64,000 nucleotides of DNA, taken from Streptomyces sp. ALI-76-A. Its GTDB lineage: Bacteria; Actinomycetota; Actinomycetes; Streptomycetales; Streptomycetaceae. How positions within the stretch are numbered: position 1 is the first letter of the stretch; each line of letters begins with the position of its first letter. Below, piece after piece: positions 1 to 64,000 of this stretch. The position numbers and the translations under genes were made by a program. The notes below the pieces were generated by a model. It did not search any database and was not told where the DNA came from. It saw nothing but the letters and a program-made list of their open reading frames with translations. The stretch spans positions 5,580,001 to 5,644,000 of the forward strand of contig NZ_JASVWB010000002.1 in NCBI RefSeq assembly GCF_030287445.1. The letters are read 5' to 3'.

Positions 1-1
1 C

Positions 2-1138
2 GCGGCCGTGGTCGCTCTGGCGCAGGGCATGGCGGCGGCCCGCAGTTCGCGGGAGGTGTGGCGGGCTGCCGCCGGCGGGGCGTGCCGTGCGCTCGGCGGC
101 AGCTTCGCGGCGCTGTCGGTGTGGGAGCGCGACCTCGGCCGGCTGCGGGTCCTGGTGAACGTCGGGGAGCGGGCCGAGGACGAGGAGGAGTTCCCGGAGG
201 ACGAGGCCTACCCGGTGCACCAGTTCGCCGAGATCACCGAGTTCCTGCACGAGCGGTGGGCCGGGGGCGGCGAGCCCGACGCCTGGGTGGAGACCGCGGA
301 GGGACCGGCCGCCGGGCGCCGGCCCGGCTACGTCCACCAGCGCGTCGCCGCCCTGCGCAGGCGCAGGCGCGGCTGCTGCGTGGTCGCGCCGATCGTGCAG
401 CACGGGCGGGCCTGGGGCGAGCTGTACGTCGCCCGCCCGGTCGGCGCTCCCGTCTTCGACCGCGGCGACGCCGACTTCGCCACCGTCCTGGCCTCCGTCG
501 TGGCCGCCGGCATCGCCCAGACCGAGCGACTGGAGGAGGTGCGGCGACTGGCGTTCACCGACGCCCTCACCGGTCTCGCCAACCGCCGCGCCGTCGACTC
601 CCGCCTGGACGCGGCCGTCGAGCGGCATCGCAGGGAAGGGGTCGTGGTCAGCCTCGTCGTCTGCGATCTCAACGGGCTCAAGCGCGTGAACGACACCCGC
701 GGGCACGCCGTCGGCGACCGGCTCCTGGAACGCTTCGGGTCGGTCCTGTCCCTGTGCGGTGCCATGCTGCCCGGCACGCTCGCCGCCCGGCTGGGCGGGG
801 ACGAGTTCTGTCTGCTCGCGGTCGGGCCGCCCGCCGACAAGGTGGTCGAGACGGCCGGTGAACTCTGCCGCCGGGCCGCCGACCTGGAGCTGGGGGAGGG
901 CGTCGCCTGCGGGGTGGCGTCCACCGAGGACCCCATCGGGCCGGTGGTCTCGGCCCGCCGGCTGTTCCGGCTCGCCGACGCGGCCCAGTACCGGGCCAAG
1001 GCCGAACGCTCCACCCGGCCCGTCGTCGCAGGCCGTGCGGGCCCCGACGACCCGGTCGTACGGCTGGCCGACGAGCCCTCCGCCGGGCCGACCGCCGGGC
1101 CGACCGCCGAGCGCCGCCGGTTCCGGGGACGGCAGTGA
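2..1138 (+). CDS. GAF-GGDEF diguanylate cyclase (5' end outside window)
   Basis: Predicted cytoplasmic diguanylate cyclase that makes cyclic di-GMP from two GTP. The reading frame is open to the left edge of the window. The GTG at 8 is only the first visible start, so the N-terminus is probably missing. Roughly the first 170 visible residues look like a GAF sensor domain. A GGDEF domain follows, with the signature RLGGDEF at about residue 260 and the DALTGLANRR entry motif at about 190. There is no EAL domain. The inhibitory RxxD I-site expected just before GGDEF reads LPGT, so product inhibition is probably lost. The last 40 residues are a Pro/Gly-rich tail containing a GPTA repeat. It lies just upstream of hutH. 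In S. coelicolor I recall the GGDEF gene beside hutH being called cdgE; that equivalence is from memory. Confidence 0.85.
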   Translation, partial: AAVVALAQGMAAARSSREVWRAAAGGACRALGGSFAALSVWERDLGRLRVLVNVGERAEDEEEFPEDEAYPVHQFAEITEFLHERWAGGGEPDAWVETAEGPAAGRRPGYVHQRVAALRRRRRGCCVVAPIVQHGRAWGELYVARPVGAPVFDRGDADFATVLASVVAAGIAQTERLEEVRRLAFTDALTGLANRRAVDSRLDAAVERHRREGVVVSLVVCDLNGLKRVNDTRGHAVGDRLLERFGSVLSLCGAMLPGTLAARLGGDEFCLLAVGPPADKVVETAGELCRRAADLELGEGVACGVASTEDPIGPVVSARRLFRLADAAQYRAKAERSTRPVVAGRAGPDDPVVRLADEPSAGPTAGPTAERRRFRGRQ

Positions 1139-1226
1139 GGAACCCGACCGGGTGTGACGTACCGGTAAGGGGCGAACCCGCCCCCCACTGGTGACATCCT
1201 CGAATTCACTGCGTACGCTCCTGAAT

Positions 1227-2771
1227 ATGGATATGCACACTGTGGTGGTGGGGACAGGCGGGGTCACCGCGTCCGACGTTCTCGCCGTGGCGCGCGCGGG
1301 CGCCCGGGTCCAGCTCTCCGACGAGGCGGTCGCGGCCCTCGCCGCCGCTCGCACGATCGTGGACCAGCTCGCGGCCAAGCCCGACCCGGTCTACGGCGTG
1401 AGCACCGGCTTCGGCGCCCTGGCGACCCGGCACATCAGCCCGGAGCTGCGGGCCCAGCTCCAGCGCAACATCGTCCGCTCGCACGCGGCCGGCATGGGGC
1501 CGCGGGTCGAGCGCGAGGTCGTGCGCGCCCTGATGTTCCTGCGGCTGAAGACCCTCTGCTCCGGGCACACCGGCGTCCGCCCCGAGGTCGCGCGGACCAT
1601 GGCCGACGTCCTGAACGCCGGCATCACCCCGGTCGTGCACGAGTACGGCTCCCTCGGCTGCTCCGGCGACCTGGCCCCGCTGTCCCACTGCGCCCTCACG
1701 CTCCTGGGGGAGGGCGACGCCGAGGGCCCGGACGGGACCGTACGCCCCGCCGGCGAGCTCCTCGCCGAGCACGGCATCGCCCCCGTCGAACTGCGCGAGA
1801 AGGAGGGCCTCGCGCTCCTCAACGGCACCGACGGCATGCTCGGCATGCTGGTCATGGCCCTGGCCGACCTGGACACGCTCTACACGTCCGCCGACATCAC
1901 GGCCGCCCTGTCGCTGGAGGCCCTTCTCGGCACCGACAAGGTCCTCGCCCCGGAGCTGCACGCCATCCGCCCGCACCCGGGTCAGGCGGCGGCCGCCGCC
2001 AACATGCTGGCGGTGCTGGCGGGTTCGGAACTCACCGGGCACCACCAGGACGACGCGCCCCGCGTCCAGGACGCCTACTCCGTGCGCTGCGCCCCGCAGG
2101 TCGCCGGCGCCGGACGGGACACGCTCGCGCACGCCCGGCTGGTGGCCGAGCGGGAGCTCGCCTCGGCGGTCGACAACCCGGTCGTCCTGCCCGACGGCCG
2201 CGTGGAGTCCAACGGGAACTTCCACGGCGCGCCGGTGGCCTACGTCCTCGACTTCCTCGCCATCGCCGCCGCCGACCTGGCCTCCATCGCCGAACGCCGC
2301 ACCGACCGGCTGCTCGACAAGAACCGCAGCCACGGGCTGCCGCCGTTCCTCGCCGACGACCCCGGCGTCGACTCGGGTCTGATGATCGCCCAGTACACGC
2401 AGGCAGCCCTGGTCAGCGAGATGAAGCGGCTCGCCGTACCGGCGTCCGCGGACTCGATCCCGTCCTCCGCGATGCAGGAGGACCACGTCTCCATGGGCTG
2501 GTCGGCCGCCCGCAAGCTGCGCACCGCCGTCGACAACCTCAGCCGGGTCATCGCCGTCGAGCTGTACGCCGCCACGCGCGCCGTCGAGCTGCGCGAAGGG
2601 CCGGCCCCGTCGCCGGCCTCCCGGGCGGTCGTCGAGGCCGTACGGAAGGCGGGGGTGCGCGGGCCCGGTCCGGACCGGTTCCTGTCGCCCGACCTGGCCG
2701 CGGCGGACGCGTTCGTCCGCGAGGGGCGGCTGGTCGCGGCGGCGGAGACGGTCACCGGGCCGCTGCGGTAG
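1227..2771 (+). CDS. hutH: Histidine ammonia-lyase
   Basis: Deaminates L-histidine to trans-urocanate and ammonia, the first step of histidine degradation. The 514-residue product has the expected length. The MIO electrophile is built from residues 145-147 in GSLGCSGDLAP, a Cys-Ser-Gly triad instead of the more usual Ala-Ser-Gly. As I recall this is normal for Streptomyces enzymes. Other family blocks are YGVSTGFG near the N-terminus and QDAYSVRCAPQ in the middle. I chose ATG 1227 because homologues begin MDMHTVVV; ATG 1233 is equally possible, and an in-frame GTG at 1191 would add an unconserved leader. No other hut genes are adjacent. A hairpin follows the stop. Confidence 0.95.
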   Translation: MDMHTVVVGTGGVTASDVLAVARAGARVQLSDEAVAALAAARTIVDQLAAKPDPVYGVSTGFGALATRHISPELRAQLQRNIVRSHAAGMGPRVEREVVRALMFLRLKTLCSGHTGVRPEVARTMADVLNAGITPVVHEYGSLGCSGDLAPLSHCALTLLGEGDAEGPDGTVRPAGELLAEHGIAPVELREKEGLALLNGTDGMLGMLVMALADLDTLYTSADITAALSLEALLGTDKVLAPELHAIRPHPGQAAAAANMLAVLAGSELTGHHQDDAPRVQDAYSVRCAPQVAGAGRDTLAHARLVAERELASAVDNPVVLPDGRVESNGNFHGAPVAYVLDFLAIAAADLASIAERRTDRLLDKNRSHGLPPFLADDPGVDSGLMIAQYTQAALVSEMKRLAVPASADSIPSSAMQEDHVSMGWSAARKLRTAVDNLSRVIAVELYAATRAVELREGPAPSPASRAVVEAVRKAGVRGPGPDRFLSPDLAAADAFVREGRLVAAAETVTGPLR

Positions 2772-2784
2772 CCGTACCCGACGT

Positions 2785-2820
2785 CGAGGGGCCCGCGCCG
2801 GTGTGCGGCGGGGCCCCTCG
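2785..2820. terminator. Hairpin between convergent genes
   Basis: Perfect 10-bp arms CGAGGGGCCC (2785-2794) and GGGCCCCTCG (2811-2820) enclose a GC-rich loop. It lies between the convergent ends of hutH and the lipoprotein gene and could terminate both. There is no T-tract, as is common in Streptomyces. Confidence 0.7.
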
Positions 2821-2832
2821 ACGCTCGGTGCG

Positions 2833-3627
2833 TCACTTGAGCCTGGCCGCCTGGGCGGTCACGATCTCGGCGGGCACGCTGAACTTCGTCTCCTTGCCGC
2901 CCAGGGCGGCGAGGCTGAGCGAGTAGTACGTGGCCACGGTGGAGCCGTGCCGCACGACCTGCGCGTGGACGGTCGCCTCGCCACCGCCGTCGACCGCGCC
3001 GTTCACCGCGAACGCCACCGACTCGCCGGTGGCCGCGGTGGACTTCTCCTCGGTGACCTTGGTGAACTTCTGGGTGTCCTGGCCCTTCGCCGAGACCGTG
3101 AACCCGCCCGCGCAGCCCTTGACCGCGTCGGTGACGGCCGTCATCGTCTTCGCGGCGCCGTCGCCCTCGTGGGAGGAGAGGGAGACGAAGGTGATGGTGG
3201 CGCCGAGGGCGTCCTCGAGCGCGCCCGCGGGGTCCTCGGTCTCGGCGGCTGTGATCTCCTCGGCCGCGGGGCTGGCCATCCGCTTGACGTACGCGCTCTC
3301 GTCACCCGGCGCGAACCCGGTGAGCACGTACGCGATCGGTTCGCACGCGGCGTCCTCCACCGTCACCTGGTCCTTGGACGCGGCGAACTCGTCCGTGCTG
3401 TCGGCGGAGTCGACGTCGTAGCCGTCGACGTCGGCCTTCGCGATGATCAGCTTCTCCAGCTCGGCGGTGCTGAGCGTCTTCGCGGCCGTCGTGGGCGAGG
3501 AGGAGGTGCCCGGGTCCTCCGCCGTGTCCGCGTCGTCGGAACCTCCGCCGCACCCGGTGACGAGGGCGAGTGACAGCACGCTCACGGTGGCCGTGGCGCC
3601 TATGCGCGCCCTCGATGATCTCTTCAT
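2833..3627 (-). CDS. Secreted lipoprotein of unknown function
   Basis: A 264-residue exported lipoprotein. The N-terminus has a basic region (MKRSSRAR), a hydrophobic core and a lipobox ending LVTGC with Cys26 as the lipidation site. A Gly/Asp/Thr-rich linker follows, then a mature domain of about 200 residues with two cysteines that could form a disulfide (around DAACEPI and VKGCAGG). The fold resembles the many actinobacterial surface lipoproteins of LppX/PknH-sensor size, but I do not recognise a named family. It is transcribed convergently with hutH. The sortase-substrate gene lies 42 bp upstream on the same strand and may be co-transcribed. Confidence 0.8.
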   Translation of the reverse strand: MKRSSRARIGATATVSVLSLALVTGCGGGSDDADTAEDPGTSSSPTTAAKTLSTAELEKLIIAKADVDGYDVDSADSTDEFAASKDQVTVEDAACEPIAYVLTGFAPGDESAYVKRMASPAAEEITAAETEDPAGALEDALGATITFVSLSSHEGDGAAKTMTAVTDAVKGCAGGFTVSAKGQDTQKFTKVTEEKSTAATGESVAFAVNGAVDGGGEATVHAQVVRHGSTVATYYSLSLAALGGKETKFSVPAEIVTAQAARLK

Positions 3628-3669
3628 GTGCGGACTATGGAGGTTTCGTCAAGAAAACGTCAAGTCCGT

Positions 3670-3984
3670 TTAGAAACCGAGGCGTTCGCGGCGAACCGAG
3701 TAGGCCACGAAGCCGGCGCCCAGGGTGAGGAACAGGGTTCCGCCGACGACGTACGGCGTGGTGTCGAAGCTGCCGGTGTCGGCGAGCCGGACGTCGTCCC
3801 CGGTCGTCGAGGAGGTCTCGGTCGTGGCCCGCGCCTGGGTGGTGACCTGGGACGTCGGGGCCGCCGAGGGCTGCGTTCTCACCGATTGGTCGTCTGTCGC
3901 GTTCGCGGACGGGACGAACCACAGGGCACCCAGCAGGGTCCCCGCGGCGGTGGCGGTCAGCAACGGACGGCGAGCGGATGACAC
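3670..3984 (-). CDS. Small LAxTG sortase substrate
   Basis: A 104-residue exported protein with every element of a cell-wall sorting substrate: an N-terminal signal peptide (core LLTATAAGTLLGALWF, probable cleavage after SANA), a Thr/Ser-rich mature region of only about 40 residues, the sorting motif LADTG, a hydrophobic segment and the basic tail RRERLGF. LAxTG is the motif used by class E sortases of Streptomyces, which also anchor long chaplins. The mature part is too short for an enzyme and may be a spacer, a surface modifier or a decoy. Its neighbours are a lipoprotein and an L,D-transpeptidase, so the block is envelope-related. The motif assignment is direct; sortase processing is inferred. 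Confidence 0.8.
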   Translation of the reverse strand: MSSARRPLLTATAAGTLLGALWFVPSANATDDQSVRTQPSAAPTSQVTTQARATTETSSTTGDDVRLADTGSFDTTPYVVGGTLFLTLGAGFVAYSVRRERLGF

Positions 3985-4093
3985 GGAATATCGATCCCCT
4001 TGTGGTGCTGGCGAATTGGCCGTGTGGGGCGATGTTAGTGAAAGGCGCGGGTCACAGGAAAGTCACGGGAGCGATGCGCCGTACTCTCCGGGC

Positions 4094-4438
4094 ATGAGCA
4101 CTCCAGAGACATCACGTTTTGTACGCCTTCGCGTGGAACTCGTCCTAGAGGTCGAGGACGCGGGCGCCGTCACCGGGGCCGCGCTGGGGCGGATCGCGGA
4201 CGACGCAGAGATGCCGGCCGAGGAGCGGAAGCACGCCGAGAGCGCTGTGACGGAAGACACCGCGGAGGCCCTCGCGTATCTCGTGGACCCGTTCGACCTG
4301 GTCAGGACGGTCCCGGGGGTGGAACTCGCGCAGGCCTCCTGGTCCAGCGAGCAGATCGAGTACGACCCCGATTCGCCGGACTGGGACCTCGACGAGGATG
4401 ATGACGGCGAGGATGACGAAGAAGAGGCGGTCGGCTGA
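4094..4438 (+). CDS. Small acidic conserved hypothetical protein
   Basis: A 114-residue cytoplasmic protein with no signal peptide or membrane segment. It starts MSTPETSRFVRLRVELVLEV and ends in a run of about 25 mostly Asp/Glu residues. ATG 4094 is chosen because upstream sequence in the same frame has no coding character. The conserved-looking middle (VDPFDLVRTVPGVELAQASWSSEQIEYDPD) suggests a real gene found in other streptomycetes, but I know no function. A strong terminator follows directly. Confidence 0.75.
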   Translation: MSTPETSRFVRLRVELVLEVEDAGAVTGAALGRIADDAEMPAEERKHAESAVTEDTAEALAYLVDPFDLVRTVPGVELAQASWSSEQIEYDPDSPDWDLDEDDDGEDDEEEAVG

Positions 4439-4460
4439 ACCGGCTTGGGGAAAACAACTG

Positions 4461-4488
4461 ACCCCGGGCGGCAACCGCCGCCCGGGGT
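4461..4488 (+). terminator. Rho-independent terminator
   Basis: Perfect 12-bp arms (ACCCCGGGCGGC at 4461-4472 and its complement at 4477-4488) with an AACC loop, followed by TTTCGTCGT. It ends the small acidic protein gene. Confidence 0.85.
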
Positions 4489-4662
4489 TTCGTCGTCTCA
4501 GGGGGCGCACGGCCCGATATCCGCACCACCCGCCGCGGCGGACGTGGTGTGCCCCACACATCTGAGACATGTGGAACGGGACGAACCGGTCGTAGCGTTG
4601 AAGTTTCACTAACGGGGACTCTCAGGGTTCTGGGATTTTCGGCAACGATGGAGAAGCGTGTG

Positions 4663-5913
4663 ATGACGGTCGGTAAGCGGCGCAGGGGCCTGACGGTCGC
4701 GTCCGCACTGCTCGGCGGTGTGCTGGTGCTCTCGGCGTGTTCCGGTGGCGGCGACGACGCCTCCGCGAACGACGGCGGCGACAGCTCACAGGCCAGGGTC
4801 GACGAGGCCGCGGCGAAGAAGACCTCCGAGGCCCAGATCAAGATCACACCCGCGGACGGCTCGGACAACGCCTCGATCAACAACTCGGCCGCCGTCACCG
4901 TGAGCAAGGGCACGCTCACCGAGGTGACGATGACGACCTCCGACGGCACCGAGGTCAGCGGCGAGATATCCGCGGACCGGACCAGCTGGAAGCCCACCGC
5001 CCAGCTGGAGCGGTCGACCAGTTACAAGCTGGCGGCGGAGGCCAAGGACTCCGAGGGCCGCATCGCCCACGAGAACGCCTCCTTCACCACGGTCTCCCCG
5101 GCCAACAGCTTCATCGGCACGTTCACGCCGGACGACGGCGCCACCGTCGGCGTCGGCATGCCGGTGTCGATCAACTTCGACAAGGCGATCACCAACAAGG
5201 CGGCGGTCCAGAAGGGCATCACCGTCTCCTCCACCAGCGGGCAGGAGGTGGTCTGCCACTGGTTCAACGCCAACCGCATGGACTGCCGGCCCGAGGACTA
5301 CTGGCAGGAGAACTCCACCGTCACGCTGAAGCTCGCGCTCGACGGTGTCGAGGGCGCCTCCGGTGTCTACGGCGTCCAGCAGAAGACGGTCACCTTCAAG
5401 ACCGGCCGCAACCAGGTCACGTACGTCGACGCGAAGACCAAGCAGATGAAGGTCACGCAGGACGGCAAGACGGTCAAGACCATCCCGATCTCCGCCGGTT
5501 CGCCCGACAACAAGACGTACGAGGGCCAGATGGTGATCTCCGAGAAGTTCAAGGAGACCCGGATGAACGGCGCGACGGTCGGCTTCACCGACGACGACGG
5601 CAAGGGCGAGTACGACATCAAGGACGTGCCGCACGCCATGCGTCTGACCACCTCCGGCACCTTCGTGCACGGCAACTACTGGGGCGCCGACTCCATCTTC
5701 GGCAGCGTCAACACCAGCCACGGCTGCGTGGGCCTGAACGACACCAAGGGCGCCGACGACCCGAACACCGAGGGCGCGTGGTTCTACAACAACTCGATCA
5801 TCGGTGACGTCGTGGTCGTCCAGAACACCGGCGACAAGACGGTCTCGCCGGACAACGGCCTGAACGGCTGGAACATGGACTGGGCGCAGTGGAAGGCCGG
5901 TTCGGCGGTCTGA
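4663..5913 (+). CDS. Lipoprotein L,D-transpeptidase (Ig-like + YkuD)
   Basis: Forms 3-3 cross-links in peptidoglycan, or attaches proteins to it, using tetrapeptide donor stems outside the membrane. The 416-residue product has a lipoprotein signal (basic GKRRRG, hydrophobic core, lipobox VLSAC). Two Ig-like domains span roughly 60-240, and a C-terminal YkuD domain carries the catalytic motif: His336 in FVHGNYWG and S352-H-G-C355 in NTSHGCVGLND. This is the architecture of mycobacterial LdtMt2. ATG 4663 is preferred because GGAGAAG lies 6 nt upstream; ATG 4648 is in frame but has no ribosome site. A 12-bp-stem terminator follows. Confidence 0.93.
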   Translation: MTVGKRRRGLTVASALLGGVLVLSACSGGGDDASANDGGDSSQARVDEAAAKKTSEAQIKITPADGSDNASINNSAAVTVSKGTLTEVTMTTSDGTEVSGEISADRTSWKPTAQLERSTSYKLAAEAKDSEGRIAHENASFTTVSPANSFIGTFTPDDGATVGVGMPVSINFDKAITNKAAVQKGITVSSTSGQEVVCHWFNANRMDCRPEDYWQENSTVTLKLALDGVEGASGVYGVQQKTVTFKTGRNQVTYVDAKTKQMKVTQDGKTVKTIPISAGSPDNKTYEGQMVISEKFKETRMNGATVGFTDDDGKGEYDIKDVPHAMRLTTSGTFVHGNYWGADSIFGSVNTSHGCVGLNDTKGADDPNTEGAWFYNNSIIGDVVVVQNTGDKTVSPDNGLNGWNMDWAQWKAGSAV

Positions 5914-5936
5914 CCGACCCTCGGTTCACAGCGTTG

Positions 5937-5963
5937 CGATGCCGCCCCCCAGGGGCGGCATCG
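5937..5963 (+). terminator. Terminator after L,D-transpeptidase gene
   Basis: Perfect 12-bp inverted repeat (CGATGCCGCCCC at 5937-5948, complement at 5952-5963) with a 3-nt loop, followed by GTGTTTCC. Confidence 0.85.
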
Positions 5964-6036
5964 GTGTTTCCGGGGCCGGCCACAGCCTTCTCGTCCTTCT
6001 CTTACGTCGGCCTTATCCCCTCATCACGCGCCGTAC

Positions 6037-6058
6037 CTAGTGCCTGCCACGGCACTAG
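6037..6058. promoter_or_regulatory. Orphan operator palindrome
   Basis: Perfect dyad CTAGTGCC-N6-GGCACTAG ten bases before the ATG of the ABC-transporter remnant at 6068. The CTAGTG/CACTAG halves resemble the operator of the YtrA-type GntR gene at 29.7 kb. No regulator gene lies nearby, so the operator appears to have outlived its transporter. Confidence 0.55.
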
Positions 6059-6067
6059 CTTGCGGCC

Positions 6068-6197
6068 ATGTTCTTCACCTACCTGAGGCGCGAGCTGCGC
6101 CGCCGCAGAAGGAACCGAAGGTGCTGCTCGCCGACGAACCCACCGGAAACCTCTCCGAAAGGGCGACATCACGGTCAAGGAGAACGCCGTTCCGTAG
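6068..6197 (+). pseudogene. Scrambled remnant of an ABC transporter operon
   Basis: Three fragments in three different frames sit within 130 bp. At 6068 is a typical permease N-terminus, MFFTYLRRELRRRRR. It runs directly into KEPKVLLADEPTGNLSE at about 6107-6157, the Walker B/D-loop region of a LolD/MacB-type ATPase, in another frame. From 6165 a third frame gives DITVKENAVP and a stop, which could be the end of a permease. No intact ATPase or permease remains. The simplest reading is a large internal deletion in an ATPase-permease operon. The ATPase motif is unmistakable; the other two fragments are less certain. Confidence 0.6.
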
Positions 6198-6413
6198 CGG
6201 GTCCGTTCGCTCCCGGCGCGTTCCTGGTGGCCGAGGACCGGCGCTTACCCGACGATCGTGTAACAGACCCTTCCTGTCAGGCACCTGTCCCTTGAGGTGG
6301 CTGATCACCCCCCGGCATACTGCGTGCTCCGGGGGGTGTACGTCTTTGCGTGCGAGATTGCCCCCGCCCGGGTGAATCGGGGAATTCGCCCGGTCCTTCT
6401 GCAAGGGGGAAAC

Positions 6414-9400
6414 TTGCGCAGACAAGTGAAAAGAGTGGGCGCGGCCACCGTCGCCACGGCCGCCGCCGTCGCCCTCGCCGCGGGCATGACCAGCCCCGCG
6501 TCGGCGAAGCCCGAGCAGCGCACGACCGGCGCTGCCCAGCTCACGTCCCACCACCGCATCACCCTCATCACGGGTGACCGCGTCTCCGTCGACTCCAAGG
6601 GCCAGGTCGTCGGCCTGGAGCGGGCGGAAGGACGCAAGCACATACCCGTCCAGATCCGCAAGGTCGACGGGCACACCCTGGTGATACCGGCCGACGCGGC
6701 CCGGCTGGTCGCCACCGGCAAGCTCGACCAGCGGCTCTTCGACATCACCGAGCTCAACAAGTCGGCGACCCGCGCCTCCCAGAAGAACGGCCTGAAGGTC
6801 ATCGTCGGCTACAAGGGAGCCGCGGCCGCCACCAAGGCCGACGTCCGTGACGCGGGCACCCTGCGCCGGACCCTGACGTCCCTGAACGCGGACGCCGTAC
6901 AGGCCCCGCACGCGGACGCGCCCGAACTGTGGGACGCGGTCACCAACGGCGACAAGACGGCCTCCGGCATCGCGCACGTCTGGCTCGACGGTGTCCGCAA
7001 GGCCACCCTCGACAAGTCCGTGGCGCAGATCGGCGCCCCCAAGGCGTGGGCCGCCGGCTACGACGGCAAGGGCATCAAGATCGCCGTCCTGGACACGGGT
7101 GTCGACGCCACCCACCCGGACCTGAAGAACCAGGTGATCGCGGCCAAGAACTTCACGGCGGCCGCCGACGCCACCGACAAGGTCGGCCACGGCACGCACG
7201 TCGCGTCCATCGCGGCGGGCACCGGGGCCAAGTCAGGCGGCAAGTACAAGGGTGTCGCACCCGGCGCCCAGGTCCTGAACGGCAAGGTCCTCGACGACAC
7301 GGGCTCCGGTGACGACTCCGGCATCCTCGCCGGCATGGAGTGGGCGGCCGAGCAGGGCGCCCAGGTCGTCAACCTCAGCCTCGGCGGCACGGACACGCCC
7401 GAGGTGGACCCGCTGGAGGCGGCGGTCAACAAGCTGTCCGCCGACAAGGGCATCCTGTTCGCCATCGCGGCGGGCAACTCCGGTCCGGAGTCGGTCGGTT
7501 CGCCGGGCAGCGCGGACGCCGCGCTCACCGTCGGCGCCGTCGACGACAAGGACCTCCTCGCCTCCTTCTCCAGCACGGGCCCGCGGCTCGGCGACGGCGC
7601 CATCAAGCCGGACGTCACCGCGCCGGGCGTGGACATCACGGCCGCGTCCGCCAAGGGCAGCCAGATCGAGCAGGAGGTCGGCGAGAAGCCGGCCGGCTAC
7701 CTGTCCATCTCCGGTACGTCGATGGCGACCCCGCACGTGGCCGGTGCCGCCGCGATCCTCAAGCAGCAGCACCCGGACTGGACGTACGCCGAACTCAAGG
7801 GCGCGCTGACCGCGTCCACGAAGGGCGGCAAGTACACCCCGTTCCAGCAGGGTTCGGGCCGCGTCCAGGTCGACAAGGCGATCAAGCAGACCGTGATCGC
7901 CGAGCCGGTGTCGGTGAGCTTCGGCACCCAGCAGTGGCCGCACACCGACGACAAGCCGGTCACCAAGGCGCTGACGTACCGCAACCTCGGTACGAAGGAC
8001 GTCACGCTGACCCTGTCGGCGACCGCCACCAACCCCAAGGGCCAGGCGGCTCCCGCGGGCTTCTTCAAGCTCGCCGCGACCCAGGTGACCGTCCCCGCGG
8101 GCGGCAAGGCGTCCGTGGACGTCACCGTCAACACCAAGCTGGGCGGCACCCTCGACGGCGCGTACTCCGCGTACGTGACGGCCACCGGCGGCGGGCAGAG
8201 CGTCCGTACGGCCGCGGCGGTCAACCGTGAGGTGCAGTCCTACGACGTCACCGTCAAGCACATCGGCCGTGACGGGCAGCCGACGGACGGCCACAACACC
8301 GTCCTCCTCGGCTACTCGGGCCTGGGCAACGGCCGCCAGTACCAGGTGCCGACGACCGGCGCCGGCACCACCACGATGCGGGTGCCCCAGGGCACGTACC
8401 TGCTGGACGCCTGGATCGCGAAGGACTTCGTGAACCTGGAGGGCGGCCTCGACTGGCTGGTCCAGCCGAAGCTGAGCGTCACCAAGAACACCTCGGTGAC
8501 GATCGACGCCCGCAAGGCCAAGGCGGCGAACATCACGGTGCCGGACGCGCAGGCCAAGGCGACCGCCGCGATGGTCAACTACTTCTACGAGCCGGCCGAC
8601 ATCGGCATCGGCTTCGGCCTCGAGTCCTTCGCCGACGTACGGCTGGCCCACCTGGGAGCGGAGGTCCCCACCGGCCTCTCGCAGACCTGGAACGGCCAGT
8701 GGACCAAGGGCGCGAACGCCGAGTACGACGTGGCCACCACCGCCAAGGTCAAGAAGATCCAGGGTGACAAGGTCCGTCACTTCAAGGCGAGCGAGCTCGC
8801 CGCGGTGAAGAACAACCTGGGTGCCGCCGCCCCCGGCAAGACCGGCGGGCTCGTCACCTGGGGCGTGTTCCCCGAGGAACTGGTGCTGGGCTTCCCGGTG
8901 GAGCAGAAGCTGCCGGGTGCGCGCACGCTGTACCTCTCGACGTCCGACAAGATCAAGTGGTCCTTGGACTTCGAGCAGTACGCCGGCAAGGACGCGGACG
9001 GCTTCCCGATCGTCGACGCGTACTACACGCTGGGTGCCCCGCAGACCTTCAAGGGCGGCCAGAAGTACACGAAGACCTTCAACACCGCGGTCTTCGGCCC
9101 GCATCTGAACGCCGAGTACGGCCTGGTCCGCGAGGGCAACGACATCTACGGCAGCCTGCCGCTGTTCGCCGACGGGGCCGGGCACGCCGGCTCGTCCGAC
9201 TTCACGTCGGTCGCCACGTCGCTCTACCGCAACGGCGCCAAGGTCGGCACCAACGACGACCCGCTGTTCGGCGAGGACGTCTTCAAGGTCCCGGCCGGTG
9301 ACGCCGAGTACAAGCTGACCACCTCGGTCAAGCGGAGCGTCAAGGTCGCCGCCGCCTCCACCCGGATCGACGCGAGCTGGACCTTCCGTTCGAAGAAGCC

Positions 9401-9725
9401 GACCGGCTCGGACCCGGTCAAGCTGCCGGCCTCCATGGTCCGCTTCAACGCCAAGACCGGTCTGGACTCCAAGGTCGAGGCGGGCAGGACGGTGTCGATC
9501 CCGGTCACCGTCGAGGGCGCGGCCAAGGGCTCCAACCTCAAGTCCCTCGCGGTCTACGTGTCGTACGACTACGGCCAGACCTGGAAGAAGACCGAGGTCA
9601 AGAGCGGCAAGATCACCGTGAAGAACCCGGCGAAGGGGAAGGCCATCTCCTTCCACGCCAAGATCGCCGACAAGAAGGGCAACAAGTCGACGATCTCGAT
9701 CTACAACGCGTACTACGGGAAGTGA
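6414..9725 (+). CDS. Large secreted subtilisin-like serine protease (S8)
   Basis: Extracellular endoprotease of 1,103 residues. I chose TTG 6414 because it follows AAGGGGG by 4 nt and opens directly into a signal peptide (MRRQVKRV, hydrophobic core, ASA cleavage site near residue 30). A propeptide of about 170 residues precedes the S8 catalytic domain, which has Asp227 (VLDTGVD), His259 (GHGTHVAS) and Ser436 (SGTSMATPH). Asn in AAGNSGP forms the oxyanion hole. The remaining 600 residues are beta-rich C-terminal domains ending TISIYNAYYGK, typical of 1,100-residue Streptomyces subtilases. An 18-bp-stem terminator follows. A minus-strand remnant near 27 kb aligns by eye with this C-terminus. 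Confidence 0.95.
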   Translation: MRRQVKRVGAATVATAAAVALAAGMTSPASAKPEQRTTGAAQLTSHHRITLITGDRVSVDSKGQVVGLERAEGRKHIPVQIRKVDGHTLVIPADAARLVATGKLDQRLFDITELNKSATRASQKNGLKVIVGYKGAAAATKADVRDAGTLRRTLTSLNADAVQAPHADAPELWDAVTNGDKTASGIAHVWLDGVRKATLDKSVAQIGAPKAWAAGYDGKGIKIAVLDTGVDATHPDLKNQVIAAKNFTAAADATDKVGHGTHVASIAAGTGAKSGGKYKGVAPGAQVLNGKVLDDTGSGDDSGILAGMEWAAEQGAQVVNLSLGGTDTPEVDPLEAAVNKLSADKGILFAIAAGNSGPESVGSPGSADAALTVGAVDDKDLLASFSSTGPRLGDGAIKPDVTAPGVDITAASAKGSQIEQEVGEKPAGYLSISGTSMATPHVAGAAAILKQQHPDWTYAELKGALTASTKGGKYTPFQQGSGRVQVDKAIKQTVIAEPVSVSFGTQQWPHTDDKPVTKALTYRNLGTKDVTLTLSATATNPKGQAAPAGFFKLAATQVTVPAGGKASVDVTVNTKLGGTLDGAYSAYVTATGGGQSVRTAAAVNREVQSYDVTVKHIGRDGQPTDGHNTVLLGYSGLGNGRQYQVPTTGAGTTTMRVPQGTYLLDAWIAKDFVNLEGGLDWLVQPKLSVTKNTSVTIDARKAKAANITVPDAQAKATAAMVNYFYEPADIGIGFGLESFADVRLAHLGAEVPTGLSQTWNGQWTKGANAEYDVATTAKVKKIQGDKVRHFKASELAAVKNNLGAAAPGKTGGLVTWGVFPEELVLGFPVEQKLPGARTLYLSTSDKIKWSLDFEQYAGKDADGFPIVDAYYTLGAPQTFKGGQKYTKTFNTAVFGPHLNAEYGLVREGNDIYGSLPLFADGAGHAGSSDFTSVATSLYRNGAKVGTNDDPLFGEDVFKVPAGDAEYKLTTSVKRSVKVAAASTRIDASWTFRSKKPTGSDPVKLPASMVRFNAKTGLDSKVEAGRTVSIPVTVEGAAKGSNLKSLAVYVSYDYGQTWKKTEVKSGKITVKNPAKGKAISFHAKIADKKGNKSTISIYNAYYGK

Positions 9726-9754
9726 ACCCGTACGACGCTGAGTAGGCCGTGAGC

Positions 9755-9793
9755 GACAGGCCCGCCGGAGGCACAGCCTCCGGCGGGCCTGTC
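9755..9793 (+). terminator. Very strong terminator after subtilase gene
   Basis: Perfect 18-bp arms (9755-9772 and 9776-9793) with a 3-nt ACA loop, followed by GTGTTGT. It ends 15 nt before the globin start codon. Confidence 0.9.
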
Positions 9794-9808
9794 GTGTTGT
9801 GTGGGCAC

Positions 9809-10579
9809 ATGACGACTCAGACGGTCGAGTACATCCGGTACCACATACCCGCCGCGCGGTCGGCGGAGTTCCTGTCCGCCTACACCCGCGCCGCCCTCCG
9901 GCTGGCGGCGGCACCCCAGTGCGTCGACTACGAACTCGCCCGCTGCGAGGAGGACTTCGAGCACTTCGTCCTGCGCATCAGGTGGACCTCGACCGAGGAC
10001 CACCTGGAGGGGTTCCGCACCTCGGAACTGTTCGCCGACTTCCTCGCCGAGATCCGCCCCTACATCCCCAGCATCCAGGAGATGCGCCACTACAGGCCGA
10101 CCGCGGTCCGCGGCACCGGCTCCGCCGTGCCGACCCTCTACGACTGGGCGGGCGGCGCGGAGGCGTTCGCCCGTCTGACGTCGGTCTTCTACGAGAAGGT
10201 CCTGCGGGACGAGGTGCTGGCGCCGGTCTTCGAGGACCTCGCCCCCGAGCACACCCAGCACGTGGCGCTGTGGCTCGCCGAGGTCTTCGGCGGCCCGCCC
10301 GGCTACTCCGAGACCCAGGGCGGCCACGGCCACATGGTGGCCAAGCACATGGGCCGGGGCATCACCGAGCCGCAGCGGCGCCGCTGGGTGAACCTGATCC
10401 AGGACGCGGCCGACGAGGCGGGCCTGCCCACGGACGCCGAGTTCCGCTCGGCCTTCCTCGCCTACGTGGAGTGGGGCACCCGCCTGGCCGTCCACTTCTC
10501 CGGCCCGGACGCGAAGCCGCCGGCGGAACAGCCGGTACCCCGGTGGAACTGGGGAGCGGCGCCGCCGTACCAGGGCTGA
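9809..10579 (+). CDS. ABM-domain/truncated hemoglobin fusion
   Basis: A 256-residue two-domain cytoplasmic protein. Residues 1-105 form an ABM-like (antibiotic biosynthesis monooxygenase) ferredoxin fold, the fold of small oxygenases and heme-degrading enzymes (MTTQTVEYIRYHIP, ELARCEEDFEHFVLRIRW). Residues 115-245 form a group II truncated hemoglobin (FYEKVLRDEVLAPVFED, EVFGGPPGYSE, GHMVAKHMGRGIT). His180 is the likely proximal heme ligand. Such proteins bind O2 or NO; the fusion suggests heme- or NO-linked oxidation, but the substrate is unknown. ATG 9809 is used because homologous sequence starts there; an in-frame GTG at 9749 would have to be translated through the hairpin. No good ribosome site precedes it, so it may be leaderless. 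Confidence 0.88.
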   Translation: MTTQTVEYIRYHIPAARSAEFLSAYTRAALRLAAAPQCVDYELARCEEDFEHFVLRIRWTSTEDHLEGFRTSELFADFLAEIRPYIPSIQEMRHYRPTAVRGTGSAVPTLYDWAGGAEAFARLTSVFYEKVLRDEVLAPVFEDLAPEHTQHVALWLAEVFGGPPGYSETQGGHGHMVAKHMGRGITEPQRRRWVNLIQDAADEAGLPTDAEFRSAFLAYVEWGTRLAVHFSGPDAKPPAEQPVPRWNWGAAPPYQG

Positions 10580-10601
10580 GCCGGGAGCGCGCCGGGGTGG
10601 C

Positions 10602-10624
10602 GGGGCGCCCGGACCGGGCGCCCC
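10602..10624 (+). terminator. Terminator after globin gene
   Basis: Inverted repeat GGGGCGCCC / GGGCGCCCC with a 5-nt loop, between convergent globin and XRE regulator genes. Confidence 0.7.
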
Positions 10625-10647
10625 TCACCACCGGTGGGCCGGTGCCC

Positions 10648-11565
10648 TCAGGCCGACGGTGCCGACGTGCCCGCCCGGGTCGCGTCCGCCCCCCAGCTGG
10701 CCAGCAGCCGCAGCGCCTGCGCCGACGGCGACCCCGGCTCGGCGTGGTACGTCACCAGGGTCTGGTCCTGGTCGCCGACCGCACCGAACGACTCGAAGTT
10801 GAGGTCGAGGTCGCCGACGAGCGAGTGCCGCAGCCGCTTGACCCCGTGGTTCTTCTCCTTGACGTCATGGGTGGCCCACAGCCGCCTGAACTCCTCGCTC
10901 TTCACGGACAGCTCGCCCACCAGGGCGGACAGCCGCGGGTCGTCCGGATGGCAGCCGGCGTCCATGCGCAGCGCGCAGACGATGTCGATCGCCTTCTGCT
11001 CCCAGTCCACGAACAGATCGCGGTACGCGGGCCGCAGGAACACCATCCGCGCCCAGTTGCGTTCCTGCGCCGGCAGCTCCGCCCAGTCGCCGAAGACCGC
11101 CGCGGCCATCCGGTTCCAGGCCAGGATGTCCGAGCGCCGCCCCACGACGTACGCCGGAAAGCCGTCCATCGAGTCCAGCAGCGTACGCAGGGCACCCCGC
11201 ACCTGCTGGGTGCGGGCGGCCGGCTTCTTCTTGTGCTGCTTCGGCTTCGCCAGATGCGTCAGGTGCGCGTGCTCGGCGTCGGTCAGCCGCAGCGCGCGGG
11301 CGATCGAGTCGAGGACCTCCGCGGACACGTTCCGCCCGTTGCCCTGCTCCAGGCGTGTGTAGTACGCCACGGACACCCCGGCCAGCTGCGCCAGCTCCTC
11401 CCGGCGCAGCCCCGGAACGCGGCGGTGCCGGCCGAAGTCCGGCAGCCCCACGTCCTCCGGCTTCAGCCGGGCCCGCCGGGTGCGCAGGAACTCGCTCAGC
11501 TCGGCCCGCCGGTCCAGGGCCCCGCCGACGGGCTCCGGTGACGCCGATTCGGGGTGTTCGTCCAT
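10648..11565 (-). CDS. XRE-family regulator with MmyB-like ligand domain
   Basis: A 305-residue DNA-binding protein. The helix-turn-helix spans about residues 45-105 (RREELAQLAGVSVAYYTRLEQGN), preceded by the LRTRRARLKPEDVGLP segment typical of this family. The C-terminal 180 residues match the MmyB-like domain, a PAS-type fold that binds small hydrophobic ligands (DILAWNRMAAAVFGDW, NWARMVFLRPAYRDLFVDWE, FRRLWATHDV). The gene is divergent from the alcohol dehydrogenase gene across 169 bp. In actinobacteria this pairing usually means that the regulator controls the neighbouring oxidoreductase; that is inferred here. Confidence 0.88.
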   Translation of the reverse strand: MDEHPESASPEPVGGALDRRAELSEFLRTRRARLKPEDVGLPDFGRHRRVPGLRREELAQLAGVSVAYYTRLEQGNGRNVSAEVLDSIARALRLTDAEHAHLTHLAKPKQHKKKPAARTQQVRGALRTLLDSMDGFPAYVVGRRSDILAWNRMAAAVFGDWAELPAQERNWARMVFLRPAYRDLFVDWEQKAIDIVCALRMDAGCHPDDPRLSALVGELSVKSEEFRRLWATHDVKEKNHGVKRLRHSLVGDLDLNFESFGAVGDQDQTLVTYHAEPGSPSAQALRLLASWGADATRAGTSAPSA

Positions 11566-11649
11566 GCCTCAAGTATTCACGGTCGTACGCCCACCATCCT
11601 GACCCCGCCAGTAGTAGGCACGGCAAACGTACGCAAAGCCGTGGCCTGG

Positions 11650-11661
11650 GTGAAAGTTCAC
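11650..11661. promoter_or_regulatory. Palindrome between regulator and dehydrogenase genes
   Basis: GTGAAAGTTCAC, a perfect 5-bp-arm dyad with a 2-bp centre, 74 bp upstream of the dehydrogenase start in the divergent intergenic region. It is a candidate binding site for the adjacent XRE regulator. Confidence 0.35.
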
Positions 11662-11734
11662 TCATGGGGCAGGCTGGACCTGTGCCCGGCCGGAAGGCAG
11701 CCGGGCACGCAACCCCCGCTAGGAGAACTTCGGC

Positions 11735-12775
11735 ATGACCACTGTTGCTGCGTACGCCGCACCCGCCGCCAAGGCTCCGCTGGAGCGCACCACCATCGAG
11801 CGCCGCGCGGTCCGCGAGTTCGATGTGCTGATCGACATCAAGTTCGCGGGCATCTGCCACTCGGACATCCACCAGGCACAGGAGGGCTGGGGCGAGGCGA
11901 TCTTCCCGATGGTCCCCGGCCACGAGATCGCCGGTGTCGTCTCCGAGGTCGGCCCCGGTGTCACCAAGTTCCAGGTCGGCGACCGCGTGGGCGTCGGCTG
12001 CATGGTCGACTCCTGCCGCGAGTGCGAGAACTGCCGGGCCGGCCGGGAGCAGTACTGCGTCCAGGGCAACGTGCCCACGTACAACGGCATCGGCAGGGAC
12101 GGAGAGCCGACCTACGGCGGCTACTCGGAGAAGGTCGTCGTCGACGAGAACTACGTCGTCCGCGTCCCCGACGGCCTGTCCCTCGACGTCGCCGCGCCCC
12201 TGCTGTGCGCCGGCATCACCCTGTACTCCCCGCTGAAGCGCTGGAGCGCCGGCCCCGGCAAGAAGGTCGCGATCGTCGGCATGGGCGGCCTCGGCCACAT
12301 GGGCGTGAAGATCGCCCACGCGCTCGGCGCCGAGGTGACCGTGCTGTCGCAGTCGCTGCGCAAGAAGGACGACGGCCTGAAGCTGGGCGCCGACCACTAC
12401 TACGCCACCAGCGACGAGAACACCTTCAAGGAGCTGGCCGGCACGTTCGACGTGGTCGTCTCGACGGTGTCGGCCCCGCTGGACTTCAACAGCTACCTCG
12501 CGCTGCTGAAGACGGAGGGCGCCCTGGTGAACGTGGGCGCCCCCGAGGAGCCGATCTCCCTCAACCTCTTCTCGGTGATAGGCGGCGGCAAGACCCTCGC
12601 CGGTTCCATGATCGGCGGCATCGCGGAGACCCAGGAGATGCTGGACTTCTGCGCCGAGCACCACCTCGGCGCGGAGATCGAGCTGATCGCCGCGTCCGAG
12701 ATCAACGAGGCGTACGAGCGGGTGCAGAACAGCGATGTGCGCTACCGGTTCGTGATCGACACGGCGACGATCTGA
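11735..12775 (+). CDS. Zinc-dependent alcohol dehydrogenase (YahK/CAD type)
   Basis: Cytoplasmic NAD(P)-dependent medium-chain dehydrogenase of 346 residues, interconverting alcohols and aldehydes. The catalytic zinc site is in GICHSD and GHEIAG. The structural zinc loop is [20 protein letters not shown] with the usual cysteines. The Rossmann motif is [11 protein letters not shown] at about residue 185. The overall pattern is closest to the E. coli YahK/cinnamyl-alcohol dehydrogenase branch, which usually prefers NADPH. AGGAGAAC lies 8 nt before ATG 11735. Likely controlled by the divergent XRE regulator. The physiological substrate cannot be read from sequence. Confidence 0.92.
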
Positions 12776-12790
12776 CCGACCTGGTCGTAT

Positions 12791-12827
12791 CGGCGAAGGG
12801 CCCCGGGTGTTCCGGGGCCCTTCGCCG
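12791..12827 (+). terminator. Strong terminator after alcohol dehydrogenase gene
   Basis: Perfect 16-bp arms (12791-12806 and 12812-12827) with a GTGTT loop. Confidence 0.88.
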
Positions 12828-12888
12828 TTCCGGGGCGTTTCACCGAGCCGCTGTTCGGGGCCGGTCACCGTGTCACCGCCCCGGCCCG

Positions 12889-13482
12889 TCATCCCCGCAG
12901 GTGGGCGAGGAGTTCCTCCGCGAGGGGATACGGGCGTTCCCGCGGCAGCAGCCGGGCTGCGGAGTCCAGGTCACCACCGCCGACGAGGGCACGGATCTCG
13001 TGGGCGAGCGGGGTCACGTCGCGGATGGCGACCGTCCATTCGTCCGCGTAGCGCCGTACGGCCTCGCCGGAGAGCCCGAGTTGCAGGGACCGGTACGGAA
13101 GGGCCCGCAGGCGCAGGTCCCGCTCGGGGTCCCACTGCACGCGAGCCGGCGCCCGCTTCACCTGACGCTGCCAGGCGGCCCGGTCGGGGTGCAGCCCGCG
13201 GACATAGCTCGAAAGACACGCGTGGCGCAGCGCCCACTCGAACCCGTCACGGCTGATGTCGACGGCGAGCACGGTCTCCTGCCCCTCCTTCGCCCCCCAG
13301 CCGCAGCGGTACATCATCCACAGGAACGAGGGCTTGATCCACGTCATCCTGTCCCGCTTCCAGGCGACGGGGAAACGGCCCTCGCGGACAGCGGCCAGGC
13401 CGATGCGCGGCGGATAGGCCTGGTAGACGGTGATCGTGGACTCCGCGTGGGCCGCGCGGATCTCGCGTTCGGGTTGTTCCAT
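12889..13482 (-). CDS. DUF4291 domain protein
   Basis: A 197-residue protein that matches DUF4291 over its whole length: TITVYQAYPPRIGLAAV near the N-terminus, RMTWIKPSFLWMMYRCGWG in the middle, then a segment beginning VLAVDISRDGFEWAL and QWDPERD. The family is widespread in bacteria and fungi. Its biochemistry is not known to me, although the strongly conserved MTWIKPSFLWMM core suggests an enzyme. ATG 13482 is chosen because family members start shortly before IRAxYD-type sequence; GTG 13506 is also in frame. No obvious partner gene is nearby. Confidence 0.88.
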   Translation of the reverse strand: MEQPEREIRAAHAESTITVYQAYPPRIGLAAVREGRFPVAWKRDRMTWIKPSFLWMMYRCGWGAKEGQETVLAVDISRDGFEWALRHACLSSYVRGLHPDRAAWQRQVKRAPARVQWDPERDLRLRALPYRSLQLGLSGEAVRRYADEWTVAIRDVTPLAHEIRALVGGGDLDSAARLLPRERPYPLAEELLAHLRG

Positions 13483-13721
13483 GGCGTACAGCGTGGGGCC
13501 GGCCACCTCGGCCGGCCACTGATTATCGACCGCCCGTCACGGGGGCGCGCGCCGCCCACGCCGCTCGCTGGGGCCGGTGACCGGCGACCGCGGGGGCCGG
13601 CCGGACGGGCGGGCGCGGAATCGGCTGGGGCCCTCACGCGTTGAGGAGCGTGGAAGGGTATGCCGGTGGTGTGCGAGCCGAGTAGCCCGAGTGAGCGAGC
13701 TGACAGATGGGGAGGGCCGCA

Positions 13722-14234
13722 ATGGCCGCGCAGACACAGAGGGCCGTGCTGGCGGGCGGATGCTTCTGGGGGATGGAGGAGCTGATCCGCCGGCTTCCGG
13801 GCGTGACGGCGACCCGGGTGGGATACACCGGGGGTGACGTGCCGAACGCGACGTACCGCGACCACGGCACGCACGCGGAGGCCATCGAGATCCTCTTCGA
13901 CCCCGAGCGGACCGACTACCGCGCGCTCCTGGAGTTCTTCTTCCAGATCCACGACCCGAGCACGAAGAACCGCCAGGGCAACGACATCGGCCTCAGCTAC
14001 CGCTCGGCGATCTACTACGTGGACGACGAGCAGAAGCGGATCGCCGAGGACACGATCGCGGACGTGGACGCCTCCGGCCTGTGGCCGGGCAAGGTCGTCA
14101 CCGAGGTCGAGCCGGTCGGCCCCTTCTGGGAGGCCGAGCCCGAGCACCAGGACTACCTACAGCGCTATCCGAACGGCTACACCTGCCACTTCCCGCGCCC
14201 GGGATGGCGGCTGCCCGCCCGCGCCGAGGGCTGA
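13722..14234 (+). CDS. msrA: Peptide-methionine (S)-S-oxide reductase
   Basis: Repairs oxidised methionine (the S-sulfoxide form) in proteins and free methionine, using thioredoxin. The 170-residue product carries the catalytic GCFWG motif at residues 13-17 (Cys14), followed by GMEE, VGYTGG and a segment including NRQGND. These are standard MsrA blocks. The C-terminal [14 protein letters not shown] contains a candidate resolving Cys. GGAGGG at 13711-13716 lies 5 nt before ATG 13722. The gene stands alone with no msrB partner in the window. Confidence 0.95.
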
Positions 14235-14369
14235 CGGCGCGCTGACCGCGAGGCGGCCCGGCGGGAGGCAGACAGGACTGCCCGGCACGGGGCGCCGCGC
14301 CGGCCGCGCTGGGCGCAGGGGACCGGGGACTTCGCCCCGGGCCCCCGGCGGGAGGTCGCGGGAGATCCG

Positions 14370-15374
14370 TCACCGCGCCTCGCGCAGCCGGCGCAGGTAG
14401 GTCGCGGTGAGCGCGACGGCACGCTCTCCGTCGTGCGACAGCTCCACCAGGGCACGGGAGGCCGTGCTCCCCGGGATGTCCGCCAGCGCCTGGGTCAGTC
14501 GTACGCGTGCGGGTGCCTCGGTGGTGTGGTGGGCGAGGTGGCCGACGAGACCGGTGGCGATGCGGTCCGCCGTCGCGGTGTCGCCCGCCAGCATGCTCAG
14601 CGCATCGGCCGCGTCGGTGTCGTTCCGTCCCGCCACGATCATGTCGATGAGTACCGGGACCACATCGGCCACTCCACGCGTCCCGAGCGCCAGCGCCGCC
14701 TGGCCGCGGACCACGACATCCGGATGCGCGAGGGCCTCCCGGAGCCGGGCGGTGGCCTCGTCGCCGGGCATCTCGGCGAGGGACCGGACGGCGCGCTCCC
14801 GCGTCGCGGCCACCGGTGAGCCGAGGCCCTGCGCCAGCAGTGCCGTGCCGCCGTCGCCCGATCGGGCCAGCGCCCACCGAAGGGCTCCGGCGACGTTCGG
14901 GTCCGACTCCCTCAGCACCGCCTCGACCAGGGCCTCCACCGGCACCGGAACCTCGTCGACCGAGGAGAGGGCCGCGCGCTGGCGCGCGGCAGCGCTCTTG
15001 GACCCGAGCGCCTGGAGGAAGGCGACGGCCTGGAGGACGTCCTCCCAGCCGGCGGGTTCCGCGGCGTCGATCCGGCGGAGCCGGGTGAGCAGCTCGGTCT
15101 CGGCCGCGATGCGTTCGCGGGTCTGACGGATGAGGTCGTCCACGAGCACCGAGGGCGTGAAGCCGGGATCGTCGAGCGCGCGTCCGATCTCCCGCAGCGA
15201 CAGTCCCAGCGACCTCAGGCTCTCGATGTGGAAGATCCGCCGGATGTCCTCGCCGGAGTACTCCCGGTAGCCGGAGCCCGTACGCCCTGAGGGGCGCAGC
15301 AGGCCCAGCGACTCGTAGTGCCTGAGCATGCGGGCACTGACCCCGGACCGCCGCGCCACCTCACCGATCAACAC
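14370..15374 (-). CDS. MerR-family regulator fused to HEAT-like repeats
   Basis: A 334-residue regulator. The N-terminal MerR winged helix (MLIGEVARRSGVSARMLRHYESLGLL, then GYREYSGEDIRRI) and a dimerisation helix occupy residues 1-115. The C-terminal 210 residues are alpha-helical repeats of HEAT/PBS-lyase type, for example LREALAHPDVVVRGQAALAL and similar units with the DP.V...A...L pattern. The HEAT part takes the place of a metal- or drug-binding domain, so the protein may sense a protein partner. It begins 3 nt after the stop of another HEAT-repeat gene on the same strand, so the two are certainly co-transcribed. I infer that the partner HEAT protein modulates it. Confidence 0.88.
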   Translation of the reverse strand: MLIGEVARRSGVSARMLRHYESLGLLRPSGRTGSGYREYSGEDIRRIFHIESLRSLGLSLREIGRALDDPGFTPSVLVDDLIRQTRERIAAETELLTRLRRIDAAEPAGWEDVLQAVAFLQALGSKSAAARQRAALSSVDEVPVPVEALVEAVLRESDPNVAGALRWALARSGDGGTALLAQGLGSPVAATRERAVRSLAEMPGDEATARLREALAHPDVVVRGQAALALGTRGVADVVPVLIDMIVAGRNDTDAADALSMLAGDTATADRIATGLVGHLAHHTTEAPARVRLTQALADIPGSTASRALVELSHDGERAVALTATYLRRLREAR

Positions 15375-15377
15375 GGT

Positions 15378-16049
15378 CTATCGTCCCTCCTGGCCGGACC
15401 CGCCGAGGGCGACAACGCGCTTCGCCTCCTCGACCGCGAACTCGAATCCGGCGTCCGGGTCGCGCAGCAGCCCTTCCGTGGCGAGCGCGTGCGTGCGCAC
15501 ACGCCGGTCAGGGGCCGTCGCCGCGGCACGCAGAGCCGGCAGTACGACCTCGCCCAGCGCGACCAGGGCCCGGCTGAGGCTCAGCCGCGTCTCCCGCTCA
15601 CCGCGCCCGAGCTGCGTCGCCAGCACCGCGGCCAGCCCGGACTCCTCACCCTCCGGCACGAGCACGACCGCGGTCCGCCAGGCGCTGCGGGCCACCTCGT
15701 CGTCGGCGTCGCACAGGAGCGCCCGGGTGATGGCCGGCCACGCCCGCCGGTCCCCGATCTTGGACAGCGTGTGCAGCGCCTGACTCCGTGCCTGCGCGCG
15801 CTCCGAGCGGACTTCGCGGAGCAGCCCGGGGAGCGTCACGGCCACCGGGTGGCGGGTGAGCGCCCACGTCAGCATGTCGCGGACGAAGAACTCGGGCTCG
15901 AGCGCGCACCGCTCGACGAGCGTGTCGACGAACCGCGGATCCGGTGTCGTGCCGACCGCCAGAGCCGCCCGCAGCCGCACGGACGCACGGCCGTCCTCCA
16001 GACCCCGGAGCACTCGTGCCACCTCCGCGTCCTGTCCCGTCATGGTCAC
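15378..16049 (-). CDS. HEAT-repeat protein, partner of MerR-HEAT regulator
   Basis: A 223-residue protein made almost wholly of HEAT-like helical repeats (ASVRLRAALAVG, FFVRDMLTWALTRHPVAV, ARSQALHTLSKIGDRRAWPAI). It has no signal or membrane segment. I chose GTG 16049, which has GAGGAGG 8 nt upstream; ATG 16043 is an alternative, and the frame stays open to 16181 without coding signs. Its repeats resemble those in the C-terminal half of the downstream MerR-HEAT gene, so the pair may have arisen by duplication. HEAT proteins are scaffolds or protein-binding modules; no enzymatic motif is visible. A MerR-type promoter lies directly upstream. Confidence 0.8.
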   Translation of the reverse strand: MTMTGQDAEVARVLRGLEDGRASVRLRAALAVGTTPDPRFVDTLVERCALEPEFFVRDMLTWALTRHPVAVTLPGLLREVRSERAQARSQALHTLSKIGDRRAWPAITRALLCDADDEVARSAWRTAVVLVPEGEESGLAAVLATQLGRGERETRLSLSRALVALGEVVLPALRAAATAPDRRVRTHALATEGLLRDPDAGFEFAVEEAKRVVALGGSGQEGR

Positions 16050-16071
16050 CGAGACCACCTCCTCGGCCACC

Positions 16072-16102
16072 AGTGAAGGCCTTGTCACCGTGTCAAGGTC
16101 AA
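16072..16102 (-). promoter_or_regulatory. MerR-type promoter/operator with 19-bp spacer
   Basis: Reading the minus strand: -35 TTGACC (16097-16102), 19-bp spacer, -10-like TTCACT (16072-16077). The spacer region holds an interrupted dyad with CCTTG and CAAGG at its ends and CAC/GTG inside (16080-16098). A dyad in an over-long 19-bp spacer is the hallmark of MerR-activated promoters, so the operon is probably autoregulated. The -10 is weak, as expected. Confidence 0.55.
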
Positions 16103-16188
16103 CGGACCGCCAGGGGACCCGGCACCTTCCCCGGCCTTCAGGGGCCGCCCGGGGGACGACGTGGACCGGCTCGCCGGCCACGGCCCGG

Positions 16189-17307
16189 TCAGCCCGGCAC
16201 CCCCTCGCCCGTGTTCGCCAGGCTCAGGTCGCGCATCCGGCAGAACTCGCCCGCCGGGTCGCCCCGGTAGCGCCACGGGAGAGCGCCTACGTACCCGTCC
16301 ACCAGGCGGAACTGCTCCACGGCCGCCTCGTCCCGGTCCTGGAGACACAGGTAGTACGCCAGCAGGTGGCGGACCTCCGGCAGGCGCGGGTGGGCCGGGT
16401 CGGCGGCGGCCACGTCGGTGAGGGCCGCGTCGACCAGGGCCCGCATCTCGGGCGTACGGTCGCCGTCCGCCGCGTCGGAATCGTCGTGCTCGAAGTGCGC
16501 GATCAGGGGGAACGCCGTCATCAGGCTGCCCGGCGGGGCGTCCTCGGCGGCACGCGCCGCGAACGCGCGGGCCAGCTCCTCGGAGCCGCGCCACTTGGCG
16601 CACCAGTACTGGAGGGCGGAGAAGTGCGCCTCGTAGTGGTGCGGAGCGCGCTGGGAGATCTCCTTCCACAGCCGGTCCATCTCGGAGTGCGGGGAGCCGA
16701 GGCCCAGCCCTGTCCAGATCTCGCCGATGTACGGGGTCGGGTCGCCGTCCGGGGCCAGCGCCGCCGCGCGTACGTGCTCCTCGCGGGAGCGGGCCAGCAT
16801 CCGGTGGAAGCCCTCGAACTGCTCGGAGGTGGTGTACTTGGCCCGCTTGCCGCCGCGGATGTCCCACGCCAGGCGCACCGTGCTGCGGGCCCGCAGCAGC
16901 GCGGCGCCGGGGTCGTCGCGGCGGGCGGTCTCCCAGGCCAGCAGCCAGGTGTCGTCCTCGGCGGCGAGGGAGGCGAGCCGTTCGACGTGGAACGCGCGGT
17001 ACTCCCAGTCGCGCTCCGTCGCCGTCACGTCGAGCAGGGCCGCGGCCGGCTGCCAGTCGCCGGACTTGGCCGCGTCGATCGCCGCGGTGAGCACGGCCGG
17101 GACCGGCGCCGCGGACTTCGTGTTCTGCCGCTCGGGCGGCAGCAGACCGAGGGCGGCGGCCGCGGCGGGCAGCTCGTACTCCCCGTCCTCGTCACCGCCT
17201 CCGCGCCAGCCCTCGACCGCGCCCTGGACGATGGCCTTGAGGAAGTACAGGCCGAGGGCGAGCAGGGGGAGCCCGATGAGGGCCAGGACGACCCAGAGGA
17301 TGATCAC
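16189..17307 (-). CDS. Membrane-anchored helical-repeat protein (paralogue A)
   Basis: A 372-residue protein with one N-terminal membrane segment (VIILWVVLALIGLPLLALGLYF) and a long cytoplasmic helical region, possibly TPR-like. I do not recognise a named function. It is clearly paralogous to the gene at 19090-20208, also 372 residues. Shared blocks include the YWC.KW.GS.ELA region, APxGSLxxAxPLxxxFEH and VGALPW...DPAxEF near the end. GTG 17307 starts one base after the stop of the M48 protease gene, so translation is coupled. The arrangement suggests that it works with the protease as a substrate adaptor, an inhibitor or a quality-control partner; this is inference. Confidence 0.8.
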   Translation of the reverse strand: MIILWVVLALIGLPLLALGLYFLKAIVQGAVEGWRGGGDEDGEYELPAAAAALGLLPPERQNTKSAAPVPAVLTAAIDAAKSGDWQPAAALLDVTATERDWEYRAFHVERLASLAAEDDTWLLAWETARRDDPGAALLRARSTVRLAWDIRGGKRAKYTTSEQFEGFHRMLARSREEHVRAAALAPDGDPTPYIGEIWTGLGLGSPHSEMDRLWKEISQRAPHHYEAHFSALQYWCAKWRGSEELARAFAARAAEDAPPGSLMTAFPLIAHFEHDDSDAADGDRTPEMRALVDAALTDVAAADPAHPRLPEVRHLLAYYLCLQDRDEAAVEQFRLVDGYVGALPWRYRGDPAGEFCRMRDLSLANTGEGVPG

Positions 17308-17308
17308 G

Positions 17309-18931
17309 TCAGACCTCGGTGCTTCGCTCGTGGTGGGTGAGCAGCGCCCGCAGCGGGGCGGTGTCGGGGATGTCGGCGACCGCGGAGCCGACCGCGGCGT
17401 CCAGGTCGGCGTCGCCGCCGTCGGCGGCGGGCGGCAGATGCGGGATCGCGGAGCGCTCCCAGGAGAACTCCCAGCGCACCAGGGAGCGGGCACTGAGCTC
17501 GGCCAGGGCCATGGTGGTCAGGGACGCGTGCAGGGTGGGCCGCACGAACTCGCGGAAGGCGCGGCCGTTAGCGGCGGCCGCCTGGTCCGACAGGGGCAGC
17601 CGTCTCGCCAGCTGCCACAGCTGCCCGTCCTCGATCACCGCGAGCAGCGCGGGCAGGGTCGGCTGCCGCTCGGTGTACGCGACGAACGCCCGGTGCAGGG
17701 GCGTACCGCTGGAGGCGAGCGACTCCGCCATCGTGCGGTCGAGCAGTTCCTGCCAGTCGCGGACGCGCCCGAAGCGGCGCACCTCGTCCGCCAGGACCGC
17801 GTCCTCCAGGGCCGCCAGGGTCCGCTCGGGGTCGGACAGGAGGTCGAGGGCCGCGCCCAGGGCCTCGTCAGCGCGCCCGTCGTCGGGCAGCTCCTCGATA
17901 CGGCGGACCCGGTCGGCGATGGGCGGGTGCGAGTCGTACGGCGAGAGGGCCTCGGTGGGCAACTCCGTGCGCAGACCGGCCAGTTCGAGGCGGCGGGCGC
18001 TCAGCATCCGGCCGAAGCCGCCGAACACCTCGCCGCGTGGCGGCAGCAGACCCGTGTCCGAGCCCAGGGTGGCGTAGCCGCTCATGTAGAACCCGAACGC
18101 CGCGTCCAGCACGGGGATCTCGCGCAGCGCCGACGCGGTGGCGTCCCGGCCGCTGATCCGGGCGGCCGCGGCGTCGGCGGCGTACTCCTGGCGCCGGGAG
18201 ACGGCGAGCGTGGCGCGGAAGTACAGCTTGGCGTACGCGATGTAGATCTTCGCCATCATGCGGTACGTGACGCCCGCGTGACCGGTGCCGACCTCCTTGG
18301 CCCGCTTGCCCTTCGCCTGGGCCTTGGCGTTCTTCTTCTCCTGCCGGGCCCGCTCGCGCGCCGCCGTCCTGTCGGCCCGCTGCTCGAAGTGCGTGATGGT
18401 GCGCAGCACCTGGGCACGGCCGCGCACGGTGAGGGCGGCCAGCCGGGTGTCGGCGTTCGAGTAGTGGCCCAGTTCATGGGCGAGGACCGCCCGCAGCTGC
18501 GCCTCGGACAGGCCCTGGAGCAGGGGTACGCCGAGGTGGAGGTGACGGGGCCCGGGCAGCAGGCCGAGCAGGCGGGTGTCCTCGGCCACGGCGGCGTTCA
18601 CGTCGGCCGTCAGGACGATCCGGGACGGGGCGCGGGTGCCGACCTCGTCGGCCATCTCCCGTACGGTGCGCCACAGTCCGGGCTCGTCGGTCTCCGTGAC
18701 GGGCAGGCCCGCCGCTTCCTCCTCCCGCGGTGTGCGCAGCATGAACAGGCCGCGCACCAGCGGGATCGCCAGCAGTACGGAGACCACGTACAGCTTCACG
18801 GCGACACTGGCCGGCGCGTACCGGTACAGCAGCAGGTCGGTGCCGACGAGTGCCGTCAGCAGGAACACGCCGAGCAGATAGAAGCCGGCGAGCAGCACGA
18901 GAGCGCGCACAGCGCGCAGAGTCGCGCCCAT
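17309..18931 (-). CDS. M48-family membrane zinc metalloprotease
   Basis: A 540-residue integral membrane protease. Two hydrophobic segments lie near the N-terminus (about 10-35 and 47-68), as in HtpX and related M48 enzymes. The zinc motif is HELGH at residues 152-156 (AVLAHELGHYSNAD). The third ligand is probably the Glu in RRQEYAADAAAA, and PPIADRVRRIEEL is the usual M48 C-terminal block. A Lys/Arg/Ala-rich loop (AARERARQEKKNAKAQ) separates the motif from the glutamate. ATG 18931 follows GGGGGGA by 9 nt. M48 proteases degrade misfolded membrane proteins. Here the gene sits between two paralogous membrane-anchored partner genes. Confidence 0.9.
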   Translation of the reverse strand: MGATLRAVRALVLLAGFYLLGVFLLTALVGTDLLLYRYAPASVAVKLYVVSVLLAIPLVRGLFMLRTPREEEAAGLPVTETDEPGLWRTVREMADEVGTRAPSRIVLTADVNAAVAEDTRLLGLLPGPRHLHLGVPLLQGLSEAQLRAVLAHELGHYSNADTRLAALTVRGRAQVLRTITHFEQRADRTAARERARQEKKNAKAQAKGKRAKEVGTGHAGVTYRMMAKIYIAYAKLYFRATLAVSRRQEYAADAAAARISGRDATASALREIPVLDAAFGFYMSGYATLGSDTGLLPPRGEVFGGFGRMLSARRLELAGLRTELPTEALSPYDSHPPIADRVRRIEELPDDGRADEALGAALDLLSDPERTLAALEDAVLADEVRRFGRVRDWQELLDRTMAESLASSGTPLHRAFVAYTERQPTLPALLAVIEDGQLWQLARRLPLSDQAAAANGRAFREFVRPTLHASLTTMALAELSARSLVRWEFSWERSAIPHLPPAADGGDADLDAAVGSAVADIPDTAPLRALLTHHERSTEV

Positions 18932-19089
18932 TGGGCAGAGTCCCCCCACGGGAAAGTCACAGGAACGGAAAGCGCTCACACGGTCGTACGGCGGGGCCGC
19001 GACCGGTGGATGTGGGGGGAAGCGGAGTATCGCTCACCGGCGGCGGGCGTGGCAAGACGTGATCATGAAGGGCGATGGCCCGGGCCGGC

Positions 19090-20208
19090 TCAGTGGGGCA
19101 GGGTCGCCGGGCTGCCGCCGTTCGCCTCGTAGCCCGCGACCGCCAGGGCGCGGTAGACGGTGAACTCCGCGGCGGGGTCGGCGGACAGGGTCCAGGGCAG
19201 GGCGCCGACATGGCCGTCGATGTGGATGAGCTGGCTCATGGCCTCCGCCCAGCGCTCGGAGCGGACCAGGAAGAAGACCAGCAGGTGGCGGACGTGCGCC
19301 AGCATCGGGTCGTCGGGACGGGAGGAGTGCACGGCGTGCAGTGCGCCGTGGATCGCCCTCGTGACGACCTCGCTCTGGTAGAAACCGCTGACCAGGTTCA
19401 CCTCGGGCAGGTGCTCGAAGACCGCGAAGAGGGGTATGGCGGCCAGCAGCGAGCCCCGGGGAGCACGGGCGGCGGCGGCTTCGGCGAAGCTGTACGCGAG
19501 TTCCCGCGAGCCGTGCCACTTCTCGCACCAGTAGTGGAGCGCGGCCAGGTGCGCCCCCATGTGGTCCGGCGCCCGGTCCAGGATCTTCAGCCAGAGCTGC
19601 TCGAACTCGGCCCGGGGATAGGCCAGTCCACGCGCCACCGAGAGCTCGATGATGTACGGGATCGGGTCTCCGGGGGCCAGCAGCGCCGCGTCGCCGCACG
19701 CCGCCCGGGCCTCCTCCATGATGATCCGGAACTCGTCCGTGCCGGGTGCCGACGTCCGCCATGCCTGCTGGACCAGGAACTCCGCGTGCACCGCCGCGCC
19801 GCCCGCGTCCTTGGGCGCCTCCGTCCGCCACACCCGCAGCCACTGGCCGCCCGGTGTCTCGCTGACCCCGCCGGGCCGCTGCCGCAGCTCCAGCGACGCG
19901 GCGCCCGCGAAGGCCTGCACGCGCTGCCAGCGCAGCTCGCCCTCCTGCTCGGTGCCGGCCAGGAGCTGAGCGGCGCCGCGGTAGTCCTGGGTGCGCTGCA
20001 CCAGGTCCAGGACGTCCAGCAGGTCCTGGTCGGGGCCGGGCATGCGGATGTCCAGCTCCTCCTGCTGCGCGAACCCGTAGTTCGCGGGGTCCGCGGCGTC
20101 CGGATGGCCCGGATGGACCTGCTCGATCATGCCGCGCCGGCGCCGCAGGAAGGGGAGCAGCACGAAGCCGAGCATGACCAGCGCCATGAGGACCCAGAGA
20201 ATTTCCAT
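19090..20208 (-). CDS. Membrane-anchored helical-repeat protein (paralogue B)
   Basis: A 372-residue paralogue of the 16189-17307 product, with one N-terminal membrane segment (MEILWVLMALVMLGFVLLPFL) followed by a basic cluster and a large cytoplasmic domain. Conserved blocks include ALHYWCEKWHGSRELAYSF, APRGSLLAAIPLF and VGALPWTLSADPAAEF. It lies upstream of the M48 gene on the same strand with a 158-bp gap, so it may have its own promoter. Function unknown. Identical length and block order in the two flanking proteins point to duplication around the protease gene. Confidence 0.8.
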   Translation of the reverse strand: MEILWVLMALVMLGFVLLPFLRRRRGMIEQVHPGHPDAADPANYGFAQQEELDIRMPGPDQDLLDVLDLVQRTQDYRGAAQLLAGTEQEGELRWQRVQAFAGAASLELRQRPGGVSETPGGQWLRVWRTEAPKDAGGAAVHAEFLVQQAWRTSAPGTDEFRIIMEEARAACGDAALLAPGDPIPYIIELSVARGLAYPRAEFEQLWLKILDRAPDHMGAHLAALHYWCEKWHGSRELAYSFAEAAAARAPRGSLLAAIPLFAVFEHLPEVNLVSGFYQSEVVTRAIHGALHAVHSSRPDDPMLAHVRHLLVFFLVRSERWAEAMSQLIHIDGHVGALPWTLSADPAAEFTVYRALAVAGYEANGGSPATLPH

Positions 20209-20634
20209 GTCTCAAGGGTTCCAGACGCCGCCGACAATTGGCCAACCCGGTCGGCGGCCTGTGGAAAACTTTCGCCGACCCGCCCGCACGGCCGTCCGCC
20301 GACCCGCCCGCACGGCCGTGCGTGGCCTGCTCGCATGGCCGTCCGCCGACCCGCCGCAGGGCCGTGCGTCGGCCTGTCGGCACACCCTCCGCCGCCCTGC
20401 CCCCGCAGCCTCCGCCGCTCTGCCCCCGCAGCCTCCCCCCGCCCCGCCCCCGCAGCCTCCGCCGCCCCGTCGCCGCGCTTTCCGTCGGCCCGTCGCCGCA
20501 GGCCAACGCCGGGCTTCCGCACGGGCACGCCGCCTCTCCCGCCCCCCTTGGCGGCCCCGTCGCCCACCGCCCGCATTGCCGCCCCCGACCCGCCGTCCGG
20601 CATTCGCCCCGCCGGCGCATTACCCTCGGTGCGC
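20209..20634. other. Divergent intergenic region with low-complexity repeats
   Basis: No gene is seen. The region holds two families of imperfect 23-24-bp tandem repeats (20274-20480) and further C-rich sequence up to the metB start. Promoters for both flanking genes must lie at its edges; I cannot assign them. Confidence 0.5.
20274..20480. repeat. Two adjacent families of 23-24-bp tandem repeats
   Basis: 20274-20388 contains about four to five imperfect units with the core GACCCGCCCGCACGGCCGT. 20388-20480 contains about four units with the core TGCCCCCGCAGCCTCCGCC. Units are contiguous, without unique spacers. They lie in a non-coding divergent interval. Confidence 0.6.
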
Positions 20635-21789
20635 ATGAGCGACAGGCACACCAGTCAGCACTTCGAGACCCTGGCGATCCACGCGGGCAACACCGCGGAT
20701 CCCCTCACCGGCGCGGTCGTCCCGCCCATCTACCAGGTCTCGACCTACAAGCAGGACGGCGTCGGAGGCCTGCGCGGCGGCTACGAGTACAGCCGCAGCG
20801 CCAACCCGACACGCACCGCACTGGAGGAGAACCTCGCCGCCCTGGAGGGCGGGCGCCGAGGCCTCGCGTTCGCGTCCGGCCTGGCGGCCGAGGACTGCCT
20901 GCTGCGTACGCTGCTCAGCCCCGGCGACCACGTGGTCATCCCGAACGACGCGTACGGCGGCACGTTCCGCCTGTTCGCCAAGGTCGTCTCCCGGTGGGGT
21001 GTGGAGTGGTCGGTCGCCGACAGCGCCGATCCCGCGGCCGTCCGGGCCGCCATCACCCCGAAGACCAAGGCCGTGTGGGTGGAGACCCCCTCCAACCCGC
21101 TGCTCGGGATCACCGACATCGCCGCCGTCGCCCAGGTCGCCCATGACGTGGGCGCCCGGCTCGTCGTGGACAACACCTTCGCCACGCCGTACCTCCAGCA
21201 GCCGCTGGCGCTCGGCGCGGACGTCGTCGTGCACTCGCTGACCAAGTACATGGGCGGCCACTCGGACGTCGTCGGCGGCGCGCTGATCGTCAGCGACCCG
21301 GAGCTGGGGGAGGAACTGGCGTACCACCAGAACGCGATGGGCGCGGTCGCCGGGCCCTTCGACTCCTGGCTGGTGCTGCGCGGCACGAAGACGCTGTCGG
21401 TGCGGATGGACCGGCACAGCGAGAACGCCACGAAGATCGCCGACATGCTGACCCGGCACGCGCGCGTGACGAAGGTGCTGTACCCGGGGCTGCCGGAGCA
21501 CCCCGGTCACGAGGTCGCGGCCAAGCAGATGCGCGCGTTCGGCGGCATGGTCTCCTTCCAGGTCGAGGGTGGCGAGGAGGCGGCCGTGGAGGTCTGCAAC
21601 CGCGCCGAGGTGTTCACGCTCGGTGAGTCCCTGGGCGGCGTCGAGTCGCTGATCGAGCACCCCGGGCTCATGACGCACGCCTCCGTGGCCGGTTCGGCGC
21701 TGGAGGTGCCCGCCGACCTCGTGCGCCTCTCCGTGGGGATCGAGAACGTCGAGGACCTGCTGGAGGACCTGCGCCAGGCGCTCGGCTAG
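20635..21789 (+). CDS. metB: Cystathionine gamma-synthase / gamma-lyase family enzyme
   Basis: PLP enzyme of 384 residues in the Cys/Met metabolism family. Start block is FETLAIHAGN; YEYSRSANPTR binds the phosphate; the PLP lysine is in VVHSLTKYMGGHSDV; then a block including FDSWLVLRG, and GGVESLIEHP. It either joins O-succinyl-homoserine and cysteine to form cystathionine or splits cystathionine. Motifs do not separate the two, and Streptomyces uses these enzymes in both directions, so the symbol is provisional. ATG 20635 has no clear ribosome site and may be leaderless. A 21-bp duplication lies just downstream. Confidence 0.88.
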   Translation: MSDRHTSQHFETLAIHAGNTADPLTGAVVPPIYQVSTYKQDGVGGLRGGYEYSRSANPTRTALEENLAALEGGRRGLAFASGLAAEDCLLRTLLSPGDHVVIPNDAYGGTFRLFAKVVSRWGVEWSVADSADPAAVRAAITPKTKAVWVETPSNPLLGITDIAAVAQVAHDVGARLVVDNTFATPYLQQPLALGADVVVHSLTKYMGGHSDVVGGALIVSDPELGEELAYHQNAMGAVAGPFDSWLVLRGTKTLSVRMDRHSENATKIADMLTRHARVTKVLYPGLPEHPGHEVAAKQMRAFGGMVSFQVEGGEEAAVEVCNRAEVFTLGESLGGVESLIEHPGLMTHASVAGSALEVPADLVRLSVGIENVEDLLEDLRQALG

Positions 21790-21827
21790 GCACCCGGAGG
21801 GCGCCCGGTGCCCACCAGCGCGTGCCC

Positions 21828-21869
21828 GGTGCTCACCCGTCCCTGAGCGGTGCTCACCAGTCCCTCAGC
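21828..21869. repeat. 21-bp direct duplication at a gene 3' end
   Basis: Two adjacent copies (21828-21848 and 21849-21869) beginning GGTGCTCACC. The second copy contains the stop codon of the minus-strand gene ending at 21854. A degenerate third copy may lie at about 21807-21827. Confidence 0.6.
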
Positions 21870-22102
21870 GGTGGAGTCGTCTCGGAGGGCGGCTCCACCC
21901 AGGGCTCCGCCATCACCGCCCACACCACGAACGCCACGGCCGCGGCGCACAGCAGCAGCCACAGCAGGCGGCGGGCGGCCCTCCTGCGGCGCAGCATCCG
22001 GCCGCCGCGTCGCACGGCCTCCGCGTAGAGCTCCGGCGGCACCGGCGGCGGCGCCGCCTCCAGGATCCGCCGCACGGCGGCCTCCCGTCGTGGCTCGCTC
22101 AT
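21854..22102 (-). CDS. Small single-span membrane protein downstream of sigma factor
   Basis: An 82-residue protein with a cytoplasmic N-terminus (MSEPRREAAVRRILEAAPPPVPPEL), a basic patch (GGRMLRRRRAARR), one membrane span (LLWLLLCAAAVAFVVWAVM) and a short external tail. It begins 31 bp after the stop of the sigma-factor gene on the same strand. The position and topology suit a small anti-sigma or sigma-accessory protein, but it lacks the zinc-binding HxxxCxxC motif of ZAS anti-sigma factors. ATG 22102 is used; GTG 22114 is an alternative. Confidence 0.65.
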   Translation of the reverse strand: MSEPRREAAVRRILEAAPPPVPPELYAEAVRRGGRMLRRRRAARRLLWLLLCAAAVAFVVWAVMAEPWVEPPSETTPPLRDW

Positions 22103-22133
22103 GCCGGTCGCCACCCGCCCTCGCCGGCCCGCG

Positions 22134-22637
22134 TCACGACGGTGCCACCTTCGCGCCGATCGCCGCGGGGGCCGGACCCCGGGGCGGGTGCAGCAGGGTC
22201 GTGACCGCGCGGTCGCAGATCGTCCGGACCCGTTCCGGGGAGAGGCCGAGCAGGGCCGCCGCCTGCTCCTCGGCGACGCCCTCGTACAGGCGCAGCACCA
22301 GGATCAGGCGTTCGGACGGGCTGAGGCGGGCCAGGGCGCCGGGGCGGGACGGGCGGGACCGGCCGGGGAAGCCGTACCGGTGCCAGGCCCCGCGGGCGAA
22401 ACGGGTGGCCAGGCACAGGCGGGCCCGGTCGTACGGGTCCTCGCCGCGCAACCGGTCCCAGGACGCGTACGTCTGCGCGAGGACCGGCGTCAACAGGCGC
22501 CGCGCGCGCGGGTTGTCGCGCGGGTCCTCCGCGGTGAGCAGGGTGGCGGCGTGCAGCAGCCGCCCGCCCGCACCGGCCACGAACGCGTGGAACTCCCGGG
22601 CCCGCCGGGCATCCTGGGCCGTCTGCCGTTCTCGCAC
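22134..22637 (-). CDS. RNA polymerase sigma factor, ECF-like
   Basis: A 167-residue protein with a recognisable sigma region 4: LARLSPSERLILVLRLYEGVAEEQ followed by the helix-turn-helix AAALLGLSPERVRTICDRAV. The N-terminal half is a divergent region 2 (RAREFHAFVAGAGGRLLHAATLLT), as in SigE-like small sigma factors of Streptomyces. It should direct RNA polymerase to a small promoter set. GTG 22637 has GGGAGG about 4-5 nt upstream; the open frame above it is not coding. It probably forms an operon with the small membrane protein downstream. The target promoters cannot be inferred. Confidence 0.72.
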   Translation of the reverse strand: MRERQTAQDARRAREFHAFVAGAGGRLLHAATLLTAEDPRDNPRARRLLTPVLAQTYASWDRLRGEDPYDRARLCLATRFARGAWHRYGFPGRSRPSRPGALARLSPSERLILVLRLYEGVAEEQAAALLGLSPERVRTICDRAVTTLLHPPRGPAPAAIGAKVAPS

Positions 22638-22911
22638 CGTGCCTCCCGCCTGAGGGAGATCCTGAGGAACAACGAGCCGGGCCCCGGCCGCCCACGGCGT
22701 CACATACGGGAGCGGTGCGTGTGGCGCGTACGGCGTCCGGAATCGCGGTGGACCGGGGGCCCGGTCTCATCTGAGGCCAGCGGCGGCCCGTCGGTCAAGA
22801 GCCGCGCAGCGCCGGGTACGGCCGGCCCCGGAACGGCAGGGCACGCGCGCGTGGCCGCGCCGTTCACAGGCTGCCGTCGTTCGGGAGGACGCCTGTTCGG
22901 GAAGGAGCCGT

Positions 22912-23436
22912 TCAGGAGGCCGGCGGCGGCTCCGCGACCGGTACGCCCTGGGCCGCCATCCGGGAGGACAGGGCGCTGTTGAAACGGGTGAGGAGCGTGC
23001 AGAACGCCTCGCGCTCCTCCGGCGCCCAGTCGTGTGTCAGCTCGGCCATCAGCTGACGCCTCGACGAACGCACCTCCTCGAGCCGCGACTGCCCGCGCGG
23101 GGAGAGCTGGAGCACCACGGCGCGCCCGTCCTCGGGGTGCGAGGTCCGCTTGACCAGCCCGGTGTCGACGAGGGGAGCCACCTGCCGGGTGACCGTCGAG
23201 GAGTCGATCCCCATGCTCGCGGCGAGCGCCTTGACGCCCATCGGGCCTTCCTTGTCGAGCCGGTTGAGCAGCAGGTACGCGGCCCGGTCCATGGAGTTGC
23301 GGACCTGCCCCACTCCGCCGAGCCGGGTCTGTTCGGCACGACGGGCGAACACCGCCACCTCGTGCTGGAGCGTGTCGAGGAGACCGATGTCACCGACGGT
23401 CGTCATGTCCATCGACATTTCAGGTGTTGTGGGCAT
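22912..23436 (-). CDS. MarR-family transcriptional regulator
   Basis: A 174-residue winged-helix regulator. The DNA-binding core is MGVKALAASMGIDSSTVTRQVAPLVDTGLVKRTSHPEDGRAV, with the DxR wing motif (HPEDGRA) intact. Flanking helices form the dimer interface. It is divergent from the threonine dehydratase gene across about 146 bp, so it may control that gene or itself. Alternative internal starts (Met8, Met11) exist because the N-terminus MPTTPEMSMDM is unusually Met-rich. Ligand unknown. Confidence 0.88.
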   Translation of the reverse strand: MPTTPEMSMDMTTVGDIGLLDTLQHEVAVFARRAEQTRLGGVGQVRNSMDRAAYLLLNRLDKEGPMGVKALAASMGIDSSTVTRQVAPLVDTGLVKRTSHPEDGRAVVLQLSPRGQSRLEEVRSSRRQLMAELTHDWAPEEREAFCTLLTRFNSALSSRMAAQGVPVAEPPPAS

Positions 23437-23582
23437 GGCCGGGGGCTCACTTCATGAAGGGGGGCGCTGGGTTGGGGGACAGGGTACGCGGCCGGGACGC
23501 GGACCGTACCGGCGCTGTGCAAACCAGTCTCGGAGGTTGGTCACAGCGGTGGTCCACCCGTATGAACTGCGAGACTTGACCC

Positions 23583-24812
23583 ATGAACTACCGCGAGGCC
23601 CAGCCCGTCCCGCCGGTCACGCTCGACGACGTGCGCGGTGCTCAGAAGATGCTCTCGGGCGTGGCGCGGGTGACCGCGATGGAGGGCAGCCGGTACCTCA
23701 GCCGGCTGGTGGGAGCGCCGGTGCACTTCAAGTGCGAGAACCTCCAGCGGACGGGATCGTTCAAGCTGCGCGGTGCCTACGTCCGGATCGCCGGACTGCT
23801 GCCGGAGGAGCGGGCCGCGGGTGTGGTCGCGGCGAGCGCGGGCAACCACGCGCAGGGCGTGGCGCTGGCGTCCTCGCTGCTCGGGGTCCGCTCGACCGTG
23901 TTCATGCCGAAGGGCGCCCCGCTGCCGAAGATCAGCGCCACCCGGGAGTACGGCGCCGAGGTGCGCCTGCACGGCCAGGTGGTGGACGAGACCCTGGCCG
24001 CCGCGCAGGAGTACGCGGACGAGACCGGCGCGGTGTTGATCCATCCCTTCGACCACCCGGACGTCATCGCCGGACAGGGCACGGTCGGCCTGGAGATCCT
24101 GGAGCAGTGCCCGGAGGTGCGCACGATCGTCCTCGGGATCGGCGGTGGCGGCCTGGCGGCCGGTGTCGCGACCGCGGTCAAGGCGCTGCGGCCGGACGTG
24201 CGGATCGTGGGCGTGCAGGCGGCGGGCGCCGCCGCGTACCCGCCCTCGCTGGCGGCCGGGCGCCCGGTCTCGATCGAGAACCCGGCGACGATGGCCGACG
24301 GCATGAAGGTCGGCCGGCCCGGTGACGTGCCGTTCGGGATCATCGGCGACCTGGTCGACGAGGTGCGCACGGTGACGGAGGACGAGCTGTCCGCCGCGTT
24401 GCTGCTGTGCCTGGAGCGGGCCAAGCAGGTCGTCGAACCGGCCGGGGCCAGCCCGGTCGCGGCGCTGCTGAGCGACCCCGGCTCGATCGAGGGGCCGGTC
24501 GTCGCGCTGCTGTCCGGCGGCAACGTCGACCCGCTGCTGCTCCAGCGCATCCTGACCCACGGCATGGCCGCGCAGGGCCGCTACCTGGCCGTACGCCTGC
24601 GGCTGACGGACCGGCCGGGCGCCCTCGCGACGCTTCTGGGGGCGTTGTCAGTGGTGGACGCTAACGTCCTGGACGTGAGTCACGTACGGACCGATCCGCG
24701 GCTCGGACTCACGGAGGCGGAGGTGGAGCTGCACCTGGAGACGAAGGGGCCCACCCACTGTGCCGAAGTCGGCCAGGCCCTGCGTGCCGCGGGCTACACG
24801 GTCATCGACTGA
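23583..24812 (+). CDS. ilvA: Threonine ammonia-lyase (threonine dehydratase)
   Basis: PLP-dependent deamination of L-threonine to 2-oxobutanoate and ammonia, feeding isoleucine synthesis or catabolism. The 409-residue product has the PLP lysine in TGSFKLRGAY, the Asn in SAGNHAQGVA and the phosphate-binding glycine loop GIGGGGLAAG. The C-terminal 75 residues form one ACT-like domain (YLAVRLRLTDRPGALATLL), so allosteric control is likely. This short-ACT form is typical of the single actinobacterial enzyme. A divergent MarR regulator precedes it. Confidence 0.93.
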   Translation: MNYREAQPVPPVTLDDVRGAQKMLSGVARVTAMEGSRYLSRLVGAPVHFKCENLQRTGSFKLRGAYVRIAGLLPEERAAGVVAASAGNHAQGVALASSLLGVRSTVFMPKGAPLPKISATREYGAEVRLHGQVVDETLAAAQEYADETGAVLIHPFDHPDVIAGQGTVGLEILEQCPEVRTIVLGIGGGGLAAGVATAVKALRPDVRIVGVQAAGAAAYPPSLAAGRPVSIENPATMADGMKVGRPGDVPFGIIGDLVDEVRTVTEDELSAALLLCLERAKQVVEPAGASPVAALLSDPGSIEGPVVALLSGGNVDPLLLQRILTHGMAAQGRYLAVRLRLTDRPGALATLLGALSVVDANVLDVSHVRTDPRLGLTEAEVELHLETKGPTHCAEVGQALRAAGYTVID

Positions 24813-24885
24813 GGCTGAGCGTCCCACGGGGCAGAATCGCAGATCAGGACCCATTCGTCACCTGATCGGGTAATTCCGTTGAGAG

Positions 24886-24901
24886 ACGCGATACATCGCG
24901 T
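24886..24901. promoter_or_regulatory. Operator-like palindrome upstream of DrrAB-type ABC genes
   Basis: ACGCGAT-AC-ATCGCGT, a perfect 16-bp dyad 99 bp before the ATPase start, flanked by TTAACG on the right. It looks like a TetR- or PadR-type site; no regulator gene is adjacent. Confidence 0.4.
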
Positions 24902-24999
24902 TAACGTGGGTCCGTGGCCTTCGCCGACCCAGCCGCCCCGGCGAAACGCACGCACACATCCCGGCTTTCCGAATCATCCCCAACGACGTGGAGACTCAT

Positions 25000-26019
25000 A
25001 TGCCAGGCGCCATCTACGCCGAAGGCCTGGTCAAGACCTTCGGTGACGTAAGGGCTCTGGACGGCGTCGACCTCGATGTCCCCGAAGGCACCGTCCTCGG
25101 TCTGCTCGGACCGAACGGCGCCGGCAAGACGACCACCGTACGCTGCCTGACCACCTTGCTGCGCCCGGACAGCGGCCGGGCCGTCGTCGCCGGCCTCGAC
25201 GTGCTCAAGCAGCCCGACGCGGTGCGCCGGTCGATCGGCCTGTCCGGCCAGTTCGCCGCGGTCGACGAATACCTGACCGGCCGCGAGAACCTGCACATGG
25301 TCGGCCGGCTCTACCAGATGAAGTCCGCGGCCGCGAAGGTCCGGGCCGGTGAGCTGCTCGAGCAGTTCCACCTCGCGGACGCCGCCGACCGCCCCGCCAA
25401 GACCTACTCCGGCGGCATGCGCCGCCGGCTCGACCTGGCCGCGGCGCTGGTCGTCTCCCCGCCCGTCATGTTCATGGACGAACCGACGACCGGCCTCGAC
25501 CCGCGCAACCGCCAGCAGCTGTGGGAGGTCATCAAACAGCTCGTCTCCGACGGTACGACACTGCTGCTGACCACCCAGTACCTCGAAGAGGCCGACCACC
25601 TCGCCCACGACATCGCCGTGGTCGACCAGGGCCGGGTCATCGCCCGCGGCACCTCCGACCAGCTCAAGGCCCGCACCGGCGGCGAGCGCGTCGAGGTCGT
25701 GGTGCACGAGCGGGAGCGCATCGCCACCGCCTCGGAGGTGCTGCGCGGCTTCGGCAAGGGCGACACCACCGTCGAGGAGCACATGCGCAAGATCACCGTG
25801 CCGGTCTCCGGCGGCGCGAAGCTCCTGGCCGAGGTCATCCGGGAACTGGACGTCCGCGGCATCGAGATCGACGACATCGGCCTGCGCCGCCCCACCCTGG
25901 ACGACGTCTTCCTCTCCCTGACGGGCCATGCCGCCGAGACCGCGGACGAGGAGAACGGAGCCGCGGCGAACACCCGGCGCCAGGCGGACACCCAGCCCAA
26001 GAAGGAGGTCTCCGAGTGA
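25000..26019 (+). CDS. DrrA-type ABC transporter ATPase
   Basis: A 339-residue ATP-binding subunit of a two-component exporter. Walker A is GPNGAGKTTT, the signature is YSGGMRRRLDLA and Walker B is VMFMDEPTTGLDP, with the H-loop replaced by TTQYLEEAD (Gln) as in DrrA. The C-terminal extension (RRPTLDDVFLSLTG) is the DrrA-specific domain. ATG 25000 has GGAGA 5 nt upstream. It couples through GTGA to the permease gene. DrrA homologues export daunorubicin and many other lipophilic compounds; no biosynthetic cluster is in view, so the substrate is unknown. Confidence 0.93.
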   Translation: MPGAIYAEGLVKTFGDVRALDGVDLDVPEGTVLGLLGPNGAGKTTTVRCLTTLLRPDSGRAVVAGLDVLKQPDAVRRSIGLSGQFAAVDEYLTGRENLHMVGRLYQMKSAAAKVRAGELLEQFHLADAADRPAKTYSGGMRRRLDLAAALVVSPPVMFMDEPTTGLDPRNRQQLWEVIKQLVSDGTTLLLTTQYLEEADHLAHDIAVVDQGRVIARGTSDQLKARTGGERVEVVVHERERIATASEVLRGFGKGDTTVEEHMRKITVPVSGGAKLLAEVIRELDVRGIEIDDIGLRRPTLDDVFLSLTGHAAETADEENGAAANTRRQADTQPKKEVSE

Positions 26020-26816
26020 GCGCCGTGAGCGACTCCCTGGTCATCACCCGCCGGAACCTGATCCGCATGAGCCGGATCCCGGAGATGATCATTTTCGGGC
26101 TGGTCCAGCCCATCATGTTCGTGGCGCTGTTCACCTACGTCTTCGGAGGCTCGATCCAGGTCGGCTCGTCCACCTCGACCCAGGCCTACCGCGAGTTCCT
26201 GATGGCCGGCATCTTCGCCCAGACCGTGACGTTCGCCACCGCGGGCGCCGGCGCGGGCATCGCCGACGACATGCACAAGGGACTCATCGACCGCTTTCGC
26301 TCCCTGCCCATGACGCGCGGGGCGGTGCTGACCGGCCGGACCATCGCCGACCTGGCGCAGACGGCGCTCACCCTCGTCGTCCTGGCGATCGTCGCCGTCA
26401 TCGTCGGCTGGCGCACGCACGAGAACTTCGGCAAGGTGCTCGCCGGATTCGGCCTGCTCCTGTTCCTCGGATACGCGTTCTCGTGGATCGGCGCGCTGAT
26501 CGGCCTGTCCGTGCGCACTCCTGAGGCGGCGACCTCGGGCGGTCTGATCTGGCTGTTCCCGCTGACGTTCATCTCGAACGCGTTCGTGGACGCGAACCAG
26601 ATGCCCGCCTTCCTGGGGCACATCGCGGAGTGGAACCCGTTCAGCGCCACCGTGCAGGCGTGCCGCGAGCTGTTCGGCAACCTCCCCCCGGGCTTCCAGG
26701 CGTCCGACGCCTGGCCGATGCAGCACCCGGTGTGGGCCTCGCTGATCTGGTCGGTCGCGATCATCCTGGTCTTCCGCACCCTCGCGGTGCGCAAGTACCG
26801 CCGCGCGGACGGTTGA
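26016..26816 (+). CDS. DrrB-type ABC-2 transporter permease
   Basis: A 266-residue membrane subunit with about six predicted spans (first IIFGLVQPIMFVALFTYVFGG; later TLVVLAIVAVIVGW, GFGLLLFLGYAFSWIGALIGL and GLIWLFPLTFISNAFV), plus the ABC-2 motif around FRSLPMTRGAVLTGR. GTG 26016 overlaps the ATPase stop and GAAGGAGG lies 7 nt upstream, giving strict translational coupling. It forms the exporter with the 25000-26019 ATPase. Confidence 0.93.
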   Translation: MSAVSDSLVITRRNLIRMSRIPEMIIFGLVQPIMFVALFTYVFGGSIQVGSSTSTQAYREFLMAGIFAQTVTFATAGAGAGIADDMHKGLIDRFRSLPMTRGAVLTGRTIADLAQTALTLVVLAIVAVIVGWRTHENFGKVLAGFGLLLFLGYAFSWIGALIGLSVRTPEAATSGGLIWLFPLTFISNAFVDANQMPAFLGHIAEWNPFSATVQACRELFGNLPPGFQASDAWPMQHPVWASLIWSVAIILVFRTLAVRKYRRADG

Positions 26817-27303
26817 CGGCAAGGGCGACGAAGCAGGTGGCCCCGCCGTACGTCCGGCGGAGGCCACCCGCGCTTCCCGACCTGCTACGGGGTGGTGCGG
26901 GGCGCGGTGAATGGTCCGGGTCAGGGTGTTGCCACCGGTGTCGGTGAGGCTGACGCGCAGCGAGACCGGGCCGGGCCTGGCGGGGCTGCGCAGCTTGAGC
27001 AGCCTGCCGTTCACCGCGGTGGTCTTCTTCCAGGTCCTGCCGTCGTCGCAGGAGACGGCGAAGGCCGGCTTGCGCAGCGTGGCGACCTTGGTGGCCGCGA
27101 CGGTGGGCCGGCGGGCCGGTGGGGCGCACCGAGCACCTGGGCCGGTGGATCGGACCAGGCGCTTGGCCGGTCGGTCGGACGGAGCGCGGGACCGGCTGGT
27201 CCGACCGAGCGCCTGGACCGGTTGGTCGGGACGAGGCGCGTGGCCGGTCGGTCGGAACGAGGCGCCTGACGGGATCGGTCCGACGGAGCGCGGGACCGGT
27301 CGG
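26817..27303. other. Interval with protease remnant and 25-bp repeats
   Basis: No intact gene is seen. It contains the C-terminal remnant of a subtilase on the minus strand (26885-27110), then a 25-bp tandem array (27130-27309) that runs into the end of the minus-strand permease gene. Confidence 0.6.
26885..27110 (-). pseudogene. 3' remnant of a subtilase gene
   Basis: Translation of the minus strand gives a segment with VSCDDGRTWKKTTAVNG, then VSLRVSLTDTGGNTLTRTIHRA. By eye it aligns with the last 60 residues of the intact subtilase at 6414-9725 (VSYDYGQTWKKTEVKSG, then ISFHAKIADKKGNKSTISIYNAY). It has no catalytic domain. Near its end the frame runs past the expected stop; a one-base shift would give TTP and a TAG at 26885-26887. 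The 5' side is replaced by tandem repeats. I read it as the leftover tail of a deleted protease gene. Confidence 0.65.
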
Positions 27304-27309
27304 TCAGAC
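27130..27309. repeat. Seven-unit 25-26-bp tandem array
   Basis: Contiguous imperfect units end at 27155, 27180, 27205, 27232, 27258, 27284 and 27309, sharing the core GGCCGGTCGGTCGGAC preceded by GAGGCGC or GAGCGC. The last unit contains the stop codon of the permease gene, and an eighth unit begins inside its coding sequence. Confidence 0.75.
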
Positions 27310-28314
27310 GAGGCGTTTGCGACCCCAGAGGATGACGAATGCCGCGATGCCGGCGGTCAGGGCCAGCAGGATCGAGGTGCCGAGCCACTGCATGGAGGGC
27401 ATCTGGGAGATCGGGATGTAGTCGAGCGACCAGCCGACGACCTGCGTCTTCTCCAGGCAGGCGTTGGTGGCCTGCTCCGTCTGCCCGTTGCAGCTGCCCC
27501 AGCCGACGAGGTCACCGGAGGCCGTGAGGTAGGACTGGTCCAGGACGTTGGCGCTGTCGGGCACGTGCGGCTGGGAGTTGTCCCCGACACCGTTGTGACT
27601 GGTGACCGTGATGACGTTCCCGAGGGACATCCGGAAGTGTGACCAGACCACTTGCAGGGCGACGGCGAAGCCCAGGGTGACGACCATGGACAGCAGGGTC
27701 CGGCGCAGCAGCATGCCGATCGCCACACCGCCGACGACGGTGAGCAGGCTGAGCGCCACGGGTACGGGCCCGCTGCTGTCGAAGGCACTGGGATCGAACC
27801 AACTCAGGACGTACGACGACGACTTGACCGGTGACCACCACCAGGTGAACGCCACGGAGACCGCGGTGGTGCTCACGACGACGACGAGCGTGGTCACGCC
27901 GAGCTTGGTGGCGAGCCAGCGGACGCGGCTGACGGACTGCGCGTTGACGAGCTTGGCGGTGCCGCTCTCCAGGTCGCCGGCGAGCAGCGGCGCACCGAGG
28001 AAGACGCCGATCAGGACGGGCAGGAGCCCGAGCAGATGGGCGGCCGAGTTGAGCGGCCCCGGGTCGAACTCGTCCTCCCAGCCGGACTTCAGGCCGGGAT
28101 AGCCGTACCCGTCGAGGTACGTGATCATCTGCTGACGCTGGTAGACGATCACCGCGACAGTGACGGCGGTGGCCGCCAGGAGGGTCCAGTAGGCGGCGCG
28201 GTGCTGACGCCAGATGAGCCAGTTCATGCCGCTGAGCCGCAGGCCACGGCCACGGCCGGCGTCGGTGCGGACGGAGCCGGAGGAGGTGCTGCCGGTGCCG
28301 GTCATCGTGCTCAT
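27304..28314 (-). CDS. ABC transporter permease (YtrA-type operon)
   Basis: A 336-residue membrane protein with about six spans: WTLLAATAVTVAVIVYQ, LLGLLPVLIGVFLGAPLL, TTLVVVVSTTAVSVAFTWWW, ALSLLTVVGGVAIGMLL, LSMVVTLGFAVALQVVW and ILLALTAGIAAFVILWG. A large external loop follows span 5. The second hydrophobic block with LLAGDLESGTAKLVNAQSVSR is typical of ABC-2 permeases beside GntR regulators. Its start overlaps the ATPase stop by 4 bp. The 3' end lies inside a 25-bp tandem array. The substrate is unknown; such systems often respond to cell-envelope antibiotics. Confidence 0.88.
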   Translation of the reverse strand: MSTMTGTGSTSSGSVRTDAGRGRGLRLSGMNWLIWRQHRAAYWTLLAATAVTVAVIVYQRQQMITYLDGYGYPGLKSGWEDEFDPGPLNSAAHLLGLLPVLIGVFLGAPLLAGDLESGTAKLVNAQSVSRVRWLATKLGVTTLVVVVSTTAVSVAFTWWWSPVKSSSYVLSWFDPSAFDSSGPVPVALSLLTVVGGVAIGMLLRRTLLSMVVTLGFAVALQVVWSHFRMSLGNVITVTSHNGVGDNSQPHVPDSANVLDQSYLTASGDLVGWGSCNGQTEQATNACLEKTQVVGWSLDYIPISQMPSMQWLGTSILLALTAGIAAFVILWGRKRLV

Positions 28315-29255
28315 GCCGCCACCGCCTGCGGGGCGACGTAGGAGCTGGGACCGATCAGCGGTGGGGCTTCGGGCGAGCGCAGATAGGCGAGCAGGAGTTC
28401 CTCCAGATTCGGGGTGCTCGCCTGCCAGGGGCCGGTGACCGGCCCGTCGGGACGGACCAGCGAGGTGAACTGCCGTCCGCTGATCCGGGTCTCGACCACG
28501 GTGTGGTACGCCAGCTCCAGGGGCGTCCGCCCGTCGGAGTGGACCCCGGTCAGCAGGGAATGGGCGGTGCGGAGCTCGTCGACCTCACCGGCCAGGCGCA
28601 GCCCGCCGCCCGCGATGACCAGCAGGTAGTCGCAGGTGTTCTCCAGCTCGGCGAGCATGTGGGTGGACATCAGCACAGTGGTGCCGCGTTCGGCGGCCTC
28701 GGCCAGCAGGGTGCCCATCAGCTCGTGGCGGACCAGCGGGTCCAGGTCCGACATCGGCTCGTCGAGGAGCAGCAGGTCGGGACGCTTGCCGAAGGAGACG
28801 GCGAAGGCCACCCGGGTGCGCTGGCCGCCGGAGAGGGTGCCGATCTTCGCGTCGAGGGGCACATTGCCCGCGCGGACGATGTCCTCGGCGGCCCGCTGGT
28901 CCCAGCCGGGGTTCAGTTCGCGGCCCATGCGCAGGGTCTCGGCGACGGTGAAGCGCCGGAACAGCGGCTTCTCCTGGGCGAGGAACGCGGTACGCCGAGT
29001 GGCCTCGGCGGACTCCGGGGCCGCGCCGAACACGCGCAGGGTGCCGGCGGTCGGCTCCAGCAGGTTGGCGGCGATGGCCATCAGCGTGGTCTTGCCGGCC
29101 CCGTTGGGGCCCACCAGACCGCAGATCCGGCCGGCCGGCAGCCGGAAGGAGCAGTCCCGCAGTGCCCAGCCCCGCCGGTACTTCCGGCCGATCCCGCGGG
29201 CTTCTATCGCGGACGTGTCCGCCGACCCCCCGAGGGCCGTCCCGTAGCTCGTCAT
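28311..29255 (-). CDS. ABC transporter ATPase (YtrA-type operon)
   Basis: A 314-residue ATPase subunit: Walker A GPNGAGKTTL, signature LSGGQRTRVAFA, Walker B LLLLDEPMSDLDP and H-loop MSTHMLAE. It overlaps both neighbours by 4 bp (GntR upstream, permease downstream), so the three genes form one translationally coupled operon. Met instead of Thr in DEPMSDLDP is a common variant in this subfamily. Confidence 0.93.
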   Translation of the reverse strand: MTSYGTALGGSADTSAIEARGIGRKYRRGWALRDCSFRLPAGRICGLVGPNGAGKTTLMAIAANLLEPTAGTLRVFGAAPESAEATRRTAFLAQEKPLFRRFTVAETLRMGRELNPGWDQRAAEDIVRAGNVPLDAKIGTLSGGQRTRVAFAVSFGKRPDLLLLDEPMSDLDPLVRHELMGTLLAEAAERGTTVLMSTHMLAELENTCDYLLVIAGGGLRLAGEVDELRTAHSLLTGVHSDGRTPLELAYHTVVETRISGRQFTSLVRPDGPVTGPWQASTPNLEELLLAYLRSPEAPPLIGPSSYVAPQAVAA

Positions 29256-29716
29256 GCGTGTCCCCTTGTTCCCGTGGTTCCTGTGGTGCCGGTGATGCCC
29301 GCGTGCTCGTCGGCAGGACCGGTCCCGGCGTACCGCTCCTCCATCACGGAGGTGACCAGAGCGGTCACGTCGTCCGGCTCCAGGCCCGCCTCGCGGGCCC
29401 GGTCCATCCAGGCCTCCAGCTCGCCGCGCAGCGGCGAGTCGGCCCCCGCCTGCGGACGGGCCAGCGACTGACGTACGAAGGTCCCCAGTCCCGGCCGCGC
29501 TTCGACCAGGCCCTCCCGCTCCAGTTCGCGGTACGCCTTGAGCGTGGTGTTGGGGTTGACGGCGGAGGTCTGGGCGACCGCCTTGGCCGTCGGCAACTGG
29601 TCCCCGGGCACGAGTACGCCGAGCCGCAGCGCCTGCTTGGTCTGCTGGACGATCTGCTGGTAGGCGGCGACTCCGCTCCGCCTGTCGATGCGGAACTCCA
29701 ACCCCTTCACCACCAT
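29252..29716 (-). CDS. GntR-family regulator, YtrA subfamily
   Basis: A 154-residue regulator: an N-terminal winged helix (FRIDRRSGVAAYQQIVQQTKQAL, then LPTAKAVAQTSAVNPNTTLKAYRELEREGLVEARPGLGTFV) and a short helical C-terminus, the size typical of YtrA rather than FadR or HutC types. It is the first gene of the ABC operon and very probably represses it by binding the perfect palindrome that overlaps its own start codon. No ribosome site is possible upstream without disrupting that palindrome, so a leaderless mRNA is likely. Confidence 0.92.
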   Translation of the reverse strand: MVVKGLEFRIDRRSGVAAYQQIVQQTKQALRLGVLVPGDQLPTAKAVAQTSAVNPNTTLKAYRELEREGLVEARPGLGTFVRQSLARPQAGADSPLRGELEAWMDRAREAGLEPDDVTALVTSVMEERYAGTGPADEHAGITGTTGTTGTRGHA

Positions 29717-29738
29717 TTCACTAGTCGACTAGTGAAAT
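29715..29738. promoter_or_regulatory. Perfect 24-bp operator overlapping GntR start codon
   Basis: Left arm ATTTCACTAGTC (29715-29726) and its exact complement (29727-29738), with no spacer. The left edge includes two bases of the GntR initiation codon. It is the expected autoregulatory site of a YtrA-type repressor. Confidence 0.75.
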
Positions 29739-29776
29739 GATGATGGAGTACGGTCGCGAACCTGTCAAAGACCACA

Positions 29777-29869
29777 GGTGGGGACCCCGGACACGACGAA
29801 GGTGGGACCCCGGACATGACGAAGGTGGGACCCCGGACATGACGAAGGTGGGGCCCCGGACACGACGAA
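29777..29869. repeat. Four-unit 23-24-bp tandem repeat
   Basis: Units 29777-29800, 29801-29823, 29824-29846 and 29847-29869, with the core GGTGGGACCCCGGACATGAC followed by GAA. Units two and three are identical. The array lies between the GntR operator and the terminator shared with greA. Confidence 0.8.
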
Positions 29870-29898
29870 GCCCCCGGCGTCCGTCGGACGCCGGGGGC
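29870..29898. terminator. Terminator at greA 3' end
   Basis: Perfect 13-bp arms (29870-29882 and 29886-29898) with a GTC loop. It follows the greA stop on the minus strand. Confidence 0.85.
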
Positions 29899-29921
29899 CT
29901 GTCGAAAGCAGGGCGGTGCGG

Positions 29922-30422
29922 TCAGCCGCTGTAGGGCTCGGCCTTGAGGATCCTGACCGACGCCTTCTTGCCGTTCGGCAGCTCGTACTGCGCGTCCTCG
30001 CCGACCTTGTGGCCGATCACGCCCGAGCCGAGCGGGGACTGCGGCGAGTAGGTCTCGATGTCGGAGCTCGCGTACTCACGCGAGGCGAGCAGGAAGGTCA
30101 GCGTGTCGTCCTCGTCGCCGTCGAAGGCGATCGTCACGACCATGCCGGGCGCCACCGCGCCGTCCGTCGAGGCCGGCGCCTCGCCGACCTTGGCGTTGTC
30201 CAGGAGCTGGGTCAGCTGGCGCACACGGAGCTCCTGCTTGCCCTGCTCCTCCTTGGCCGCGTGGTACCCGCCGTTCTCGCGCAGGTCGCCCTCCTCGCGC
30301 GCGGCCGCGATCTTGGCGGCGATCTCCGTGCGCGCAGGACCAGACAGGTACTCCAGCTCGGCCTTGAGCTGGTTGTACGCCTCCTGGGTCAGCCAGGTGA
30401 CGTTCTCGCTGGTCTGGGTCAC
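29922..30422 (-). CDS. greA: Transcription elongation factor GreA
   Basis: Stimulates RNA cleavage by backtracked RNA polymerase, rescuing arrested complexes. The 166-residue product has the N-terminal antiparallel coiled coil with the acidic tip (AAAREEGDLRENGGYHAAKEEQ) and the C-terminal FKBP-like domain (SPLGSGVIGHKVGE). GTG 30422 has GAGGAG 5 nt upstream; an in-frame start at 30452 lacks a site. It is transcribed alone and ends at a strong hairpin. Confidence 0.95.
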   Translation of the reverse strand: MTQTSENVTWLTQEAYNQLKAELEYLSGPARTEIAAKIAAAREEGDLRENGGYHAAKEEQGKQELRVRQLTQLLDNAKVGEAPASTDGAVAPGMVVTIAFDGDEDDTLTFLLASREYASSDIETYSPQSPLGSGVIGHKVGEDAQYELPNGKKASVRILKAEPYSG

Positions 30423-30588
30423 AGGTGCTCCTCGTAGGTACTGGGAAGACAAAGCATCGCCCTACCCAGAAGAATGTTCCTTCATGGAAGGGCGAAACCA
30501 CGAGCCTAACAATTCGGGGACGGAAGGGGGAGGACATAAGCCGTCGACGTCACGTCGGCGCAGGTCACCGCTCGGTGCCGGTGGGAGG

Positions 30589-30987
30589 TCAGTCGGCGTG
30601 ACAGCCCAGCAGCTCGGCCGTGGTGCCGGGTGACGTCGTGCGCAGCGTGACGACCTTGTCGATGCGGGTGGCGTCCCCGTCGAAGCGGAAGTCGGCCCGG
30701 CCCACCTCGGCACCGTTCTCCGCCTGGGAACGCACGGTGCAGTAGCCGCGGGCGCCGGCGTCCTTGCGGACCTCCAGGTGCACCTCGACGGACTCCTTCG
30801 CGGGCTTGAACGTGATCACCTCGGCGCTGATCCTGTTCTTGCCGACGTAGTGGTACGCGAAGTAGCCCATGAGGACGAGCAGCAGGGCCCCGAGGACCGC
30901 TCCGGCGATCTTGAGCTTGTGGTCGGCGCGCTCGTCCGAGGAGCGGCCGTAACGGCCCTCGGGCGGTCGGGTGCTCGCCGTACTCAT
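30589..30987 (-). CDS. DUF4307 membrane protein
   Basis: A 132-residue protein with a short cytoplasmic N-terminus, one membrane span (IAGAVLGALLLVLMGYFAYHYV) and a small extracytoplasmic beta domain with two cysteines (GYCTV and LLGCH) likely to form a disulfide. It matches the actinobacterial DUF4307 family, usually found beside mca or greA as here. Function unknown. It is divergent from mca. Confidence 0.88.
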   Translation of the reverse strand: MSTASTRPPEGRYGRSSDERADHKLKIAGAVLGALLLVLMGYFAYHYVGKNRISAEVITFKPAKESVEVHLEVRKDAGARGYCTVRSQAENGAEVGRADFRFDGDATRIDKVVTLRTTSPGTTAELLGCHAD

Positions 30988-31204
30988 GATCGTCCTCTCG
31001 GCAGGGGCGGGACCGAGGTCCCCAAGGGGCCTCCGGAGCCGGACCCCGGAACAATTCGCCCCCCGATTCGGTCACTATAGAAGCCCCCCGCCCGTCACCC
31101 GACCGCCACCCCTGACCCAGGTCCCCGACCGACCGACGTCCCGCGGGACGGCACCCAACGAATCGCACCCGTTCACACCGGGCGCCGACTACAAGGATTG
31201 AGTC

Positions 31205-32086
31205 TTGACTGACCAGCTGCGACTGATGGCCGTGCACGCCCACCCCGACGACGAGTCGAGCAAGGGCGCGGCCACCATGGCGAAGTACGTGTCCGAGGGG
31301 GTGGACGTGCTGGTGGTGACCTGCACGGGCGGAGAGCGCGGCTCCATCCTCAATCCGAAGCTCCAGGGGGACGCGTACATCGAGGAGCACATCCACGAGG
31401 TGCGCAAGAAGGAGATGGACGAGGCCCGCGAGATCCTCGGCGTCAGGCAGGAGTGGCTCGGCTTCGTCGACTCCGGCCTGCCCGAGGGCGACCCGCTGCC
31501 GCCGCTGCCGGACGGCTGCTTCGCCCTGGAGGACGTCGACGTGGCGGCCGGCGAGCTGGTGCGGAAGATCCGCTCGTTCCGTCCCCAGGTGATCACGACG
31601 TACGACGAGAACGGCGGCTACCCGCACCCCGACCACATCATGACCCACAAGATCTCGATGGTGGCGTTCGAGGGCGCGGCGGACACCGAGAAGTACCCGG
31701 AGGCGGAGTTCGGCCCGGCCTACCAGCCGCGGAAGCTCTACTACAACCAGGGCTTCAACCGTCCGCGCACCGAGGCGCTGCACCAGGCGATGCTGGACCG
31801 CGGCCTGGAGTCCCCCTACGCGGACTGGCTCAAGCGCTGGGACGAGTTCGAGCGGACCGAGCGCACGCTCACCACGCACGTCCCGTGCGCCGAGTTCTTC
31901 GAGATCCGCGACAAGGCCCTGATCGCGCACGCCACGCAGATCGACCCCGACGGCGGCTGGTTCCGCGTCCCGATGGACGTCCAGAAGGAGGTCTGGCCGA
32001 CGGAGGAGTACGAGCTCGCGAAGTCCCTCGTCGATACCTCCCTCCCCGAGGACGACCTCTTTGCGGGCATCCGAGACAATGCCTGA
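31205..32086 (+). CDS. mca: Mycothiol S-conjugate amidase
   Basis: Zinc hydrolase that splits mycothiol S-conjugates of toxins and antibiotics into a mercapturic acid, which is exported, and glucosaminyl-inositol, which is recycled. The 293-residue protein has the LmbE-type metal motif AHPDDES near the N-terminus, a block including TCTGGERGSILNP, and the second metal motif YPHPDHIMTH. Length and the block containing EARE.LGV favour Mca over the deacetylase MshB. TTG 31205 has AAGGA 7 nt upstream. It is followed with almost no gap by a small membrane protein gene, a conserved pairing in Streptomyces as I recall. Confidence 0.94.
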   Translation: MTDQLRLMAVHAHPDDESSKGAATMAKYVSEGVDVLVVTCTGGERGSILNPKLQGDAYIEEHIHEVRKKEMDEAREILGVRQEWLGFVDSGLPEGDPLPPLPDGCFALEDVDVAAGELVRKIRSFRPQVITTYDENGGYPHPDHIMTHKISMVAFEGAADTEKYPEAEFGPAYQPRKLYYNQGFNRPRTEALHQAMLDRGLESPYADWLKRWDEFERTERTLTTHVPCAEFFEIRDKALIAHATQIDPDGGWFRVPMDVQKEVWPTEEYELAKSLVDTSLPEDDLFAGIRDNA

Positions 32087-32087
32087 C

Positions 32088-32345
32088 ATGAGCGCAAGCG
32101 CAAACCTGGCAATGACGCACCTCGCCACCTTCGCCAAGGAGGTCGACGAGGACAAGGTGACCCCCGGCGTCCTCGGTTTCATCGTCTTCGCGGCGATGGC
32201 CCTGGCGGTGTGGGCCCTGATGAAGTCCATGAGTCGGCACATGAACAAGGTCGACTTCAAGGAGGTCCCGGACCGCGGGACCGAGTCCGCGGACACCCCG
32301 GCGTCCGCGGACACCCCGGCCGGGCCCGGGGCGAAGCAGGGCTGA
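32088..32345 (+). CDS. Small membrane protein downstream of mca
   Basis: An 85-residue protein with one span (VLGFIVFAAMALAVWALM) followed by a basic cytoplasmic stretch (KSMSRHMNKVDF) and a Pro/Ala-rich tail containing a short ADTPAS repeat. ATG 32088 begins 1 nt after the mca stop; ATG 32079 overlaps mca. No domain is recognised. The invariant position behind mca suggests an accessory role, but this is only context. Confidence 0.75.
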   Translation: MSASANLAMTHLATFAKEVDEDKVTPGVLGFIVFAAMALAVWALMKSMSRHMNKVDFKEVPDRGTESADTPASADTPAGPGAKQG

Positions 32346-32790
32346 GCCCCGTACGCGTACGAGCCGCCCGCCGCGCGCGCCCGTCACCGGCAGTGACCGG
32401 ACAGGGACGGCGGTAGGTGGGCGGACTCCGGCCGCAGCCGGTCGGAGTGCGCGCCCGCGCGCCCGCGCGCGAGGACGTCGCTCGCGTCGACACCGACGAA
32501 GCGGTGGCCGAGCGCGGCCCGCGGGTACGGCCGCGCGGGCGGCAGCACCCGGATCACGGAGACCCGGGCGGGCGCGGCGCCGACGCCGCTCGGCGAACCG
32601 CTCCACGAGAACGCCCCCTGTGCCGCTCGGCGAACCGCTCGACCAGGACACCTCCTGTGCCGCTCGGCGAACCGCTCCACGAGAACGCCCCCTGTGCCGT
32701 TCGGCGAACCGCTCCACGAGAACGCCCCCTGTGCCGCTCGGCGAACCGCTCCACCGGACACCCCCGTACCGCCGGGATCCCGCACCGCGG
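32346..32790. other. Intergenic region with 37-bp minisatellite
   Basis: No gene is supported. 32440-32480 is a CG-dinucleotide-rich tract. On the minus strand a possible degraded C-terminus (RVSVIRVLPPARPYPRAALG) can be read around 32500-32580, but it has no start. The right half is the 37-bp array that ends 22 bp before the STAND gene stop. Confidence 0.5.
32585..32769. repeat. Five-unit 37-bp tandem array
   Basis: Contiguous units of exactly 37 bp start at 32585, 32622, 32659, 32696 and 32733, sharing GCCGCTCGGCGAACCGCTC. Units 1 and 3 are identical; unit 4 differs by one base; units 2 and 5 diverge in the right half. The length is not a multiple of three and the units have no spacers. 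It sits directly beyond the 3' end of the STAND gene. Confidence 0.85.
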
Positions 32791-35700
32791 CTATGCCCGC
32801 GACGCCGTCACCGCCACCCCCATCACCTCCCGGGCATGCCTGCCCGGCACCATCCCCAACCGCCAGGCCTGCCAGCCCGCCTCCAGGCTCACACCGCGCT
32901 CCAGCAGCAACCGGTACGCCCCCACATAGTCGTCCAGCTTCTCGTCCCGCACCGGATGGCCCGCCCGCGCCAGCTGCGCCAGCTCCTCCAGCGCCACCGC
33001 CGTGCCGACCTCCACACCTCCCGGAGCCGCGTAGGGCAGCAGGGTGCAGCGCAGGAAGCGGGCCCAGTCCTCGCCCCGGCGGTCCCCGTACGACGTGAAC
33101 AGGCCGATCGCCTCGTCGCACAGGGCCAGCGCCTGCGGCGTACGGGCGTTCCCCGCGTCGACCACCGCCAGTTCCAGGCAGGTCCACGCCTCGCCGTGGG
33201 CGACGCCGATCCGCTGGAAGTCGGCCCGCGCGTCGACCAGCAACTGGCGGGCGAAGCCGGAGTTGCGCAACGAGCCGGTCTGCGCCGCCCGTTGGTCCCG
33301 GGTCGCCCGGGCCGAGTGATGGCGGGCGCAGGCCAGACCGTAGACGTCCCGCATCCGCGAGAACATCGTCCGGGACCGCTCCAGCGCGCGGACCGCCTGG
33401 TCGAGGTCGCCCGTCTCCTCCAGGGCCTGGCCCAGGTAGTAGACCGTCCACGCCTCACCGCGCGCGTCCTCGTTGTCGCGGTGGCGGGCGGCGGCCCCGT
33501 GCAGGGCGTCCAGCGCGGCCCCGGCGTCACCGGCGACCAGCCGGGCCCGGGCCAGCTGGGTCAGGGCCCACGCCTCGCCACGGGCGTCGCGGGTGCGGCC
33601 GTACAGATCCAGGGCCGTGCGCAGTTCCCGCTCCGCCCGCGGGACATCGCCCATCCGCAGGCCGAGCTGGCCCAGCTGGAAGTGGGCCCACGCCTCACCG
33701 TGCACGGACTCACCGGCCCGGTGCAGCACCAGGGACTCCTCCAGCAGGCCCAGGGCCTCGGACAGGTGCGCCCGGTCCCGTTCCACCGCCGCCAGCGCGT
33801 GCATCGTCCAGGCGCGGTCCGTGGCCAGGCCGGGCGCCGCCTGGAGGTCCAGCGCCTCGCGGAGGCGGGCCGCCGCCTCGGTGAGGTTGCCCTGGTGGTG
33901 CAGGGTGATGCCGAGCGAGCACAGGGCGCGGGCCGCCCCCGCGTCGTGGTGGGCCTCCATGTACAGGTCGACCACCGACGTCAGCGTCGTACGCGCCTTG
34001 TCCAGCTCACCGAGCTGCCGGGCCGCGATGCCGGTGCGCCACTGCACCGAACGGACCAGCAGGCCCTGGTCGACCGCCTGCGCCAGCTCGCTGATCTCAC
34101 CCAGCCGGTAGAGGTCACCGCGCAGCAGGCAGTAGTCGCACAGGGCGCCCAGCAGGTTCAGCACCGCCTCCTGGTTGACGCCCTCCGCGTGTCTGAGGGC
34201 CGCCGTGATGAAGCTCGACTCGTCGTCCAGCCAGCGCAGCGCCTCGTCCAGCGAGTGGAAACCGTGCGGGCTGAAGCGGTCCGAGCGGGTCGACATGTTG
34301 CCGTCCACCAGACGCAGCACCGAGTCGGCGAGCTCGCCGTAGTTCACGATCAGCCGCTCCTGGGCCGCCGTCCGCTCGGCCGGTTCCTCCTCGTCGAGGA
34401 GACGGGCCTGGGCGAAGGCGCGGACCAGCTCGTGGACGCGGTAGCGGCTGCCGCGGACATGGTCGATCAGGCCCGCCCGGGCCAGCGCCACCAGGTGGCG
34501 GGTCGCCTCCGTCTCGTCCGTGCCCAGCAGCGCGGCGGCCGCGGCGGCGCCGAGCGAGGAGCGCCCGGCCAGCGCGAGCCGGCGCAGCAGCCGGCGGGCC
34601 GGTTCGGACTGGTCGGTGTAGCGCAGCCACAGCACTCTCTCGGCCGGCGCGACCGGGCCGTACGCGCCGAGGTCCACGGCCAGCCGACGGGGCGACCGCG
34701 GCCCCAGGGCCGAGCCCGCGACGCGCAGCGCCAGCGGCAGACCGCCGCACAGCTCCCTGATCCGGTCGGTGGACTCGGCGTCGTAGGGACCGGAGCTGTC
34801 CTCGGCGCACGCCCCCAGCAGCTCCTCCGCGCCGGGCGCGTCCAGGGCCTCGACGGGCAGGTGGTGCACCTGGGCGGCGAGGTCCGCGGGCAGGGTGAGG
34901 GGCTCCCGGCAGGTGACCAGGACCAGGCTGTCGGACCGGTCGGGGACGAGCGTGCGGACCTGCTCGGGGTCCGAGGCGTCGTCCAGGACGATGGTCACCG
35001 GCAGGCCGGTCAGATGCTGGTGGTACAGCTCGCTCAGCCGCTTGACCTGCTGGTCCGCGGAGGACCGCTCCCGGAACAGGAGCTGCTCGCGGGGCGCGCC
35101 GAGCCGGTTCAGCAGGTGCAGCAGCGCGTCCCGGGTGGACAGCGGCTGCTCGTCCGAGCCTGCGCCGCGCAGGTCGACCACACAGGCGCCGCGGAAGTAG
35201 TCCTTCAGGTCGTGCGCGGCGCGCACCGCGAGGGTCGTCCGTCCGCTGCCGGACACCCCGTGCAGCACGACCACCGTCGGCCGGGTCTCGGTGGCCGCCC
35301 GGGACGCCTGCACCCACTGCCGGATCCGCGCCATCTCCTGTCGGCGCCCCGCGAACGGGCCGACCGGCTCCGGGAGTTGCCCGAACGACTGCTCCAGCAC
35401 GCTGCGCCCGCGGGCCGCCGCGCTCTTGTCCGAGCCCTTCAGCCGCGGGCCCGCCTTCTTCGGCCCGGTGGACGCGCTCAGCACCCGCTGCTGGTCGAGG
35501 AACGGGCGGATCCCGCGCACCTCCAGCGCCGTCAGCCACTGCAACCGCAGCTGCTCGGGGCCGCCGGGCTGGCTGATCGCGCCCGCGCGGTGGTGCGCGG
35601 CGGGCAGATGGACGCCGGCCACCTTCACCACGGTCGCCACCGCGCCCACGACACCCACGGCCAGCCCGGCGCCCAGAGCCGTGCCCGCGCCGGTGCCCAG

Positions 35701-35994
35701 GGCCAGGTCGGCGACGGTGGCCGCGACCGCCGCGACGCCCGCCACCAGCAGGGGCGTACCGCCGCCCTCCTGGGCGTACCGCTGCCCGAAGGTGAGCTGC
35801 CCCGCCTTCGCCTCGTCCAGCGCGCGCGTGTAGGCCTCGTACTCCTCCGCGGCGGTCTGCGCCATGGCGTCCAGCGATCCGCGCGCCCGCGACAGCAGCA
35901 CACCACCCTCGATCCGCCCGCCGGAGCGCCGCACCTCCTCCTCCACGGCCCGCGCCAACAGCCGTTCGGCCTCCGCACGATGACTGTCCCGCAT
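32791..35994 (-). CDS. Membrane-associated STAND/NB-ARC ATPase with TPR repeats
   Basis: A 1,067-residue signal-transduction ATPase. Residues 1-80 are helical; about 81-99 and 103-128 are hydrophobic Ala/Gly/Val-rich segments that could span the membrane. The NB-ARC core has Walker A GVSGSGRTT (246-254), Walker B TIVLDDAS (near 333-341), a GLPL motif (CGGLPLALRVAGS) and the winged-helix block YRVHELVRAFAQARLL. The C-terminal half is about ten TPR-like repeats, many beginning GEAW. Unlike AfsR/SARP proteins it has no DNA-binding domain, so its output is not evident. ATG 35994 has GGAGGGGG 7 nt upstream. STAND proteins act as ligand-triggered switches, including in phage defence. Confidence 0.88.
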   Translation of the reverse strand: MRDSHRAEAERLLARAVEEEVRRSGGRIEGGVLLSRARGSLDAMAQTAAEEYEAYTRALDEAKAGQLTFGQRYAQEGGGTPLLVAGVAAVAATVADLALGTGAGTALGAGLAVGVVGAVATVVKVAGVHLPAAHHRAGAISQPGGPEQLRLQWLTALEVRGIRPFLDQQRVLSASTGPKKAGPRLKGSDKSAAARGRSVLEQSFGQLPEPVGPFAGRRQEMARIRQWVQASRAATETRPTVVVLHGVSGSGRTTLAVRAAHDLKDYFRGACVVDLRGAGSDEQPLSTRDALLHLLNRLGAPREQLLFRERSSADQQVKRLSELYHQHLTGLPVTIVLDDASDPEQVRTLVPDRSDSLVLVTCREPLTLPADLAAQVHHLPVEALDAPGAEELLGACAEDSSGPYDAESTDRIRELCGGLPLALRVAGSALGPRSPRRLAVDLGAYGPVAPAERVLWLRYTDQSEPARRLLRRLALAGRSSLGAAAAAALLGTDETEATRHLVALARAGLIDHVRGSRYRVHELVRAFAQARLLDEEEPAERTAAQERLIVNYGELADSVLRLVDGNMSTRSDRFSPHGFHSLDEALRWLDDESSFITAALRHAEGVNQEAVLNLLGALCDYCLLRGDLYRLGEISELAQAVDQGLLVRSVQWRTGIAARQLGELDKARTTLTSVVDLYMEAHHDAGAARALCSLGITLHHQGNLTEAAARLREALDLQAAPGLATDRAWTMHALAAVERDRAHLSEALGLLEESLVLHRAGESVHGEAWAHFQLGQLGLRMGDVPRAERELRTALDLYGRTRDARGEAWALTQLARARLVAGDAGAALDALHGAAARHRDNEDARGEAWTVYYLGQALEETGDLDQAVRALERSRTMFSRMRDVYGLACARHHSARATRDQRAAQTGSLRNSGFARQLLVDARADFQRIGVAHGEAWTCLELAVVDAGNARTPQALALCDEAIGLFTSYGDRRGEDWARFLRCTLLPYAAPGGVEVGTAVALEELAQLARAGHPVRDEKLDDYVGAYRLLLERGVSLEAGWQAWRLGMVPGRHAREVMGVAVTASRA

Positions 35995-36151
35995 GTCACG
36001 TCCCCCTCCGGCGGCAACTCCTCTGCCCAGCAGTGTCCTTCGGCGGATGCGGGAGCGCGAGGGGGTGGCGATCAACGAATCCGAATCGGTGACCTTCGGA
36101 TCACTCGATCGTTCTTGTGGCTGTCGGGCTGACTGTCGAACTGGGGGCGCT

Positions 36152-37441
36152 GTGAACGACCTTGTCGTGGGTGAGCGGACCGGATTGATCCCGGTCGCGT
36201 CCTACGCCCGTACATCGGAGGACTTCCGGCGCAGAGATGGTCATGGCGTGCGTCATCAGAAGCGGATCAACCAGCGGACCGCGCATGAACACGGCTGCAC
36301 CGTCGTCGCCGAATACGCCGACAACGGCCGAAGTGCGTCCAAGGCCGGGGTGGACAGACCTGGTTTCGACCGCTTGCTCGTGGATCTGGTGCGGGGGCGT
36401 ACCGAGAGCGGACTGCGGATCGAAGGGGTGGTGTGCGTCGCCGACGACCGCCTGTACCGCCGTGCCGAGGACCTGTACCGGTTCCTCGCCGCCCTGACCT
36501 GCTCGCCGGGACGGATCTACGTCGATCCGCGAGGAGTCCGGGACCCGTACTCGCGGGAGGGCTTGTCGGAGGCTGTGCGATCACTGGACGCGGCAGTGAC
36601 GGAAACACGAGTCAGAAGCCGCCGTGTGTCGGACTGGCACTGGGCTCGCGCCATGGAGGGGGTGCCGCACAGCGGACCTCGACCCTTCGGATGGCAGGAG
36701 GACAGAATCAGCCTCCACCCCGTGGAAGCGAAGCTGGTCGAGCAGGCGATGGTCGACCGCATGTCGGGGAAGGCGGTCCGGGCCATCGCGCGTGACTGGT
36801 GCGAGCAGGGGGTCACGGGCACTCGAGGCGGCAGACCCAATGGCCAGACGGTCACACAGATCATCACCGCACCGAGAGTGTGCGGTTACCGGGCCAACAG
36901 AGGTCAACTGCTTCTGGTCTCGGAGACGGGTGAACCAGTGCTCGGTCAGTGGAAGCCCATCGCGACCCCTGAGCAGTGGCACGCGGTGTGCGCCACCATC
37001 TCTCCCGGGAGTCTGTTCATGCACCGGGGCAGCGGCTCCCCGAGTCTCACCGGCAGAAGCCGAGCCGCCCCCCGTCACCTCGGCACGGGCTTTCTCCGAT
37101 GCGGGGCAAAGAGCCCTGATGGTCCGGTGTGCCACGGTGCTCTGTGTGCTCAGAGAGGAAGAAGCAAGCAGAGTCCATACGTGTATTCATGCCGCAGTTG
37201 CGGGAGATGCAGCATCAGTGGCCCACTCGCGGACGCGGCTCTTGAACGCCTGCTCCTTGCCGACGCTCACTTCTCCACGGCGCTGCCGGAGGCCACGCGG
37301 CAGCGGTGGCAGTCCGGAGAGATGGGCCTGGAAGAGAAGCGGAAGACTCTCGCGTCGGTCTTCACTCACTGTGTCGTCCGGCCCGGTGCGAAAGGGAAGC
37401 ACTCCTGGGACTACTCGCGTGTCCAGCCTGCATGGCGTTGA
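36152..37441 (+). CDS. Serine recombinase (integrase/resolvase superfamily)
   Basis: A 429-residue site-specific recombinase. The catalytic domain has the nucleophile region SYARTSEDF, the block DNGRSASKAGVDRPGFDRLL and DDRLYRRAED; a recombinase domain (GPRPFGWQ, AKLVEQAMVD, ITAPRVCGYRANRG) and a zinc ribbon (FLRCGAK and CRSCGRC) follow. It is shorter than most large serine integrases and has little coiled coil at the end. GTG 36152 follows a GGGG-type site; upstream residues are not family-like. Codon use (AGA, AGT, TCA, TAT, CCA) differs from its neighbours, pointing to transfer. No excisionase, replication or phage genes accompany it, so it may be the last gene of a decayed element. Confidence 0.88.
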   Translation: MNDLVVGERTGLIPVASYARTSEDFRRRDGHGVRHQKRINQRTAHEHGCTVVAEYADNGRSASKAGVDRPGFDRLLVDLVRGRTESGLRIEGVVCVADDRLYRRAEDLYRFLAALTCSPGRIYVDPRGVRDPYSREGLSEAVRSLDAAVTETRVRSRRVSDWHWARAMEGVPHSGPRPFGWQEDRISLHPVEAKLVEQAMVDRMSGKAVRAIARDWCEQGVTGTRGGRPNGQTVTQIITAPRVCGYRANRGQLLLVSETGEPVLGQWKPIATPEQWHAVCATISPGSLFMHRGSGSPSLTGRSRAAPRHLGTGFLRCGAKSPDGPVCHGALCAQRGRSKQSPYVYSCRSCGRCSISGPLADAALERLLLADAHFSTALPEATRQRWQSGEMGLEEKRKTLASVFTHCVVRPGAKGKHSWDYSRVQPAWR

Positions 37442-37528
37442 GCGGATCGGGTGGCACGGACGGAGGGAGAATGCCCGGGCAACAGGCCGCCCTGCGACCC
37501 TTCGGCGTTTGTCGGGCACGATGGATAC

Positions 37529-39553
37529 ATGCCGAACCGACTGGCGCACGAGACGTCCCCCTACCTCCTTCAGCACGCCGACAACCCCGTCGACTGGTGG
37601 CCCTGGTCGGACGGGGCCTTCGAGGAGGCGCGGAAACGGAACGTTCCCGTCCTGCTCAGCGTCGGCTACAGCAGCTGCCACTGGTGCCATGTCCTCGCCA
37701 AGGAAAGCTTCGAGGACGAGGCAGTCGCCGCGTACATGAACGCCCACTTCGTCAACGTCAAGGTCGACCGTGAGGAACGGCCTGATGTGGACGCCGTCTA
37801 CATGGAGGCCGTGCAGGCCGCCACCGGGCAGGGCGGCTGGCCCATGACCGTGTTCCTCACTCCGGATGCCGAGCCCTTCTACTTCGGCACCTACTTCCCG
37901 CCCGAGCCCCGGCACGGCATGCCCTCCTTCCGGCAGGTGCTGGAAGGGGTGCACAGCGCATGGGCCGACCGGTACGACGAGGTCGCCGAGGTCGCCGGGA
38001 AGATCGTCCGGGATCTCGCCGGGCGGGAGATCTCCTACGGCGACAGCCGGGCGCCCGGCGAGGAGGAGCTGGCGCAGGCGCTGCTGGGCCTCACCCGGGA
38101 GTACGACCCGCAGCGCGGCGGATTCGGCGGGGCGCCCAAGTTCCCGCCGTCCATGGTGATCGAGTTCCTGCTGCGGCACCACGCCCGCACCGGCTCCGAC
38201 GGCGCCCTCCAGATGGCCCGGGACACCTGTGAGCGCATGGCCCGGGGCGGGATCTACGACCAGCTCGGCGGCGGCTTCGCCCGGTACTCCGTCGACCGCG
38301 ACTGGGTCGTGCCGCACTTCGAGAAGATGCTGTACGACAACGCCCTGCTGTGCCGGGTCTACGCCCACCTGTGGCGCTCCACCGGCTCGGAGCTCGCCCG
38401 CCGGGTCGCCCTGGAGACCGCCGACTTCATGGTGCGGGAGCTGCGCACGAACGAGGGCGGGTTCGCCTCGGCGCTGGACGCCGACAGCGACGACGGGACC
38501 GGCAGGCACGTCGAGGGCGCCGCCTACGTCTGGACGCCGGAGCAGCTGCGCGCGGTGCTCCAGGACGACGCCGAGCTGGCCGCCCAGTACTTCGGCGTCA
38601 CCGAGGAGGGCACCTTCGAGGAGGGTGCCTCCGTCCTCCAGCTCCCGCAGCAGGAGGTCGTGTTCGACGCCGAGCGCGTCGAGTCGGTGAAGCGGCGGCT
38701 GCTCGACGCCCGTTCCCGGCGCCCCGCTCCCGGCCGGGACGACAAGGTGGTGGCCGCCTGGAACGGCCTCGCGATCGCCGCGCTCGCCGAGACCGGCGCC
38801 TACTTCGACCGTCCCGACCTGGTGGAGGCCGCGGTCGGCGCCGCCGACCTGCTGGTGCGGCTGCACCTGGACGAGTACGCCCGCCTCGCCCGTACCAGCA
38901 AGGACGGCCAGGCGGGCGCGAACGCGGGCGTGCTGGAGGACTACGCGGACGTCGCCGAGGGCTTCCTCGCGCTGGCCTCGGTGACCGGGGAGGGCGTGTG
39001 GCTGGAATTCGCCGGCTTCCTCCTCGACCATGTCCGCACCCGGTTCGCCGACGACTCCGGGGCTCTCTACGACACCGCCGCCGACGCCGAGAAGCTGATC
39101 CGCCGGCCGCAGGACCCGACCGACAACGCCACCCCGTCGGGCTGGAGCGCGGCCGCGGGAGCCCTGCTGAGCTACGCCGCCCAGACCGGATCCGAGCCGC
39201 ACCGCGCCGCCGCCGAGAAGGCCCTCGGTGTGGTCAAGGCCCTCGGCCCGCGCGTCCCGCGTTTCGTCGGCTGGGGGCTGGCGGTCGCCGAGGCGCTGCT
39301 GGACGGGCCGCGGGAGGTGGCGGTCGTCGGACCGGCGGCCGACCCCGGCACGCGGGCTTTGCACCGCACGGCGCTGCTGGGCACCGCCCCCGGCGCGGTG
39401 GTGGCCGTCGGCGCCCCGGGCGGTGACGAGTTCCCGCTGCTCGCCGACCGGCCGCTGGCCGGCGGTGAACCGACCGCCTATGTCTGCCGTAATTTCACCT
39501 GTGACGCTCCGACGACCGATCCGGAGCGTTTGCGTACGGCCCTGACTCGCTGA
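37529..39553 (+). CDS. Thioredoxin-fold DUF255 protein (YyaL/SSP411 type)
   Basis: A 674-residue protein of the YyaL family. The N-terminal thioredoxin-like DUF255 domain has NPVDWWPW, the redox-type CHWCHV motif and [10 protein letters not shown]. The remainder is an (alpha/alpha)6-barrel like that of N-acylglucosamine epimerases ([27 protein letters not shown]). It is conserved from bacteria to man with no settled biochemical role. ATG 37529 has no ribosome site and may be leaderless; an in-frame start at 37451 is not family-like. Confidence 0.93.
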
Positions 39554-39629
39554 GTGTCGGAACGGAGGGGCTTGTTCCGGCTGCCCAAATGAGGCATGTG
39601 TTCGGTTACCTCCCAGTAGCCGCCCCACC

Positions 39630-39656
39630 GTTCCGAAACATGTTATTTATCGGAAC
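39630..39656. promoter_or_regulatory. Inverted repeat upstream of glycan operon
   Basis: GTTCCGA (39630-39636) and TCGGAAC (39650-39656) are exact complements separated by 13 bp, 45 bp before the first GT2 start. A further CGGAAC/GTTCCG pair lies at 39558-39579. GGAAC is the -35 motif of envelope-stress sigma-E in Streptomyces, but no matching -10 is seen at the right distance, so regulator binding is as likely. Confidence 0.35.
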
Positions 39657-39700
39657 ACCTCCCACGCTTCACAGTTCCCCCCTAATCTCTGCACAGTGAC

Positions 39701-41023
39701 GTGGCGGACGTGGCAGTCCGTCGCGCCAGGGGGTTTGGGATCTGGGGGGATCTGTTGCTGACGTCTGTCTTGATCGCTGCTGTTTCGCTTGCCCTGTTCT
39801 GGATGGCGGCCTTCACTCTGTGGTGGCAGATGCACGCGTGGCGTACGCCCGAGGTGCTCGCCTCCACGCGCTTCCACGCACCGGACGGCGGGGAGAGCCT
39901 GTCGTTCTCGCTGCTGCTTCCGGCGCGCCACGAACAGGCCGTGCTCGACCACACCATCCAGCGGCTGCTGGAGTCGAGCCACACCGACTTCGAGATCATC
40001 GTGATCGTCGGACACGACGACCCGGAGACCACGGCGGTCGCCTGTGACGCGGCGGACCGTGACCCGCGGGTGCGGGTCGTCGTGGACACCCACGAGAAGA
40101 AGAACAAGCCGAAGGCCATGAACACCGCGCTCCCGCACTGCCGCGGAGACGTGGTCGGGGTCTTCGACGCCGAGGACCAGGTCCATCCCGAGCTGCTCGC
40201 GCACGTCGACCACGCGTTCCGGACCACCGGCGCGGACGTCGTCCAGGGCGGTGTCCAGCTGATCAACTTCCACTCCAGCTGGTACAGCCTGCGCAACTGC
40301 CTGGAGTACTTCTTCTGGTTCCGCTCGCGGCTGCACCTGCACGCGCAGAAAGGATTCATTCCGCTCGGCGGCAACACCGTCTTCGTCCGCACCGACGTGC
40401 TGCGGGAGGCCGACGGCTGGGATCCCGACTGCCTCGCCGAGGACTGCGACCTGGGCGTGCGCCTGTCGAGCGTCGGCAAGAAGGTCGTCGTCGCCTACGA
40501 CTCCGACATGGTGACCAAGGAGGAGACCCCCGGTTCGCTGATGTCGCTGCTGAAGCAGCGCACCCGCTGGAACCAGGGCTTCCTCCAGGTGTACCGGAAG
40601 AAGGACTGGAAGCAACTGCCGGGATTCGGCCAGCGGCTGCTGGCCCGCTACACCCTCATGACGCCGTTCATGCAGGCCTTCACCGGCGTGATCATCCCGC
40701 TCAACGTGGCCGTCGCGCTCTTCCTCGACGTGCCCGTCAGCATCGCCTTCATCACCTTCCTGCCGCTCGTCACCGCCATGGTGACCTTCGTCTTCGAGGT
40801 CGTCGGGCTGCACGACTTCGGCAAGCAGTACGGCCTGCGGGTGCGCTTCGTGCACTACCTCAAGCTCGTCGTGGGCGGCCCCTTCTACCAGGTGCTCCTC
40901 GCCGGCGCCGCCATCCGCGCCGTCTGGCGCGAGCACCGCGGCCGCAACGACTGGGAGCTGACCACTCATGTCGGCGCGCATCTCACACCGTCCGAAGTGA
41001 CCCGAGAGGACGTCCCCGCGTGA
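39701..41023 (+). CDS. Processive family 2 glycosyltransferase, membrane-bound
   Basis: A 440-residue inner-membrane enzyme that should polymerise or transfer sugars from a nucleotide-sugar donor. It has an N-terminal span (LLTSVLIAAVSLALFWMAAF), a cytoplasmic GT-A domain and two to three C-terminal spans. The processive-type motifs are present: DTHEKKNKPKAMNTAL, FDAEDQ (DxD), EDCDLG and QRTRW (Q/RxxRW), as in cellulose and hyaluronan synthases. GTG 39701 or 39710 could be the start. It is first in a four-gene coupled operon (GT39, GT2-GtrA and copper oxidase downstream), so the product is probably an exported glycan. The sugar specificity is unknown. Confidence 0.9.
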   Translation: MADVAVRRARGFGIWGDLLLTSVLIAAVSLALFWMAAFTLWWQMHAWRTPEVLASTRFHAPDGGESLSFSLLLPARHEQAVLDHTIQRLLESSHTDFEIIVIVGHDDPETTAVACDAADRDPRVRVVVDTHEKKNKPKAMNTALPHCRGDVVGVFDAEDQVHPELLAHVDHAFRTTGADVVQGGVQLINFHSSWYSLRNCLEYFFWFRSRLHLHAQKGFIPLGGNTVFVRTDVLREADGWDPDCLAEDCDLGVRLSSVGKKVVVAYDSDMVTKEETPGSLMSLLKQRTRWNQGFLQVYRKKDWKQLPGFGQRLLARYTLMTPFMQAFTGVIIPLNVAVALFLDVPVSIAFITFLPLVTAMVTFVFEVVGLHDFGKQYGLRVRFVHYLKLVVGGPFYQVLLAGAAIRAVWREHRGRNDWELTTHVGAHLTPSEVTREDVPA

Positions 41024-42678
41024 CCTCCACCCTTCCCGCGGTGACCACTCCTACGGTCCCCGCGCAGCGGCAGCCTGCGCCCGCGCCCGCTCCGGCCGGG
41101 CGGAACGTTCCGCCCAGCCGACTGCGCTCCTCCCGCCCCGACCTGCTGCTGTGCGGTCTGCTCCTGGTGGCGATCCTGGTCGTCCAGGGCTGGAACATCG
41201 CCGACTACCCGACGCTCAGCGACGACGAGGGCACCTACCTCGCCCAGGCCTGGGCGGTCCAGGAGGGCAGGGGGCTGGCGCACTACACCTACTGGTACGA
41301 CCACCCGCCGCTCGGCTGGATCCAGATCGCCGTGCTGACCTGGATACCCTCGATGATCAGCCCCGAGTCGATGACCGTCGGCTCGATGCGCGCGATGATG
41401 CTGGTCGTCAGCGGCATCAGCGCGGTGCTGGTCTACGTGCTGGGCCGCCGGCTGTCCCTGCCCCGCTGGGCCGCGGGGCTCGGCATGGTCCTGTTCGGGC
41501 TCTCCCCGCTGTCCGTCGTCCTCCAGCGGGAGATCTTCCTCGACAACCTCGCGGTGATGTGGACGCTGCTCGCGTTCACCCTCGCCGCCTCCCCGAGCCG
41601 TCACCTCTGGCACCACTTCGGAGCGGGCATCGCGGCGGCCACCGCCGTGCTCACCAAGGAGACGATGCTGGTCGTCCTGCCCGCGCTGCTGGTCACCATG
41701 TGGCGGCACAGCCACCGGGACACCCGCAAGTTCGCGGTCACCGGCGCCATCACCGCCTGCGTGCTGATCGGCTTCTCGTACCCCCTCTTCGCCCTCCTCA
41801 AGGGCGAGCTGCTGCCCGGCGGCGGGCACGTCTCCCTCTGGGACGGCGTCAAGTACCAGATGACGCGGCCCGGTTCGGGGTTCATCCTCGACCAGGGCTC
41901 CGGTTCGCACGGTGTCTTCCAGTCGTGGCTGTACTACGACCGGGTGCTGCCGCTGGGCGGCCTGGCCGGCGCGCTCCTGCTGCTGGCCACCTGGCGCTGG
42001 TCGGTCACCGCCCGCGCGCTGGCCGGGCCGGCGCTGACGGTGGCGATCCTCGCCGCGCTGGCCCTGCGCCCCAACGGCTACCTGCCCGCGATGTACGTCA
42101 TCCAGGCGCTGCCCTTCCTCGCCCTGGTCCTCGCCGGGGGCACCGCCTCCGTCGCCCACGCCGTGCTGCGCAGGTGGCGGGCGGAAGGGGAGAAACGATT
42201 GGTCACCGGCGGGCGGTACGCCCTCGCGGCGGTCCTCGCCGTCGCCGCCGGCGCCTACGTCGTACCGAAGTGGTACGACGGCGCCCGCACCGCCGTCACC
42301 GTCGACGCCAACGCCCCCTACCAGGCCGCCTCGAAGTGGCTCGCCACGGAGGTGGCGGACCCCGAGGACACGCGGGTGCTCGTCGACGACGCGATGTGGC
42401 TGGACCTGGTGCACGCCGGGTACCGGCCCGGGCTCGGTGTCATCTGGTTCTACAAGGCCGACCTCGACCCCGCGGTGACCAAGACCATGCCGCGCGGCTG
42501 GAAGGACATCGACTACGTGGTCGCCTCGCCGACGGTACGGCGGGACGCGGTCGACCTGCCCAACGTCAGGGCGGCCATCCAGCACTCGACACCGGTCGCC
42601 GTCTTCGGCACCGGTGCGGACCGGATCGAGATCCGGCAGATCCAGACCACCGGCACCGCCGTGGGAGGCGTCCGATGA
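41020..42678 (+). CDS. GT39-like membrane glycosyltransferase
   Basis: A 552-residue polytopic protein of the ArnT/PMT type (GT39/GT83, GT-C fold). It has about ten hydrophobic spans and, in the first external loop, the acidic motif LSDDEGTYLAQAW that binds the polyprenyl-phosphate sugar donor, then YWYDHPPLGW. Such enzymes transfer a sugar from a lipid-linked donor outside the membrane. Its GTG overlaps the upstream GT2 stop and its own stop overlaps the next ATG, so the genes are tightly coupled. The GT2-GtrA enzyme downstream probably makes its lipid-linked donor. Confidence 0.9.
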   Translation: MTSTLPAVTTPTVPAQRQPAPAPAPAGRNVPPSRLRSSRPDLLLCGLLLVAILVVQGWNIADYPTLSDDEGTYLAQAWAVQEGRGLAHYTYWYDHPPLGWIQIAVLTWIPSMISPESMTVGSMRAMMLVVSGISAVLVYVLGRRLSLPRWAAGLGMVLFGLSPLSVVLQREIFLDNLAVMWTLLAFTLAASPSRHLWHHFGAGIAAATAVLTKETMLVVLPALLVTMWRHSHRDTRKFAVTGAITACVLIGFSYPLFALLKGELLPGGGHVSLWDGVKYQMTRPGSGFILDQGSGSHGVFQSWLYYDRVLPLGGLAGALLLLATWRWSVTARALAGPALTVAILAALALRPNGYLPAMYVIQALPFLALVLAGGTASVAHAVLRRWRAEGEKRLVTGGRYALAAVLAVAAGAYVVPKWYDGARTAVTVDANAPYQAASKWLATEVADPEDTRVLVDDAMWLDLVHAGYRPGLGVIWFYKADLDPAVTKTMPRGWKDIDYVVASPTVRRDAVDLPNVRAAIQHSTPVAVFGTGADRIEIRQIQTTGTAVGGVR

Positions 42679-43868
42679 GCCAGGAATCCATCGTCCCCAA
42701 GGGACTCGACGATCCGGCCGTACACGCTGTCGAGGTGCCGGAGCCGGGCGCCGTCACCATCGTGGTGCCGACCTTCAACGAGTCCGCCAACATCCGCGAA
42801 CTCCTGCACCTGATCACCGCGTCGGTGCCCTCCCGGCTGCCCTGCGAGGTGGTCTTCGTGGACGACTCCACGGACGACACCCCCCAGGTCATCCACGAGG
42901 CGGCCAAGGACTGCCCCTTCCCGGTCACCGTCCTGCACCGGGAGGAGCCGGTCGGCGGGCTCGGCGGTGCCGTCGTCGAGGGCATCAAGGCGGCCTCGTC
43001 CGACTGGGTCGTCGTCATGGACGGCGACTGCCAGCACCCGCCCTCGCTGGTACCGGAGCTGGTGGCCACCGGGGAGCGGTCGGGCGCCGGGCTGGTCGTC
43101 GCCTCCCGCTACATCAAGGGCGGCAGCCGTGCCGGACTGGCGGGCAACTACCGGGTGGCCGTCTCGCGCGGCGCGACCTGGCTGACCAAGTCGCTCTTCC
43201 CGCGCAAGCTGCACGGCATCAGCGACCCGATGAGCGGCTTCTTCGCGATCCGCCGCAGCGCGGTCACCGCCGACGTGCTCCAGCCGCTCGGCTACAAGAT
43301 CCTCCTGGAACTCGCCGTCCGCAGCCGCCCGCGCCAGGTCACCGAGGTGCCGTTCGTCTTCCAGGACCGGTTCGCGGGTGAGTCCAAGTCCAGCGCCCAG
43401 GAGGGCCTGCGCTTCCTGCGCCACCTGGTCGGCCTGCGCTCCGCCTCCCCGGTCGCCCGCATGATCGGCTTCGGCCTGATCGGCGCGACCGGGTTCGTGC
43501 CGAACCTGCTCGGCCTGTGGGCCCTCACCGCGGGCGGCCTGCACTACATACCGGCCGAGATCCTCGCCAACCAGCTCGGCGTGGCCTGGAACTTCGTCCT
43601 CATCGAGCATCTGCTCTTCCGCGACCGGCGGCGGCACCGGCGGTGGTGGGACCGCGCCGGGCGGTTCGCGCTGCTCGCCAACGCGGACCTGGTGCTGCGT
43701 ATCCCGCTGATCGCGCTGTTCGTCCACCGGCTCGGCATGGGCGTGCTGTCCGCGACCGCGCTCGCCCTGGTGACGACCTTCGTCCTGCGCTTCGTGGCGA
43801 CCGAAGCGCTGGTTTATCTGCCGCGCAGGGGGCTGCGCGGGAGCAGCACAGCTAGGAGAGCCGTGTGA
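42675..43868 (+). CDS. Polyprenyl-phosphate glycosyltransferase with GtrA domain
   Basis: A 397-residue fusion. Residues 25-260 form a DPM1-like GT2 domain (VTIVVPTFNESANI, VVFVDDSTDD, VVMDGDCQHPPSL), which loads a sugar onto polyprenyl phosphate at the cytoplasmic face. Residues 265-390 form a four-span GtrA module (MIGFGLIGATGFVPNLLGLW, LANQLGVAWNFVLIEHLLF) thought to flip the lipid-linked sugar. Its ATG overlaps the GT39 stop, and the following oxidase start overlaps its own stop. It is the natural donor supplier for the neighbouring GT39 enzyme. Confidence 0.92.
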   Translation: MSQESIVPKGLDDPAVHAVEVPEPGAVTIVVPTFNESANIRELLHLITASVPSRLPCEVVFVDDSTDDTPQVIHEAAKDCPFPVTVLHREEPVGGLGGAVVEGIKAASSDWVVVMDGDCQHPPSLVPELVATGERSGAGLVVASRYIKGGSRAGLAGNYRVAVSRGATWLTKSLFPRKLHGISDPMSGFFAIRRSAVTADVLQPLGYKILLELAVRSRPRQVTEVPFVFQDRFAGESKSSAQEGLRFLRHLVGLRSASPVARMIGFGLIGATGFVPNLLGLWALTAGGLHYIPAEILANQLGVAWNFVLIEHLLFRDRRRHRRWWDRAGRFALLANADLVLRIPLIALFVHRLGMGVLSATALALVTTFVLRFVATEALVYLPRRGLRGSSTARRAV

Positions 43869-46282
43869 AAAGACGTCAGCTGTCCAGATACCGAAGAAGA
43901 ACCGCACTCGTCGGGGTGGGGGCACTCACCGCCGGCCTCCTCCTCACCTCACCCCAGTCCGCCACCGCCGCCAACCTTGTGAAGAACGCCGGCTTCGAGA
44001 CCGCCGGCACCGGTGACATGCCGTACTGCTGGGAGAAGTCCGGCTGGGGGGACAACGACTTCACCTTCTCGACCGTGGGCGACGCCCACACCGGCTCCAA
44101 GGCGATGAAGGTCGAGCTCACCCGCCGTGCCGACGGCGACCGCAAGGCGTTGATCACGGAGTCCGCCGAGTGCGCGCCGGTCGTGTCGGCGGGCAAGCAG
44201 TACGACCTCGGGCTCTGGTACAAGTCGACCACCCCGGACACCTCGCTCACCCTGTTCCGGCACGACACGACCGCCGGCTGGCAGTACTGGACCGACCTGA
44301 AGACGCTGGAGATGGCCGGGAACTGGACCGAGGCCACCGTCCGCACCCCGGAGGTCCCGGCCGGCACCGACCGCATCACCTGGGGCGTGTCCGTGTACGG
44401 CACGGGCTCGGTCACCACCGACGACTACACGATGGACCAGGTCGCCGACCCGGTACCGGACCCGGTGTGCACGGGCACGCCCGCGGAGTGTGCCAACGGC
44501 AGGTGGGACGTGCTGCCCACGGAGAACCCGGTGCGTTCCATGCACTCCGTCGTCCTCCACAACGGCAAGGTGCTGCTGATCGCGGGCTCCGGCAACAGCG
44601 AGGAGCAGTTCGAGGCGGGCACGTTCACCTCCGCGGTGTACGACCCGGTCAAGGGCACCTACAAGGTCATCCCCACGCCGAAGGACATGTTCTGCGCCGG
44701 GCACGTGCAGCTCCAGGACGGGCGCGTGCTGGTGATGAGCGGCAACAAGGCGTACCCGGTGCCGGGCGGGCACGGCTACGAGGGCTACAAGGACTCGTAC
44801 ATCTTCGACCCGGCCACCGAGAAGTACATCAAGACCAACGACATGAACGACGGGCACTGGTACCCGTCGGCGACCGCCCTCGGCAACGGTGACGTCATCT
44901 CCTTCGGCGGGCTGCGCGAGGACTCGACCGGCTCGGTGGCCGCCGAGCTGTGGTCGGACGCGGAGCAGCAGTGGCTGCCGCTGTGGAAGGTCAACCAGAC
45001 CTGGTCGTACTGGGGTCTGTATCCGTCGATGATCCTGATGCAGGACGGCCGGCTGTTCTACTCGGGCAGCCATGTCTTCGGCAACAACATCCCGGGCACC
45101 GGGTCGGCGATCTACGACTACGACGCCAACACCATCACCCAGATCCCGGGTCTGCAGAACAAGGACCAGCGCGACCAGTCGGCGAGCGTGCTGCTGCCCC
45201 CGGCGCAGGACCAGAAGGTCCTCACCATCGGCGGCGGCAACATCGACTCCAACCCGGACGCCAACCGGCTGACCGACGTCATCGACCTCAAGACCGCCGA
45301 CCCGTCCTACGTCGCCGGCCCGCCGCTGCCGCAGGGCACCGTCGACCTCGGCAACGGCAAGGTTCCGCAGACCGGAAACCAGGGCAAGATGTACGTCTCC
45401 GCCGTGCTGCTGCCCGACGGCACGGTGCTGGAGACCGGCGGCGCCCTCCACAACCGGGCCGACCCGGTCTACGAGTCGTCGATCTACGACCCCGCGACCA
45501 ACACCTTCGACCCGGTGGCCGCCGACCCCGAGGCGCGCGGCTACCACTCGTCCTCGTTCCTGCTGCCGGACGGCCGGGTGATGTCGACCGGTGACAACCC
45601 GGGCAACGGCTCCTGGAACCACGACGTGTCGATCTACACGCCGCCGTATCTGCTCAAGGGCCCGCGTCCGTCGATCACCTCGGTGATCGACACCGAGTGG
45701 AACTACGGCGACACCCAGCGGATCACCGTCGACCGGCCCATCGCCAAGGCCGAGCTGATCCGTCCGGCCGCCGTCACCCACTCCTCGGACCCGAACCAGC
45801 GGTTCGTGGACCTGCCGCTGTCGGTGGACGGCGGCAACATCGACCTGAACGTGACGAGCAACCCCAACCTGGCGCCGCCCGGCTGGTACATGCTCTTCGC
45901 GGTCGACGCCAACGGTGTGCCGTCCGTGGCCGAGTGGGTGCACCTCCAGGGCCCGCAGGCGCTCGGCGCCACCGACGCCTCGGCGCACGTCCACTCCTTC
46001 GCCGACTCGCCCGACGGCACCGTCACCGGGCCCGGCAAGAAGCGGACCTCGCAGAAGGTCAGCCCGACCGTCTCCGGCTGCGACCGGCACTACGGCTCGA
46101 TCAACGTCTGTGTGCCGACCACGTTCCCGGACGAGGTGCGGGACACCACGGTGGCCCGCTGCGCCTGGCTGAAGGCGAACGACTACGGCCGTCTGAAGGT
46201 CAACGGCAAGGACGACCCGCTCAAGCTCGACCGGAACAAGGACGGGATCGCCTGCGGAAAGGCTGACGTGCGCAAGCGCTAG
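43865..46282 (+). CDS. Secreted copper-radical oxidase (galactose/glyoxal oxidase-like) with Excalibur tail
   Basis: An exported oxidase of 805 residues. A twin-basic signal peptide (MKRRQLSRYRRRTALVG, cleavage near SATAA) precedes a carbohydrate-binding-like domain (40-195), kelch repeats and a DUF1929 C-terminal domain. The copper-radical residues are recognisable: Cys in DMFCAGHV and Tyr in GHWYPSATAL (the expected thioether pair), axial Tyr-His in ARGYHSSSFLLPDGRV and the last His in VTHSSDPNQR. Such enzymes oxidise alcohols or aldehydes with O2, yielding H2O2. The final 60 residues form an Excalibur-type calcium motif (DRNKDGIACG). GTG 43865 overlaps the GT2-GtrA stop. It differs from GlxA in having this tail and this operon; the substrate is probably the glycan made by the operon. 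Confidence 0.9.
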   Translation: MKRRQLSRYRRRTALVGVGALTAGLLLTSPQSATAANLVKNAGFETAGTGDMPYCWEKSGWGDNDFTFSTVGDAHTGSKAMKVELTRRADGDRKALITESAECAPVVSAGKQYDLGLWYKSTTPDTSLTLFRHDTTAGWQYWTDLKTLEMAGNWTEATVRTPEVPAGTDRITWGVSVYGTGSVTTDDYTMDQVADPVPDPVCTGTPAECANGRWDVLPTENPVRSMHSVVLHNGKVLLIAGSGNSEEQFEAGTFTSAVYDPVKGTYKVIPTPKDMFCAGHVQLQDGRVLVMSGNKAYPVPGGHGYEGYKDSYIFDPATEKYIKTNDMNDGHWYPSATALGNGDVISFGGLREDSTGSVAAELWSDAEQQWLPLWKVNQTWSYWGLYPSMILMQDGRLFYSGSHVFGNNIPGTGSAIYDYDANTITQIPGLQNKDQRDQSASVLLPPAQDQKVLTIGGGNIDSNPDANRLTDVIDLKTADPSYVAGPPLPQGTVDLGNGKVPQTGNQGKMYVSAVLLPDGTVLETGGALHNRADPVYESSIYDPATNTFDPVAADPEARGYHSSSFLLPDGRVMSTGDNPGNGSWNHDVSIYTPPYLLKGPRPSITSVIDTEWNYGDTQRITVDRPIAKAELIRPAAVTHSSDPNQRFVDLPLSVDGGNIDLNVTSNPNLAPPGWYMLFAVDANGVPSVAEWVHLQGPQALGATDASAHVHSFADSPDGTVTGPGKKRTSQKVSPTVSGCDRHYGSINVCVPTTFPDEVRDTTVARCAWLKANDYGRLKVNGKDDPLKLDRNKDGIACGKADVRKR

Positions 46283-47013
46283 CGGTCGCCCGCGAACTCT
46301 TCCAGGGCGCGCTCCACGACGGCCTCCAGCCGCTCGTGGTGCGCGCCCTTCCAGTACGCCTGCCCGCACTCCCGGCACTGCCCGAAGACGTCGTACGACC
46401 GCTGCGTCCCGCCGTGCAGCAGGTCCGCGAGCTCCTCCTTGGTGGCCTTCCGCAGCAGGCCGTTGCAGGCGGTGCAGCGCGTCCAGGGCTGGAGCCCGGG
46501 GCGGAACCGGTCCAGGACGTCCCGGAGCTGCTCCTCGGGGCGGGTGCTGTAGACGAAGGCGCCCGCCCACAGTTCCCGGCGGCGCAGCAGGCCCCGGTCC
46601 CGGCTGAGCAGGACCCGCCGCTCGGCGGCCGAGCGGGCGGCCAGGGCCGGGTCGCCGATGTCCGTCGACTCGTACGCCGTGTCCACGCCGAGCAGGCGCA
46701 GCCGGCGGGCGAGGGTGCCGAGGTGGACGTCGAGGAGGAAGCGCAGGGGAGCGCCGGGGACCCGCTGGGGCCGCTCGACGGGGTGGACACGCACCGATTC
46801 GCCGGCCGCCGGGATGTGCGACACGGCTGCCTGCCGGCCGTCCACGACCAGCGCGCCGACCTCGGTGAGCGGGACGCCGAGGGACTCCACGACATGACCG
46901 AGGGTGGAGACGCCGTCGGTGGCGACCGGGGTGGCGCCGGTGCGGTGCCGGTGCGCGACGAAAAGGGCCAGTTCGGGAGCGAACTCGACGTGGATCTCTG
47001 CTGCTGCGCTCAC
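46279..47013 (-). CDS. Mut7-C RNase-domain protein with ubiquitin-like N-terminus
   Basis: A 244-residue protein of two domains. Residues 1-85 form a ubiquitin/MoaD-like fold (Mut7-C ubiquitin). Residues 90-240 form the Mut7-C PIN-like RNase domain (RFLLDVHLGTLARRLRLLGVDT, VLLSRDRGLLRR, RCTACNGLL and CRECGQAYWKG). The four cysteines form a zinc ribbon and the Asp residues a nuclease site. It probably cleaves RNA; the target is unknown. Its stop overlaps the stop of the convergent copper oxidase gene by 4 bp. Confidence 0.9.
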   Translation of the reverse strand: MSAAAEIHVEFAPELALFVAHRHRTGATPVATDGVSTLGHVVESLGVPLTEVGALVVDGRQAAVSHIPAAGESVRVHPVERPQRVPGAPLRFLLDVHLGTLARRLRLLGVDTAYESTDIGDPALAARSAAERRVLLSRDRGLLRRRELWAGAFVYSTRPEEQLRDVLDRFRPGLQPWTRCTACNGLLRKATKEELADLLHGGTQRSYDVFGQCRECGQAYWKGAHHERLEAVVERALEEFAGDR

Positions 47014-47104
47014 CGGGTCAGGATGTCATGGCCGCGCGACCGCGGGTGGAGCGCTTTTCGCCGGTCGTGTTGTCCTGAGCATGCCCCGGTCTACGTCTGT
47101 GCCC

Positions 47105-47743
47105 TCAGGGTTTGTCCCGGGTGAGGCCGTGCTCGATGACGTCCAGGGCGCGGTCGAGGAGGTCGGGGAGGTCGTCCCGGAAGTCGTTCTCGGCCCAGTA
47201 CAGGGAGATCTCCGCGAGGCCACCGATCAGGGACATCGCGTAGACCCGCACCTCCAGGCCGTCCCGCGGGCGGCCGGTGCGGGCCGCGACGGCCTCGGCG
47301 AGCAGCCTGCCGGTGCTCGACATGCTCTCCATCATCCGGGCACGCACCGCGGGCACCTGGACCATCAGCTGCGACCGCAGCCGGGTGACCTCGGGTTCCT
47401 CGGCCGTTCCGAGGCCGACGGCCCGGCGCATGACGTACCGCAGCGAGTCCGGCCACGGCTCGTCCACCGGCCGGGACCGCAGTTCCGCCGGCAGGATCGA
47501 GCCGAGGTCGTCGAACCCGTCCGGGAGGACGATGTCCTCCTTGGCCGGGAAGTAGCGGAAGACGGTCGACGGCGACACCTCGGCGCGGTCGGCGATCTGC
47601 TCGATCGTCGTGGCGTCGTACCCCTGCTCGCTGATCAGCGCGTAGGTCGCGGCGCGGATCGTCTCACGGGTCCTGATCTTCTTCCGCTCACGCAGTCCCA
47701 GCGGGGGGCGGTCGGCGGGGGCGGTGGTGCGTGCTGCCGTCAT
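47105..47743 (-). CDS. TetR-family transcriptional regulator
   Basis: A 212-residue repressor. The N-terminal helix-turn-helix is RETIRAATYALISEQGYDATTIEQIADRAEVSPSTVFRYFPAKEDIV, near consensus. The C-terminal ligand domain is helical and resembles the MftR-like C-terminal family. ATG 47743 or 47752 could be used; upstream frame is non-coding. The target is uncertain: it is not divergent from any gene, although the hemolysin III gene and a 19-bp palindrome lie upstream on the same strand. Confidence 0.9.
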   Translation of the reverse strand: MTAARTTAPADRPPLGLRERKKIRTRETIRAATYALISEQGYDATTIEQIADRAEVSPSTVFRYFPAKEDIVLPDGFDDLGSILPAELRSRPVDEPWPDSLRYVMRRAVGLGTAEEPEVTRLRSQLMVQVPAVRARMMESMSSTGRLLAEAVAARTGRPRDGLEVRVYAMSLIGGLAEISLYWAENDFRDDLPDLLDRALDVIEHGLTRDKP

Positions 47744-47904
47744 GCACGTCATTGTCCGGCACCGGTGGCGGGCGGGACCATGGCCGCGGTGCCCTCCTGC
47801 GGGCCCCGTGCGGTCGCCGTGACCGGCGGGAACGCCCCCGGCAGGCAGGGCCGCCACCAGGGAGGCGGTCCCGCGCACCGGCGGCCCGGGCACGCGTGCC
47901 GAAA

Positions 47905-47930
47905 CGGCCACGGCTCGCAAGCCGTGGCCG
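47905..47930 (-). terminator. Terminator after hemolysin III gene
   Basis: Perfect 11-bp arms CGGCCACGGCT / AGCCGTGGCCG with a CGCA loop; on the minus strand it is followed by TTTC. Confidence 0.8.
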
Positions 47931-47962
47931 TCGTTCCCGGGCGGGGGAGGGGCTGCGAAGGT

Positions 47963-48670
47963 CTAGTACGCGATCAGTGAGATGCAGACGTAGTGCGCGA
48001 TGAACGCCGCCAGGGTGAGGGAGTGGAACACCTCGTGGAAGCCGAACCAGCGCGGTGACGGGTTCGGGCGCTGGAGGGCGTAGATCACTCCGCCCGCGCT
48101 GTAGAGCAGGCCGCCGGTGATCACCAGGACCAGGACCGCGATGCCGCCCGCGCGCATGAAGTCGGGCAGGAAGAAGACGGCCGCCCAGCCCATGGCGATG
48201 TAGCAGGGCGTGTACAGCCAGCGCGGGGCGCCGACCCAGAAGACGCGGAAGGCGATGCCCGCCACCGCGGCGCTCCAGATGCCCCACAGCAGCCACCGTC
48301 CCGTGGAGTCGGGCAGCAGCAGCATGGTCAGCGGGGTGTAGGTGCCGGCGATGATCAGGAAGATGTTGGAGTGGTCCAGGCGGCGCAGCACGCCGTCCAT
48401 GCGGGGACTCCAGTCGCCCCGGTGGTACAGCGCGCTCACGCCGAACAGCAGGCAGGCCGTGAGGACGTAGACGGCGCAGGCGATGCGGGCTCTGGTGGTG
48501 TCGGCGAGGGCGGTGAGCACCAGGCCGGCGATGAGTACGGCCGGGAACATGCCCAGGTGCAGCCAGCCGCGGAGCTTGGGCTTGACCGGATGCGGCAGGG
48601 AGAGCGCGACGGGACCGCCGCCGGCGTCGGCCGGCGTGTCCGTGGGCGCGTCGGGGGCGGACGCATTCAT
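47963..48670 (-). CDS. Hemolysin III / PAQR family membrane protein
   Basis: A 235-residue, seven-span membrane protein of the YqfA/HlyIII-PAQR family. Diagnostic motifs are SALYHRGDWS and LRRLDHSNIFLIIAGTYTP, with the conserved Ser, His and Asp, and FHEVFHSLTLAAFIAHY near the C-terminus with paired His. These form the zinc hydrolase-like site seen in adiponectin receptors. Despite its name the bacterial role is probably in membrane lipid homeostasis. ATG 48670 is preceded by TACGAT 6 nt upstream, which would suit a leaderless transcript. Confidence 0.92.
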   Translation of the reverse strand: MNASAPDAPTDTPADAGGGPVALSLPHPVKPKLRGWLHLGMFPAVLIAGLVLTALADTTRARIACAVYVLTACLLFGVSALYHRGDWSPRMDGVLRRLDHSNIFLIIAGTYTPLTMLLLPDSTGRWLLWGIWSAAVAGIAFRVFWVGAPRWLYTPCYIAMGWAAVFFLPDFMRAGGIAVLVLVITGGLLYSAGGVIYALQRPNPSPRWFGFHEVFHSLTLAAFIAHYVCISLIAY

Positions 48671-49007
48671 GCGGGCATCGTACCTACGGAGGCGTAACTT
48701 ACGGATCGCTGCGATCCGTTGACCGGCAAAGAGTGTCCATCATCTCACGGGCTGTGTGCGGACGCGCCGGGTTCCCCGCGTCAAGGGACCGTCTGCCGAA
48801 TCCCATGTGGACGCAAAGTGTCCGTTTTACACGTGGCGATCCTCACTCTGCTCACTTGGGCGCTCCTCTGGACAGATGGGCGGACTCGTCGGATGATCAA
48901 ATGAGTGCGGTCGGCACCGGATGAGCGCCAGAGGGAATCGACGCGAAGCATCCGGGTCGCGGCCCCCATGGGGCAACAAGGAAAAAATCCCTCATTTAGG
49001 AGCAATC
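48671..49007. other. Divergent region between hemolysin III and pckA
   Basis: No gene is supported. Besides the 19-bp palindrome it contains a relatively AT-rich stretch at 48800-48850 (TGTCCGTTTTACACG) and the pckA ribosome site AGGAG at 48999-49003. The pckA promoter is probably within 48800-48960; I cannot fix the hexamers. Confidence 0.4.
48701..48719. promoter_or_regulatory. 19-bp perfect palindrome upstream of hemolysin III gene
   Basis: ACGGATCGC-T-GCGATCCGT, 9-bp arms around one base, 31 bp upstream of the minus-strand hemolysin III start. It is the right length and place for a repressor operator. Confidence 0.5.
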
Positions 49008-50831
49008 GTGGCGCGCGACATCGCGGCTCCCCCCGTCATCCCCACCACCCACAAGGAACTGATCACGTGGGTGAACGAGATCGCAGAACTGACGCAGCCG
49101 GACAGCGTGGTCTGGTGTGACGGATCCGAGGCCGAGTACGAGCGACTGTGCGAAGAGCTCGTGGCCAAGGGCACCTTCAAGAAGCTCGACCCGATCAAGC
49201 GCCCCAACTCCTACTACGCGGCCTCCGACCCGACCGATGTCGCGCGCGTCGAGGACCGCACCTTCATCTGCTCCGAGAAGGAGGAGGACGCGGGCCCGAC
49301 CAACCACTGGAAGGCCCCCGCGGAGATGCGGGAGATCTTCACCGGCGAGCAGGGCGTCTTCCGCGGCTCGATGCGCGGCCGGACGATGTACGTCGTCCCG
49401 TTCTGCATGGGCCCGCTGGGCTCGGACCTCTCCGCGATCGGCGTGGAGATCACCGACTCCGCCTACGTCGCCGTGTCCATGCGCACCATGACCCGCATGG
49501 GCCGGCCCGTCCTCGACGAGCTCGGCTCCGACGGCTTCTTCGTGCGTGCCGTGCACACGCTCGGAGCGCCGCTGGAGGAGGGCCAGGAGGACGTTCCCTG
49601 GCCGTGCAACAGCACCAAGTACATCTCCCACTTCCCGGAGACCCGCGAGATCTGGTCGTACGGCTCCGGCTACGGCGGCAACGCCCTGCTCGGCAAGAAG
49701 TGCTACGCCCTGCGCATCGCCTCCGTCATGGCCCGCGACGAGGGCTGGCTGGCCGAGCACATGCTCATCCTCAAGCTGACCCCGCCGCAGGGCGAGTCCA
49801 AGTACGTCGCCGCCGCCTTCCCGAGCGCCTGCGGCAAGACCAACCTCGCCATGCTGGAGCCGACCACCCGGGGCTGGACCGTCGAGACCATAGGCGACGA
49901 CATCGCCTGGATGCGCTTCGGCGAGGACGGCCGCCTCTACGCCATCAACCCCGAGGCCGGCTTCTTCGGCGTCGCGCCCGGCACCGGTGAGCACACCAAC
50001 GCCAACGCGATGAAGACCCTGTGGGGCAACGCCGTCTTCACCAACGTGGCGCTGACCGACGACAACGACATCTGGTGGGAGGGCATGACGGAGGAGACTC
50101 CGGCCCACCTCACCGACTGGAAGGGCAACGACTGGACCCCGGAGTCCGGGACCCCGGCCGCCCACCCGAACGCCCGCTTCACCGTCCCCGCCTCGCAGTG
50201 CCCGATCATCGCGCCCGAGTGGGAGGACCCCAAGGGCGTGCCGATCTCGGCGATCCTCTTCGGCGGGCGCCGCGCCACCGCCGTACCGCTGGTGACGGAG
50301 TCCTTCGACTGGAACCACGGCGTCTTCCTCGGCGCCAACGTGGCCAGCGAGAAGACCGCCGCCGCCGAGGGCAAGGTCGGCGAGCTGCGCCGCGACCCGT
50401 TCGCCATGCTGCCGTTCTGCGGCTACAACATGGGCGACTACATGGGTCACTGGGTCGACGTCGCCAAGGGCAAGGACGCGGCGAAACTCCCGAAGATCTA
50501 CTACGTCAACTGGTTCCGCAAGAACGACGAGGGTCAGTTCGTCTGGCCCGGCTTCGGCGAGAACTCCCGGGTCCTGAAGTGGATCGTGGAGCGGCTGGAG
50601 GGCAAGGCCGAGGGCGTCGAGACCCCGATCGGCATCCTGCCGACGAAGGACGCGCTCGACACCGAGGGCCTGGAACTGGCCGAGTCCGACCTGGACTTCC
50701 TGCTCACGGTCGACAAGGAGGTCTGGCGCGAGGAGGCCGCCCTGGTCCCCGACCACCTCAACACCTTCGGCGAGCACACCCCGAAGGAACTGTGGGACGA
50801 GTACCGGGCGCTGGTGCAGCGCCTGGGCTGA
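49008..50831 (+). CDS. pckA: Phosphoenolpyruvate carboxykinase (GTP)
   Basis: Converts oxaloacetate and GTP to phosphoenolpyruvate, GDP and CO2, linking the TCA cycle to gluconeogenesis. The 607-residue product has the usual GTP-type length. The kinase P-loop is [13 protein letters not shown] with the reactive Cys of the GTP class. Also present are [12 protein letters not shown], the metal-binding GDDIAWM and [17 protein letters not shown] 49008 is chosen because AGGAG lies 5 nt upstream. It is transcribed alone and followed by a large hairpin. Confidence 0.96.
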
Positions 50832-50952
50832 GCCCGCCCGACAGGCTCCGCGGCCGGTCTCCGAGTATGCCCTGACCAGCGACATCGTCACGGCCGGCCG
50901 CGGTGACGCCCCCCGTACCGGCGAGGTTCCGTACAACGGCGTACGGGGCCCG

Positions 50953-51005
50953 GGCCTGTCGTCACGCTCCCGTCCGCCCCGACGGGAGAACGGTGACGAC
51001 AGGCC
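50953..51005 (+). terminator. Long stem-loop downstream of pckA
   Basis: Outer 13-bp arms GGCCTGTCGTCAC (50953-50965) and their complement (50993-51005), plus an inner 8-bp stem CTCCCGTC/GACGGGAG, separated by a small bulge. Confidence 0.7.
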
Positions 51006-51097
51006 TTCGCCCGCGTGCGGGCCGAGAGCACTCCCGTGTCCTCCGGCCACGCGCCGCCGCCTCCGCGCTGCTCCTGGCCGGTCCGTCGGGTTCCCGG

Positions 51098-51681
51098 TCA
51101 GTCCGTGGTGTTCCCGGCCTTGCCGTAACGGCGGAAGTCGGCGGTCTCCACCGTCCAGGGACCGAACGGCACGCTGTCCCCGTAGATGTACGGGTCCTTG
51201 CGGGTGTAGCGGCCCTTGCGGGGCTCGGAGTGCACCTCGACGGTCCCGGTGCGCGGGTCGACGATCAGGTAGTGGTCGATGCCCATGGCCGGATAGTCGG
51301 CGAGCTTCTCGATGCAGTCGTCGTTCGGGTTGGACGGCGAGATGACTTCGACGACCGCGAGCACCTGCGTGGCGTCGACGGCGAGGCCCTCCTCGTCGAG
51401 GACGTGCTCGGCCTGACGGCGGCGTCGGGGAGGCGCATGCGGCCGATCGCGGGGTGTTCGGTCTCGGGGCCGCTCGCACAGATGTGACCGGGATGCGTGG
51501 TGCGGAGTTGGTCGTCGAGCTGCTTGCAGATGCGGCGGATCGTGCCCGCGTGACGCTTCGACGGGCACGTCATGGCCGGTATCGGACCGGACGGGCCGAT
51601 CTCGACGCTCCAGGCTCCTTCGAGCCGCTCGGCACAGGCGCCGAGCTCCTCGGCGATCGCGCGCGTCTTCGCGCACTCCAT
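51098..51681 (-). pseudogene. Frameshifted Uma2-family (DUF820) nuclease gene
   Basis: Two frames together give one Uma2 protein. From ATG 51681 the first frame reads MECAKTRAIAEELGACAERL through GRMRLPDAAV. Near 51417 the homology moves to another frame: QAEHVLDEEGLAVDATQVLAVVEVISPSN, then YPAMGIDHYLIVDPRTGTVEV to the end at 51098. Restoring one C between DAAV and the Gln codon would rejoin them. The putative catalytic Asp/Glu and EVISPSN motif are intact, so the break is recent or a sequencing error. Uma2 proteins are very numerous in Streptomyces and of uncertain function. Confidence 0.8.
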
Positions 51682-51773
51682 GCCGTCAGCGTACTGAAAC
51701 CGTGGCGCCCGGTCCGCGCGTCGCTGCGGGTGCACGCGGACCGGGGCCGTTCAGGGGGACCCTGGCGGGAGGG

Positions 51774-52199
51774 TCAGCCGGCGGCGCTCAGTTCCCTCGG
51801 GTCGGCCAGGGCGGCGGCGTGCGCGTCCATGCGCTCCGCCGACAGGATCGCCGCGGCCGTGTCGGCGCGCGACGCCGCGACGACCAGGGCCCGCCCGGCC
51901 AGGGCGTGCGCCCGCCGGTGCAGGGCGGTGAGGTGACGCTCGCGTCCGCCGGAGGCCACCGCACGGGCCGGAGCGAGGCCGCCCCGCAGCCGCGAAACCT
52001 GCCCGGCGAGCCGGTCGGCCGCCGTGTCCAGCCCGGCCGACGGTGCCAGTGCGCGGAGTTCGTCCGTGACGGCGAGCAGCGCGGCGAGATGCCCCGCGAG
52101 CTGGATGTCCAGCTCTTCCTCACGGGAACGGTGGGGGAAACCGGGGTTGGGGCCGTCCACCGTGCTGTGGACCGACTTGGTGCGGATCGGCTCGTACAT
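51774..52199 (-). CDS. Conserved hypothetical protein
   Basis: A 141-residue soluble helical protein with no recognised domain. It begins MYEPIRTKSVHSTVDGPNPGFPHRSREEELDIQ, then an Ala/Leu/Arg-rich helical body with heptad-like spacing (LAALLAVTDELRAL, RERHLTALHRRAHALAGRAL), which suggests a helical bundle or coiled coil. GGAAGG lies about 8 nt before ATG 52199. Sequence style and codon use are fully native. A 15-bp dyad lies 40 bp upstream. Confidence 0.7.
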   Translation of the reverse strand: MYEPIRTKSVHSTVDGPNPGFPHRSREEELDIQLAGHLAALLAVTDELRALAPSAGLDTAADRLAGQVSRLRGGLAPARAVASGGRERHLTALHRRAHALAGRALVVAASRADTAAAILSAERMDAHAAALADPRELSAAG

Positions 52200-52238
52200 G
52201 GGGACGCCTTCCTGAAGCTGTCAGGAAACCATCCTAGC

Positions 52239-52253
52239 TTAGATCTCGTCTAA
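52239..52253. promoter_or_regulatory. 15-bp AT-rich dyad, Fur/PerR-like shape
   Basis: TTAGA-TCTCG-TCTAA, 5-bp exact arms with a 5-bp centre, in the short interval between two minus-strand genes. The form recalls the 7-1-7 boxes of Fur-family regulators (FurA/CatR in Streptomyces), but the match is only partial. Confidence 0.3.
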
Positions 52254-52266
52254 AGTTGAAAACTTC

Positions 52267-53478
52267 CTACGGCTGGCTGTAGCCGTCCAGGAAGTTCCCT
52301 ATCCGGGTGATCGCCGACCGCAGATCACCCGCCGACGGCAGGGTCACCACCCGGAAGTGGTCCGGCTCGGGCCAGTTGAAGCCGGTGCCCTGGACGACCA
52401 TGATCTTCTCCTGGCGCAGCAGGTCCAGGACCATCCGCCGGTCGTCCTTGATCTTGAAGACCTGCGGGTCGAGGCGCGGGAACAGATACAGCGCCCCCTT
52501 CGGCTTCACACAGCTCACCCCGGGGATCTGGGTCAGCAGCTCGTACGCCACGTCCCGCTGTTCCCGCAGCCGCCCGCCCGGCAGGACCAGGTCGTTGATG
52601 GTCTGGCGGCCGCTGAGCGCGGCCACCACCCCGTGCTGCCCCGGCATGTTCGCGCACAGGCGCATGTTCGCCAGGATCGTCAGGCCCTCGATGTAGGAGT
52701 CGGCGTGGGCGCGCGGCCCGGAGATGGCCATCCAGCCGACCCGGTAACCGGCCACCCGGTACGCCTTCGACATGCCGTTGAAGGTGAGGGTGAGCAGGTC
52801 CGGGGCGACCTTGGCGGTCGGGGTGTGGGTGGCCTCGTCGTACAGGATCTTGTCGTAGATCTCGTCCGAGCAGATCAGCAGGTTGTGCCGGCGGGCGATG
52901 TCGGTCAGGCCCCGCAGCATCGCCTCGTCGTAGACCGCGCCTGTCGGGTTGTTCGGGTTGATGATGACGAGCGCCTTGGTCCGGTCGGTGACCTTGCGCT
53001 CCACGTCCGCGAGGTCGGGCATCCAGTCGGACTGCTCGTCGCACCGGTAGTGCACGGCGGTGCCGCCGGACAGGGAGACCGCCGCGGTCCACAGCGGGTA
53101 GTCGGGCGCCGGTACGAGGACCTCGTCCCCGTCGTCCAGCAGCCCTTGCATCGCCATCACGATCAGCTCGGACACGCCGTTGCCGATGAAGACGTGCTCG
53201 ACGTCCGTCTCGATGCCGAGGGTCTGGTTGTGCATGACCACCGCCCGGCGCGCGGCCAGCAGGCCCTTCGCGTCGCCGTAGCCGTGCGCCGACGAGACGT
53301 TGCGGAGGATGTCCTCCAGGATCTCGGGCGGGCACTCGAAGCCGAACGCGGCCGGATTGCCGGTGTTCAGCTTGAGGATGCGGTGGCCTGCCGCTTCCAG
53401 GCGCATCGCCTCCTCGAGAACCGGGCCCCGGATCTCGTAACAGACGTTGGCGAGCTTGGTCGACTGGATCACCTGCAT
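52267..53478 (-). CDS. AlaA-like PLP-dependent aminotransferase
   Basis: A class I/II aminotransferase of 403 residues resembling E. coli alanine transaminase AlaA (opening block KLANVCYEIRGPVLEEAMRLE and LNTGNPAAFGFE). The PLP lysine is in NGMSKAYRVAGYRVGWM. NPNNPTGAVY and DEIYDKILYD are the usual cofactor motifs. It likely interconverts pyruvate and alanine with glutamate. ATG 53478 is chosen by homology. It has no ribosome site but has TAAGCT about 7 nt upstream, consistent with a leaderless transcript. Confidence 0.92.
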   Translation of the reverse strand: MQVIQSTKLANVCYEIRGPVLEEAMRLEAAGHRILKLNTGNPAAFGFECPPEILEDILRNVSSAHGYGDAKGLLAARRAVVMHNQTLGIETDVEHVFIGNGVSELIVMAMQGLLDDGDEVLVPAPDYPLWTAAVSLSGGTAVHYRCDEQSDWMPDLADVERKVTDRTKALVIINPNNPTGAVYDEAMLRGLTDIARRHNLLICSDEIYDKILYDEATHTPTAKVAPDLLTLTFNGMSKAYRVAGYRVGWMAISGPRAHADSYIEGLTILANMRLCANMPGQHGVVAALSGRQTINDLVLPGGRLREQRDVAYELLTQIPGVSCVKPKGALYLFPRLDPQVFKIKDDRRMVLDLLRQEKIMVVQGTGFNWPEPDHFRVVTLPSAGDLRSAITRIGNFLDGYSQP

Positions 53479-53590
53479 GTCAGGGAGCTTACGGCCCGGT
53501 AACGCTCCATGGGTCGTGTTTTCCACCACGCGAGACGCGGAGGTTTGGGTGGATATCGCCGACGGCTGTCCCCTGGGCCCCCTCCGTCTC

Positions 53591-53604
53591 TAGAATGCGC
53601 GGCC
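53591..53604 (+). promoter_or_regulatory. Leaderless-type promoter (-10 TAGAAT)
   Basis: TAGAAT at 53591-53596 lies 8 nt before ATG 53605, so transcription would begin at or beside the start codon. No clear -35 is seen. Confidence 0.45.
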
Positions 53605-54348
53605 ATGGGGAGGGCTCCGCAGGACGACGGCACGTACGGCGCCTACGGGACGGCCGGTGCCCGGGGCGCGGGTGCGGCCGGCGCGTCGTGGGAGGGGCCG
53701 AAGGTGTACCACCCGCGGGCGGAGTCGACGCCCGCCTACGACGAGTACGCCGATCCGGCGGTCGCGCACGGCTGGCAGAACGCCTACGACGAGACGCGCG
53801 AACTGCCGCGGATCGACGGCGCCGAGCCGGCGCCGGTCCCGAGGCCGGTCCCCCCGGCGGCGCCGGGGCGCGGCGCCGGACCGGGACGGCGGCGGGCGCC
53901 GCGCGAGCCGGGCGGGTGGCGGTCGCGCCGCGGGCTGGTCGCCGTCGGCGCGGTGGGCGCGGTCTCGGCGGCGGCACTGATCGTGGGCTTCTCGTTCTCC
54001 GGGTCGTTCTCGGGCGGCGCCCGGGACAAGGAGAGCGGGACGCGGTCGGTGCCGGACGGGTCCGCCGGCCCGACGGACCCGCGGTCGTCGGCCGGTCCCT
54101 CCGGTTCCCCGGACACCGGGAGCCACGCCGGCGCGCCGTCCGCCGGCGTGGCGGCCCCGCCGGGCGCCCCGGCGGGAGAAACCGGGTCCGCCGGCCCCTC
54201 GGCCCCTTCCGTCACGGAGGCCGCCATCCGTTCCGGCCCTCCGCCCACCGCCACGGCCGCCTCCCCGTCCGCCGCGCCGAGCGCGTCGAAGCCGGGCAAC
54301 TCCGACGGCAAGGGGCGCGGACCGGGGCACCCGAAGGGGCCCAAGTAG
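53605..54348 (+). CDS. Proline/alanine-rich single-span membrane protein
   Basis: A 247-residue protein: a cytoplasmic low-complexity N-terminus (about 105 residues, with Tyr-containing segments such as YGAYG and YDEYADPAVAHGW), a basic stop (RRRAPREPGGWRSRRG), one membrane span (LVAVGAVGAVSAAALIVGFSF) and a disordered Pro/Ser/Ala/Gly-rich external tail ending GHPKGPK. No domain is recognised. The layout resembles envelope proteins exposed through the cell wall. It starts divergently from the aminotransferase gene. Confidence 0.72.
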   Translation: MGRAPQDDGTYGAYGTAGARGAGAAGASWEGPKVYHPRAESTPAYDEYADPAVAHGWQNAYDETRELPRIDGAEPAPVPRPVPPAAPGRGAGPGRRRAPREPGGWRSRRGLVAVGAVGAVSAAALIVGFSFSGSFSGGARDKESGTRSVPDGSAGPTDPRSSAGPSGSPDTGSHAGAPSAGVAAPPGAPAGETGSAGPSAPSVTEAAIRSGPPPTATAASPSAAPSASKPGNSDGKGRGPGHPKGPK

Positions 54349-54417
54349 CGGAGCGGACCCGCCCCTGCCGGTGACCGGTAGCCGGTGGCCCGCGGCCCCG
54401 TGGGAAGCCGGGACGGA

Positions 54418-56040
54418 CTACGGGGTCCTCCGCACCGCCCGTCCCGCCAGTACGTCCGTGCGACGGCCGTCCTCGATGACGAAACGGCCGTCGACCAGGA
54501 CGTACGGGATGCCCGTCGGGAGCGTCCGCGGATGCTCGAAGGTGGACCCGGCCGCGACCGTCGCCGGGTCGAACAGCACGAGGTCCGCCCGGTAGCCCTC
54601 GCGGACCAGCCCGCGGTCCGGCAGCCGCAGCCGGGCGGCCGGGCGTGCGGTCAGGTGGGCGACGCACTCCTCCAGGGACAGCACGCCCAGCTCCCGTACG
54701 TACCGCCCGAGGTACCGCGGGAAGGTGCCGTACGCGCGCGGGTGCGGCTTGCTGCCCTGGAGGATGCCGTCCGAGCCGCCGGTGTGCACGGGGTGCCGCA
54801 TGATCGCCCGGACGTTCTCCTCGTGGCCGACGTGCTGGAGGATCGTGGAGCCGAGCCGGTCCTCGACGAGCAGGCGGTGGGCGGCCGTCCACGGGGTCTC
54901 GCCCCGCAGGTCCGCCGACTGCCGCACCGTACGGCCGACGCAGTCCGCGAGGGCCGGGTTCGTCACGCCCGAGATCTCGATCGTGTCCCACTCGACGGGC
55001 ACGCCGTGGCAGCCGTCCGCGCCGACGACCTCCAGATGGTGCCGCACGCGCTCCGCGGTCTCCGGGTCCGCCAGCCGCCTGAGGGTCTCGGCCGGGCCGC
55101 CCTCGCTCGCCCAGCTCGGCAGCAGCGCCGCGAGGGTGGTGGAGCCCGGGGTGTAGGGGTACGTGTCGAGGCTGATGTCCGCTCCGGCGGCGAGCGCGTC
55201 GTCGAGGAGGGCCAGCAGCTCGGGCGCGCGGCCCTTGTTCACGCCGAAGTTCATGGTGGCGTGCGCCAGGTGGAGCGCGCAGCCTGCCTCCCGGGTGAGG
55301 GCCACCATCTCCGCGTACGCCTCCAGGGCCCCGGCCCCGTAGGAGCGGTGGTGCGGGCAGTAGTAGCCGCCGTAGGACGCCACCACCCGGCACAGCTCGG
55401 TCAGTTCGGCGTCCTCGGCGTACATGCCGGGGGTGTAGGTCAGGCCCGACGACATGCCGACGGCACCCTGCTCCATGCCCTCGGCGACCAGCCGCCGCAT
55501 CCGCTCCAGCTCCTCCGGCGTCGCCGCGCGGTCCTCCCAGCCGACGACGAGCGCGCGGACCGTGCCCTGCGGGACCAGGTAGGCCGCGTTCACGGCGATC
55601 CCCCGGCCCTCGAAACCGAAGTCGAGCCGGTCCAGGTACGCGCCCACCGACCGCCAGCCGATGTCGAGGTCGTCGCCGTCCCCGTTCCAGCCGGTGATCG
55701 CGCGGCGCACTCCGGCGAGCGTGCGGTCGTCGGCCGGCGCGTACGACAGCCCGTCCTGGCCGAGGACCTCGAGGGTGACGCCCTGGGCGGCCTTGGCGCT
55801 GTGGTCGGGGTCGCGCAGCAGCGCGAGGTCGCTGTGGGCGTGCATGTCGATGAAACCGGGGGAGAGGACCAGGCCCTCGGCGTCCAGTTCGCGGCGTGCC
55901 TTCGGGCGCTGACAGCCCGCCGCCGCGGCCTCCTGGACGATCGACACGATCCGGCCGCCGTCCACGACCACGTCGGCCCGGTACGAGGGGCCGCCGGAGC
56001 CGTCCACGACGTCCGCGTCCCGGATGACGAGCTCTTCCAT
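54418..56040 (-). CDS. D-aminoacylase / N-acyl-D-amino-acid deacylase
   Basis: A 540-residue zinc amidohydrolase that removes the acyl group from N-acyl-D-amino acids. Metal and catalytic motifs are [33 protein letters not shown] and the acid HTGGSDGIL. The Cys in YYCPHHR fits the family's Cys-containing metal site. GGAGG lies 7 nt before ATG 56040. It is downstream of the D-serine deaminase-like gene on the same strand (20-bp gap), forming a pair that would free and then deaminate D-amino acids. Confidence 0.92.
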
Positions 56041-56060
56041 GCGGGGCCTCCTGGCGGTCT

Positions 56061-57326
56061 CTAGAAGAACGTACGGATGTAGTCGACGACGGTGCCGTCC
56101 GCCTCGGCGAGCGGGATGAGCTGCCACTTGTCGAAGGACGTGCACGGGTGGGACAGGCCCAGGCCCAGCCAGTCACCGACCTCCAGGTCCGCCTCCGGCG
56201 CCGTGCGCAGCCAGGCGTGCTGGTCGGACAGGGCGGTCACCTCGATGCCGGTGGCCGGGCGCTCGGCGCCGTCCCGGCGGACGACCTGGGCGACGGGCAG
56301 GTCGAGGTCGTACGCCGCGTCCCGCTTGCCCGCGTTCACGAACGCCTGCCCGGCGGACGGCCGGGACACCACCTGCGTCCAGAGCCGGAACGCCGGCTCC
56401 AGCGCGCCCTCCTCCGGGACCCGGTTGAAGGGCGTCAGCCTGCGGTAGTGGCCGTCGTCGTGCGAGACGTAGGCGCCCGAGCGCAGCAGCTTCAGGACGG
56501 GCCGGGACAGGTCGGGGATATGGGCGAAGACCTCGGCGACCGCGTCGAACCAGGCGCTGCCGCCGGCGCTGACGACGATCTCGTCCGCCGCGGAGAACCG
56601 CCCGGCCCCGTCGAAGCCGGCCGCCAGGGCGACCAGTCGCTCCAGCCAGGCCCGCACCCGCCCGGGGTCCGCCCGCGGGACCTCCCCCTCGTAGCCCGCC
56701 ACACCGACGAGCCGCAGGGTGCGCGTCGCCGCCACCGCGTCGGCGACCGCCGCGCACTCCGCGTCCGTCCGGACGCCGGTGCGGGCGCCCTCACCGGCGG
56801 CGAGCTCGACCACCACGTCCAGGGAGCGGCGGGCGCCGCGCAGCGCCGCGTCCATCAGCTCCACCCCGCGCACGGAGTCGACGTAACAGACGAAGCGGAA
56901 GTCGTCGTCGGCGTCCAGCCGGCCGGAGACCCAGCGGAGCGCGGCCGGGTCGACCAGCTCGTTGGCGAGGAACACCCGCTGGACGCCGAAGGCCCGGGCC
57001 ACCCGCGCCTGGTGCGGCACCGCGACGGTGATGCCCCACGCCCCGTGCTCGATCTGGCGCCGGAAGAGCCACGGGGCCATGGAGGTCTTGCCGTGCGGCG
57101 CGAAGGCCAGGCCGTGCCGGGTCGCGTACGTCTCCATGAGCCGCAGGTTGTGCTCCAGGCGCTCGGCGGAGAGGGCGAGCACCGGCGTGGTGAAGCCGCC
57201 GGTGAAGAGGTTGCGGCGCTGGGCGGCCAGTTCCCCGACGGTCAGGCCGTCCGCGTCCGGGGGGAGGCCCTTGAAGCGGTGGTCGACGCGTTCCTCCGCC
57301 AGCCGGGTGAGCGCTTCGCTGGCCAT
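56061..57326 (-). CDS. D-serine/D-threonine deaminase-like PLP enzyme (DSD1 family)
   Basis: A 421-residue fold-type III PLP enzyme. The PLP lysine is in [11 protein letters not shown] at about residue 85, inside the alanine-racemase-like barrel. The C-terminal D-serine dehydratase-like domain contains SDQHAWL and the zinc-binding pair in [12 protein letters not shown]. It should deaminate D-serine, D-threonine or related D-amino acids to 2-oxo acids and ammonia. GGGAGG lies 5 nt upstream of ATG 57326. It is first of a two-gene operon with the D-aminoacylase, and the IclR-like palindrome lies 21 bp upstream of its start. Confidence 0.88.
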
Positions 57327-57346
57327 GGGGCCTCCCTGATCAAGTA

Positions 57347-57363
57347 GTTGCAGCATGTGCAAC
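57347..57363. promoter_or_regulatory. IclR-type operator in divergent control region
   Basis: GTTGCA-GCATG-TGCAAC, a perfect 6-bp-arm palindrome between the D-amino-acid operon and the kinase-iclR-ridA operon. TTGCA/TGCAA half sites are typical of IclR-family operators, and an iclR gene lies in the adjacent operon. Confidence 0.6.
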
Positions 57364-57368
57364 GCTCA

Positions 57369-57398
57369 TTGCGTATATCGCTTGCCGCTGTCTAACAT
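57369..57398 (+). promoter_or_regulatory. Candidate promoter of the kinase-iclR-ridA operon
   Basis: -35 TTGCGT (57369-57374), 18-bp spacer, -10 TAACAT (57393-57398), directly downstream of the palindrome, so bound IclR would sit beside the -35. Confidence 0.45.
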
Positions 57399-57463
57399 CT
57401 CCGCCAGCGCGGGGTCAACGGAGCCGCCGCACACCCCCACCCGGCCGAGGAGCTACCACCATC

Positions 57464-58843
57464 GTGACCACCACCGGACCCCGCGACGCCCCGGACGTCG
57501 TGGACGTCGTCGCGCTCGGCGAGTCCATGGTCACGTTCCGGCCGGGCCGGCCGGGCCGTCTCGCCGATGTTCCCTCCTTCGACCGGGGCATCGGGGGCGC
57601 GGAGTCCAACGTGGCGTGCGGGCTGGCCGCCGCCGGCCACGCGGTGCGGTGGGTCAGCCGGGTCGGGGCCGACGGGTTCGGCGACCACCTGGTCGAGGCG
57701 ATCGGGGCGTACGGCGTGGACGTCTCCGCCGTGCGCAGGGACCCGGCGCGTCCGACGGGCGTCTACTTCCGCACGGCGGGGGACCGCTCCGACGACGCCC
57801 ACGAGGTGGCGTACTACCGGGCGGGATCGGCGGCCTCGGCCATGTCGGTGCACACCGTGGACCTGGCGGCGGCCCGGGCGGCCCGGATCCTGCACGTCTC
57901 CGGTATCACGGCCGCCCTGTCGGAGGACTGCCTCGGGCTGCTCCGCGAGCTGACGGCCCCCGCCCCCGGCCGACCGCTGGTCTCCTTCGACGTCAACCAC
58001 CGGGCCGGCCTGTGGCCGGACACCGACGGACCGCGGGTCCTGCTGGAGCTGGCACGCGGGGCGGACATCGTGTTCGTCGGGGAGGACGAGGCGGCGCAGG
58101 CGTGGGGGCTCACGGGCGGGCCGCGGGCCATCCGGCAGGCACTGCCGGAGCCGGGGGTGCTGGTCGTGAAGGAGGGGGCGCGAGGCGCCACGGTGTTCGA
58201 ACGCGGCAGCGGTGAACACGGGACCGTCGACGGCGGGACCGTCGACGGCGGGACCGTCGACGGCAGGACCGTCGAAGGCGGGGTCGTCGAAGGGGAGAGT
58301 GGCGGACTCGGGAGTGGCGGACTCGGGAGTGGCGACGAGCGTACGGTCGGCGCCCGGCAGCCACTCGTCCGTGCCGCGCGCCCGCACGGCACCAGGTCCG
58401 GTACTCCGCACGGCACCCAGCCCGGCGCCGCGCCGAGCCGTCCGGCTCCGGGCCGTCGGGCCTCCGGGGCCGCTCCCGTCCCGGGGGCGGGCGGCACCCC
58501 GCCGGCGCCGGGCCCGGCCCCCGCCCCGGGCGCCGAACCGGCCACCACCTTCGTCCCGGCCCTCCACGTCGACGTGGTCGCACCCGTCGGCGCCGGCGAC
58601 GCCTTCGCCGCCGGGTTCCTCTCCGGCACCCTGCGCGGCCTCCCCGTGCGCGACCGCGTCCGCCACGGTCACCTGATGGCCGCCGCCACCCTCACCGCCC
58701 CCGGCGACCTCGCCCCGCCCCCGGCCCGCCACCACGCCGACCGCCTCGTCGCCCTGGACGACGACGCGTGGGGGAGACTTCGACTCGGCCCCGGCTGGAC
58801 ACAGGCCGAACAGTGGGCCGAGGAGGAGGTACGTACGCCATGA
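57464..58843 (+). CDS. PfkB-family sugar kinase with large low-complexity insertion
   Basis: Ribokinase-like kinase, probably acting on 2-keto-3-deoxygluconate or a related sugar acid given GntP and RidA beside it. Signature 1 is GGAESNVACGLAAAGHAVRWVSRVG; signature 2 with the catalytic Asp379 is APVGAGDAFAAGF. The family is usually 300-350 residues; this protein has 459. The excess is about 110 residues at positions 250-362, rich in Gly, Val, Asp, Pro, Ala and Arg. It starts with GTVDG repeats encoded by 15-bp tandem DNA repeats and lies between the core beta-sheet and the catalytic motif. The active-site residues are intact, so it may still work with a disordered surface loop. Confidence 0.9.
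   Translation: MTTTGPRDAPDVVDVVALGESMVTFRPGRPGRLADVPSFDRGIGGAESNVACGLAAAGHAVRWVSRVGADGFGDHLVEAIGAYGVDVSAVRRDPARPTGVYFRTAGDRSDDAHEVAYYRAGSAASAMSVHTVDLAAARAARILHVSGITAALSEDCLGLLRELTAPAPGRPLVSFDVNHRAGLWPDTDGPRVLLELARGADIVFVGEDEAAQAWGLTGGPRAIRQALPEPGVLVVKEGARGATVFERGSGEHGTVDGGTVDGGTVDGRTVEGGVVEGESGGLGSGGLGSGDERTVGARQPLVRAARPHGTRSGTPHGTQPGAAPSRPAPGRRASGAAPVPGAGGTPPAPGPAPAPGAEPATTFVPALHVDVVAPVGAGDAFAAGFLSGTLRGLPVRDRVRHGHLMAAATLTAPGDLAPPPARHHADRLVALDDDAWGRLRLGPGWTQAEQWAEEEVRTP
58220..58340. repeat. In-frame 15-bp tandem repeats inside the kinase gene
   Basis: Five contiguous units of GGGACCGTCGACGGC type (58220-58294; the first three identical), then about three units of GGAGTGGCGGACTCG type (58296-58340). 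The unit length keeps the frame and encodes GTVDG and SGGLG-like repeats. Confidence 0.9.
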
Positions 58844-59604
58844 GCCAGACCGTCGACCGCGCGCTGAGCATCCTGCCGCTGCTCGCGGAGGGCCCCGCCG
58901 ACCTGGGCCAGGTCGCCGACCGCCTCGGCGTGCACAAGTCCACCGCGCTGCGCCTGCTGCGCACCCTGCACGAACACGGCATGGTCTACCGCCAGTCCGA
59001 CCAGCGCTACCGCCTGGGCGCCCGGCTCATCGCGCTCGCCCAGGAGGCGATGGAGAACCTCGACATCCGAGAGATCGCCCACCCCCACCTCGTACGCCTC
59101 AACGAACAGTGCGGGCACACCGTCCACCTGGCCGTCCACGAGGAGAACGAGGTCCTCTACATCGACAAGGTGGAGAGCCGGTACCCGGTGCGCATGTACT
59201 CGCGGATCGGCAAGCCGGTCGCCATCACCGTGGCGGCCGTCGCGAAGCTGCTCCTCGCCGACCTCCCGGACACCGAGCGCCGCGCCCTCGCGGAGAAGCT
59301 CGACTACCCCCTGTACACGGCCCGTTCGACACCCAACGCCGCCGCGTTCCTGCGCGAGCTGGACACGGTGCGTGAGCAGGGCTGGGCCACCGACCTCGGC
59401 GGCCACGAGGAGTCCATCAACTGCGTCGCGGCCCCCATCCGCGGCGCCGACGGACGGGTGGTCGCCGCGATGTCGGTCTCGGCGCCCAACGTCGTCGTCA
59501 CCGCCGACGAACTCCTCACCCTGCTCCCGCTGGTGCGCCGTACCGCGGACGCCGTCAGCGGCGAGTACTCCGGCAGGACCCCCGTCAAGGAAGCCAGCTC
59601 ATGA
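58840..59604 (+). CDS. IclR-family transcriptional regulator
   Basis: A 254-residue regulator. The N-terminal winged helix is TVDRALSILPLLAEGPADLGQVADRLGVHKSTALRLLRTLHEHGMVYR. The C-terminal effector domain has YSRIGKPVAITVAAVAKLLLA and CVAAPIRGADGRVVAAMSVSAP. Effectors of this family are small sugar acids or 2-oxo acids. The ATG overlaps the kinase stop, and its own stop overlaps the RidA start, so the three genes are one unit. It probably represses this operon and the divergent D-amino-acid operon through the palindrome at 57347. Confidence 0.93.
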   Translation: MSQTVDRALSILPLLAEGPADLGQVADRLGVHKSTALRLLRTLHEHGMVYRQSDQRYRLGARLIALAQEAMENLDIREIAHPHLVRLNEQCGHTVHLAVHEENEVLYIDKVESRYPVRMYSRIGKPVAITVAAVAKLLLADLPDTERRALAEKLDYPLYTARSTPNAAAFLRELDTVREQGWATDLGGHEESINCVAAPIRGADGRVVAAMSVSAPNVVVTADELLTLLPLVRRTADAVSGEYSGRTPVKEASS

Positions 59605-60011
59605 CAGAGAAGACCGCGCTCACCCCGAAGACCCACACCACCCCGCCCGCGAGGTTCTCGCACGGCGTGCGGAAGGGCGACATCCTCCAGGTCGCCGGTC
59701 AGGTCGGCTTCCTCCCCGCCGAGGAGGGCAGGCCGCCCACACCCGCCGGCCCGACCCTGCGCGAGCAGACCCTCCAGACCCTCGCCAACGTCAAGGCGAT
59801 CCTGGAGGAGGGCGGCGCGAGCTGGGACGACGTGATGATGATCCGCGTCTACCTCACGGACGTCGACCACTTCGCCGAGATGAACGCCCTCTACAACACG
59901 TACTTCGAGGAGCAGGCCCTCACCGCGCCCCCGGCCGCCCGCACGACGGTCTACGTCGGCCTCCCCGCCGGGCTCCTCATCGAGATCGACGCGCTCGCCG
60001 TACTCGGCTGA
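59601..60011 (+). CDS. RidA-family enamine/imine deaminase
   Basis: A 136-residue member of the RidA/YjgF family, which hydrolyses reactive 2-aminoacrylate and other enamines released by PLP deaminases. Motifs are FSHGVRKGDILQVAGQVGF, a block including LANVKAILEEGGA.WDDV, and ARTTVYVGLPAGLLIEIDALAV; the usual Arg of the active site is present (AARTTV). It sits with a D-amino-acid deaminase gene, exactly the enzyme type that releases such enamines. Translation is coupled to iclR by an ATGA overlap. Confidence 0.9.
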   Translation: MTEKTALTPKTHTTPPARFSHGVRKGDILQVAGQVGFLPAEEGRPPTPAGPTLREQTLQTLANVKAILEEGGASWDDVMMIRVYLTDVDHFAEMNALYNTYFEEQALTAPPAARTTVYVGLPAGLLIEIDALAVLG

Positions 60012-60031
60012 CGCGCCCTCACCTTCCCCGT

Positions 60032-60100
60032 GCCGTAACCGGCGCAACCCCTCCCGCACGCCGTCACCGGCGCAACCCTCCCGCACGCCGTCACCGGCAC
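60032..60100. repeat. 27-28-bp tandem repeat after the RidA gene
   Basis: Two full units (60032-60059 and 60060-60086), with the cores GCCGTAACCGGCGCAACC and GCCGTCACCGGCGCAACC, and a partial third (60087-60100). It begins 20 bp beyond the RidA stop. Confidence 0.75.
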
Positions 60101-60124
60101 GGCACCTTCCGAGGTGCCGTGCCG
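60095..60124 (+). terminator. Hairpin between the RidA and GntP genes
   Basis: Perfect 13-bp arms CGGCACGGCACCT / AGGTGCCGTGCCG with a 4-nt loop. It could end or attenuate the kinase-iclR-ridA transcript before the permease gene. Confidence 0.65.
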
Positions 60125-60173
60125 CGATCCCCCCTGCCCGAAAGCAGCATGCACTTACGCAGAGGACCCCCTC

Positions 60174-61649
60174 ATGTCCCAGCCACTCGCGGCGTCCATC
60201 CCCGAAACCCCGCCTCACACCGGAGGCCTGCTCCTCTGGATCGACGGCACCGCAGGTCTGCTGACCGTCGCCGCCCTCGGCATCGCCCTCCTCCTCTTCC
60301 TGATCATCAAGGCGCGTCTCCAGCCCTTCGTCGCCCTCCTCGCCGTCTCCATAGCCGTCGGCCTGCTGGCCGGTCTGTCGGTCACCGAACTCTTCGGCAC
60401 GGTCCAGCGCTCGGACGCCGTGTCCACCATCGAGTCCGGCATGGGCGGCATCCTCGGCCATGTCGCGATCATCATCGGGCTGGGCACGATGCTCGGCGCG
60501 ATCCTCGAAGTCAGCGGCGGGGCCGAGGTGTTGGCGTCCCGGCTGCTGGGGGTGTTCGGCGAGCGGCGCGCCCCGCTCGCGATGGGCACGACCGGCCTCG
60601 TCTTCGGCATCCCGGTCTTCTTCGACGTCGGCATCTTCGTCCTCGCGCCGATCGTGTACGCCGCCGCCAAACGCTCCGGCAAGTCGATCCTGCTCTACTG
60701 CCTGCCCCTGCTCGCGGGCCTGTCCATGACCCACGCCTTCCTGCCCCCGCACCCCGGCCCGGTGGCCGCCGCCGGTCTCCTGCACGTCGACCTCGGCTGG
60801 GTCATCCTCATGGGCGTCGTCTGCGGCCTGCCGGCCGTGCTGGCCGCCTGGGCCTTCTCGGCGTGGATCGGCCGCCGCATCTTCGTCGCCGTGCCGCAGG
60901 ACATGGTGGAGGCGGCGGCGGAGGCGAAGCAGGCGGTGCTCACCGAACAGCGCGAGGCCGGCGTGGCGCCGCGGGAGACCCCGGTGTCGCTGGGCACGGT
61001 CCTCGGCATCATCGGTACGCCGCTGATCCTGATCCTGGCGGCCACCTTCTCGTCCATCGCGCTGGACCCCTCCACGGGCCGCTCGGTGATCGAGTTCTTC
61101 GGGCATCCCTTCGTCGCCCTGACGATCGCCCTGCTCCTCGCCTACTACCTGCTCGGCATCCGCCGCGGCTGGTCCCGCAAATCCCTGGAGACGGTCTCCA
61201 CGGCGTCCCTCAAGCCGGTCGGCAACATCCTGCTCGTGGTCGGCGCGGGCGGCGTCTTCGGCGCGGTCCTCAAGGCGAGCGGGGTGGCCCAGGCGCTCTC
61301 CGACACCTTCAACGACGTCGGCCTGCCGGTACTCGTGCTGTCGTACCTGATCTCGGTCGTGCTGCGGGTCGCCCAGGGCTCGGCGACGGTCGCGATCGTC
61401 ACGACGGCCGGCATCGTCGCCCCCCTCCTCGCCGAGGGCGACCACTCCCAGGCATTCGTCGCCCTGGTCATCATGGCCATCTCGGCGGGCTCCATCTTCG
61501 CCTCGCACGTCAACGACGGCGGTTTCTGGATGGTCGCCAAGTACTTCTGCATCAGCGAGCGGGACACGCTGAAGACGTGGACCGTGCTGGAGACGGTGCT
61601 GTCGGTGGTGGGGTTCGCGGTGGCGGCGGTGCTCAGCCTGTTCGTATAG
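60174..61649 (+). CDS. GntP-family gluconate / sugar-acid permease
   Basis: A 491-residue proton symporter with about 12-14 spans. Typical GntP blocks are IIIGLGTMLGAILEVSGGAE, GIPVFFDVGIFVLAPIVYA, MTHAFLPPHPGP and VLRVAQGSATVAIVTTAG. Family members import gluconate, 2-keto-3-deoxygluconate, D-serine (DsdX) or fructuronate. The D-amino-acid enzymes here make D-serine-type substrates plausible, while the PfkB kinase favours a sugar acid. ATG 60174 has a GAGGA site. A hairpin and a repeat separate it from ridA, so it may have its own transcript. Confidence 0.92.
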   Translation: MSQPLAASIPETPPHTGGLLLWIDGTAGLLTVAALGIALLLFLIIKARLQPFVALLAVSIAVGLLAGLSVTELFGTVQRSDAVSTIESGMGGILGHVAIIIGLGTMLGAILEVSGGAEVLASRLLGVFGERRAPLAMGTTGLVFGIPVFFDVGIFVLAPIVYAAAKRSGKSILLYCLPLLAGLSMTHAFLPPHPGPVAAAGLLHVDLGWVILMGVVCGLPAVLAAWAFSAWIGRRIFVAVPQDMVEAAAEAKQAVLTEQREAGVAPRETPVSLGTVLGIIGTPLILILAATFSSIALDPSTGRSVIEFFGHPFVALTIALLLAYYLLGIRRGWSRKSLETVSTASLKPVGNILLVVGAGGVFGAVLKASGVAQALSDTFNDVGLPVLVLSYLISVVLRVAQGSATVAIVTTAGIVAPLLAEGDHSQAFVALVIMAISAGSIFASHVNDGGFWMVAKYFCISERDTLKTWTVLETVLSVVGFAVAAVLSLFV

Positions 61650-61748
61650 CCGTATGTGCGGCTGTTGTTCGCAGCCGTATGTAGGCGTCTGATAACGAAG
61701 TAGGGGTTGGCTGTGTCCTGCACAGGATCGTCGACCATACTGCCCGCT

Positions 61749-62402
61749 GTGGAGCAGCGCATAGGTTCGAACAGCCAGCCCCTGAAGGCCGAGCCGGTGA
61801 CGGGCGCCGGATTCGACCCGGCCTTCATCCCCGGGCTCACCTCACCCGTGTCCGGCGGACCGGCGGACGCCGCACCGGAGAAGCCGGCGGAGCAGCAGAC
61901 GTCGGCGGAGCCGGAGGCGGCCGTCCCGGACGGGGCCGTTCCCGAGGGGACGGCCGCCGTGGTGTCCGGGACGTCGGACGGCGCGGACGACGCCGACTCC
62001 GACGAGGTGCCCGACGGGCCCGTCTTCGAGGCGTCCGACCGGCGCGCGAAGATCGTCGCCGATCACCGGGGAGTCCGGCTCGCCCTGGACGACCAGGCGT
62101 GCGAGTTCCGCTGGGACGAGATCGGCGCGGTCGAGACGGAGTCACCCCGCTTCGGCAAGCGGTTCACCATCACGGTGCACACCCCTGACCGCCGTTGGTA
62201 CCCGATCGAGATCGAGGCCGCGTCCCGCAAGCGCTTCGAGGAGTGGGACGAGCAACTCGACGCGGTCCTCGACGCCTACTTCGAGGACGGCGACGAGGAC
62301 GAGGACACGGAGACGGACGCGGCCACCGAGGACGTGAAGGCCAAGGGCGCGGACAGCGAGGACGCGGACACCAAGGACGCGGACACCAAGGCGGAGAGCT
62401 GA
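61749..62402 (+). CDS. Acidic protein with PH-like core
   Basis: A 217-residue cytoplasmic protein in three parts: a disordered Pro/Glu/Ala-rich N-terminus, a conserved core of about 85 residues (RAKIVADHRGVRLALDDQACEFRWDEIGAVETESPRFGKRF and so on, ending LDAVLDAYF) that looks like a bacterial PH-like fold, and an Asp/Glu-rich tail with a DADTK repeat. Function unknown. GTG 61749 is preceded by CATACT 7 nt upstream, consistent with a leaderless transcript. A 15-bp duplication covers the stop codon. A strong terminator follows. Confidence 0.75.
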   Translation: MEQRIGSNSQPLKAEPVTGAGFDPAFIPGLTSPVSGGPADAAPEKPAEQQTSAEPEAAVPDGAVPEGTAAVVSGTSDGADDADSDEVPDGPVFEASDRRAKIVADHRGVRLALDDQACEFRWDEIGAVETESPRFGKRFTITVHTPDRRWYPIEIEAASRKRFEEWDEQLDAVLDAYFEDGDEDEDTETDAATEDVKAKGADSEDADTKDADTKAES

Positions 62403-62422
62403 ACAGTGGAGAGCTGAACGGC
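62361..62422. repeat. 15-bp duplications at gene 3' end
   Basis: Inside the gene GACGCGGACACCAAG occurs twice in tandem (62361-62390). Across the stop, GGAGAGCTGAACAGT (62393-62407) is followed by GGAGAGCTGAACGGC (62408-62422), duplicating the stop region. Confidence 0.75.
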
Positions 62423-62424
62423 GG

Positions 62425-62462
62425 AGCCGTCGCCGGGCGGATGCACGCCCGGCGACGGCTCA
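62425..62462. terminator. Bidirectional terminator between convergent genes
   Basis: Perfect 16-bp arms (62425-62440 and 62447-62462) with a GATGCA loop, between the PH-like gene and the convergent carboxypeptidase gene. Confidence 0.88.
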
Positions 62463-62502
62463 CGCGCGCCTGACCGCAGTACTGTCAGTCACCGGGCCTG
62501 TC

Positions 62503-63855
62503 CTAACCGCAGTACTGGGCCTGCTTCCCGATCGACCGGTACATGCAGTCCGCGTTCTCCAGCAGTTGCAGCACCGCGTCCCGGTTCCGCGAGGTCTCCC
62601 GCTCGATGACCTCGTCGGGCGGGTAGAAACCGCCCCCGGAGCTGGACGACGGGTACATCTCGAACGTGTAGCCGAAGATCTTGTGCGTACCCCAGAGGTA
62701 GTCGTCGATCGACCCGTCCGTGATGTACAGATCGCTCGACTGCTCCGCGGTGTACCCGTTGCTCGCGCCCATCTTCTGCCCGACGGCCGCGAAGGCGTTG
62801 CGGTCGTCGGCCGTCATGCCCGTCGCCGTGTCCGCGGTGGTGTACCCGAAGGGCCACAGCACGAGTTCGCTGTACGTGTGGAAGTCGATGCCGGCCGCGA
62901 TCTGCTGCTTGCCGCCGACGACCCGGCTGCGTACGAAGTCGGCGACGACCTTGACCTCCGGCGCCGACTCGGGAGCGGTGCCCCGGTAGGTGTCCGAGGA
63001 CGGCGACCCGGAGGAGCCGCCGCAGCAGCCCCACCGGTAGGCCCAGTTGCGGTTCATGTCCGTACCGACGTACGAGGAACCGCTGTTGGGCTGCCGGTTC
63101 TTGCGCCACGAACGGTACGAACCGGACGCGATGTCGTACTCGCCGCCGTCCGGGTTCAGGTCGGGCACGATCCAGATCTCACGGTTGTTCACCATGCTGG
63201 TGACCCGGGAGTCGGAGCCGTAGCCCGCCCCCAGTTCGCGGATCAGGTAGAGCGCCATCTCGACGGTCAGGTGCTCGCGCGCGTGCTGGTGGTGCGTGAA
63301 CAGCACCTCGGGCTCGGCCTCGTCGGTCGCCACGTTGTCGCTGATCTTGATCGCGACGATGTCCCGGCCCTGGTAGGACTTGCCGATGACGCGCCTGCTC
63401 ATGATGCCCGGGTAGGCCGACAACCGCGTGCTGATCTCGGCGTTCATCTCGGCGTAGTTGTGGTAGCGCGAGTCGGCCGAGGGGAAGTCGAGGAGCCGTA
63501 CGTCGTCCTCGCCGTTGGACCGGTCCGGCACCGCGCCCATCGGTGTGACGTCGTAGCCGCGCTGCTTCAGTTTCTTGACCTGGTCCGCGCGGCCGGAGAT
63601 GAACACCGAGTGGTCGTCGGCGTCGTCCACCGTCACACCGGACTGCTGTAGCGCGGTGCGCGACGCGGAGTCCGAGTGCATGTGGACCTCGTACTGGCGG
63701 ATGTCGTCGGCGGCGGGTGCCGCCTTCTGGGCGCTGTCGGCGTTCGCGGAGAGCGAGCCGGTGAGGGCGAGCGCCGCGAGGGTGGCGACGGCGGCGACGG
63801 CGGCGCGCCGTCTGCCGCTGCGGGCGGCGCCCGGGCCTCGTGTGCGAAGTCGCAT
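62503..63855 (-). CDS. Secreted zinc carboxypeptidase (M14)
   Basis: An exported exopeptidase of 450 residues that removes C-terminal amino acids. It has a basic signal peptide ([37 protein letters not shown], cleavage near ANA), a propeptide of about 85 residues and a catalytic domain. Zinc ligands are His and Glu in HHQHAREHL and His in [17 protein letters not shown]; the catalytic Glu is in YTFEMYP. Substrate-binding [10 protein letters not shown] is also present. This matches Streptomyces carboxypeptidase T/SG-like enzymes. Two vicinal cysteines (WGCCGG) suggest disulfides. The gene is convergent with its left neighbour. Confidence 0.94.
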
Positions 63856-64000
63856 GAAGTCTCCTAGGTTCTCCAGGACGTCCGGGATCTCCGGAGGTGG
63901 GGAGTGGAGCGGGGGGTGGTCAGCGACGGTGCTGGTGCGGGTGTGGCGCTCATCGTCTGCTTATGGCATGAGCAGGTCAAGGGCGAGGAAGGGTGCGGTG
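63856..64000. other. Right edge, no gene seen
   Basis: Upstream region of the carboxypeptidase gene; GGAG (antisense CTCC at 63861-63864) is the likely ribosome site. No other feature is visible. Confidence 0.4.

What the first reader, a model, noticed from the sequence alone, without database searches (positions are those of the whole stretch)
39701..46282. Four-gene coupled operon: glycan synthase, lipid-linked sugar pathway and secreted copper-radical oxidase
A processive GT2 with a QRTRW motif, a GT39-like transferase, a GT2-GtrA donor enzyme and an exported galactose/glyoxal-oxidase-like protein overlap by 4 bp at every junction. The oxidase keeps the Cys-Tyr pair, the Tyr-His pair and the last His, and carries an Excalibur tail not expected in GlxA. 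The known Streptomyces CslA-GlxA pair makes a tip glycan. This operon adds a polyprenyl-linked branch, which suggests a second, decorated surface glycan oxidised outside the cell.
Basis: partly seen in the sequence, partly recalled or inferred. Interest (0 to 1): 0.72.

Follow-up and report, generated by a model that had tools for sequence, protein, structure and literature searches.

The report
Second copper-oxidase surface glycan operon
A Streptomyces operon appears to build a sugar polymer, add side sugars outside the cell and oxidise it with a secreted copper enzyme; the same gene set, reshuffled, recurs in distant soil bacteria and is separate from the known cellulose-like tip system.

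Summary
In detail: four genes (GT2 synthase, GT-C/GT39-like, fused GtrB-GtrA-type enzyme, secreted AA5 copper radical oxidase) overlap by 4 bp at all three junctions. The oxidase keeps all five cofactor residues and the stacking Trp. It is not a cslA-glxA duplicate: that locus lies elsewhere in the same genome, and the oxidase lacks the roughly 115-residue GlxA insert and scores half the GlxA cut-off.
(2) The four families cluster in another order in seven of seven inspected loci of a nifH-bearing (probably Frankia) family, at 37-53% identity, with PA14 in place of the CBM4_9-like domain. (3) A SCO1/SenC copper chaperone gene lies between oxidase and GT2 in nine loci of two families (not in the window). 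(4) The "Excalibur tail" is a fused form of a small exported protein encoded separately elsewhere.
Best reading: a second oxidase-coupled surface-glycan machine with a three-component side-chain module. Polymer, side sugar and oxidation product are inferred.

The parts
39701..41023 (+). GT2 family glycosyltransferase (440 aa), putative processive beta-glycan synthase; DAED 156-159, ED 247-248, QRTRW 286-290; no PilZ hit; real start may be TTG 39755 (by eye)
41020..42678 (+). GT-C (GT39/PMT-like) membrane glycosyltransferase (552 aa), DDE motif at residues 68-70, DHPPLGW 94-100, about 10 hydrophobic segments by a crude hydropathy scan
42675..43868 (+). Polyprenyl-phosphate sugar synthase (GT2, residues 28-197) fused to GtrA/DPMS transmembrane domain (266-380)
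   Evidence: (5mlz E 6e-53)
43865..46282 (+). AA5-type copper radical oxidase with export-signal-like N-terminus (805 aa)
43970..44338 (+). N-terminal CBM_4_9-like domain (residues 36-158), below the Pfam cut-off
   Evidence: 16.8 bits, cut-off 25.9
44486..45664 (+). AA5 catalytic propeller (residues 208-600), no GlxA insert between residues 298 and 304
44693..44695 (+). C277, cross-link cysteine
44858..44863 (+). W332 (stacking) and Y333 (cross-linked copper ligand)
45542..45547 (+). Y560-H561 copper ligands
45665..45943 (+). GO-like E-set domain (601-693)
45779..45781 (+). H639, last copper ligand
46070..46279 (+). Fused Cys-rich/Excalibur-like module (GCD..CVP..CAWL..DRNKDGIAC); a separate neighbour gene in other genera

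Best explanation
The operon encodes a second oxidase-coupled surface-glycan machine, separate from CslA-GlxA. Inferred steps: (1) the GT2 polymerises a beta-type backbone and extrudes it; (2) the GT2-GtrA protein charges polyprenyl phosphate with a hexose and its GtrA part flips it; (3) the GT39-like GT-C enzyme adds that sugar to the chain outside the membrane; (4) the secreted oxidase, held on glycan by its N-terminal carbohydrate-binding domain and metallated by the SCO1 pathway, oxidises a primary alcohol (backbone or side-chain C6) to an aldehyde, releasing H2O2, so the glycan can cross-link or anchor; (5) the Cys-rich/Excalibur-like module is a wall or calcium-dependent retention part. 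Shown here by sequence: gene set, motifs, co-occurrence, recurrent clustering, SCO1 linkage, module fusion. Not shown: sugars, linkage, polymer, oxidation product, localisation.
For: Six active-site residues kept in 103 of 104 orthologue rows over 600 bits, one row truncated; invariant in the 64-row alignment A2 and in 39 of 39 rows including f90. GT2 motifs invariant in 101 of 101 rows over 400 bits; in 38 wider rows Q, R, R, W, D156, E158 and ED 247-248 are kept in 38, T288 in 37, D159 in 31. The A1 profile matches BcsA (4hg6) at 2.5e-13 over profile positions 52-355. Fused GT2-GtrA matches 5mlz at 6e-53. Co-occurrence 69 of 199 (from 17, 27, 28). Reordered quartet in 7 of 7 inspected f90 loci, SCO1 gene between oxidase and GT2 in all 7 and in L151 and L173; f90 quartet oxidases carry PA14, 7 of 7. 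Tail module separate from the oxidase in L148, L149, L151, L171, L172, L173 and the f90 loci. Distances of GT2, GT39 and oxidase correlate at r 0.96-0.98, against 0.44-0.68 with flanking DsbH-like or PEPCK, 16 of 38 loci. A paralogous GT2-GT39 pair (43-44% / 27-29%) sits with GH5 (7 of 7) and GH6 (6 of 7) genes.
Against: GT2 is only 22% identical to CslA and its best PDB match, by single sequence and by profile, is the non-cellulose 6yv7; the product may not be a long polymer. GT2-GtrA was not found in 5 of 70 genomes, so the side-chain branch may be fed by another enzyme or be optional. One of nine loci from other genera of the family (L172) shows no GT gene within the 14 kb fetched, and five more distant actinobacterial oxidases (L160-L164, 33-37%) show none in the stretches fetched. 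SCO1 was seen in 9 of 47 sources searched and not in the window. CBM and Excalibur hits are below Pfam cut-offs. No GH gene was identified beside this operon among the flanking genes tested. f90 GT2s are about equally far from the operon GT2s and the paralogue clade (tree unresolved). No structure model.
Confidence: 0.6

Rival explanations
1. The GT39-like enzyme and GT2-GtrA glycosylate secreted proteins (PMT-like), and the oxidase modifies the glycoprotein sugars or simply makes H2O2 outside; GT2 makes a glycolipid or short oligosaccharide.
For: The only Pfam hits of the GT-C gene are PMT/PMT_2; GT2 aligns best to the non-cellulose 6yv7.
Against: Acceptor cannot be read from PMT-clan membership. 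QxxRW and ED invariant; A1 profile reaches BcsA across the GT domain. Oxidases carry N-terminal domains of two kinds often found in carbohydrate-binding proteins.
Confidence: 0.2
2. As proposed for GlxA in the CslA-GlxA complex, the oxidase is chiefly a synthase partner needed for polymer assembly, and oxidation is secondary.
For: CslA-GlxA form a complex that makes cellulose (PMC11022532, start of abstract and passages); correlated divergence of GT2 and oxidase.
Against: The oxidase has a signal-peptide-like N-terminus (by eye) and no hydrophobic segment at the threshold used, unlike the TM anchor reported for GlxA; active site conserved.
Confidence: 0.15
3. A duplicated or diverged cslA-glxA locus with the same cellulose-like product.
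For: Oxidase is closest in PDB to GlxA.
Against: A cslA-glxA locus with GH6-like and LPMO genes is at C2:3579000-3597000 of the same genome; GT2 22% identical to that CslA; NCBIfam GlxA 413.7 against cut-off 800.
Confidence: 0.05

Closest known systems
CslA-GlxA cellulose synthase complex of Streptomyces (SCO2836-SCO2837)
   Same: GT2 synthase gene and AA5 copper radical oxidase gene side by side with a 4-bp overlap (L178); same cofactor residues; sco linkage reported for Frankia clusters (PMC4736821 passage)
   Different: GT2 22% identical to CslA and no PilZ hit; oxidase without the GlxA insert, with CBM4_9-like N-terminus and Cys/Excalibur-like module; extra GT-C and GtrB-GtrA genes
Three-component extracytoplasmic glycosylation systems (GtrB-GtrA-GT-C)
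   Same: polyprenyl-phosphate sugar synthase, GtrA flippase domain, GT-C enzyme (PMC11127046 passages)
   Different: GtrB and GtrA fused; partnered with a QxxRW synthase and a copper oxidase
Fungal and bacterial AA5 galactose and glyoxal oxidases
   Same: Cys-Tyr, Tyr, His, His ligands; kelch propeller and E-set
   Different: Trp next to the cross-linked Tyr as in GlxA (also glyoxal oxidase, recalled); glycan-synthesis operon
BcsA cellulose synthase / PgaC-type PNAG synthase
   Same: GT domain, ED and QxxRW, C-terminal hydrophobic segments
   Different: far below the NCBIfam cut-offs; no PilZ hit

Membership tests
AA5 copper radical oxidase | Cys-Tyr cofactor, axial Tyr, two His | tested here: met
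   alignment to 4unm; 103 of 104 orthologue rows. Alignment only, no structure model
AA5 copper radical oxidase | Copper binding, radical formation, H2O2 release | not testable with these tools
   needs protein
GlxA equivalog (NF052501) | score over the curated cut-off 800 | tested here: not met
   413.7 bits
GlxA equivalog (NF052501) | GlxA insert after the first blades | tested here: not met
   query 298-304 spans chain 112-230 of 4unm
GlxA equivalog (NF052501) | N-terminal TM anchor | tested here: inconclusive
   no segment over the threshold; signal-peptide-like N-terminus by eye only
CslA (cslA-glxA locus) | GT2 close to CslA, PilZ elements, GH6 neighbour | tested here: not met
   22% identity; no PilZ hit and no GH hit in the flanking genes tested
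Processive GT2 synthase | D, DxD-like, (E)D, QxxRW motifs and C-terminal TM helices | tested here: met
   hydrophobic segments by crude scan
Processive GT2 synthase | Polymerisation and secretion of a glycan | not testable with these tools
   needs assay
Three-component glycosylation system | GtrB-type polyprenyl-P sugar synthase | tested here: met
   Pfam and 5mlz; first D of DxD kept in 31 of 31, second in 29 of 31
Three-component glycosylation system | GtrA flippase domain | tested here: met
   PF04138 59.9 bits, cut-off 26.1
Three-component glycosylation system | GT-C enzyme with acidic loop-1 motif | tested here: met
   PMT 36.2 bits, cut-off 22.7; D69-E70 in 37 of 38, one match not covering. 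The f90 relative in L196 scores 22.0, just under the cut-off
Three-component glycosylation system | Transfer to a glycan rather than protein or lipid | not testable with these tools
   needs biochemistry
Excalibur domain (PF05901) | Pfam gathering score 22 | tested here: not met
   16.6 bits, 17.5 in L148, no hit in L151 and L171; motif itself present in the window

The most novel reading that the evidence does not exclude
A distinct actinobacterial class of glycan machine, present in Streptomycetaceae and probably Frankiaceae, in which a synthase-made chain receives a polyprenyl-linked side sugar outside the membrane and a copper radical oxidase then turns its primary alcohols into aldehydes that covalently cross-link the hyphal surface. 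A Cys-rich/Excalibur-like partner, fused or separate, would be part of the same complex, and the published 'Frankia cslA-glxA-sco' cluster would in fact be this system.
Probability: 0.35. Interest if true: 0.78.

Novelty: new variant of a known kind. Interest (0 to 1): 0.6.

Why it matters
Copper-dependent morphogenesis in Streptomyces is explained in the papers seen here through one radical oxidase, GlxA. A second, separately conserved oxidase-glycan operon, found in 70 of 199 sampled genomes of the genus and beside a cslA-glxA locus in the window's own genome, would add a second copper target and a source of aldehyde-bearing surface glycan. PMC3543389 (section 5 read) reports a single galactose-oxidase-like gene in S. 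coelicolor, so the standard model strain would lack it. It gives a clean genetic test: delete the operon in a strain that holds both systems. It also offers bacterial copper oxidases paired with their likely synthase and side-chain enzymes.

Tried and rejected
Rejected: duplicate of cslA-glxA. Rejected: strict four-gene unit; GT2-GtrA has no match at 1e-50 in G002, G021, G035, G073 and G111 (G073 is highly fragmented), and in L143, L145, L146 it is present but it and GT2 point away from GT39 and oxidase. Rejected: twin-arginine export as a conserved trait (A2 consensus keeps one Arg only). Considered and not shown: that f90 GT2s are closer to operon GT2s than to the paralogue clade (one search leaves it open and warns of long branches). 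The first conservation counts (cysteine; motifs) were off by one position; corrected. Rows dropped: nine oxidase rows under 600 bits (L160, L163, L164, L165 keep all six residues; L161, L162 and GlxA itself, L178, read otherwise in that pairwise alignment; L166, L175 are fragments) and eight GT2 rows under 400 bits (seven paralogues and the fragment in L175). A phylum search (396 genomes) gave only five matches outside the genus at 1e-60, none with an operon GT gene in the stretch fetched. Named Actinoplanes and Rugosimonospora oxidases appear, but I could not fetch their neighbourhoods. PMC13390465 (abstract and passages) describes an Actinoplanes GtrA cluster; 'galactose oxidase' and 'copper' do not occur in it. 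Literature searches listed no paper that I could recognise as describing this operon; I saw listings plus passages of a few, and subscription journals are mostly not held.
Full report
OBSERVATION. The window is part of a 9.69 Mb genome; its closest named relatives are Streptomyces. The four ORFs and the three 4-bp overlaps are as described. Families: GT2; PMT/PMT_2 GT-C; GT2 plus GtrA; glyoxal-oxidase N-terminus plus GO-like E-set. The oxidase's best solved relative is 4unm (E 1.6e-93; that 4unm is S. lividans GlxA is recalled). From that alignment C277, W332, Y333, Y560, H561 and H639 correspond to the GlxA motifs; the roles of the residues are recalled from AA5 literature. The first GT2 codon is uncertain: most orthologue matches start at query residues 7-20, and the L151 gene starts near residue 19 (by eye).

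NOT cslA-glxA. The same genome holds a cslA-glxA locus with a 4-bp overlap, a GH6-like gene and an LPMO gene (L178). The operon oxidase scores 413.7 against the GlxA cut-off of 800 and lacks an insert of about 115 residues. GT2 is 22% identical to that CslA over 312 positions.

CONSERVATION IN THE GENUS. Of the 80 best loci kept out of 326, 78 hold all four genes in one order and strand; L065 and L116 hold only part, at one end of short contigs. In 199 genomes sampled evenly from the genus (the window's own included), the oxidase, GT39 and GT2 orthologues are each in 70, and all three in 69; the exceptions G152 and G073 are assemblies of over 1000 contigs. The lists were copied by hand with bit cut-offs of about 600, 400 and 600; weaker matches (GlxA, the paralogous pair, fragments) were left out. 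Of the 70 genomes with GT2 and GT39, 65 also have the GT2-GtrA gene at 1e-50, and six genomes have it without them. G124 keeps fragments of the GT39 and oxidase genes between the usual flanking genes, and G043 fragments of GT2 and oxidase genes, so the set also seems to be lost together.

REARRANGED AND PARTIAL FORMS. In a diverged group (L143, L145, L146, L150, L174) GT2 and GT2-GtrA point away from GT39-oxidase, yet all four stay together; L144 and L168 have that layout without a GT2-GtrA hit. In its genus members (L143-L146, L168) the flanking genes that matched are 80-88% identical to the window's, while the operon genes are 48-66%. Across 16 loci with both control genes, distances of GT2, GT39 and oxidase correlate at 0.96-0.98 with one another but at 0.44-0.68 with DsbH-like or PEPCK (22 of 38 loci lacked a control gene and were not used; over all 38 the three correlate at 0.89-0.94). 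I read this as exchange or long co-evolution of the set as a block. A family search found matches in nine genomes of other genera (23 of 150 in all). I read all nine: six hold all four genes (L148-L151, L173 with GT2-GtrA cut by the stretch, L174), two lack GT2-GtrA (L147, L171), and L172 shows the oxidase alone in 14 kb.

ANOTHER FAMILY. A class-wide search (246 genomes) with an Actinoplanes oxidase gave 19 genomes with matches at 1e-100: nine in the genus and ten in one other family, f90. I inspected seven of the ten (L195-L201). All seven have GT2-GtrA, oxidase, GT2 and GT39 relatives within about 10 kb, in that order, at 43-46, 49-53, 38-40 and 37-40% identity in the best match. L195 and L199 have a further oxidase copy (57-59%). 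In these loci a SCO1/SenC copper chaperone gene lies between oxidase and GT2 (7 of 7 by tblastn; Pfam over cut-off in the three tested). The same holds in L151 and L173 of the window's own family. No other of the 47 sources searched had it, the window included; the window genome's one SCO1 gene is elsewhere (C2:4544588). In S. lividans the chaperone Sco is required for GlxA maturation at low copper (PMC4736821, passages), and that paper notes that in Frankia the cslA-glxA cluster is next to sco. If f90 is Frankia, that cluster is probably this system: the quartet oxidases are 49-53% identical to the operon oxidase but 32-35% to GlxA over their long match (46-47% over a 91-residue piece in L197, L198 and L200; L195-L198 and L200 read). 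The SCO1 link is therefore not new in itself.

OXIDASE EXTRAS. The N-terminal domain resembles CBM_4_9 below the cut-off; the f90 quartet oxidases carry PA14 instead (7 of 7). The C-terminal tail, GCD..CVP..CAWL..DRNKDGIAC, is fused in Streptomyces (the oxidase match runs to residue 801 or beyond in 80 of 80 genome-contig loci). It is separate from, and next to, the oxidase in L148, L149, L151, L171, L172, L173 and the f90 quartets. In the three f90 versions read beside the quartet (L195, L196, L198) the calcium-type motif is lost; near the extra oxidase in L195 and L199 a fuller copy matches. Fusion versus adjacency suggests that this module works with the oxidase. The Excalibur hit itself is below the cut-off.

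GT2 AND ITS PARALOGUE. The profile of 49 relatives reaches BcsA over the GT domain and QxxRW (E 2.5e-13), but the best hit is 6yv7, mainly in its N-terminal part. A paralogous GT2-GT39 pair in seven loci (43-44% and 27-29% identity) is flanked by GH5 (7 of 7) and GH6 (6 of 7) genes, a subtilase, a membrane protein with Ig-like repeats (by eye) and a PAS kinase (Pfam for the flanking enzymes on L154 only; the others by tblastn). This favours a beta-glucan-like product for the GT2 clade, by association only. No GH family was hit in the flanking genes of our operon that I tested.

MECHANISM. Following CslA-GlxA (cellulose made by the complex, PMC11022532, start of abstract and passages) and three-component glycosylation (PMC11127046, passages), I propose: backbone by GT2, side sugar by GT2-GtrA plus GT-C, oxidation by the secreted oxidase, aldehyde-based cross-linking. 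The roles of the four genes follow from family knowledge; acceptor, sugar and product are inference. GT2-GtrA is the dispensable member, so its donor may be supplied elsewhere in some strains.

VERDICT. Real, conserved, distinct from cslA-glxA and, in the open-access text searched, not found described. A new variant of a known kind.

Noticed in passing
L154 6645-11331 (also L155-L159, L176): A paralogous GT2-GT39 pair followed by an acidic membrane protein with Ig-like repeats (by eye), beside subtilase, GH6 (not matched in L155), GH5, response regulator and PAS histidine kinase genes; possibly another glucan locus, literature not searched.
   Followed up: partly
L143-L146, L168 against the window: Diverged operon (48-66% identity, GT2 inverted) with 80-88% identical flanking genes of the same kinds, suggesting replacement of the operon as a block at one chromosomal site.
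   Followed up: partly
L166 7004-7827; L175 4823-6360; L167 8603-11031: Remnants of the operon in G124 and G043, and an oxidase gene in two pieces in G142: the set seems to decay together.
   Followed up: no
L202 6923-8194; L203 7384-8580; L204 7563-8735: GT2-GtrA homologues (58-69% identity) without the rest of the operon in the stretches read.
   Followed up: no
L195 9736-10968: A 410-residue exported-looking protein between two oxidase genes in the f90 locus (also in L199), no Pfam hit at 0.01; could be glycoside-hydrolase-like by eye.
   Followed up: no
L165 7493-9925: A second oxidase in G128 (39% identity, repeats in front that look FG-GAP-like by eye) with all six residues kept and no operon GT hit in the stretch.
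   Followed up: no
window 35993-37441: Serine recombinase gene two genes upstream of the operon.
   Followed up: no
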